Virus record (IMG/VR): IMGVR_UViG_3300030389_001511
Coordinates: 1 to 30,875 of that record
Origin: a virus
Length of the DNA: 30,875 nt
Reading direction: 5' to 3' (one strand)
Shown: positions 1 to 30,875 of the stretch, one piece after another
Numbering within the stretch: the stretch's first letter is position 1
Layout: every line of letters starts with the position of its first letter
The notes under the pieces: generated by a model
The model's input: only the letters and a program-made list of their open reading frames with translations
What the model was told of the DNA's origin: nothing
Databases searched by the model: none
Program-made: the position numbers and the translations under genes

Positions 1-39
1 CACACTTATGCTACTTCTGGAGGGCTACCCATCGTGAAT

Positions 40-183
40 ATGTCAGACCCTGATAACGAAGTAACACTGGCTGATTTACTGGCCGAGTACGATCCGGCTG
101 TCTTGCGCCAATGGCTGCGAGAGCAGGAGCAACACGAGCGAAGCCAGGAGCTTCCCGACAACCCACCAATTGAAGAGAACTAA
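40..183 (+). CDS. Small hypothetical protein, or the C-terminal end of a gene that starts outside the window
   Basis: A frame ending at TAA 181-183 encodes about 47 acidic, Gln/Glu-rich residues from ATG 40 (begins MSDPDNEVTLADLLAEYD). The frame stays open to the left edge of the window, so it may be the tail of a longer gene. GGAGGG at 19-24 could serve a GTG at 34, which would make it a complete 49-residue protein. The stop is followed at once by the first 17-bp palindrome, as for most genes of this operon, which supports it being coding. No family is recognised; the sequence is helical and charged with no membrane segment. Confidence 0.45.
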   Translation: MSDPDNEVTLADLLAEYDPAVLRQWLREQEQHERSQELPDNPPIEEN

Positions 184-200
184 GGTACGGATTCCGTACC
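184..200. repeat. Intercistronic palindrome, copy 1 (T-centred)
   Basis: GGTACGGATTCCGTACC: 8-bp arms around one central T. It begins directly after the TAA of the preceding ORF and is followed by TAGGAGA, the ribosome binding site of the next gene. As RNA it could fold into a 7-bp stem with a 3-nt loop; as DNA it resembles a dimer-binding operator. Confidence 0.9.
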
Positions 201-213
201 TAGGAGAATGAAA

Positions 214-1083
214 ATGTTTGGAGGATTTACCGATATGCCCAGTCTGTATACCTATGAGCAGGCTCTGGAGCATTACAACAGTATAAAGCCCCTGCGGGGG
301 CGAAGCGTCAGGCCCATCTGCAACACTAGGAATGGCAGACGCAAAACCCACATGACCATCCACAAAGAGGGGAACAGCGTGACCTGTCAAATCTACAATG
401 TCGAAGCACTCAGGTTCTTTGACGATGGCACTGTCGAAGTAAACGCAGGACTATGCCACCACTCGGCCCACTCCACAAATGCCTTTATCAGTAGCATCCT
501 GTGGCCTCTGGCTTATGTCTACCAGAGAAACTACCAACCAAGATGCTGCCTGAACGTAGGCGAGAAACCCTCGCCGTATGTGCGGAACGGGACAGTCTAT
601 GTGTGGAAAGAGTCCCAAATGGAGGACAGAAAAATCACGCTAAAGCAAGATAATGAAAATAATTGTTTCCATTACCACAACAAGCCAGTGATGTACGGCT
701 ACTACCTACGGCGCAAGCTAATGAAAGACAAACGTGCCCAGGTAGCTGAGTTTGTTAAATATGCTAAAGCATTGGCAAAGATGGTAGACCCCGAGGACTA
801 CCGTAATTACCGCTCTCGTAAAAGCGTGAGGGCATCGACAGTGTGGCAGATGATGACAGACCAAACCTGTTGGGCAGACCTCACCCCTGCTGTCTTGCAT
901 GATTGCTGCGAAGGCGGTTGGATGAGTCCTATACGCATGAACCCCGACAAAGTGCAGAAGTACGCAGACGATGCAATAAAGCACACGTTCTCCGAAGAGC
1001 TATTTGAGCTACGCGAGATGAAGGACAAACCAAACGAGAACGGCAATGACCGATACATATCGGAGGGGTATACACACATATGA
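214..1083 (+). CDS. Hypothetical phage protein, 289 residues
   Basis: This is a complete open frame ending at TGA 1081-1083. ATG 214 is preferred because AGGAGA (202-207) then lies 6 nt upstream, the spacing used in neighbouring cassettes. ATG 208 directly abuts the ribosome binding site. ATG 235 (MPSLYTYEQALEHYNSI) is also possible, with its own GGAGGA 9 nt upstream. No domain is recognised. The protein is soluble and mixed alpha/beta, with scattered Cys and His residues (CHHSAH, CCLNVG, HDCCEGGW) that do not form a clear zinc motif, and a basic helical middle segment around residues 165-200. It opens the first palindrome-bounded cassette and overlaps the next ORF by 4 nt (ATGA), so the two are probably translationally coupled. 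Confidence 0.8.
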   Translation: MFGGFTDMPSLYTYEQALEHYNSIKPLRGRSVRPICNTRNGRRKTHMTIHKEGNSVTCQIYNVEALRFFDDGTVEVNAGLCHHSAHSTNAFISSILWPLAYVYQRNYQPRCCLNVGEKPSPYVRNGTVYVWKESQMEDRKITLKQDNENNCFHYHNKPVMYGYYLRRKLMKDKRAQVAEFVKYAKALAKMVDPEDYRNYRSRKSVRASTVWQMMTDQTCWADLTPAVLHDCCEGGWMSPIRMNPDKVQKYADDAIKHTFSEELFELREMKDKPNENGNDRYISEGYTHI

Positions 1084-1271
1084 AAACTTTAATGCGAGCA
1101 AAAACACAAACGCCTGTGGCTACTGGCGAAGTAGTAAGGGACAGTCGGGGACGACGGTACTACGTTAGTCACGTCCACAATAACAAGGTAGCGGTCGTGT
1201 CTATGGACGAGCGCAAACTTCACATTACTGCAAAGCCGGAGGTCTTTAGCTGCTACTTAACCAACTCTTAA
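1080..1271 (+). CDS. Small basic hypothetical protein, 63 residues
   Basis: The start overlaps the previous stop as ATGA, a typical coupling arrangement. The product is short and basic. Its central part (GEVVRDSRGRRYYVSHVHNNKVAVVSMDERK, read in pieces) alternates hydrophobic and charged residues, suggesting a small SH3-like beta barrel. That reading is inference from pattern only. It closes the first cassette: 8 nt after its stop comes palindrome copy 2. No family is recognised. Confidence 0.65.
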   Translation: MKTLMRAKTQTPVATGEVVRDSRGRRYYVSHVHNNKVAVVSMDERKLHITAKPEVFSCYLTNS

Positions 1272-1279
1272 TTAACCAA

Positions 1280-1296
1280 GGTACGGATTCCGTACC
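1280..1296. repeat. Intercistronic palindrome, copy 2 (T-centred)
   Basis: GGTACGGATTCCGTACC lies between the 63-residue ORF and the AAA+ ATPase gene. The ribosome binding site (GAGGA) of the next gene follows after a slightly longer gap than at the other copies. Confidence 0.9.
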
Positions 1297-1317
1297 CTCA
1301 ACTACGAGGACGTAACA

Positions 1318-2376
1318 ATGAATGAACTAAACGAAACACTAACTGTAACACTAGAGCAAGCAGTACAACTTATCGTTAACAATCCAGACGTGCGCTTTAT
1401 GCTGCGCGGTGAGCCGGGCGTTGGTAAGTCTAGTATTGCTCAAGAAGTAGCACGTATCGCAGGCTTGCCACTGTGCATGGTGGACGTACCTAACCTTGAT
1501 CTTGGTGATGTGTGTATGCCAGTGATCGATCACGAGAGCAAGGTGACGAGGTATTATCCCAATGCCCGATTCGGTATTCATGGGGGACAGCCCGTTGTCT
1601 GGTGTCTCGACGAGTTTACCAAAGGCATGGAGCCGGTAAAGAACATGCTTCACCCTGCGCTAGAAGTATTTAAGCCCAGACTCGGTGACTTACCAATACC
1701 TGAGGGCAGCATCATCTATCTGACAGGTAATCTCGATACCGATGGGGTGGGCGATGGTCTGGCGCAACATACGAGGCAACGCATCGTCGAAGTTATCGTG
1801 CGTAAACCTACGTCTAAATTGTGGATACCGTGGGGCATCAACAACGGCATAGAGACTATCGTGCTAGCGTGGGTGGACAGGTATCCCCAGTGTCTAGCGT
1901 CCTACCTTGATGGCGTGAAGAACGAGTTTATCTTCCATCCGTCCAGTCCCGACGACAACGTGGTATCCCCGCGTATACTGGAGATTGCTAGTCGGATCAT
2001 CAAGAACCGTCACCTCTACGACGAAGAGGCACTACTGGCTGCGCTGACAGGTGCAGGTGGTGCGGCGTTTGCCAACAGCATCGTGTCGTTCATCCGGTTT
2101 CAAGATCAACTCCCGTCCGTTAAGACTATTGTGGATACGCCACAGGTTGCCGACATTCCGGACGATCCCGGTGCCAGGGCTGTTCTTACGTTCGGTCTGC
2201 TAGAGCATGTGGAGAAGGACACCCTGACCAACATCCTGAAATACCTGCGCCGAATGGAGGAAGAGTGGCAGGTCATCTTCTGCGTAGCACTTGCCAGACA
2301 TGAAACCAAGAAAGCAATCGCCTTTGCTAACCGTGAGTTTGCACTGTGGGCGGCTGATAACGAGGACTTACTGTAA
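1318..2376 (+). CDS. MoxR-like AAA+ ATPase (AAA_5 type)
   Basis: This is an AAA+ ATPase of the MoxR/AAA_5 type, 352 residues, the usual length. Visible motifs are Walker A GEPGVGKS (residues 31-38), Walker B VVWCLDEF (93-100, acidic pair D98-E99), the sensor-1 stretch YLTGNLD with N138, and a candidate arginine finger in HTRQR (151-155). The GAGGA ribosome binding site upstream of ATG 1318 is well placed. MoxR ATPases typically work with a VWA-domain protein as chaperone or remodelling pairs, often in metal insertion or complex activation. The next gene encodes just such a protein, which makes the pairing credible. What substrate a phage would remodel with it is unknown. Palindromes sit on both sides. 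Confidence 0.9.
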   Translation: MNELNETLTVTLEQAVQLIVNNPDVRFMLRGEPGVGKSSIAQEVARIAGLPLCMVDVPNLDLGDVCMPVIDHESKVTRYYPNARFGIHGGQPVVWCLDEFTKGMEPVKNMLHPALEVFKPRLGDLPIPEGSIIYLTGNLDTDGVGDGLAQHTRQRIVEVIVRKPTSKLWIPWGINNGIETIVLAWVDRYPQCLASYLDGVKNEFIFHPSSPDDNVVSPRILEIASRIIKNRHLYDEEALLAALTGAGGAAFANSIVSFIRFQDQLPSVKTIVDTPQVADIPDDPGARAVLTFGLLEHVEKDTLTNILKYLRRMEEEWQVIFCVALARHETKKAIAFANREFALWAADNEDLL

Positions 2377-2393
2377 GGTACGGATTCCGTACC
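2377..2393. repeat. Intercistronic palindrome, copy 3 (T-centred)
   Basis: GGTACGGATTCCGTACC starts directly after the TAA of the ATPase gene and is followed by TAGGAGA, the ribosome binding site of the VWA-like gene. Confidence 0.9.
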
Positions 2394-2405
2394 TAGGAGA
2401 TTAGA

Positions 2406-3644
2406 ATGAAAGTAGAACGTAGATTCAAAGCAATCAAGATCGGGTTGATGCGGTCAAAGGAGTTCGGGCTGTTGCAGGGCGTTGCCATGCATGGCAAGAC
2501 TTATCTGACTACTGACATACCCACAGCGATGACCAACGGCAAGGACTGTTGGTTCAACCCTGACTTCATCTTTGGCTTTGCCAACGGTGACAAGGCAGCG
2601 GCTTTCGTTATGGTGCACGAGTGGCTACACAAAGCAGGTATGCACTTCAGCACCTACCAGAGTCTGCACAAGATTAATCCGATGGTTACAAACATGGCTA
2701 CTGACCAGTGGATAAACAATCGGATTGTGCTTGCTGATCCCAAAAACCTGTTGACTGAAATGCCAGTGGACAAGAATGGAAAAATATGTGGCTTGCTTGA
2801 TCCCAAGTACAAGGACTGGGTGGTAAAGCGCATCTTCTACGACATACTCAAGCAGGAGGAAGAGGAAGAGCACGGGCACGGTGATGACGAGGGCCAACAA
2901 GAGGGACAAGGCTCAAGTTCGGGACAAGGACAAAGTGATGCAGGGTTCGATGACCATGATTGGGATGGGGCCGAGGAACTTAGCAAGGAAGAGAGGAAGG
3001 AACTCAAACGGGACATCACCGATGCTATCCGCAACAATCTTCATGCGGCTAACCGGATAGGCAGTGGAGGACTGAGTGATGCACTCGGACTCAACGAACT
3101 GGTTACGCCGAAGGTCGATTGGCGGGTGCAGCTACGCCAGTTTCTGAACTCGACATGTCGCAAGAAGGAACGCTCTTCATGGCGTAGACCGAACCGCAGA
3201 TATCTACATCAAGATATCGTTATGCCTACGCTAGAAGGTCAGAGCATCAAGTGTATGGTGCAGGCAAGAGACGCATCGTACTCGATGCACCACAAGGATC
3301 GTCTTGAACAGGCCACGAGCGAGATGGTGTCCATTGCTAATATGCTCGACATCGATCAGATACATGTCATTGATTGGGATGGCACTGCCGAGTATAGAGG
3401 GGTGTATACAAGTGACGAGTTGAAGAACGCTCCACCTATTAAAAACGTGGTAGGCGGGGGAGGTACTGACCCTCGATGTGTATCTGACTGTCTCAAGGAA
3501 AACGACATCAGGCCAGACTGTATGGTGATGCTGACTGATGGCGAGATAAACAACTGGGGTAACTGGACTATGCCAGTGCTCTGGGCAATCACCAACGATG
3601 TAAACATAACCGCCCCTGTGGGCAAATCAATCAACATTAATTAG
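2406..3644 (+). CDS. Metallopeptidase-like / VWA-like domain protein (DUF2201 type)
   Basis: This 412-residue protein has two parts joined by an acidic Gln/Gly/Ser-rich linker (about residues 150-195). The N-terminal part carries HEWLH (71-75), an HExxH zinc-peptidase signature in the setting of the DUF2201 N-terminal domain. The C-terminal part has a MIDAS-like DASYS (289-293, fitting DxSxS), a GGGGTDP turn and a TDGE strand end (about 377), as in VWA-like domains. The family assignment is from memory of its motif order. It follows the MoxR ATPase by 29 nt with one palindrome between, and a VWA protein is the usual partner of such an ATPase. Whether the HExxH site is active cannot be told from sequence. 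Confidence 0.85.
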   Translation: MKVERRFKAIKIGLMRSKEFGLLQGVAMHGKTYLTTDIPTAMTNGKDCWFNPDFIFGFANGDKAAAFVMVHEWLHKAGMHFSTYQSLHKINPMVTNMATDQWINNRIVLADPKNLLTEMPVDKNGKICGLLDPKYKDWVVKRIFYDILKQEEEEEHGHGDDEGQQEGQGSSSGQGQSDAGFDDHDWDGAEELSKEERKELKRDITDAIRNNLHAANRIGSGGLSDALGLNELVTPKVDWRVQLRQFLNSTCRKKERSSWRRPNRRYLHQDIVMPTLEGQSIKCMVQARDASYSMHHKDRLEQATSEMVSIANMLDIDQIHVIDWDGTAEYRGVYTSDELKNAPPIKNVVGGGGTDPRCVSDCLKENDIRPDCMVMLTDGEINNWGNWTMPVLWAITNDVNITAPVGKSININ

Positions 3645-3660
3645 GTACGGAATCCGTACC
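3644..3660. repeat. Intercistronic palindrome, copy 4 (A-centred)
   Basis: GGTACGGAATCCGTACC, with central A instead of T. Its first base overlaps the last base of the preceding TAG. The TTAGGAGA ribosome binding site of the next gene follows. Confidence 0.9.
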
Positions 3661-3674
3661 TTAGGAGAACGAGA

Positions 3675-4535
3675 ATGAGCATTGCAAATAGTGCAGTATT
3701 GGTACGCCTGAACATCAGCGTGTGGGGTGCAAGCAAGCGCAACAAAGAGCTAGAAAACGAACTGGCTTTGCGTAAGAAAGCAGACCCAAGAGCTATGCGA
3801 ACGTATGACAACTTGATGGTCGGTTCTACCGGCCACAAGGACATTCAAAAACATGCGGCGCAGTCACGGCTGTGGCACAACACTATGACACTACCGTGGG
3901 ATGAACGCGGGTACAGGCTTTGTCCTACTAGTCTATTCCTAGACTACAAGTCACAGCACAACCTGAAACAGGCTACGTTCAAGAGCATGTTGGATACGTT
4001 CCGAGTTAAGTATTGGAGCTATCGTGAAACTGCTAAACAACACCGTGGGGATTTATTCCGTGAGGATGACTACCCTCCGGTAACAGAGGTGATGGACAAG
4101 TTTGCCTGGAACTTTGTTGTTGCCCCTGTGCCTGAGTCAGGTCACTTGTGTATTGACCTACCCGCGCAGGAGATGGAAGAACTCAGGCAGTCCTGTGATG
4201 CAGAGGTCGAACGCAAGGTGGCAGAGTCTGCCAAAGAAAACAGCAAGCGACTACTAAAGGAGTTGCAAGCTATCAGTGTGAAGTGCACGGATACTGAAGC
4301 AGACTCAGACGATGAGAAGAAACGGTGGCACGATACGTTTGTCACCAACCCTCTGGAGTTATGCCGAATGCTCAAGCACATGAACCTGACCAATGATCCT
4401 CAGATCGAGGAAGCACGTCAGAGGCTTGAGGATATTATGACAGGCAGAACGAAAGAAATGTTCAAAGATTCCCCTGCGCTCCGACAGGAAGTGAAGGGTG
4501 AAGTTGATTCAATTATTAAATCTTATGACTGGTAA
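3675..4535 (+). CDS. Hypothetical protein, possible third partner of the ATPase-VWA pair
   Basis: A 286-residue protein with a good ribosome binding site (AGGAGA, 8 nt upstream of ATG 3675). The N-terminus (AVLVRLNISVWGASKR) and a long charged, helical C-terminal half (about residues 160-285) recall DUF3150-like phage proteins, which I remember as accompanying AAA+/VWA genes. This is a weak, memory-based resemblance. No catalytic motif or membrane segment is visible. It sits directly behind the ATPase-VWA pair in a palindrome-bounded cassette of its own, so a joint function is plausible but inferred. Confidence 0.75.
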   Translation: MSIANSAVLVRLNISVWGASKRNKELENELALRKKADPRAMRTYDNLMVGSTGHKDIQKHAAQSRLWHNTMTLPWDERGYRLCPTSLFLDYKSQHNLKQATFKSMLDTFRVKYWSYRETAKQHRGDLFREDDYPPVTEVMDKFAWNFVVAPVPESGHLCIDLPAQEMEELRQSCDAEVERKVAESAKENSKRLLKELQAISVKCTDTEADSDDEKKRWHDTFVTNPLELCRMLKHMNLTNDPQIEEARQRLEDIMTGRTKEMFKDSPALRQEVKGEVDSIIKSYDW

Positions 4536-4552
4536 GGTACGGATTCCGTACC
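4536..4552. repeat. Intercistronic palindrome, copy 5 (T-centred)
   Basis: GGTACGGATTCCGTACC. This copy has the longest symmetry: the arms extend to 11 bp on each side (from TAA to TTA). It directly follows the preceding stop and precedes TTAGGAGA. Confidence 0.9.
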
Positions 4553-4565
4553 TTAGGAGAACGAT

Positions 4566-5498
4566 ATGACTATTAGAGCAGTATACGATAAAGATCGCCA
4601 TGCAGTGGCTAACATAATAGCGAAACGAAAGGATAAAGATGTTGTTGGCTTCAGCAACATGCCTAGGAATGTATTGTGTCTACTACGCGGAATTGAAACG
4701 GAACCAGATGGTGGCTACGTTATCGAACGATACGACTACAAAGACTACATGCCTGAGTTCCTGTCTTACGTAGCACATCATAACCCGCATTATGAGTTTT
4801 GGGTTCGCGCAACTCCGGACGGGTATTTTGTTCACTGTATTGTAATGCAGGAGGATGAGCCGCTTGGTCGCATCGAAGCGCAGGACAGGTACGAGGGTTC
4901 TTGTACCTTCACTAACGAGCGCATCAGGCAGGATCAACAGCGTAATTCGTACAGGAAGACGACTAAACTTAATACTGCTAAAAACATATTCCGTCAATAC
5001 TTTTACGGGCGTACCGTGAAGGAATGCATGGAAGCTGTGGCAACGGATGTGAAAATGGCTATTAGTTCTCAAACCCATGCCGCGAAAACTAAAACTAATG
5101 CTGCACTAGCTACAGTTTCCGATTATGCCAAAGATCGACTGTTTCACCGCGATGCTACGTTTCTACAGTATTTGTCTGACGCAGGGATGGGTGGAGCCAT
5201 TGAAACCTACGACAAAGCAAAAGAAAACGAGGCAGTTGTGGCAAGGGTCGGACAAAACGTAAGTAACGCTAACGGGTACTACCTTATGAGGTACGGCCCT
5301 GAGTACATTAGATTTGATGCAACCATCGATCCAACGCCTACGAAACTCAAACCGGAGGATTTGTCGGACGAAGTGCGTATGGCATTGGGTCTACTCAAAG
5401 TGGCACCAAACGGATCGTTTGTTGATGGTGCAGGGTTCAAACTTGATGAAACACAATTCTTTATTAACAGCGAGGTGCAACTTGAATTTGACGACTGA
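4566..5498 (+). CDS. Hypothetical phage protein, 310 residues
   Basis: ATG 4566 lies 5 nt after AGGAGA. The product is a soluble mixed alpha/beta protein with no motif I recognise. The first third is rich in aromatic and charged residues (YVAHHNPHYEFWVRATPDGYFVHCIV), and the middle (about 130-210) is helical and Lys/Ala-rich. Its stop overlaps the start of the small ribbon-helix-helix ORF, so the two genes form one cassette between palindromes 5 and 6. No function is proposed. Confidence 0.75.
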   Translation: MTIRAVYDKDRHAVANIIAKRKDKDVVGFSNMPRNVLCLLRGIETEPDGGYVIERYDYKDYMPEFLSYVAHHNPHYEFWVRATPDGYFVHCIVMQEDEPLGRIEAQDRYEGSCTFTNERIRQDQQRNSYRKTTKLNTAKNIFRQYFYGRTVKECMEAVATDVKMAISSQTHAAKTKTNAALATVSDYAKDRLFHRDATFLQYLSDAGMGGAIETYDKAKENEAVVARVGQNVSNANGYYLMRYGPEYIRFDATIDPTPTKLKPEDLSDEVRMALGLLKVAPNGSFVDGAGFKLDETQFFINSEVQLEFDD

Positions 5499-5682
5499 GC
5501 CAATTAAGTACCGAGGTAAGCAGAAAGCGCCTACCCTGGTACATATAAACGTGCGTCTACCACAATACGTGGTAGACCATTTCAAATCGTACCCTAGTTA
5601 TACTCAAGAAATACGAAGGGTGCTAACTAACCATGTAGACAAGGTACGGAATCCGTACCTTGGGGAGAACGATGATGAGTAA
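5488..5682 (+). CDS. Small ribbon-helix-helix protein (BrnA-antitoxin-like)
   Basis: The frame has no ATG start. TTG 5488 (overlapping the previous stop; GAGGTG at 5472-5477 as ribosome binding site) gives 64 residues; TTG 5482 is an alternative. VHINVRLPQYVVDHF followed by YTQEIRRVLTNHV matches the strand-helix-helix pattern of ribbon-helix-helix DNA-binding proteins, most like BrnA antitoxins. No BrnT toxin is next to it, so a phage regulator is likelier than a toxin-antitoxin pair. The 3' end runs through palindrome copy 6 and past the start of the Nop/IS110-like gene by about 10 nt. Ribbon-helix-helix proteins bind palindromes, so it is a candidate for binding the seven copies of this operon; that is inference. 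Confidence 0.65.
   Translation: MTTEPIKYRGKQKAPTLVHINVRLPQYVVDHFKSYPSYTQEIRRVLTNHVDKVRNPYLGENDDE
5643..5659. repeat. Palindrome, copy 6 (A-centred), inside the RHH ORF
   Basis: GGTACGGAATCCGTACC, just upstream of the GGGGAGA ribosome binding site of the tas-like gene. It is the only copy lying within a coding frame, where it encodes the VRNPY part of the ribbon-helix-helix protein's tail. It marks the left edge of the tas-array cassette. Confidence 0.9.
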
Positions 5683-6541
5683 TCTAAAGACTATTGTGCG
5701 TGGAGCATACGACATACAAAAGAACCGCATCCAAACTGGTAACAGATTGGTAGCTAACTTCAAAGCGAAGCTAGGACAAGCACCCAGTGAGAAAGAAGAC
5801 ACCATCGATGCAGACGGGCAGCAAATACTGGCTAACCTTAGACGCTCGCATAAACTTCTGACCGAGGGCGTGGCTACGTTCCCACGGCAGGCCACGTTCA
5901 AGGGTGACGAGGTGATTAGCAGCTACACCGAGTTGTGCTTAGTAGCGAATTACCTAGAGCTTGAAGAGCAGGAGAAAACTCACTTTCGCAGATTGGGTAA
6001 TATTCTAAAAGACTACCCTATCTACAATAATTTTCTCGCTGGGGTTGTGGGCGTTGGCCCTGCGATGGCAGGTGTAGTTATCAGCGAGATTGATATTACT
6101 AAAGCTGAGTACCCGTCTAGCCTACACAAGTATGCGGGACTAGATGTTGCAGGCGATGGTCAAGGTCGTAGTCGAAGGAAGGAGCATCTCGAAGACAGCG
6201 AGTATGTTGATGCAGATGGAGTGGTGCAAACCAAGAAAGGTATCACGTTTAATCCTTTTCTAAAGACTAAGCTAGTAGGTGTACTAGGCAGTAGTTTCGT
6301 AAAGCAATCGCCTGACAAGTGTAAGTACCGCAAAGTGTATGATGACTACAAGCACCGGATTGAGAACATGGATGCGCACAAAGAAAAGTCAAAAGGTCAC
6401 AGACATAACATGGCGGTTCGTTATATGATTAAGATATTCTTGATCGACTTGTATAATGAATGGCGTGCCCTGGAAAGTTTGCCTGTTGCACCTACTTACA
6501 CAGAAGCAAAGCTAGGCAAGGTTCACGGTAAAGCTGCCTAA
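5672..6541 (+). CDS. tas: Tas-like RNA-guided DNA-binding protein (Nop / IS110 C-terminal-like domain, no nuclease domain)
   Basis: A 289-residue protein. ATG 5672 or 5675 follows GGGGAGA; 5675 has the better spacing. Residues 50-120 are helical. Residues 121-170 hold a helix-hairpin-helix (GVVGVGPAMAGVVISEID), then YPSSLHKYAGLD and GQGRSRR, the pattern of the Transposase_20 domain of IS110 and close to a Nop core (compare Nop58 KYPAS). Residues 194-265 are the helical end (NPFLKTKLVGVLGSS, MAVRYMIKIFLIDLYNEW). The IS110 RuvC-like DEDD domain is absent, and I see no HNH or RuvC motif. The gene ends 3 nt before an array of 36-bp units with paired 9-nt spacers. TIGR-Tas systems consist of just such an array plus a Nop-domain Tas protein. 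It is expected to bind 36-nt guide RNAs and bind DNA without cutting, unless a nuclease acts in trans. The alternative, an IS110 transposase remnant, is less likely because the frame is intact and the array is present. Confidence 0.85.
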   Translation: MMSNLKTIVRGAYDIQKNRIQTGNRLVANFKAKLGQAPSEKEDTIDADGQQILANLRRSHKLLTEGVATFPRQATFKGDEVISSYTELCLVANYLELEEQEKTHFRRLGNILKDYPIYNNFLAGVVGVGPAMAGVVISEIDITKAEYPSSLHKYAGLDVAGDGQGRSRRKEHLEDSEYVDADGVVQTKKGITFNPFLKTKLVGVLGSSFVKQSPDKCKYRKVYDDYKHRIENMDAHKEKSKGHRHNMAVRYMIKIFLIDLYNEWRALESLPVAPTYTEAKLGKVHGKAA

Positions 6542-6544
6542 GTA

Positions 6545-7200
6545 ATTGAGTCCGAGTAGATAAGACAACCATAGAAATCGAACGAGGCATGATAAACAAG
6601 ACAACCACTCGAAGATAACGAGTCACCAAATCCAAGACACCCAAGCGAATTTAACGAGTCGTTAAATCCAAGACAACCAAACGAGAATAACGAGTCATTA
6701 AAGAAAAGACAACCATTTACTGGAAACGAGTCAGCAATTCCGAGACAACCAAAGTCAAACAACGAGTCATGGGAAGAAAGACAACCAGATTTAATTAACG
6801 AGTCAAAAATCAGGAGACAACCAACGAAATTGAACGAGTCAGTGGCTAGAAGACAACCAAACGAGCATAACGAGTCATTCTATATAAGACAACCAATCTG
6901 GATGAACGAGTCAGCGATTCCAAGACAACCAAAAAGTAATAACGAGTCAAATGGAGTGATACACTCAACCGACTTAAGCGAGCCATGCAAATGAAGACAA
7001 CCAGTCAAAAATAGCGAGTCAGTATAACGGAGACACCCAATGAAAGATAACGAGTCAGTCGAGTTAAGACAACCATCGGGAATAAACGAGTCACACGTAC
7101 CAGACAACCATATAGTGTAGCGAGCCACAAAAAAATAAGACAACCATACATAGTAAACGAGTCAATATGAATTAGACACCCACTGAAAATAATCGCCCTA
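6545..7200 (+). repeat. TIGR-type array: 18 tandem 36-nt dual-spacer units (putative guide RNA precursor)
   Basis: The unit is AGACAACCA, 9 variable nt, AACGAGTCA, 9 variable nt, repeated every 36 bp. AGACAACCA-type copies start at 6563, 6599, 6635, 6671, 6707, 6743, 6779, 6815, 6851, 6887, 6923, 6959 (degenerate ATACACTCA), 6995, 7031, 7067, 7102, 7138 and 7174. AACGAGTCA-type copies lie midway; the outermost, at 6545 (ATTGAGTCC) and 7192 (ATCGCCCTA), are degenerate. That suggests AACGAGTCA is the edge repeat and AGACAACCA the central loop repeat of each guide. The 36 spacers form 18 pairs, A-rich and all different. The array starts 3 nt after the tas-like gene and ends before a palindrome and a terminator on the same strand, so it is probably co-transcribed. 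Processing to 36-nt guides is known for TIGR arrays; here it is inferred. Confidence 0.9.
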
Positions 7201-7206
7201 ACCTAA

Positions 7207-7223
7207 GGTACGGAATCCGTACC
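7207..7223. repeat. Palindrome, copy 7 (A-centred), right edge of the array cassette
   Basis: GGTACGGAATCCGTACC, 6 nt after the last array unit and 17 nt before the terminator stem. It is the last copy found in the window; none was noticed in the replication or virion modules. Confidence 0.9.
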
Positions 7224-7240
7224 TTTTAACCACCTTTTTA

Positions 7241-7263
7241 CCCCGCCTAGTGCGGGGTTTTTT
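7241..7263 (+). terminator. Intrinsic terminator of the accessory/TIGR operon
   Basis: CCCCGC, a CTAGT loop, GCGGGG and six T: a perfect 6-bp GC stem with a U-tract, closing the + strand operon after the array. Confidence 0.92.
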
Positions 7264-7268
7264 ATGTC

Positions 7269-7297
7269 TTTACAAAGTCCAATCTTTCCGCTATTCT
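7269..7297 (+). promoter_or_regulatory. Candidate sigma70-type promoter for the replication operon (possibly leaderless)
   Basis: TTTACA (7269-7274), 17-bp spacer, TATTCT (7292-7297), directly after the terminator. The hexamers match the consensus 5/6 and 4/6. The expected start point would fall at about 7304, the A of the next gene's ATG, which lacks a ribosome binding site. A leaderless transcript is therefore inferred. Confidence 0.5.
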
Positions 7298-7303
7298 TCC
7301 TGG

Positions 7304-7630
7304 ATGGCTCTCACCCCCGAAAAGAAAGTTAAGAATAAAGTCGTGCAATTACTCAAGGAGCACGGCGTTTACTATTTCTTCCCTGCTAGTTACGGCATGG
7401 GGCGTAGTGGGGTGCCAGATGTAGTTTGTTGTTTTCACGGGCACTTCCTCGGCATAGAATGCAAGGCTGGTAAGAACAAAGCAACACCACTACAGCTCAG
7501 AGAGCTTGCTGCTATCAGAGAAGCAGAAGGCACCACTTTTATCATTAACGAAGAGAACGTAGGGGTACTCGCTGAGTACCTAAAAGAATATGCAGACCCT
7601 GACCATCGATTTCGAGACGTACTACACTAG
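7304..7630 (+). CDS. VRR-NUC domain nuclease
   Basis: A 108-residue stand-alone VRR-NUC protein, the normal size for the phage forms. The motifs are GRSGVPDVV (catalytic Asp) and GIECKAGKNKATPLQ (E-x-K), the PD-(D/E)xK core, followed by a conserved helix and the IINEENV strand. ATG 7304 (MALTPEKKVKNKVV) is chosen because the family starts here; frames extending upstream would run into the terminator. There is no Shine-Dalgarno sequence before the ATG. In phages these are structure-specific DNA nucleases beside helicases and polymerases, thought to act in replication or recombination intermediate processing. The 3' end overlaps the DNA polymerase start by 41 nt. Confidence 0.9.
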   Translation: MALTPEKKVKNKVVQLLKEHGVYYFFPASYGMGRSGVPDVVCCFHGHFLGIECKAGKNKATPLQLRELAAIREAEGTTFIINEENVGVLAEYLKEYADPDHRFRDVLH

Positions 7631-9440
7631 GCAGTATAGTCTAAGCAAACTCACCACCGAAGAATACATCCGCGATCCTCGCTTTGAGGTTATTGGTGTG
7701 GCCGTCAAAAAATCGGGGCAGGAACTATCATTGCGTAAAGCAAGCGAGCCATTGTGGTTTTCTGGTTCAAAAAAGCAAACTAAAAAATTTTTAGAGGGTT
7801 TCGATTGGGACAACTCTATCGCTATAGCTCACAATGCCATGTTCGACATGGCAATACTTAACTGGCATTTCGACATTAGGCCAGCAAAAATTGTAGATAC
7901 CCTGGGGATGGCGCGTGCTATACATACCCTAGAAGTAGGAGGGAGCCTAGCTGCCCTGGCAGAGCACTATAATTTAGGAGCCAAAGGCACTGAGGTGCAT
8001 GATGCCATAGACAAGAAACGACTAGATTTTTCAAAGACAGAACTAAAAGCCTACGGCGGGTATTGCGTGCAGGACGTTGAGCTTACCCATAAATTGTTTG
8101 GCGTGCTTAATAAAGGTTTCCCTCCTGTTGAGTTAGCTTTGATTGATTTAACAATACGCATGTTTAGCGAACCTGCACTACGGTTGGACGCGGATGTGCT
8201 ACGTGCACACCTTAATGATGTGGTTAGTAAAAAAGAAGAACTGCTAGCCAAGGTAAAACATGATAAGAAAAAGCTGACCAGTAACCCACAGTTTGCTGAA
8301 CTCCTCAAAGGTTATGGTGTCGAACCCCCTACTAAAATAAGTCCCACCACCGGCAACGAGACATTTGCCTTTGCCAAAAGTGACGAAGAATTCAAAAAAC
8401 TTCAGGAGCACGAGAACCAGGAGGTTCAGGCTATTGTAGCTGCTAGGCTAGGTGTAAGGTCTACCATCGAAGAAAAGCGCACCGAGAGGTTCATTGCGAT
8501 AAGCGAGCGCGGCGCTTTGCCTATACCCCTGCGCTATTATGCAGCACATACGGGACGGTGGGGCGGTGATGACAAGATTAATATGCAGAATCTACCGCGT
8601 GGCAGCAAATTAAAATACGCTATGTGCGCTCCAGACGGGTACAAGTTTGTGGACTGCGACCTGTCTCAGATAGAGGCACGGACATTGGCATGGCTAGCCG
8701 AAGCAACGAAGTTAGTAGAAGCGTTCGACAGAGGGGACGATGTATACAAGATAATGGCTGCGGCCATATACGAAAAGCCCGAAGAAGAGATAACAAAAGA
8801 TGAGAGGTTTGTTGGTAAAACTACGATACTAGGTGCAGGGTATGGTATGGGCGCTGTCAGGTTCAAAGCGCAATTGAAGAACTTTGGTGTAGAGCTAGAG
8901 CTAACAGAGTGCGAGCGAATCATACAGGTTTACAGAGAAACGTATCCCGATATACCTAGGTTGTGGAGCGATGCTAATAATGCACTGGACATAATTATGG
9001 ACAACAAAAGCTCTGAACTTGGGTACAACGACACCTTAAAAATAGATGGCAAGCGGGGCATATTGCTCCCCAATGGTTTGTACATTAAATACCCCAACTT
9101 ACGTAGGCAGACGGACGAAGAAACAAAAAGCACCGAGCTTGTGTACGACACCAGGAAGGGTAAAGCCATTATGGTTACTAGAATATATGGAGGTAAAGTT
9201 ATAGAAAATGTATGCCAGGCATTGGCACGAATCGTGATTGGGGAACAGTTGTTAAGGGTAGCAAAGGATTATAAAGTGGTAATGACCGTGCACGATGCCA
9301 TAGGATGCATAGTCCCTGAAGACGAAGTAGAACGGGGTATGCAAGCAGTAGAAAAAGCTATGCGAATACGGCCCAAATGGGCACCAGACCTGCCCCTCGA
9401 TTGTGAGGGAGGGTTTGGTGACTCCTACGGAGCCTGTTAG
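7590..9440 (+). CDS. DNA polymerase, family A, with 3'-5' exonuclease domain
   Basis: The 616-residue phage replicative polymerase. The exonuclease domain shows Exo I DFE (residues 7-9), Exo II HNAMFDM and Exo III YCVQD. The polymerase domain shows motif A DCDLSQIE (355-362), motif B RFVGKTTILGAGYG (Lys410, with Leu at the position equal to E. coli Phe762 and Tyr at 766), and motif C VHDAIG (568-570). Motif C has Ala where most family A enzymes have Glu (HDE). Length and order fit T7-like and marine phage enzymes without a 5' nuclease domain. It starts inside the VRR-NUC gene. Published work on viral PolA links Leu762 with slower, often temperate phages; that link is correlative. Confidence 0.95.
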   Translation: MQTLTIDFETYYTRQYSLSKLTTEEYIRDPRFEVIGVAVKKSGQELSLRKASEPLWFSGSKKQTKKFLEGFDWDNSIAIAHNAMFDMAILNWHFDIRPAKIVDTLGMARAIHTLEVGGSLAALAEHYNLGAKGTEVHDAIDKKRLDFSKTELKAYGGYCVQDVELTHKLFGVLNKGFPPVELALIDLTIRMFSEPALRLDADVLRAHLNDVVSKKEELLAKVKHDKKKLTSNPQFAELLKGYGVEPPTKISPTTGNETFAFAKSDEEFKKLQEHENQEVQAIVAARLGVRSTIEEKRTERFIAISERGALPIPLRYYAAHTGRWGGDDKINMQNLPRGSKLKYAMCAPDGYKFVDCDLSQIEARTLAWLAEATKLVEAFDRGDDVYKIMAAAIYEKPEEEITKDERFVGKTTILGAGYGMGAVRFKAQLKNFGVELELTECERIIQVYRETYPDIPRLWSDANNALDIIMDNKSSELGYNDTLKIDGKRGILLPNGLYIKYPNLRRQTDEETKSTELVYDTRKGKAIMVTRIYGGKVIENVCQALARIVIGEQLLRVAKDYKVVMTVHDAIGCIVPEDEVERGMQAVEKAMRIRPKWAPDLPLDCEGGFGDSYGAC

Positions 9441-9622
9441 CCCCAGCGGGCGGTGGGTTGGTTTTATCATTCTCCAGAAAACACCCGCAGTATATGACGT
9501 GGGAAAACTACTCCCCTTGCTCAGGTTTCCTGTCGATGGGCCTGAGATGGCGTTCTCCCCTACGTGCGTATGCCGGAGAAACCACGCTAAGGTTAGTCGT
9601 GCCCAATCCTTGAGGGGCACGC
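9441..9622 (+). ncRNA. Putative structured RNA between polymerase and the next ORF
   Basis: This non-coding gap is more GC-rich than its surroundings and holds five consecutive hairpins: GCGGG/CCCGC (9446-9488), GGGA/TCCC (9501-9515), TCAGG/CCTGA (9521-9545), TTCTCC/GGAGAA enclosing TACG-TG-CGTA (9553-9580), and CGTGCCC/GGGCACG (9598-9621). A weak overlapping frame exists but does not resemble a protein. It could be a small RNA or a 5' leader element controlling the downstream small ORFs. No Rfam family is recognised. Confidence 0.45.
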
Positions 9623-9639
9623 GCTGAATTGAGGTTGCT

Positions 9640-9765
9640 ATGAAAGTCAGACTAGAGTTGGATGAACACGAATTGGAAGAGATTATTAATCTTGTTAAAA
9701 GACTTACGGATACATTAGAAAGACTAGAAGAATTACTGTTGGACGATGATGTACAAGAATCTTGA
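9640..9765 (+). CDS. Small acidic helical protein, 41 residues
   Basis: MKVRLELDEHELEEIINLV begins a 41-residue frame with GAGG 5 nt upstream of the ATG. It is Leu/Glu-rich with heptad-like spacing, so a short coiled coil or an inhibitor-like helix is likely. The next ORF overlaps it by 20 nt. It is downstream of the putative structured RNA. The function is unknown. Confidence 0.6.
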   Translation: MKVRLELDEHELEEIINLVKRLTDTLERLEELLLDDDVQES

Positions 9766-9919
9766 TACGCAGTGTGACTGTGGCGAATTAATGCTAGAAG
9801 TCATAGGTTATACAGATGACGAGTCACCAAAAGCTAAAAGGGTAGGCTGGTACTGCGTAAACTGTGAAAAATTCACAAAAAGCATACTGCGAGAACAATT
9901 AGTGGAGGAGGAGGAGTAA
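9746..9919 (+). CDS. Small zinc-ribbon-like protein, 57 residues
   Basis: The frame starts at ATG 9746 (or 9749) inside the previous ORF and ends TAATG-coupled to the nuclease gene. QCDCGELML and WYCVNCEKF supply two Cys pairs (CxC and CxxC) about 30 residues apart, as in a zinc ribbon. An acidic Glu tail follows. Small zinc ribbons like this are common beside phage replication genes; the actual role is unknown. Confidence 0.65.
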   Translation: MMYKNLDTQCDCGELMLEVIGYTDDESPKAKRVGWYCVNCEKFTKSILREQLVEEEE

Positions 9920-10323
9920 TGTACGAGTATAAGGCTACCATAAAATATATAGTAGATGGGGACACTGTAGATGTGGATATTGATCTTGGTTTTGACATTT
10001 GGTTACGCGATCAGCGTATTCGCTTACATGGAATTGACACCCCCGAATGTAGGACACGGAATAAAAAGGAAAAGGCTCACGGATTACTCGCAAAGTCCTA
10101 TGTTGAAAAAGTCCTCAAGTTGGGAAAGGTTTATACGCTCAGAACAAAAGAGAAAGGAAAGTTTGGACGCTATCTGGGTGAAATCAAAGTTGGACGGACG
10201 ACCATCAATGCGTTACTCATTAAAGAACTTCTCGCCGTCCCCTACGCAGGACAAAGCAAGAAAGATATTGCCGTTAAACAAGAAGAGAATCGAATAGCAC
10301 TGATAGAACAAGGGAAACTGTAA
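9919..10323 (+). CDS. Staphylococcal-nuclease-like endonuclease (SNase/TNase)
   Basis: A 134-residue SNase-fold protein. IVDGDTVDVDIDLG gives the first acidic site (D13, D15), and RLHGIDTPE supplies R35, D40, T41 and E43, which fall at the same numbers as in the S. aureus enzyme. FGRYLG supplies the second catalytic arginine (R84, equal to R87). All catalytic residues are therefore present. There is no signal peptide, so it acts in the cytoplasm, probably on nucleic acids during host DNA breakdown or DNA processing. The start overlaps the preceding stop by one base (TAATG). Confidence 0.93.
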   Translation: MYEYKATIKYIVDGDTVDVDIDLGFDIWLRDQRIRLHGIDTPECRTRNKKEKAHGLLAKSYVEKVLKLGKVYTLRTKEKGKFGRYLGEIKVGRTTINALLIKELLAVPYAGQSKKDIAVKQEENRIALIEQGKL

Positions 10324-10511
10324 TGAGAAATAAACTAAAACCTATAGGGATGTTAATCTGGGACGATGAAGGCGGCCAAGGAGTGCTGCACATGGCAGAG
10401 GAGTTTGGTGATGAACCTGTTATCACTCAGCTAGATGCGATTAAAGATTGGACTGAGCTTCTCACTAAAATTTATAACGAAACTTTGCAAGACTACGAAA
10501 CGAGACACTAA
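10323..10511 (+). CDS. Hypothetical protein, 62 residues
   Basis: It starts in a TAATG overlap with the nuclease gene and ends 2 nt before the next start. It is acidic and mixed alpha/beta (GMLIWDDEGGQGVLHMAEEF), with no motif recognised. Its tight packing between two nuclease genes on the same strand supports it being real. Confidence 0.65.
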   Translation: MRNKLKPIGMLIWDDEGGQGVLHMAEEFGDEPVITQLDAIKDWTELLTKIYNETLQDYETRH

Positions 10512-10513
10512 TT

Positions 10514-11176
10514 GTGACGGCTTGGTCTTACAGCAGAGTGAATACTTTCAAGCAATGCCCTAAGAAGTATTATCACCTTAACGTCAAGAAGGATGTTAAA
10601 GATACGGGTAGTGCAGCGACCAGGTATGGTAACAAAGTACATAAGGCTGCTGAAAAATATATAAGGGACAATATCCCCCTGGCAAAAGAATATCAGTTCA
10701 TGCAGAGCACTCTGGATGCTTTTAACAAAATAAAAGGTGAGAAGCATTGTGAACTTAGGCTAGGAGTTGCTAAAGATGGTGGAGATTTTGCGGCTACAAA
10801 ATTCGGTGCTTCTGACGTTTGGTACAGAGGAATAGCCGATCTAGTAATACTAAACGACGAAAGAGCATTTATAGTAGATTACAAAACAAGTAAGAACGCT
10901 AACTATGCGGATACCAAGCAACTGGATTTGTTAGCAGGGGCAGTATTTATAAACTACCCCCAGGTAAAAAAGATAAAGTCTGCATTGTCTTTTGTAATCA
11001 GCAATCAGTTTATAACGAAAGAGCATACATCAGACCTATACAAATCTTACATAGGTGTATTTGACGAAGCTCTGGAACGGATAGAAGTAGCTGCTAACGA
11101 AGGTGTATGGAATCCGATAGACGGGCCTTTATGTGCGTTTTGTCCGGTTACTAGCTGCGAACATAATAGGAGGTAG
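10514..11176 (+). CDS. Cas4/RecB-like PD-(D/E)xK exonuclease with Fe-S cysteines
   Basis: A 220-residue PDDEXK_1 nuclease. It shows the family pattern SYSRVNTFKQCPKKYY (C15), H43, GIADLVI (D109), IVDYKTSK (D122, K124) and Q136. Three C-terminal cysteines, C207, C210 and C215, together with C15, form the four-Cys iron-sulfur set of Cas4/AddB-type nucleases. The start is GTG 10514. There is no CRISPR-Cas gene near it, and stand-alone Cas4-like proteins are common in phage replication modules, so recombination or end processing is the likely role. Confidence 0.9.
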   Translation: MTAWSYSRVNTFKQCPKKYYHLNVKKDVKDTGSAATRYGNKVHKAAEKYIRDNIPLAKEYQFMQSTLDAFNKIKGEKHCELRLGVAKDGGDFAATKFGASDVWYRGIADLVILNDERAFIVDYKTSKNANYADTKQLDLLAGAVFINYPQVKKIKSALSFVISNQFITKEHTSDLYKSYIGVFDEALERIEVAANEGVWNPIDGPLCAFCPVTSCEHNRR

Positions 11177-11178
11177 AA

Positions 11179-11472
11179 ATGCCAGCCAAAAAACGTAATT
11201 ACAAAAAAGAATATGCTAATTACCAAGGCACTGAAGAACAGAAAAAGAAACGTGCCAAGCGTAATGCTGCCAGACGCAAAGCCGAAAAAGCGGGCAAAGT
11301 TAGAAAGGGTGACGGCAAAGACGTGGCTCACAAAAAAGCTATGGATAAAGGCGGAAAGAACTCTGACGGCACTAGAGTAGAAAGTAAATCACGGAACCGA
11401 TCCTTCAAAAGAGATTCAAAAGGTAATTTAGTTTCAGAGACTAGCAAACGCGAGCGAAAGAAAAAGAAGTGA
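11179..11472 (+). CDS. Very basic HNH-like small protein
   Basis: A 97-residue, Lys/Arg-rich protein with GGAGG ribosome binding site 5 nt before the ATG. GDGKDVAHKKAMDKGGKNSDGTRV followed by NRS resembles the DVxH...GG.N...N core of small phage HNH-type proteins, with H51 and N73 in the expected order, but it lacks zinc cysteines. It may be an HNH nuclease or simply a DNA-binding basic protein. Its end overlaps the helicase start by 4 nt. Confidence 0.6.
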   Translation: MPAKKRNYKKEYANYQGTEEQKKKRAKRNAARRKAEKAGKVRKGDGKDVAHKKAMDKGGKNSDGTRVESKSRNRSFKRDSKGNLVSETSKRERKKKK

Positions 11473-13022
11473 AGATAATAAACGACAGAGCGATAGTGCT
11501 TAAAACTAAACGTCCTCATTTAATTACGGAGCAAGTAAGTAATTACAAAATACTAGAGGAGGAGAAAGGCGTTTATAAGATAGCCGTGCCTTGGAGTTTA
11601 CATGTATCTCAAGTGTTAGCCAGTCTAAAAGTAAAAGACGTATCGTCTCCTATGATAAGAGACTATGAGTACACAGGTAGATATACACCCTTTGAACATC
11701 AGAAAGATACCGCTCATTTTTTAACACTACATAAAAAAGGTTTTTGTTTTAACGAACAAGGTACCGGAAAGACAGCATCTGTTATATGGGCAGCCGACTA
11801 TCTTATGCAACAGGGACTGGTAAACCGTGTGTTGGTTATATGCCCTTTGTCTATTATGCAATCAGCATGGCAAGAAGATTTGTTTAAATTTGCAATGCAT
11901 CGTAGTTGCTCCGTGGCGCACGGCACATCTGACAGACGTAAAAGAATACTAGAAGCAGGGTCGGAGTTTGTAATCATAAACTTTGACGGTGTGGCTGTAA
12001 TCAAAGACGAGATTATCAATGGTGGCTTTGACATGATTGTCGTTGACGAGGCTAATGCTTACAAAAACGCACAGACAAACAGATGGAAAACCTTACGAGA
12101 TATAACGGCTGACGTGCCCTGGGTGTGGATGCTTACAGGCACTCCAGCAGCACAATCACCTGTGGACGCATTTGGCTTGGCAAAGCTAGTTAACCCTGAC
12201 GGAGTGCCTAAATACTTCGGGCAGTTCAGAGATAAGGTTATGCACAAAGTAACGCAGTATACGTGGCGACCTAAAGAAGACGCAGACAAAATAGTGCATG
12301 AGGCACTGCAACCTGCCATTCGTTTTGAAAAAGATAAATGTTTAGACCTACCTTCTGTAACTCACGTAGAACGTGAGGCTCCGTTAACTAAACAGCAAAG
12401 AGCTTATTACAAGCTGTTAAAAGATCGCATGATGATGGAAGCGGATGGTGAGCAGGTTACATCAGTAAACGCTGCTACTAATTTAAACAAGCTGCTGCAA
12501 ATATCTGGCGGCGCAGTGTACTCTGATGAAAAAGAAGTCATAGAGTTTGATGTAAAGAATCGCTTGCGTGTGGTAAAAGAAGTTATTGAGGAAGCGTCAA
12601 ACAAAGTCCTGGTGTTTGTACCATTTACACATACCATAGAATTATTAAAAGACTTTCTTACCACTAGTAAAATATCTTGTAACGTTATATCTGGTAAAGT
12701 AACAGTTAATAAACGCAGTAAAATCATTAAAGACTTTCAAGAAACTAATACACCTCAAGTATTAATCATTCAGCCCCAGGCCGCATCACACGGACTAACA
12801 TTAACCGCTGCTAACACTGTAGTATGGTACGCTCCTGTTACTAGTGTAGAAACATACTTACAAGCAAATGCTCGTATTGATAGACCTGGACAACACAACC
12901 CCATGACTATTGTGCATATACGCGGCAGTGAAGTAGAGACTAGGTTATACAATATGTTGCGTTACAACATTCATCATCACCACAAGATAGTCGATTTGTA
13001 TAAACAAGAATTAAATACTTGA
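11469..13022 (+). CDS. SNF2-type DEAD/H helicase
   Basis: A 517-residue superfamily 2 ATPase with both RecA lobes: Walker A NEQGTGKTA (about residue 94), motif II VVDEANAYKN (about 190), motif III LTGTPAAQSP, and the C-terminal motifs QAASHGLTLTAA and QANARIDRPGQ (about 468, motif VI). This is the SNF2-like set often found in phage replication operons, where it probably unwinds or remodels DNA. The start is GTG 11469 in a 4-nt overlap with the upstream gene. Its stop overlaps a candidate promoter's -35 element. Confidence 0.92.
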   Translation: MKIINDRAIVLKTKRPHLITEQVSNYKILEEEKGVYKIAVPWSLHVSQVLASLKVKDVSSPMIRDYEYTGRYTPFEHQKDTAHFLTLHKKGFCFNEQGTGKTASVIWAADYLMQQGLVNRVLVICPLSIMQSAWQEDLFKFAMHRSCSVAHGTSDRRKRILEAGSEFVIINFDGVAVIKDEIINGGFDMIVVDEANAYKNAQTNRWKTLRDITADVPWVWMLTGTPAAQSPVDAFGLAKLVNPDGVPKYFGQFRDKVMHKVTQYTWRPKEDADKIVHEALQPAIRFEKDKCLDLPSVTHVEREAPLTKQQRAYYKLLKDRMMMEADGEQVTSVNAATNLNKLLQISGGAVYSDEKEVIEFDVKNRLRVVKEVIEEASNKVLVFVPFTHTIELLKDFLTTSKISCNVISGKVTVNKRSKIIKDFQETNTPQVLIIQPQAASHGLTLTAANTVVWYAPVTSVETYLQANARIDRPGQHNPMTIVHIRGSEVETRLYNMLRYNIHHHHKIVDLYKQELNT

Positions 13023-13046
13023 CACTGTAAAGAACGTTGTTAAACT
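13019..13046 (+). promoter_or_regulatory. Candidate sigma70-type promoter
   Basis: A perfect TTGACA (13019-13024), 16-bp spacer and TAAACT (13041-13046), in the only real gap of this operon. Transcription would start near 13053, about 20 nt ahead of the strong AAGGAGG ribosome binding site of the next gene. Confidence 0.5.
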
Positions 13047-13074
13047 ACTTCTCCCATTTAATTAAGGAGGAGTA

Positions 13075-13461
13075 ATGAAAGACACACCAGACAGATTAGC
13101 TCTCGCATACATTAGAATGCGTGACGCAATCAAAGAAAAAGAAGAGGAGATTAAAGGACTAAAAGCAAAGCAAGAAAAAATTAACGCTAAGTTCTTAGCT
13201 CTTTGCGAAGAACAAAACATAGATAGTTTGAGAACGCCTGCTGGCACCATTACACGTAGAGTGCATACAAGTTTCTGGACAAGTGACTGGGACAAGATGC
13301 ACGAGTTTATTGGAGAACATAAGGCTTTCCATTTGTTAGAAAGACGAATATCTAACAAGAGTATGGCAGAGTTTTTGGAAGCCAATCCAGACGTAGCACC
13401 TCCTGGCTTACAAGCCAATCGTAAGTATGTTGTATCCGTGCGTAAGCCGCCAAAGAAGTGA
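13075..13461 (+). CDS. Conserved phage hypothetical protein with N-terminal coiled coil
   Basis: 128 residues, with ATG 13075 behind AAGGAGG (13064-13070). Residues 15-45 form a charged coiled coil (AIKEKEEEIKGLKAKQEKI). The rest has TPAGTITRR, a Trp-rich turn and a VAPPGLQANRKYVVSVRKP ending. I recognise this shape from other phage genomes next to SSB genes, without a known function. It overlaps the SSB-like gene by 4 nt, so coupled expression is likely. Confidence 0.75.
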   Translation: MKDTPDRLALAYIRMRDAIKEKEEEIKGLKAKQEKINAKFLALCEEQNIDSLRTPAGTITRRVHTSFWTSDWDKMHEFIGEHKAFHLLERRISNKSMAEFLEANPDVAPPGLQANRKYVVSVRKPPKK

Positions 13462-14750
13462 AAAGGCTTAAAGTACGCGAAGGGTGCTTTGTGCACCCTG
13501 ATACTTACGAGCCGTTGACAGCGATTCAATGTGTGATAGCAGACAGCGGTGCTTTATCAAGAAACTATTATGAAGATAACAGACTGACTTGTTGGTCTTT
13601 TGATTGTAACTTTCCTGACCCTGGGGTGCCTACCGATAGTAAACAGGCTAACCGTTGTTTGGATTGTGCAAGAAGTATTAAAACAGGATTCGGTAGTGCG
13701 GCTTGCAAATTCTTTACTAAGATTAAAGTTGCACTTATCGACAAAGAATCTATCTACGAGCTTAGACTTAACGCATTGAGTTTGTTCTCGAAGGCAGATA
13801 ACAGGATGACTCTGTATAAATACATGGAGCATCTTGCTAGTAACAACGAACATGTAAATAGTGTTCTTACCGAGATGTATCTGGCCCCTCACGGGAACTT
13901 CCACAAGATATATTTCAGACCAGTTCGACCTCTCTTGGAGGAAGAATTTGCAGATGTAAACCAGCTTCTTGAAGCTGCCAATAAACAAGATAAGGAGCCT
14001 TATATGGCTAATGAGTATTTTATAAAAAATGTGAAGGCTATTTACCCTCACTTAGATCAAACCTATAAATTTTCTACTGCGGCACAGCGAAGCGTGCCAT
14101 GTCCTCCTACTGACGGTGGTGCTGCTTATGACTTGCACTTTGAGATGACTGGGGAGCAGGCTAAAGATTTAGGGCAGGCTATATTTAAAGCATATAAAGC
14201 AGAGTGCAAAGAAGGTTGGGCTAACAAGCCTAAGAACCCTTTTAAGTCACTCGGTGAAGATTATCCTTCAGAAGAGGGTAATAAAGTAGCTAAAGCAAAG
14301 CTATCCGGCGTGCTTGGTGGGGAAACTATGGCACCGCCTATTTTAATAGATGCAAAGAAAAATCCGTTACCTCCTGGGTTCAAGCTAACTACTGGTAGCA
14401 TTGTTAATTTACTTTTCTCTTTGTCCCCCTACGGTTTTCACGGTGGACACGGAGTCACCTTACGGCTTCGTCAAGTGCAGGTTATCAAGTACATCCCGTA
14501 TGTGCCTCCGGCTGCTCAACAGTTTGAGGAGGAAGAGGGGTTTGTGTATGACGGCGCTACTGCTACTACGGCTCCTGCAAAGGCAGAAAGTAAAGTAGTA
14601 GATATAGAAGAGGCTATGTTTGAAGAAGTAGACGATGAAGAAGCAGAAGAGATAGTAGAACCTGTCAAACGTAAAAGGAAGCAAGAAGCTCCTGCTGAAG
14701 ATGAGGATGATATTGAAGATATCATTGCTGAGTGGGGTACTGAGAGCTAA
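13458..14750 (+). CDS. Phage ssDNA-binding-like protein with zinc-like N-terminus and acidic tail
   Basis: A 430-residue protein starting at GTG 13458. The N-terminal 90 residues carry spaced cysteines (C45, C50, C67, C70, C83) in LTCWSFDC...RCLDCARS...AACKF, a pattern seen in phage single-strand binding proteins. The C-terminal half has LLFSLSPYGFHGGHGVTLRLRQVQVIKY, the DUF2815/gp2.5-like OB-fold end. The last 70 residues are strongly acidic, as in SSBs that recruit replication partners through the tail. It lies between helicase and primase genes. The SSB call rests on this combination, not on a certain family match. Confidence 0.75.
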   Translation: MKRLKVREGCFVHPDTYEPLTAIQCVIADSGALSRNYYEDNRLTCWSFDCNFPDPGVPTDSKQANRCLDCARSIKTGFGSAACKFFTKIKVALIDKESIYELRLNALSLFSKADNRMTLYKYMEHLASNNEHVNSVLTEMYLAPHGNFHKIYFRPVRPLLEEEFADVNQLLEAANKQDKEPYMANEYFIKNVKAIYPHLDQTYKFSTAAQRSVPCPPTDGGAAYDLHFEMTGEQAKDLGQAIFKAYKAECKEGWANKPKNPFKSLGEDYPSEEGNKVAKAKLSGVLGGETMAPPILIDAKKNPLPPGFKLTTGSIVNLLFSLSPYGFHGGHGVTLRLRQVQVIKYIPYVPPAAQQFEEEEGFVYDGATATTAPAKAESKVVDIEEAMFEEVDDEEAEEIVEPVKRKRKQEAPAEDEDDIEDIIAEWGTES

Positions 14751-14983
14751 TGAGCTATGGCTATACAACTCGTGTAGACAAGCTAAATAAAGAAGCTGAC
14801 GGCTCCTCTTTGGGTGTAAAACTGGGGCGCATATGTATCAAGCATGATGTGCCAGTAAGCGAAGTTTCTGCTCAATTAGGGGTCAGTCGGCAGACTGTCT
14901 ACAACTGGTTTATGGGTGTGCATGAACCCAACGAAGATTTATCGGAACTGATTAAACAGATAATAGCAGAATACAAACAATGA
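14750..14983 (+). CDS. HTH (Xre/Cro-like) DNA-binding protein
   Basis: 77 residues. LGRICIKHDVPVSEVSAQLGVSRQTVYNWFMGVHEP (read in pieces; about residues 25-60) is a classical helix-turn-helix of the HTH_3 type with the recognition helix SRQTVYNWF. It starts in a TAATG overlap and ends in an ATGA overlap with the primase-helicase gene, so it is made together with replication proteins. It could regulate early transcription or mark the replication origin; neither is shown by the sequence. Confidence 0.85.
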   Translation: MSYGYTTRVDKLNKEADGSSLGVKLGRICIKHDVPVSEVSAQLGVSRQTVYNWFMGVHEPNEDLSELIKQIIAEYKQ

Positions 14984-17793
14984 CAGATTTTGACCTCATC
15001 GGACATGTCGTCCCCAAAGGCGGCATATACAATGTGGTCGGTATAGACAAAGGAAGATTAAAACCTAGATTTACTGATAGCTTAGAAGAGGCAAACAACA
15101 TAGCCCAGGAACTCTCTGCGGCAGGGATGGATGTTTACTTTGCATTAGGTAAATTAAAAGAGAAAGGTAATCGGCGTGTAGAAAACGTAGAGTCTTTGGG
15201 GGCTATATGGCTCGACATAGACTGTGGTGGAGAAAAAGCCACTGAAATAGAACCCTCTACGGGACTGCCCAAGGGCTATGCCACTAGAGGAGAAGGCAGC
15301 AAAGCACTGAAAGAATTTTGTGAAACGGTGGATTTGCCTGACCCGATTATTGTTAGCTCTGGGTATGGTCTGCATGTGTACTGGGCTTTTACCGAAGAAG
15401 TGCCTACGGAAAGTTGGCAACCGATTGCGGATAGACTAGCGCAGATATGCAAGACACAAGAGTTCTATGCTGATCCTAACGTCTACGATGCCTCTCGTAT
15501 ATTGCGAGTACCAGGCACGTACAACCACAAGCAGGACACTCCTAAGCCGGTAAAAGTAGTTAAGGCTAACACCGAACGCTATGCACCTAACGATATACGT
15601 GCGCTACTAGGAGTAGACCCTGATGCTACCGCCAAGAAGAAGACTGCTAGGCCAGTAGAGCTTAGTGAGTGGGAAGAAAAGTTACAGCAGAACAGGGACT
15701 ATAAGTTTTCTAAAATAATAGGAAGAAAAGACCCTTGCCTGCAAATTAAGGATTGCCTGATAAACAGAGCCACTTTAGCAGAACCTCGGTGGTTTAACGC
15801 TCTGTCTACGGCTAAGTTTTGTGTAGACGCTGCCAAAGCTATAGAAGCTGTATCTATCGGACATCCTGACTACGACCCCAGTGCTGTCGAACGTAAAGTT
15901 TTTGGCATAAAGGGGCCACACTCATGCGAAGAATTTAGGAAGAACAATCCTGATGGGTGCAAAGGATGTGCACACAGGAAGACTATTACACGTCCTCTTG
16001 AGTTGGGTAAGGTTATAAAACGGGCAAGGAATAGCTCTGTTGACAGCTTTGAAGGTTACTTCCAGGGCGAGAACGGCGGCGTGTACACGATGGTTGGTGA
16101 TGACGCGCACCTAGTATACGAACACGAATTTTATTTAAAGAAGCAAATGCGAGACAGCGAGAAATATGCTTCCGTATTTGTATTGCATCTACCTCACGAT
16201 GGAGTGCGTGAGTTTACGATAGACAACGACAAACTGGATAGACGTGAGTTGATTAAGCAGTTGTCGGCACAGGGAGTAGTCACGAGCACCAGTAATCACG
16301 GGCGGTTACAGGAGTATGTGATTCGATCTATTCAACTTATGCAAGAGAGACAGAAAGCAGACATTATGAGAACACAATTTGGATGGGCTGATAACGATAC
16401 TAAGTTTATTGTAGGCGAAACAGAGATAACTGTAGACGGAGAGTATCACTCTCCTGCTTCTTCTATAACTAGACCTTATGTGTCTCGCTTTGAGGCACAA
16501 GGTTCGTTAGATAAATGGAGCGAAGTATTTAACATGTTCAACGCAGAGGGCTTGGAAGTTCAAGCCTTTGCCGCACTGTCTGGATTCGGCGCACCCTTAC
16601 TTAAGTTTACTGGTCAAAAAGGAGCCATAATAAACCTGGTGCACAAGAACGCAGGTACAGGTAAGACGACTGTGTTACGTGTTGCAAATAGTATAGCAGG
16701 GCATCCAGAACAACTGTTGGGTAATCCTAAAGACACTAAGGTAAGTCGTGTCAGTAACCTGGGCGTGCTTAACAACTTGGTTAGAACTATCGATGAGCTT
16801 AGTAATGTATCTAAAGAAGACCTGAGTGATTTTGCTTATGAATGCTCACAAGGCAAAGGCAAAGATAAAGGTATGCAGCATGTGAATACCATACGTAAGA
16901 ATGACGTAACGTGGCGCACCATAACACTAACGTCCTCTAATTCTTCGTTCTACCAGAAGCTGATGGGGTACAAAGATTTAGCTGACGGAGAGATGATGCG
17001 TATCATAGAGATGGAAGTGCCTCCTGCTTCTAAGAACGCAATACCCGTAGAAGAGGGCAGGCGTTTGTTCGACACGCAGTTAAATGAAAACTATGGCTTG
17101 GCAATCAAGCCTTACATGCAATGGGTAGTGGCAAACTTAGAAGACGTTAAGATTTTGTTACGTAGGATACAGCGCAAGATAGATACGGAACTAAAGCTGA
17201 CACAGCGAGAAAGAAACTGGTCTGCGGTTCTAGCTACCAATATAACTGGTGGCATGATAGCTAACAGAATAGGTCTTATAAAATACGATATGCCTCGTAT
17301 ATTTGCTAAAGCAGGGGAAGTATTACAAACGCTAAGACTAGAGACCACGGCTCCTGTTGACAACTATGTATCTGTGATTGGTGATCTGATAACTCAAAAT
17401 CTGAACAGGCTTCTGATTGTAGACGATAACGTAGACAAGCGTACCGCTTTACCTAAAGCACCCATACTAGAACCCAAGTTTGGAGAGATATTTATACGAT
17501 GGGAGCCGGACACTAACAAAGTATTTATACCGGCAAAGCATATTCGACGTGAGTTAAACAAAGATCAAACTAGCGACAGCGACTTTAAAAAGGACTTGGG
17601 TGCGCGTGGTATCTACCTAGAAACTAAGAACAAAAGACTTTCAAAGGGTATGAAGATAACTTCACCATCGCAGTTGTGTTACGTGTTCGATGCTTCTCAC
17701 CCAGAGTTTATACAAGTAGACAACTTTGCAAAACAGTTGGAAGAAGATGCAGATAGAGAAGGTGGACTACCAGATCAACTGGAAGAACTTTAA
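14980..17793 (+). CDS. Primase-helicase (AEP / RepB-type primase fused to DUF927-like ATPase)
   Basis: A 937-residue fusion. The N-terminal archaeo-eukaryotic primase fold shows WLDIDCG (about 76, DxD), SGYGLHVYW (about 126, sxH motif) and DASRILRVPGTYNHK (about 170). A Cys cluster (C-x10-C-x2-C, about 313-331) links to the ATPase. The helicase part has P-loop NAGTGKTT (about 556), an acidic TIDELSN, and TLTSSNSSF with a sensor-like Asn, as in DUF927/virulence-E-type superfamily 3 proteins. It would unwind and prime DNA for the family A polymerase upstream. It is the largest gene of the operon and overlaps the HTH gene by 4 nt. Confidence 0.9.
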   Translation: MTDFDLIGHVVPKGGIYNVVGIDKGRLKPRFTDSLEEANNIAQELSAAGMDVYFALGKLKEKGNRRVENVESLGAIWLDIDCGGEKATEIEPSTGLPKGYATRGEGSKALKEFCETVDLPDPIIVSSGYGLHVYWAFTEEVPTESWQPIADRLAQICKTQEFYADPNVYDASRILRVPGTYNHKQDTPKPVKVVKANTERYAPNDIRALLGVDPDATAKKKTARPVELSEWEEKLQQNRDYKFSKIIGRKDPCLQIKDCLINRATLAEPRWFNALSTAKFCVDAAKAIEAVSIGHPDYDPSAVERKVFGIKGPHSCEEFRKNNPDGCKGCAHRKTITRPLELGKVIKRARNSSVDSFEGYFQGENGGVYTMVGDDAHLVYEHEFYLKKQMRDSEKYASVFVLHLPHDGVREFTIDNDKLDRRELIKQLSAQGVVTSTSNHGRLQEYVIRSIQLMQERQKADIMRTQFGWADNDTKFIVGETEITVDGEYHSPASSITRPYVSRFEAQGSLDKWSEVFNMFNAEGLEVQAFAALSGFGAPLLKFTGQKGAIINLVHKNAGTGKTTVLRVANSIAGHPEQLLGNPKDTKVSRVSNLGVLNNLVRTIDELSNVSKEDLSDFAYECSQGKGKDKGMQHVNTIRKNDVTWRTITLTSSNSSFYQKLMGYKDLADGEMMRIIEMEVPPASKNAIPVEEGRRLFDTQLNENYGLAIKPYMQWVVANLEDVKILLRRIQRKIDTELKLTQRERNWSAVLATNITGGMIANRIGLIKYDMPRIFAKAGEVLQTLRLETTAPVDNYVSVIGDLITQNLNRLLIVDDNVDKRTALPKAPILEPKFGEIFIRWEPDTNKVFIPAKHIRRELNKDQTSDSDFKKDLGARGIYLETKNKRLSKGMKITSPSQLCYVFDASHPEFIQVDNFAKQLEEDADREGGLPDQLEEL

Positions 17794-17941
17794 ACCAGGG
17801 TGGTCGTTTTTCATCCCCTGTCTAAATGCTTCGGAGGTCAAGAAGATATTGATTGCGGAAACTAAGCGGCTTAAATACAAAGTGGTTACTAAAGTAGCCA
17901 TAGAAGATGGAGTGCGCGGTATTAGGGTGTGGAGAGTTTAA
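17747..17941 (+). CDS. Small hypothetical protein, 64 residues, last gene of the + operon
   Basis: ATG 17747 behind GGAAG gives MQIEKVDYQINWKNF and a basic alpha/beta protein with FKPGWSFFIPCLNA and a YKVVTKVAIEDGVRGIRVWRV end, like small phage proteins that follow replication genes. ATG 17726 is a longer alternative. It overlaps the primase gene by 47 nt in another frame. Its stop (17939-17941) overlaps the stop of the opposing virion gene. Confidence 0.7.
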   Translation: MQIEKVDYQINWKNFKPGWSFFIPCLNASEVKKILIAETKRLKYKVVTKVAIEDGVRGIRVWRV

Positions 17942-20900
17942 AGCGCACCGTAGTAATTAACGTCCTCAAGCCTGTCAAACAAGGGCACGAGGTTGCTAAA
18001 GAATCCTCTATTGAAGCGCACCCCTGCAAGGTACTCTTCCTCTTGAGAAGCACGAGACTTAAAAGAACGGCGTAGCGTATCGGCACTTATAAGGCCGGGG
18101 TAACGTGCATCTAATTTGAGTATGCGTTCTTCAGTTTCGCTAAACAAATCAGTGTCACCAGTTGTCAGAGCTAGATAGCGTCTTTTAAGCAGCTTACTCC
18201 TCGCCTCCATGACTTGATCTTCGTACTGCTTACCTAAAGCGCGTGTCTCGTACAGACTGGATATATTAGCAGGAGCAAACCCCAGTGCCTGCATATATAA
18301 GTTATAAGTGCTTATGTCTGTATCTATAGGGCGACCATCTATAGTCCTAGCGCCTTCTTGTGCAAAGCGCATTGTTTTAATTCCGTTGCGCAACCAACTG
18401 GGCGCGAGTGCTTCAAACCCTCTTTCAAATTCACCTTGTGCCAACAGACTAAACTTGTATGGTGCATCAAGCAGATAGTTACCCAGAGGGCCAAACGCTT
18501 GTAGAGCTATAGAATTAAGGTATCCGTACTTCTCTATTTCAAACGGGTCTTCTCTAAATAACATACCGTTAGCTACACTTGCTCTGTTGGATATCTCCAG
18601 ATTTGTAGCATAGTTAAGTGGCCCTTTAGTGACTGCTTCAGGCAGTATGAGCAGCATCTCGCGGCGTAGATTGAACGGTTCTTCATCGTCATCTAACAAA
18701 CTGTTTATCATGTTAGTTAACACAGATATGGCACCGAAGAACGGCAATCCAAACGCGCCCGCTATGGCGTAGCTCATACCAAAAGTGTAAGCAAGTTGCC
18801 GGAAGGCTTGTCCCCGACTTCGTTCTGATGAGCCTTTTATAGTATCTACAAAGGCTTTAGCCGTCACATAAGCACTCTGCCATATAAAACTCTTGAACGT
18901 AAACATTACACGGCCTATATCAGTTTGCATCCATCGGGGTGCAGTAGAAGCCATGCCTGATGTGTTTACGTCTTTTACTGTGCGAATTGCATATTCAACT
19001 GCCGCATCTTCGGTCATCCCATCAGCGCGTGCTAAATCGTATGCAGTTATAGCTGTGGTGGTTCTGTTATATCGTTCTGTTCTTTCGATAGGTATAGACA
19101 GAACATTTAAAAACTTTGCAGTGAGTCCGTTGTATTGTTCAGTTGTTTGACGAGCACCTTCTAATATTTCCCGTGCTAGCGTATGTCTAAGTTGCCCGTG
19201 GTCACGTAAACCATTGAATAATTCTACGTATCTGCCGTTTGCATATTCTGGAGTAGCCCATTTAGGCACACCCTCGGTTTTCATTATGTCTAGGATAGCT
19301 ACCCTACTAGCTTTAGTTAACGCTGCCGAAGTTTTAGGGCCACCAAACTTACCCGCCAGTATAGGAAATGTGAGCAAAGGCACAGAGCTTAGGTTAACAA
19401 GTCCTGAAGATATGTTACCTGACATGAACATGAGGTAACTACCAGTGGTAGATATTCTGGATGCAGTTCCAAACGTGGGGTCTAAGGTTCGTTCTTGCCT
19501 GTCCACAACACTTTGTGCAGCAGCGCGTATGTTCGGATTGTTAGCTCTTTCGCCTTGTCGCCTTACCTCTTTAAAGCCCTGTGAAATAAGACTGTTGTAC
19601 CTAGTATCTGCCATACTACGCGCCCATTTGACCATAGTATCGCCGTAGGCACGGACTAAATCTTCTGATGCCCCAGGCACGTCTTGCGCTTTTCTAAAAC
19701 TCTGTACTACAGAACTTTCAGGAAACAAATCAAGATAAGTGTTATACGTAGTGTCTACTAGATTTTTTATCTGACTAGCGTCCAGACCTTTAGCCGCACC
19801 ATCCGTTTTTATTGCATCTATTAAATCTGCAACAAAGCCTGACGGAACTAACGTGCTCATAGTGGCTTTTCTTATGCTATCTGCCGTAATATATTCGCCC
19901 ACTTGCAGTCTGGGACGTGTAGCTCCTTCAGCTTCTTCAGCCTCTAGGGTGCCTTGGTCTGAAGCATTTTGTATTCCTGAGTTTAAAGTCAGACCCAGAG
20001 CTTGTATTTCTCTATCTCTGGCCTTGCGTGTCTCAAAAGTTCTAACTGTGCGCTGTTTGGTGTTTTTGTCTACGTAAGTTAATACGTATTCTCCATAACG
20101 TCTAAACGGTATATATCCTGCTATAGGAGGATTTTCGTCAAATTTCTTTGTCATCCTGGCCCTGGCTTCTTTATCTAAAGAGCCAAGATAAAACTCTTTA
20201 TAATCTGCATACATTTTGTCGTAGTCTTTACGCATTACTTTGTATACATTTTGTACTTCCTTAGGTAGGCCGTTGAGTATACTTGTAAGCCTACCCAACT
20301 CTTTTTTCTGCTTTGCTTTTAATTTATTGTTTTTAGCGAAATCAGGGTCTAGTATGTCTACACGTGCTAACCTGGCATCGATAGCCATACTACCTAGCTT
20401 ACGCATAGCGGCAGGGAACTTGTTAAGCACCACCATCATTGCGTTGTATTTTTTGTTAGCGCTTTCTATCGCTTGTTCCTGATATCCCTGGCGCAGCTCC
20501 ACGTTATCTATTATTTTCTTTATGCCACTTAGCGGCTTGCGAAATAAATCGTATAAATTATCCAGACGCAAAAATCCGTAGGCTGCTACTTTTAAGTTAG
20601 CAGGTAGACTGTCTACTATTTTTTCAACTTCAGAAGGGTCTAATTTATCAAGTTTATTAAACTCTCCTTTCATAGCTTCGTCGGGACTTGCGTTAGCGAA
20701 AAATACTTTGCTCAGTGGAGGAGGTTCTATGGACGGGTCTATACTCAATATGCCGTCAACGAAAGTTACACCGACCTTGTAAGCATTTGTATTCTTATCA
20801 AGAGTAACGCCGAATAGTTCTAGTATGGAATCCATTATAGTCTTCCACATGCTGTCGCCTTTTGGCGGTTTTATAGTTTTCAATAAGTTTTGAAATTCTG

Positions 20901-23580
20901 AATTACTTACTAGCTCAGATACAAACTCATCAAGGGTAGTGCCACCATAGGCATCGCCCATCTGATCTTTTATTTGGCTAAAGAAAACAAAGAACGCTTT
21001 TGTTTCAGCAGAGTTGGGATCATTCAATCTACGTGCTAACGCTGCGTGTGCTAGCTCGTGTAAAAATACACTCGTGTTTAACCCTCTGTCTGGGTCAAGC
21101 GTTATAGTGTTTGCATCAGTATCGTATTTACCGGGGAACGGGCCTTCTACTGGTGCTATCTCTATCTTAGTATCTTGAGCCATCCTACGCATCTGGCGCA
21201 CTATGGGGCGTAAATCTTTAGGAAGAGTTTTAAGTATTTCTTCTATAGTAGCCTTTAGATTGCCGCGTTCTGCAATAGCAACGACATCAGGGTCTATATT
21301 TTTACCTTTGTCTTTGGTTTTTTGTATGCTTTCTGATGTAACTTCCGCAGCCGTTTCCTTGCCAATCTGCTCTTGTAATCTCTCTTCAAACTCTACACGG
21401 CTCTCAGTACCCACACGAGGTTTAGATTCAAGTCCCATACTGTTAAGGACTTTCTTTGTAGCTCTTTCTTCTCTTTTACGTTGACGATCAGGTGAAAAAG
21501 CGATTCCCGCTTTTCTTTTATCTATGGCGATACTTATAGCTTCGCTGGGTTTTTTATCCCCAATTCTAGCTTCAGCTCCTACGCTACGTTCTGAAGTTTC
21601 TTTAGGTTGTGGCCCCGGACTTCGTGCTAACCTTTCAGCACGAGCCTGTCCTATTATGGCGTCTACATGCCGTTGCTTGATTGCTTCTACTAAACCATCA
21701 AAACGCGCAACAGTGTCGGGGTCTAAATTGTTTCGTAAAAACGTAGCTGCACCGTCAATTTCAGCTTGCTGATTCTTTGTCCGTTGCGGCTGTAACCCTT
21801 CTTTTGCCCGCCCCATAGTTTTACTTATGCTGTCTGCGTCAGGGACATTTTCTTGGTTGGCTCGTCGGGCTGTTATTTCTGCTTCAGTTGTCTTTGCGTT
21901 AGTAGCTACGTCATACGCAAGATCAAACAAACCGTCAGTTATTGATTTTGTTGTTTCTTGCCGCCTCTGCCTTCCTTCCACTTCAGTTAGTTCAGTAAAA
22001 TAAGAAAGCGCTTTTTTACCGAACTCTGCCAAAGACATGTTCTGTAAAGAGGCAATAGTTCGTAACCCCGCTTCGGACAACGGTGTCGAATCGTTTTGTT
22101 CGTAAATATCGTTAAAACCAGTATCTGGAGCTATGCTACCAGTCGGTGGCCGCATTAATTGTTTTACTTCAAAATCAGATAAACCTTTTCTTGTAGCTTC
22201 TTTAGCTTGGTTTAATGCGTTTGCAGCTTTTTGTGCAGCACTAACTATATTGTTGTGCTCTTCTTCAGTTCTACCCAGTTCTTCTAGTACGGATGCTCTA
22301 GTCTCTGGAGAGGCTTCCTCTACTGTTTTAATCTCGTTTAATGTTTTTGTGTCTTCAGCTACTTCTAAGGCTGCGGTAAGTTGTTCAGAAGTTAAAGCAC
22401 TGGGGTCTTCTATAGTTACACCAGGTTCTTTGGGTGCAGCTTCTTCTGGGGTAGGCTCTGTGGTTGGAAGCACCGCAGCTATTTTGTTTGCCTCTCCCTC
22501 TAAGAAAGCAAACGCGTCCTTCTCGCTCATTGCACCTAGGTTAGCTACTCTACTGGCAGCACCGGAAATGGCACCTACAGGCGCACCGACTGCACCTTCT
22601 AACGTAGCTGCGGTTGCTACACCACGCCCTGTTGGTACATCAAAACCTTCTCTTTGCAGAGCTATGTTGCGTGTAAATTGTTCTTGTCCACCCTGTAGAG
22701 CTTCAGGTATGGCTTCTGATATAGCGGTGCGGGTAGCTTCACCGATAAGACCGCGCTTGGAAGCCTCTTCTATGGCCTCTTCTGAGATATCCTGGCCTAG
22801 CTTTCGTCCTATAGAACCTGTGAATACAGCCTTTTCCAGACCAAATCTAGCGGCAAGTCCTCCTAGAAAACCACCAAAGGCTATGTTATCCAGGTTATCT
22901 CCACCATACGCTTGTGCTTCTTTAGCAGCCGCTTTAGCCTGCTCTTCAGGCACTCCTGCGTTTGTTAATTCTTCAAGAACAGCACTGTAAGCCGCATCTT
23001 TAGTAATACCAACTCCGGTCAATACACCTAGCCCAGTACCCACAGCGGCTACAGGTGCGCCCCCTATACTGGCGGCAAGACTACCAAGTATCACAGGAGC
23101 AGATGTGCCAAAAGCATTTGCTATAAGATCAACAGGGGCAACGGTCAACGCCTGTACACCCGCTCTTATCTGCTCGCCAAGTCCTTTATCCTCGGCTTGC
23201 TGCATTATGCGAGCTACTTCTTGTTGGTCTCGTTTAGATTGGGCAGACAGGAGGTCATCAAGAACGTCTTCAACGCCGCTTAATTTTTGAGATACCGGAT
23301 TATCTGCACCGAATACATCGGTAAGGAAGCGGGTGCCTGTGACAGCACCCTTTACAAGTTGTGTAGGTACATCAAGGGCTTCTCTAAAAACACCCCGCTC
23401 TATGGGGCTAGCGTCAGGCAGGGGCTGAGTTGGGTCAACCGGAGGAGGCGTAAGATGACGTAAAGGAGCAATACCCGCATCCAGATCGAGCGCCATTTGA
23501 GCAAAACGCTTCGCATTAGCTGTATCGCCTAGCTCTTTAGCTTTGTTAAAGGCTTGAAGTGCTAAATCTAAGTCAGACAT
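17938..23580 (-). CDS. Large polyvalent internal virion protein with HELAH metalloprotease motif and LPD38-like C-terminus
   Basis: An 1880-residue protein. Residues 1-60 are Asp/Pro-rich. About 150-210 are Gly/Ala-rich and hydrophobic (VILGSLAASIGGAPVAAVG), suited to membrane insertion. A long Glu/Lys-rich helical region follows. VFLHELAHAALARR (about 838-851) is an HExxH zinc-protease signature. From about 1380 to the end the sequence resembles LPD38, the domain of large polyvalent phage proteins (LMFMSGNISSGLVNLSS, GRVMFTFKSFIWQ), with a hydrophobic stretch near 1600-1620. By analogy with T7 gp16-type proteins it may be ejected with the DNA and open the cell wall or membrane. No lytic transglycosylase motif was recognised. 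It is the last gene of the virion operon. Confidence 0.8.
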   Translation of the reverse strand: MSDLDLALQAFNKAKELGDTANAKRFAQMALDLDAGIAPLRHLTPPPVDPTQPLPDASPIERGVFREALDVPTQLVKGAVTGTRFLTDVFGADNPVSQKLSGVEDVLDDLLSAQSKRDQQEVARIMQQAEDKGLGEQIRAGVQALTVAPVDLIANAFGTSAPVILGSLAASIGGAPVAAVGTGLGVLTGVGITKDAAYSAVLEELTNAGVPEEQAKAAAKEAQAYGGDNLDNIAFGGFLGGLAARFGLEKAVFTGSIGRKLGQDISEEAIEEASKRGLIGEATRTAISEAIPEALQGGQEQFTRNIALQREGFDVPTGRGVATAATLEGAVGAPVGAISGAASRVANLGAMSEKDAFAFLEGEANKIAAVLPTTEPTPEEAAPKEPGVTIEDPSALTSEQLTAALEVAEDTKTLNEIKTVEEASPETRASVLEELGRTEEEHNNIVSAAQKAANALNQAKEATRKGLSDFEVKQLMRPPTGSIAPDTGFNDIYEQNDSTPLSEAGLRTIASLQNMSLAEFGKKALSYFTELTEVEGRQRRQETTKSITDGLFDLAYDVATNAKTTEAEITARRANQENVPDADSISKTMGRAKEGLQPQRTKNQQAEIDGAATFLRNNLDPDTVARFDGLVEAIKQRHVDAIIGQARAERLARSPGPQPKETSERSVGAEARIGDKKPSEAISIAIDKRKAGIAFSPDRQRKREERATKKVLNSMGLESKPRVGTESRVEFEERLQEQIGKETAAEVTSESIQKTKDKGKNIDPDVVAIAERGNLKATIEEILKTLPKDLRPIVRQMRRMAQDTKIEIAPVEGPFPGKYDTDANTITLDPDRGLNTSVFLHELAHAALARRLNDPNSAETKAFFVFFSQIKDQMGDAYGGTTLDEFVSELVSNSEFQNLLKTIKPPKGDSMWKTIMDSILELFGVTLDKNTNAYKVGVTFVDGILSIDPSIEPPPLSKVFFANASPDEAMKGEFNKLDKLDPSEVEKIVDSLPANLKVAAYGFLRLDNLYDLFRKPLSGIKKIIDNVELRQGYQEQAIESANKKYNAMMVVLNKFPAAMRKLGSMAIDARLARVDILDPDFAKNNKLKAKQKKELGRLTSILNGLPKEVQNVYKVMRKDYDKMYADYKEFYLGSLDKEARARMTKKFDENPPIAGYIPFRRYGEYVLTYVDKNTKQRTVRTFETRKARDREIQALGLTLNSGIQNASDQGTLEAEEAEGATRPRLQVGEYITADSIRKATMSTLVPSGFVADLIDAIKTDGAAKGLDASQIKNLVDTTYNTYLDLFPESSVVQSFRKAQDVPGASEDLVRAYGDTMVKWARSMADTRYNSLISQGFKEVRRQGERANNPNIRAAAQSVVDRQERTLDPTFGTASRISTTGSYLMFMSGNISSGLVNLSSVPLLTFPILAGKFGGPKTSAALTKASRVAILDIMKTEGVPKWATPEYANGRYVELFNGLRDHGQLRHTLAREILEGARQTTEQYNGLTAKFLNVLSIPIERTERYNRTTTAITAYDLARADGMTEDAAVEYAIRTVKDVNTSGMASTAPRWMQTDIGRVMFTFKSFIWQSAYVTAKAFVDTIKGSSERSRGQAFRQLAYTFGMSYAIAGAFGLPFFGAISVLTNMINSLLDDDEEPFNLRREMLLILPEAVTKGPLNYATNLEISNRASVANGMLFREDPFEIEKYGYLNSIALQAFGPLGNYLLDAPYKFSLLAQGEFERGFEALAPSWLRNGIKTMRFAQEGARTIDGRPIDTDISTYNLYMQALGFAPANISSLYETRALGKQYEDQVMEARSKLLKRRYLALTTGDTDLFSETEERILKLDARYPGLISADTLRRSFKSRASQEEEYLAGVRFNRGFFSNLVPLFDRLEDVNYYGAL

Positions 23581-23591
23581 GACTAAGTGCC

Positions 23592-25898
23592 TTACTGCGA
23601 TGCGTAGGCTTGTAAATCTTGTCTTGTAGTATCATCTAAACCAGCACCGCCGCTAGCCCCTGTAGTACCTTGAGGAATTCCAAAATATGACAATGCCTCC
23701 TTGAATTGTCTTTCTATGTCGTTTCGCATGAGTCTATTTGCCTCCTCTAGCACTTCAGCGGTCATCTTCCTAGACCCAGAATCGGCTTGCGCTTGTATCC
23801 GGTAAAGCATTATGTTATCTCTTACTAGATTTGATACGTCAGTAAATATTCGTGATCTAGCAGCGGTATCTCCCTGAGTAGCTCGTATATTCGCTATATT
23901 TTCCTGCATATCTCTGTAGTTTCTATAGTAACTAGCTTGTGCTTCAAGTAATCCTTTCTGTGCCTCAAGTTGATCTTGTTTAAGGCCGAAGTCACGTTCG
24001 CTAATCTGGTCAGCTCTTCGCAGTTTCTCAAGCTCTACAATTTGCTTATCTAGCGCATCGTCTGTTGCACGTAACGCAGTGCTTGCTACGCCTAACTTTT
24101 GACCTAAGCTGCCACCACTAGCCCGACTAAACGCCGTAAGAAAGGTAGACAACGCACGCACTGGGCTTTCTCTTCTTTCCATAAGCCGCTGTATTTCACT
24201 TTCAAACCGGCTTGTATTTTCAGGTGTTGGGTTCTGAACAATAGTGTTTGCCAGCTCAGAAGCACTTGCTTCACTTTCTTGAGCAGGAGGCGCATCTTGC
24301 GCTCCTTCTTGCGCTCCTTCTTGCGTTGCTTCTATGGCAGCGGCTAGGCTTTCGTTAGCGATCTGCGGAACACCTTTCATAGCAGCAGCGTCAGCATCTT
24401 CTGTAGAGGCCGCAGTAGTTGTCTCAGGCGCAGTCCTAATAATTTCCTCTGCTACCTCTCGGTCGGTTTGTTGAGTGGGCGTTTCACCAGTTCGTCTAGG
24501 TTCTGCGCCAACAAGACCTCTTCCAAACCCACCTAATACATCACCTACATCGCTCAAGGTGGCAGAACCAAAATCTTCCGCTTCTGGGTCTGGGTATAAA
24601 AACCCCCCAATAATATTAAAAGGAGCAGAGAGAACATCTAAAGTTCTTGCTCCTTGAAGAAAACCGGGTTCTGCGTCTTCAGGCACTTCAGTTTTTAATT
24701 CTTCAAGACTAGGAACACCACTAAATAATGCACCATCTGTTTTTAAATCGTCGGTACGAAAAAAGTTTTCATCTAAAAGTTGTTTCCGCCTTAGTTGAGC
24801 AGCCCTTTGTTCTTCTGTTTCTCCCGTTAAACCACGCGCAAACTCTCTGATTTTAGCCAAAGACAAGCCGTCTCCGGAAGAACGCGTTTCGCTCTGTGCA
24901 TCTGCTAAAGCTGCTGCGCTTGGCTCACGCCTAGCTTGTGGTGCCCCTCCTGCCCCAGGTGCACCGCCCATATCTGCTAGCTCTGTTCTGTTTCTACCTC
25001 GTGGTTCAGGAGCTAAACTGGCTAGTCCTCCAGCCAATACATTACCGGCACCTTTTAACACACCAGAGAGGTTTTCCATCTGAGATTCAGACACGCTGTC
25101 ACCACGAGGTCTATTTAACTCTCGTGCTTTCGCTGCTTCGTATTCTTGCCTAAGACGATTCACCGTAGCGGTGCTAAGTCCTTCTAAACTCTCATACCCT
25201 TTGCTGGCTAAAAACATACCAAAATCTGTCACTGCACCTGGTATAGCAGGGCCAAATATTCCTACCTGTGGCATCAAACCACCGTTATCAAAACCAACAA
25301 TACCCCCAGATTGCATACCCTCTTTATCCATTCTCATCCGTGCATTCGTAATAGTCTGGGGATTGAAACTACTTAACCGCTCGTCAATACGAGCCTTAGC
25401 TTCCTCATTAGCGGTTTCTCTTAGTCTGAGTAGTTCTATAACTCTAGCCTCTACATCAAAAGGTGCAGGCTGCTCTTTTTCTTCACCGCCAAACAACCCT
25501 GCAATACCCGCTTTAACCTTATCCAGCATACCGGTTTCTTCTTGTGCAGGGCCACCATCACGGTATCCGACAATGCCTCCACTAGCAGCAAAGTTCATGC
25601 GCGGTGCCTGATTAGCTATACCGGACATGGCTCTCTGCATACGCGCCTGGTTTTGTCTTTCTTTTACCGCCATAGACTGTAATCTTTGTCCTACTTGCTG
25701 GCGCACATCGTTTTCTACAGCCCGTTCGTTTTGCGCCAATATACTGTTGGGGTCTGGTTGCCCTTGCATCAAAGAGTTAAGTTGTTTTCTAGCGGCTACA
25801 TCACGAGCTTTTAACTCTGACTTAAGTAACTCCATGATGCCGCCTCTCCTGTTAACGGGGGACTCTAAAGCGGCACTAAATTGTTCGTTTACACTCAT
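23592..25898 (-). CDS. Virion-associated protein with GGIVGxxxGG repeats and C-terminal coiled coil
   Basis: 768 residues, Ala/Glu/Gln-rich. The N-terminus is helical (residues 1-100). Two copies of a Gly motif, SGGIVGYRDGG (about 107) and SGGIVGFDNGG (about 197), are shared in style with the 997-residue protein upstream. The last third is a coiled coil (LKQDQLEAQKGLLEAQASYYRNYRDMQ, in pieces) followed by a helical tail. Proteins of this look sit between tail and internal-protein genes in marine podoviruses; the function is unproven, probably an internal or DNA-ejection protein. GGAG precedes the start, and the next gene follows after 11 nt. Confidence 0.75.
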   Translation of the reverse strand: MSVNEQFSAALESPVNRRGGIMELLKSELKARDVAARKQLNSLMQGQPDPNSILAQNERAVENDVRQQVGQRLQSMAVKERQNQARMQRAMSGIANQAPRMNFAASGGIVGYRDGGPAQEETGMLDKVKAGIAGLFGGEEKEQPAPFDVEARVIELLRLRETANEEAKARIDERLSSFNPQTITNARMRMDKEGMQSGGIVGFDNGGLMPQVGIFGPAIPGAVTDFGMFLASKGYESLEGLSTATVNRLRQEYEAAKARELNRPRGDSVSESQMENLSGVLKGAGNVLAGGLASLAPEPRGRNRTELADMGGAPGAGGAPQARREPSAAALADAQSETRSSGDGLSLAKIREFARGLTGETEEQRAAQLRRKQLLDENFFRTDDLKTDGALFSGVPSLEELKTEVPEDAEPGFLQGARTLDVLSAPFNIIGGFLYPDPEAEDFGSATLSDVGDVLGGFGRGLVGAEPRRTGETPTQQTDREVAEEIIRTAPETTTAASTEDADAAAMKGVPQIANESLAAAIEATQEGAQEGAQDAPPAQESEASASELANTIVQNPTPENTSRFESEIQRLMERRESPVRALSTFLTAFSRASGGSLGQKLGVASTALRATDDALDKQIVELEKLRRADQISERDFGLKQDQLEAQKGLLEAQASYYRNYRDMQENIANIRATQGDTAARSRIFTDVSNLVRDNIMLYRIQAQADSGSRKMTAEVLEEANRLMRNDIERQFKEALSYFGIPQGTTGASGGAGLDDTTRQDLQAYASQ

Positions 25899-25910
25899 TA
25901 GTCTGCTCCG

Positions 25911-26657
25911 CTAAATTAAATCAAACCTTTCAAGTAAATCTAAAACGCCTCCGGCACCACCTGCAAAAGACTGTAGACCTGTAGGCTGTTGATACTGATA
26001 GGACTGCGTGGATATGGGCAACCCTTGCAATAAAGATGTCCCATACTGAACTTGTCTATAAGGAAAATCTCTTTCTTCTTCAAACTGAGCTATGTCAGCC
26101 ATGATGCCTTGCTGTTCTATATCTCTTTGCCCTGCACCACCTACACGTTGCGCGTCCAGTGCACGTAGTCCGTATTCTCTGTCACGATCAAATCTATCTG
26201 TAGCGCGATCAAAAGCCTGAGCGTAACCTTGTCCCCGCACAGCAGCCATCCTGTCCAATGCACCTCTAGCTAGTTCCGCATCTGCTACCGCCTGGCGTGA
26301 CCCTCCAAATGCTCCTGCTCTTGCATACTGGCTGGCAAGCTCGTTTTGCGCTATTTGTGCATCTCTAGCAATACCTGCTAGTTGGGGTGCCAAAGCTCCT
26401 TCCAAGTATGGGTTCATGTACTGACTTACAGTATCTCCGGTAAAAGAACCTGTTGTATTTGCGTCAGGTATTGCCAGCGAACCCAGACCTCCAAAATACT
26501 GTGACTGTAAATCAGAAGCGCCAGCAGTTAACGGGCCTTCATAAGCCTGATAAGGCATCTGAGCCAGTGCTCTACCGCGCCCTAACATCTCAGTGACATA
26601 CGGCCCTGCGAAAGGAGATAGCGAGGACTCTATGCCTGTAAAAGTTGGATCAGCCAT
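25911..26657 (-). CDS. Virion-associated protein, Ala/Gly/Gln-rich
   Basis: 248 residues. The pattern MNPYLEGALAPQLAGIARDAQIAQNELASQYARAGAFGGSRQAV (read in pieces) followed by Arg/Asp-rich helix repeats (DRATDRFDRDREYG) is common in phages next to internal or tail genes, where it is usually a structural protein of unknown position. It is fully helical in its centre. TAGGAGC gives a good ribosome binding site that overlaps the stop of the upstream gene. Confidence 0.75.
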   Translation of the reverse strand: MADPTFTGIESSLSPFAGPYVTEMLGRGRALAQMPYQAYEGPLTAGASDLQSQYFGGLGSLAIPDANTTGSFTGDTVSQYMNPYLEGALAPQLAGIARDAQIAQNELASQYARAGAFGGSRQAVADAELARGALDRMAAVRGQGYAQAFDRATDRFDRDREYGLRALDAQRVGGAGQRDIEQQGIMADIAQFEEERDFPYRQVQYGTSLLQGLPISTQSYQYQQPTGLQSFAGGAGGVLDLLERFDLI

Positions 26658-26666
26658 TTTATGCTC

Positions 26667-29660
26667 CTAAGCTGGCATCATATTCATAGGGTTAATTTCT
26701 GGGCCTTGTCTAGTAGTCCCAGTGCGTTCATCACGCACCCTATCCATCATTGCGTATAATTCTTTTGCACCTGCATCTGAGTTGCCATTACCTAGATGAC
26801 TTACCACATCGGCAGGTATTACAAATTCTCCGTCACTCAAAGCGGCTGGCTGTGAACCCCCTATGGTAGCAGGTACAAGATCAGCCATTCCATCTGTGGC
26901 TCCTGCCAGATAGTTAGGGCCACCCAAAGAAGCTATGCCCCCCTGAGCCATACCTTCAGCTTCTTGGAGCCTAGCTGTAGCTTCTTCCCTAGCTTTTATT
27001 TGGTTTAAAAGCTCTGGATTTCTTTCCATAAATCTTCTTCTAAGCTCTTTGTCCCCCAAAAACTGTTCTATGAATGTAGACCCCGGTACAATAATCTTCT
27101 CACCTGTATCCGGATCGACGGCGACAACTCTGTCAAATGTTCCCTCTTCACCCATAAAGTCCCTAAGCCCTTCTAGGAAAGTTCTTTCTCCTTGTCTTCT
27201 CCTAAGGCGTTCCAGATAATCTGTTTCTCGTTGGAATTCCTTAGTCCTAGGATCAGGTGGCCCCATAGTAGGGCGGTTGGAAAGAGTTGTGGACATGGGG
27301 TTAAATTGTGGATTGTCGGAGGACTTTCCCATGTCGTCGAATAGGAGCCTGCCACCCTCTCTATATCCTGGCACCTGCGCCCTACGTAAATAGTCCGTAA
27401 CTTCTTCTACGGTGATATTTTTATACTCTGGATATGCAGGATTATTACCGAAGTAATCCACTATCTCTTGAGGGTTCGTCCGACCTTGCGCTGCAAGCTC
27501 TACTATTAACCCTGGTACACCGCCGGTATACCCCAAAGATTCAATTACTTGCTCTGGCGTTTGATAATTACCGCGTAGCAATTCTTCGATTACGTCACCT
27601 GTTGAGACACCAAACCGCCCTGCGGCTTTGGGTATAGTTGTTTCTCCGGACGCTATTGCTTCTGCAACTATATCGCGTTCTCCAGAAGTGTACTCACCAT
27701 CTACAGGTATTGCCTCGTAAGGTGTAGGTGGAGGTGGAGGCGGAGGCTGTACGACCACAGGTTGAGTCGCTGGTTGAGTAACTGGTTGAGCCACTGGTTG
27801 AGTAACTGGTTGAGCCACTGGTTGAGTAGCTGGTTGAGCCACTGATTGAGCCGCCGGTTGAGCACCTGTTAGCACATCTATCGCATCTGCGGATGTGTCC
27901 GCTGGTGTAGATGCTGCAAACGCTTCCGTGTCCAGTTCTGGAGTTGTAGCTGCTACAGCAGGAGCAGGGACTCCGATTCCTTGTAATACACCCTGTGTTT
28001 CTCCAGTGGGCACAAAGCGTGTATCTGTAAAATATCTGCGACCCATAGACCCCGGACGACGATCTGTCTGGTCAAAAGCATTGGGTAATAAACTACGCTG
28101 TGCAGTGTAATCAGGAATTCCACCTTGATATCCCGCAGGCTGCTGCTCATCGTCATCTAGTAACCCGAACAACCCGCCCAGAGCACTGGTAAGAAGAGCG
28201 GGCGCATTGTCAGATACAAACTGGCCCAGTTTGCCCCGCACTCCGGTGTTTCCGCTACTACCGCTCAGTCCGCTAGGTGTGTCATAGGAGTAAGCACCTA
28301 AGCTCGCAAGATAGGGGTCTTGTACCTTGTCACCAGTGTTAAATTTCTTCACTTGTCCACCTTCTGCGGCACGTTGCCGTTGGCTTCGTTTAATCAACTC
28401 CCCTAAATACTCGGGTATTATACTGTCGCTAGAAATATCATACAGCCCTGGTATGTCCACCAAAGGCCCAGGCTCTACAGTTACTGTTCGTGTGCCTCCG
28501 ATCTGTGTGCTACCACTACCACCGCCTCCACCAGCCGGAGAAGGAGAAGAAGAAGTTAGTTCAGCGGCTGTCTTTATCTCCGGCGCGGGTGTATCGTATC
28601 CACCAGCCACCGCTGGTAAACCTCCCAAGTCTGTTAATATTTTCTCTATTTCAGAGTCAGGCAGTGGTGTTCTGGCTACCGCAGATTTTTCTGCACTTGG
28701 TAGTCCTGTTCTAGTAATAGCAGGAGTCTCCGCACCTGGTAATCCTGTTCTAGGCACTGGGGGCAGTTCATCACCAGTAGACGCTCCTACAACAGAAGTT
28801 GTGTCAGGAGTTGTGTCAGGAGTTGTCAAAACATCTACAGCATCTGTTACTTTTGTATTGTCAGCTCCTGGCGTGAGGTCAACATCAAATAAACCAGTGC
28901 CTTCAGTGTCTTCTGCTGCGCTAAGGACTTGAACACCAGCTTTACCTACGTTGCTAATGGCGTCAGTAATTTGTCCCATGTCAGCGCCAGCAGGTAAATT
29001 TAACGCCTCTCTGGCAGCTTCTTGTATAACTACAGTGCTTATTTCTCCCAAGTCGGGCACTGTAGCTCCACCTGTCAAAATACCGAAAATTCTATTAACC
29101 GCAGCATCAAGAAAGGGATTATTCGTAGATATACCTGTTTGAGTCCCCAAAGGAGTGGTTCCGGTGTTTATAACTGGACTACCACTAGTTTGACCGTATA
29201 CAACGGTGGCTGCACTTTGTCTGGGTTTTCCTATTACTTTAGTAGGGGGTGGCAGATTTAAAACTTTAAATATCTTGTCTACCAGCTTGCGAGCTTCTGC
29301 ACCTAGCCCTTGCACTGCGCCGACGGCCGTTTGCACAGGAGTGCTATCTATAATAGCGTCTAGCACGGCTTGACCAGGATTAGCAGCAGACATACTAGCG
29401 GGGTTAAAGGCGGTGCTCCCAGGTGCAAACTGATTAGCCAGCTCTATATCATTATCTGGTATAAACGACTCTTTCTTAAAGACATTTTGTTTTTCCATGT
29501 CTCTAAGTCCTAGCGCATTAAAAAGTTGATTTTGCTCGCTAAAAGTTAACGGGTCAGGCTCAAATAAAGTACCAGACTGTTGACCCTCGCCCTTTATACG
29601 GTAAACGCCTGCACCGGGGCCAATTAACTGTTCTAATGTTGTTTGTTCTTCGTCAGCCAT
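26667..29660 (-). CDS. Large low-complexity virion protein with Pro-Val-Thr-Gln repeats
   Basis: 997 residues. The N-terminal 330 residues are Thr/Gly/Asp-rich. The central region holds a run of PVAQ/PVTQ tetrapeptides and then eight consecutive prolines. A helical part (EQVIESLGYTGGVPGLIVEL) follows. The C-terminus has QGGIASLGG and SDGEFVIPADVVSHLGNG, a conserved block I know from marine phage virion proteins. The domain order suggests a long flexible internal or tail component. GTAGGTAGGA precedes the ATG. Exact function is not known. Confidence 0.75.
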   Translation of the reverse strand: MADEEQTTLEQLIGPGAGVYRIKGEGQQSGTLFEPDPLTFSEQNQLFNALGLRDMEKQNVFKKESFIPDNDIELANQFAPGSTAFNPASMSAANPGQAVLDAIIDSTPVQTAVGAVQGLGAEARKLVDKIFKVLNLPPPTKVIGKPRQSAATVVYGQTSGSPVINTGTTPLGTQTGISTNNPFLDAAVNRIFGILTGGATVPDLGEISTVVIQEAAREALNLPAGADMGQITDAISNVGKAGVQVLSAAEDTEGTGLFDVDLTPGADNTKVTDAVDVLTTPDTTPDTTSVVGASTGDELPPVPRTGLPGAETPAITRTGLPSAEKSAVARTPLPDSEIEKILTDLGGLPAVAGGYDTPAPEIKTAAELTSSSPSPAGGGGGSGSTQIGGTRTVTVEPGPLVDIPGLYDISSDSIIPEYLGELIKRSQRQRAAEGGQVKKFNTGDKVQDPYLASLGAYSYDTPSGLSGSSGNTGVRGKLGQFVSDNAPALLTSALGGLFGLLDDDEQQPAGYQGGIPDYTAQRSLLPNAFDQTDRRPGSMGRRYFTDTRFVPTGETQGVLQGIGVPAPAVAATTPELDTEAFAASTPADTSADAIDVLTGAQPAAQSVAQPATQPVAQPVTQPVAQPVTQPATQPVVVQPPPPPPPTPYEAIPVDGEYTSGERDIVAEAIASGETTIPKAAGRFGVSTGDVIEELLRGNYQTPEQVIESLGYTGGVPGLIVELAAQGRTNPQEIVDYFGNNPAYPEYKNITVEEVTDYLRRAQVPGYREGGRLLFDDMGKSSDNPQFNPMSTTLSNRPTMGPPDPRTKEFQRETDYLERLRRRQGERTFLEGLRDFMGEEGTFDRVVAVDPDTGEKIIVPGSTFIEQFLGDKELRRRFMERNPELLNQIKAREEATARLQEAEGMAQGGIASLGGPNYLAGATDGMADLVPATIGGSQPAALSDGEFVIPADVVSHLGNGNSDAGAKELYAMMDRVRDERTGTTRQGPEINPMNMMPA
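27759..27863. repeat. 12-bp tandem repeat encoding PVTQ/PVAQ
   Basis: About eight or nine imperfect copies of a 12-bp unit (GGTTGAGTAACT / GGTTGAGCCACT on the + strand) lie inside the 997-residue gene and encode Pro-Val-Thr/Ala-Gln on the minus strand. In-frame units mean copy number can change without breaking the gene. Confidence 0.85.
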
Positions 29661-29667
29661 ATCCTAC

Positions 29668-30318
29668 CTACGGTGTCGGCAGCGTTTCAGGTAACGCAGA
29701 AATAAGGTTTACAGTTACTAGCGTAGACGGTACAACAGGAGCAGGGCTGGCTGCTGCCTGATGGTCTAGCGTTATATTCGTATCGTCTGAAGCCCACATA
29801 AGTTCTATGTACTGCCCTGCCTGTACGTCTATCGAAAAGGTATAACTAAACACGTTTATACTACCAGAACCAGCAATCACATGCTCTCTAGCTGTATTGG
29901 CTATGTCCACGCCACTCCTACGCACCCAGAAGTTTACTGTCTTGGTGCTGGCACTCGTGCTGTTTAGCTCCACCGAAAGGGCAAAATTATAAACCCCTGA
30001 GTGTGTCGGGGTTATCTGCGTTTTCGGTGATCCTGCTATGCTTATTGCTTCTCCTAAATAAGTGTTCTCAAACTGCAACGCATACGCAGTATTAGGCGAA
30101 GCCGCGTTCTGATCTACAGTAGAAAAGAACTTGGCGTTGGGAGTGCTTATAAAGCGGCCTCCGTAGTCTCCTGTTAACAAGTTTACCGTGTTAGATAAAC
30201 CGTTGAAAAACAAGCGTAATATGTTGTTTAGATCGTCTAAATACCCGCTTAACTGCGTGCCTCTGGGAGTTACAGGTAATGCAGGTGTAGTAACCTTGTT
30301 TATAAGGCTACTAGGCAC
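29668..30318 (-). CDS. C1q/TNF-like jelly-roll appendage or tail protein
   Basis: 216 residues starting at GTG 30318, which shares one base with the preceding stop (TAGTG). The N-terminal 60 residues are helical (YLDDLNNILRLFFNGLSN), a possible trimerisation stem. Residues 75-190 show the strand pattern of a C1q/TNF-like jelly roll (ITPTHSGVYNFALSVEL, VNFWVRRSGVDIANT, VQAGQYIELMWAS), typical of phage appendages or receptor-contact parts. The fold call is from pattern, not from search. Confidence 0.7.
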   Translation of the reverse strand: MPSSLINKVTTPALPVTPRGTQLSGYLDDLNNILRLFFNGLSNTVNLLTGDYGGRFISTPNAKFFSTVDQNAASPNTAYALQFENTYLGEAISIAGSPKTQITPTHSGVYNFALSVELNSTSASTKTVNFWVRRSGVDIANTAREHVIAGSGSINVFSYTFSIDVQAGQYIELMWASDDTNITLDHQAAASPAPVVPSTLVTVNLISALPETLPTP

Positions 30319-30875
30319 TACCCTCTCCTACCATCAGGCCGCATATCCACACGAGTCGCACCCAGTTTCCACGTAACTCCAGCGGCTGTAGACTCCACCT
30401 TAAACGACATTTGCCTACCACGTAGTCTGGTAAATACCTGCCCGGTAAACTCCTCTATGGGTGCTGTGGCTGTTCTAGTAACTGTAGCGTTGCTGTTACC
30501 CCCTACTGAAGCAGGGTCATAACGACCTGAACCAGAGTTTTCTAAGGGGTTTAACGTCAACACGGCAGCGGGTGAGGCTGCTGTAGACCCCTCAAATGTC
30601 ATATCGGGCAACATTTTGTTGACCAACATAAAACGATCACCGTCATCCAGGTCAAATTGAGTAGAAGTTATGCTAGCTGTAAATGCTGTAGCCACACCTG
30701 TTTCTTTGTCGTCCACACCTGTCTCGTGGTTTACGAGTCTATTGTTAAACGTAGCAGCTATGGGGAAGTCTCTTAAATCAGAGTCAAGCCACGCAGAACG
30801 GGACAGATTGCCGAAATACCACACATTCTCTACATAGTTGTAGATTACGTAGCGATCATTCTGAGTAACACCGTC
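30318..30875 (-). CDS. Podovirus tail/portal-region structural protein, N-terminus outside the window
   Basis: The frame is open to the right edge of the window; the visible part is about 185 C-terminal residues. QNDRYVIYNYVENVWYFGNL, SAWLDSDLRDFPIAA and the ending RLRGRQMSFKVES...GVTWKLGATRVDMRPDGRRG match the C-terminal half of a structural protein I recall from many podoviruses, resembling P22 gp10-like DNA-stabilisation/tail hub proteins. The GTG codon at 30824 is only an internal residue, because the conserved sequence continues upstream of it. The subfamily is uncertain. Confidence 0.7.
   Translation of the reverse strand, partial: DGVTQNDRYVIYNYVENVWYFGNLSRSAWLDSDLRDFPIAATFNNRLVNHETGVDDKETGVATAFTASITSTQFDLDDGDRFMLVNKMLPDMTFEGSTAASPAAVLTLNPLENSGSGRYDPASVGGNSNATVTRTATAPIEEFTGQVFTRLRGRQMSFKVESTAAGVTWKLGATRVDMRPDGRRG

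What the first reader, a model, noticed from the sequence alone, without database searches (positions are those of the whole stretch)
5643..7263. Complete nuclease-less TIGR-Tas RNA-guided system in a phage genome
Seen: an intact 289-residue Nop/IS110-C-terminal-like protein with a 36-bp-periodic array starting 3 nt behind it. Each unit holds two different conserved 9-mers and two 9-nt spacers, and an intrinsic terminator on the same strand follows. Known: TIGR-Tas systems (reported in 2025 by Faure and colleagues) pair a Nop-domain Tas protein with arrays processed into 36-nt guides carrying two tandem spacers, and occur in phages. Inferred: this is a new instance of the type without HNH or RuvC domain, so it probably binds DNA, for example to silence a competing element or regulate genes, rather than cutting it.
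Basis: partly seen in the sequence, partly recalled or inferred. Interest (0 to 1): 0.95.

Follow-up and report, generated by a model that had tools for sequence, protein, structure and literature searches.

The report
Phage RNA-guided TIGR-TasA cassette
A phage carries a known kind of small RNA-guided DNA-binding system (TIGR-Tas, without a cutting domain); closely related phages carry nearly the same protein with almost completely different guide sets, which makes the unanswered question of what these guides aim at testable.

Summary
Window 5672-6541 encodes an intact 289-aa Nop/IS110-C-terminal-type protein. An array of 18 units (6545-7195) follows 3 nt later: two alternating 9-nt repeats (edge AACGAGTCA, loop AGACAACCA), 9-nt spacers, truncated edges at both ends, then a terminator. 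It is a TIGR-Tas locus of the nuclease-less TasA type: NCBIfam TIGR_Tas_endo 118.7 bits (cut-off 100), the 11 best PDB fold matches are all TasH/TasR, and edge-repeat base pairs covary as in the TasR structure. TasA in phages was described in 2025, so this is a new member of a known kind. What the comparison adds: 103 related loci, 98 with arrays, 1,189 distinct guides. The cassette is horizontally mobile: tas is 88% identical in phages whose DNA polymerases are only 54-78% identical, at three different positions. Guides are replaced quickly: phages with 98.7% identical tas share 7 of 26. Turnover is colinear and unpolarised, and the two spacers mostly travel together. No self or sibling-phage targets exceeded chance. 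The most widely shared guide (not in this window) reads as an exact 18-bp two-strand target equal to a tRNA D-arm, a promising but unproven lead. Binding without cutting is inferred; the biological role remains open.

The parts
5672..6541 (+). tasA: 289-aa solo Nop-domain (TasA-type) protein, no nuclease domain; stop at 6539-6541
   Evidence: ORF; NCBIfam NF052498 TIGR_Tas_endo 3.3e-34, above cut-off; phrog_4285 1.2e-35; profile vs PDB: TasR 2.8e-19, TasH 9e-15; AlphaFold model pLDDT 78.7 with the 11 best PDB fold matches all TasH/TasR
6545..7195 (+). TIGR array: 18 loop repeats (AGACAACCA consensus) alternating with edge repeats (AACGAGTCA consensus), 18 pairs of 9-nt spacers, 36-nt period, truncated edge at each end
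6545..6553 (+). 5'-truncated/degenerate edge repeat (ATTGAGTCC) opening the array
   Evidence: matches the published rule that arrays open with a 5'-truncated edge
6698..6724 (+). guide unit 5: spacer A TTAAAGAAA (6698-6706), loop 6707-6715, spacer B TTTACTGGA (6716-6724); the only guide of this window also found whole in another array (L006)
6959..6967 (+). degenerate loop repeat (ATACACTCA)
7192..7195 (+). 3'-truncated edge repeat (ATCG) closing the array
   Evidence: published rule
7240..7264 (+). intrinsic terminator (stem ACCCCGC/GCGGGGT, loop 5, T run)
5641..5661 (.). 21-bp palindrome AAGGTACGGAATCCGTACCTT immediately before the tas ribosome-binding site; same palindrome precedes other early genes
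7205..7225 (.). second identical palindrome, between array and terminator, closing the cassette

Best explanation
This is a complete TIGR-TasA locus in a tailed phage, carried as a mobile cassette in the early operon. The array RNA is made with or just after tasA, is cut within the edge repeats into about eighteen 36-nt tigRNAs, and each loads into a TasA dimer. The two 9-nt spacers pair with opposite strands of one 18-bp DNA site (reading 5'-A-rc(B)-3'). Lacking HNH or RuvC, TasA binds and bends the site without cutting, and so probably blocks transcription or replication of another genetic element. Shown here: protein family, absent nuclease, array anatomy, covarying edge pairs, mobility, fast guide turnover. 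Inferred from characterised relatives: processing, dimerisation, two-strand DNA binding. Inferred only: that the biological job is competition with other elements in the same cell rather than regulation of the phage's own genes.
For: NCBIfam TIGR_Tas_endo 118.7 bits vs cut-off 100; PDB profile matches to TasR 2.8e-19 and TasH 9e-15 only; fold search: 11 of 11 hits at E<=1e-3 are TasH/TasR, IS621 next at 3.8e-3. The predicted N-terminal half is all-helical, so there is no RuvC-type fold, and Pfam gives only a weak, sub-cut-off Transposase_20 match. Array anatomy fits the published definition in detail. Edge positions 2-7 covary (A-T 463, G-C 427, G-T 364, A-C only 45) and so do 3-6 (C-G 1083, T-A 137, C-A 41), like the box C/D pair and the extra pair of the TasR edge repeat. 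Arrays sit beside 98 of 103 tas relatives and beside none of 94 siblings without tas. FpTasA, also nuclease-less, binds 36-nt array RNA. Guides do not match their own or sibling phages beyond chance, which argues against self-regulation. Guide turnover far exceeds gene divergence, as expected if targets change quickly.
Against: No RNA or binding data. No target of any of the window's 18 guides was identified; the one searched in all viral contigs had two unrelated hits. The box D motif differs from the TasR 'UG' (here the repeats begin A[A/G]). Hits among rival phages were at chance level in the 1.7 Mb searched, so competition is not demonstrated.
Confidence: 0.8

Rival explanations
1. TasA uses its guides to take over or exploit the host: conserved guides direct it to host (or phage-borne) tRNA genes, for example to silence them or to mark them as sites for integration, while the fast-changing guides serve another purpose.
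For: The most widely shared guide of this clade (in the L003, L004, L006, L011 and L014 arrays) has the composite target ATAGCTCAG+TTTGGTTAG. 18 of the 20 viral-contig loci with this exact 18-mer lie in tRNA genes, mostly tRNA-Ile(GAT), and all 3 occurrences in 297 Bacteroidota genomes do too. Its two variants also keep the D-arm invariants, and the match exists only in the published inward two-strand geometry. Letter shuffles give 0.06 D-arm-like hits per 1,265 guides, about 5e-5 for one named guide.
Against: It is one guide family out of 1,189, noticed after the fact; over all guides p is about 0.06 (0.2 hits expected with permuted pairings). The window's own array lacks it. The tRNA library was partly selected by the same 18-mer. 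No tyrosine integrase was found in this phage group (fragments), and rRNA operons gave no excess of matches.
Confidence: 0.2
2. TasA is an RNA-guided regulator of the phage's own genes.
For: The cassette lies within the co-directional early operon, and a non-cutting DNA binder is suited to regulation.
Against: No guide of the window or its siblings matches the carrier phage at 0-1 mismatches more often than permuted guides do; guides are not conserved between phages with near-identical genes. The window is a fragment, so the rest of the genome could not be checked.
Confidence: 0.1
3. The protein is a decayed IS110-family transposase and the array an unrelated repeat.
For: PHROG labels relatives 'transposase' and Pfam Transposase_20 matches weakly.
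Against: NCBIfam transpos_IS110 scores 18.6 bits vs a cut-off of 140; no DEDD domain, no element ends; arrays co-occur with 98 of 103 relatives and covary as tigRNA repeats.
Confidence: 0.01

Closest known systems
TIGR-TasA (dual-repeat type; e.g. Flavonifractor plautii FpTIGR; Faure et al. 2025, PMC12045711)
   Same: Solo Nop-domain protein, adjacent dual-repeat array with 9-nt spacers, truncated edges at both ends, terminator, phage context, 36-nt period.
   Different: Guide dynamics across related phages are measured here (not in the published main text). No parB-like partner gene was identified beside it. The repeat sequences of FpTIGR could not be compared, and whether this clade is listed in their table S1 could not be checked (supplements not readable here).
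TIGR-TasR (TaTasR, PDB 9mty)
   Same: Nop and coiled-coil fold, box C/D-like repeat pairing, two-strand targeting (the last inferred here).
   Different: No RuvC domain here; 'UG' box D replaced by A[A/G] at the repeat start.
TIGR-TasH (Salicola phage SpTIGR and the TasH of PDB 21kl, 9w04)
   Same: Closest fold match; SpTIGR is also phage-borne.
   Different: No HNH domain here; 9-nt spacers rather than the 16-nt total of SpTIGR.
IS110/IS621 bridge-RNA recombinases
   Same: Shared Nop-like RNA-binding half.
   Different: No DEDD recombinase domain, array of many guides instead of one bridge RNA.

Membership tests
TIGR-Tas (dual-repeat) | Nop-domain Tas protein | tested here: met
   NCBIfam NF052498 above cut-off; fold matches TasH/TasR; profile hits
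TIGR-Tas (dual-repeat) | Adjacent array of two alternating 8-12-nt repeats separated by ~9-nt spacers, 36-nt period | tested here: met
   same in 98 of 103 relatives
TIGR-Tas (dual-repeat) | Truncated edge repeats at both ends and a following rho-independent terminator | tested here: met
   rule
TIGR-Tas (dual-repeat) | Box C/D-like motifs and covarying edge-repeat pairs | tested here: met
   CCA/TCA ends; pairs 2-7 and 3-6 covary; the box D letters differ from TasR
TIGR-Tas (dual-repeat) | Array processed into 36-nt tigRNAs bound by Tas | not testable with these tools
   needs small-RNA sequencing
TIGR-Tas (dual-repeat) | Tandem-spacer targeting of both DNA strands | tested here: inconclusive
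   No excess of targets in relatives; one shared guide fits a tRNA D-arm only in the inward geometry
TasA subtype | No HNH or RuvC nuclease domain | tested here: met
   289 aa, all-helical N-terminal half; no nuclease family hit in Pfam, PHROGs or PADLOC; NCBIfam's only hits are the Tas model (named 'endonuclease' for the family) and a sub-cut-off IS110 model
IS110 transposase | Full-length IS110 recombinase with DEDD domain | tested here: not met
   18.6 bits vs cut-off 140; only the C-terminal half matches Pfam, below cut-off
TasParB-associated TasA | parB-like gene in the same operon | tested here: not met
   Neighbours at 4566-5498 and 7250-7630 are a protein with no Pfam or PHROG match and a phage endonuclease family member

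The most novel reading that the evidence does not exclude
TIGR-TasA guides have tRNA genes as a natural target class: the most widely shared tigRNA of this phage clade pairs its two spacers with the two strands of a tRNA D-arm. If so, this would be the first natural target of a TIGR system that I know of, pointing to host takeover, tRNA-bearing rival phages or tRNA-site integration.
Probability: 0.25. Interest if true: 0.88.

Novelty: new member of a known kind. Interest (0 to 1): 0.55.

Why it matters
Faure et al. state that natural targets of TIGR guides and the way arrays gain guides are unknown, partly because most loci sit on isolated metagenomic contigs. This window is the entry to a clade in which near-identical phages carry different guide sets. 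It gives 1,189 distinct guides in 98 arrays, pairs of phages in which guide replacement can be read unit by unit, many sibling phages without the cassette as controls, and one testable candidate target (a tRNA D-arm).

Tried and rejected
Self or sibling targets: 1,146 guides vs 1.68 Mb of non-redundant related phage DNA in four geometries with gaps 0-2; equal to within-array permutations (earlier runs, looked mildly suggestive before redundancy was removed). rRNA targets: two guides matched E. coli 23S with one mismatch, but 18 rrn loci (E. coli plus 17 others) gave no excess over permutations. Unit 26 (TTTAAGGCA/ACTTGGTCT; L010 variant): its 18-mer lies in the same site of a family-B DNA polymerase gene in 7 phage contigs (family read from the sequence), but one matched gene family is what chance allows for a degenerate 18-mer, so it is kept as a lead only. 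Codon periodicity of changes between related guides: none (spacing mod 3 = 99/110/90), so no sign that guides track third-codon changes of protein-coding targets. CRISPR-like polarity: none (shared units spread 11/11/18/17/16 over array fifths). IS110 transposase: rejected.

Full report
Observation. The region reads as described. An ORF of 289 codons (5672-6541) ends 3 nt before a 36-nt-periodic array. A parser with edge and loop profiles finds 18 loop repeats (consensus AGACAACCA) and matching edge repeats (consensus AACGAGTCA), with 18 pairs of mostly 9-nt spacers, from 6545 to 7195. Which repeat is the edge follows from the ends: the array opens with a 5'-truncated and closes with a 3'-truncated copy of AACGAGTCA, the published rule for edge repeats. 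A good terminator follows at 7240-7264. The same parser finds nothing in shuffled sequence and nothing in 94 loci (1.08 Mb) of sibling phages without the gene.

Identity. NCBIfam's TIGR_Tas_endo model matches above its curated cut-off. A profile of 27 relatives matches only TasR and TasH in the PDB. The AlphaFold model (pLDDT 78.7) has TasH and TasR as its 11 best fold matches, then IS621. The N-terminal half is helical and no nuclease domain is found, so this is the TasA type. PHROGs calls the family 'transposase', which is probably how such genes are usually annotated. Edge-repeat positions 2-7 and 3-6 covary over 98 arrays, as expected for the box C/D pair and the additional pair seen in the TasR structure. 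Membership in TIGR-Tas is therefore firm; RNA processing and DNA binding are inferred from characterised relatives, including the nuclease-less FpTasA.

Relatives and mobility. Searches gave 41 close and 61 further loci from viral contigs and MAGs, 103 with the window; the wider viral search reported 197 relatives in all. 98 of the 103 loci held have a dual-repeat array, some upstream, some on both sides. In the 87-90% clade the cassette sits at three kinds of position: before the VRR-NUC-like gene (window, L003, L006, L011, L014), between that gene and SNase (L002, L004), or after the DNA polymerase (L009, L012, L013, L015, L017). TasA amino-acid identity to the window stays near 88% where DNA polymerase identity is 54-78%, and most phages with the closest polymerases (75-81%) lack it. 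The cassette therefore moves between phages. L119, which shares the window's palindrome, has no tas and only one palindrome at the corresponding place, consistent with an unoccupied site.

Guide turnover. Only one of the window's 18 guides occurs whole in another array. L003 and L006 have 98.7% identical tas (100% at protein level) and 98.2% identical polymerases but share 7 of 26 guides; L002/L004 (98.3%) share 5 of 15; L009/L016 (97.0%) share 3 of 13; L001/L010 (95.9%) share 1 of 9. Over 14 related pairs, 73 units are shared with both spacers and 29 with one spacer only (chance about 0.4), order is kept (291 of 305 comparisons), and shared units show no bias to either end. So arrays change by replacing whole A-loop-B units, sometimes half units, throughout the array and without the end polarity of CRISPR adaptation. 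No adaptation gene is in evidence; the mechanism is unknown.

Targets. From the published 8-nt 3' overhang and the C-5 rule I derived that the composite target reads 5'-A-rc(B)-3'. Against 1.68 Mb of non-redundant related phage DNA, true guide pairs match no better than permuted pairs or other geometries, and rRNA operons give no excess. The most widely shared guide of the clade, however, gives ATAGCTCAGTTTGGTTAG, a tRNA D-arm: 18 of 20 viral-contig loci with the 18-mer are tRNA genes, as are 3 of 3 in Bacteroidota genomes, and only the inward geometry fits. For that one guide chance is about 5e-5; over all guides about 0.06. I treat this as a lead. The window itself does not carry this guide.

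Mechanism and verdict. The best-supported account is RNA-guided, two-strand DNA binding by a TasA dimer without cleavage, carried as a horizontally exchanged phage cassette with fast-changing guides, most plausibly acting on other elements in the cell. Identity is close to certain, the binding mode likely, the role open. The system is a new member of a known kind (PMC12045711); its value is the comparative set it opens.

Noticed in passing
window 182, 1278, 2375, 3642, 4534, 5641, 7205; L124, L129, L106, L081, L086, L092, L098, L130, L140: Each phage of this family has its own 18-23-bp palindrome, repeated about 2-12 times, typically just after the stop and 7-34 nt before the start of early genes, at homologous positions but with a different sequence in each lineage (window AGGTACGGATTCCGTACCT; L124 AGATATCTACAGATATCT; L081 GCGTACGGCTGCCGTACGC; L086 AACATTGAATATTCAATGTT; and others). 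This resembles a set of operators or hairpins co-evolving with a lineage-specific trans factor, and the sites bracket exchangeable gene cassettes.
   Followed up: partly
L003:7570-7616, L006, L011, L014 and L004 arrays: The tRNA-D-arm guide sits in an atypical unit (11-nt edge AACGAGTGCCA, loop GCACAACCA) and is the most widely shared guide of the clade.
   Followed up: partly
L010:7286; L276, L278-L283: The L010 guide TTGAAGGCA/ACTTGGTCT matches exactly one site of a family-B (gp43-like) DNA polymerase gene in 7 phage contigs; may be chance.
   Followed up: partly
L033:6001-7023; L180, L191, L211: tas matches that are longer than usual; in L033 a stretch of about 50 residues is inserted near the conserved AGLD motif, possibly an extra domain or intein remnant.
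   Followed up: no
L031:4310-5941; L033, L191, L205, L211, L216: Very long array (45 guides) upstream of tas in L031, and arrays on both sides of tas in the other loci.
   Followed up: no
window 17938-23580 (-): 1880-aa protein resembling DarB-like antirestriction and polyvalent proteins (PHROG 1.4e-60; weak LPD39).
   Followed up: no
window 27755-27863: 12/24-nt tandem repeat inside the 997-aa protein gene (TRF).
   Followed up: no
window 1318-3644: AAA (MoxR-like) ATPase followed by a DUF2201 metallopeptidase/VWA protein, a pair kept in the early operon of most siblings.
   Followed up: no
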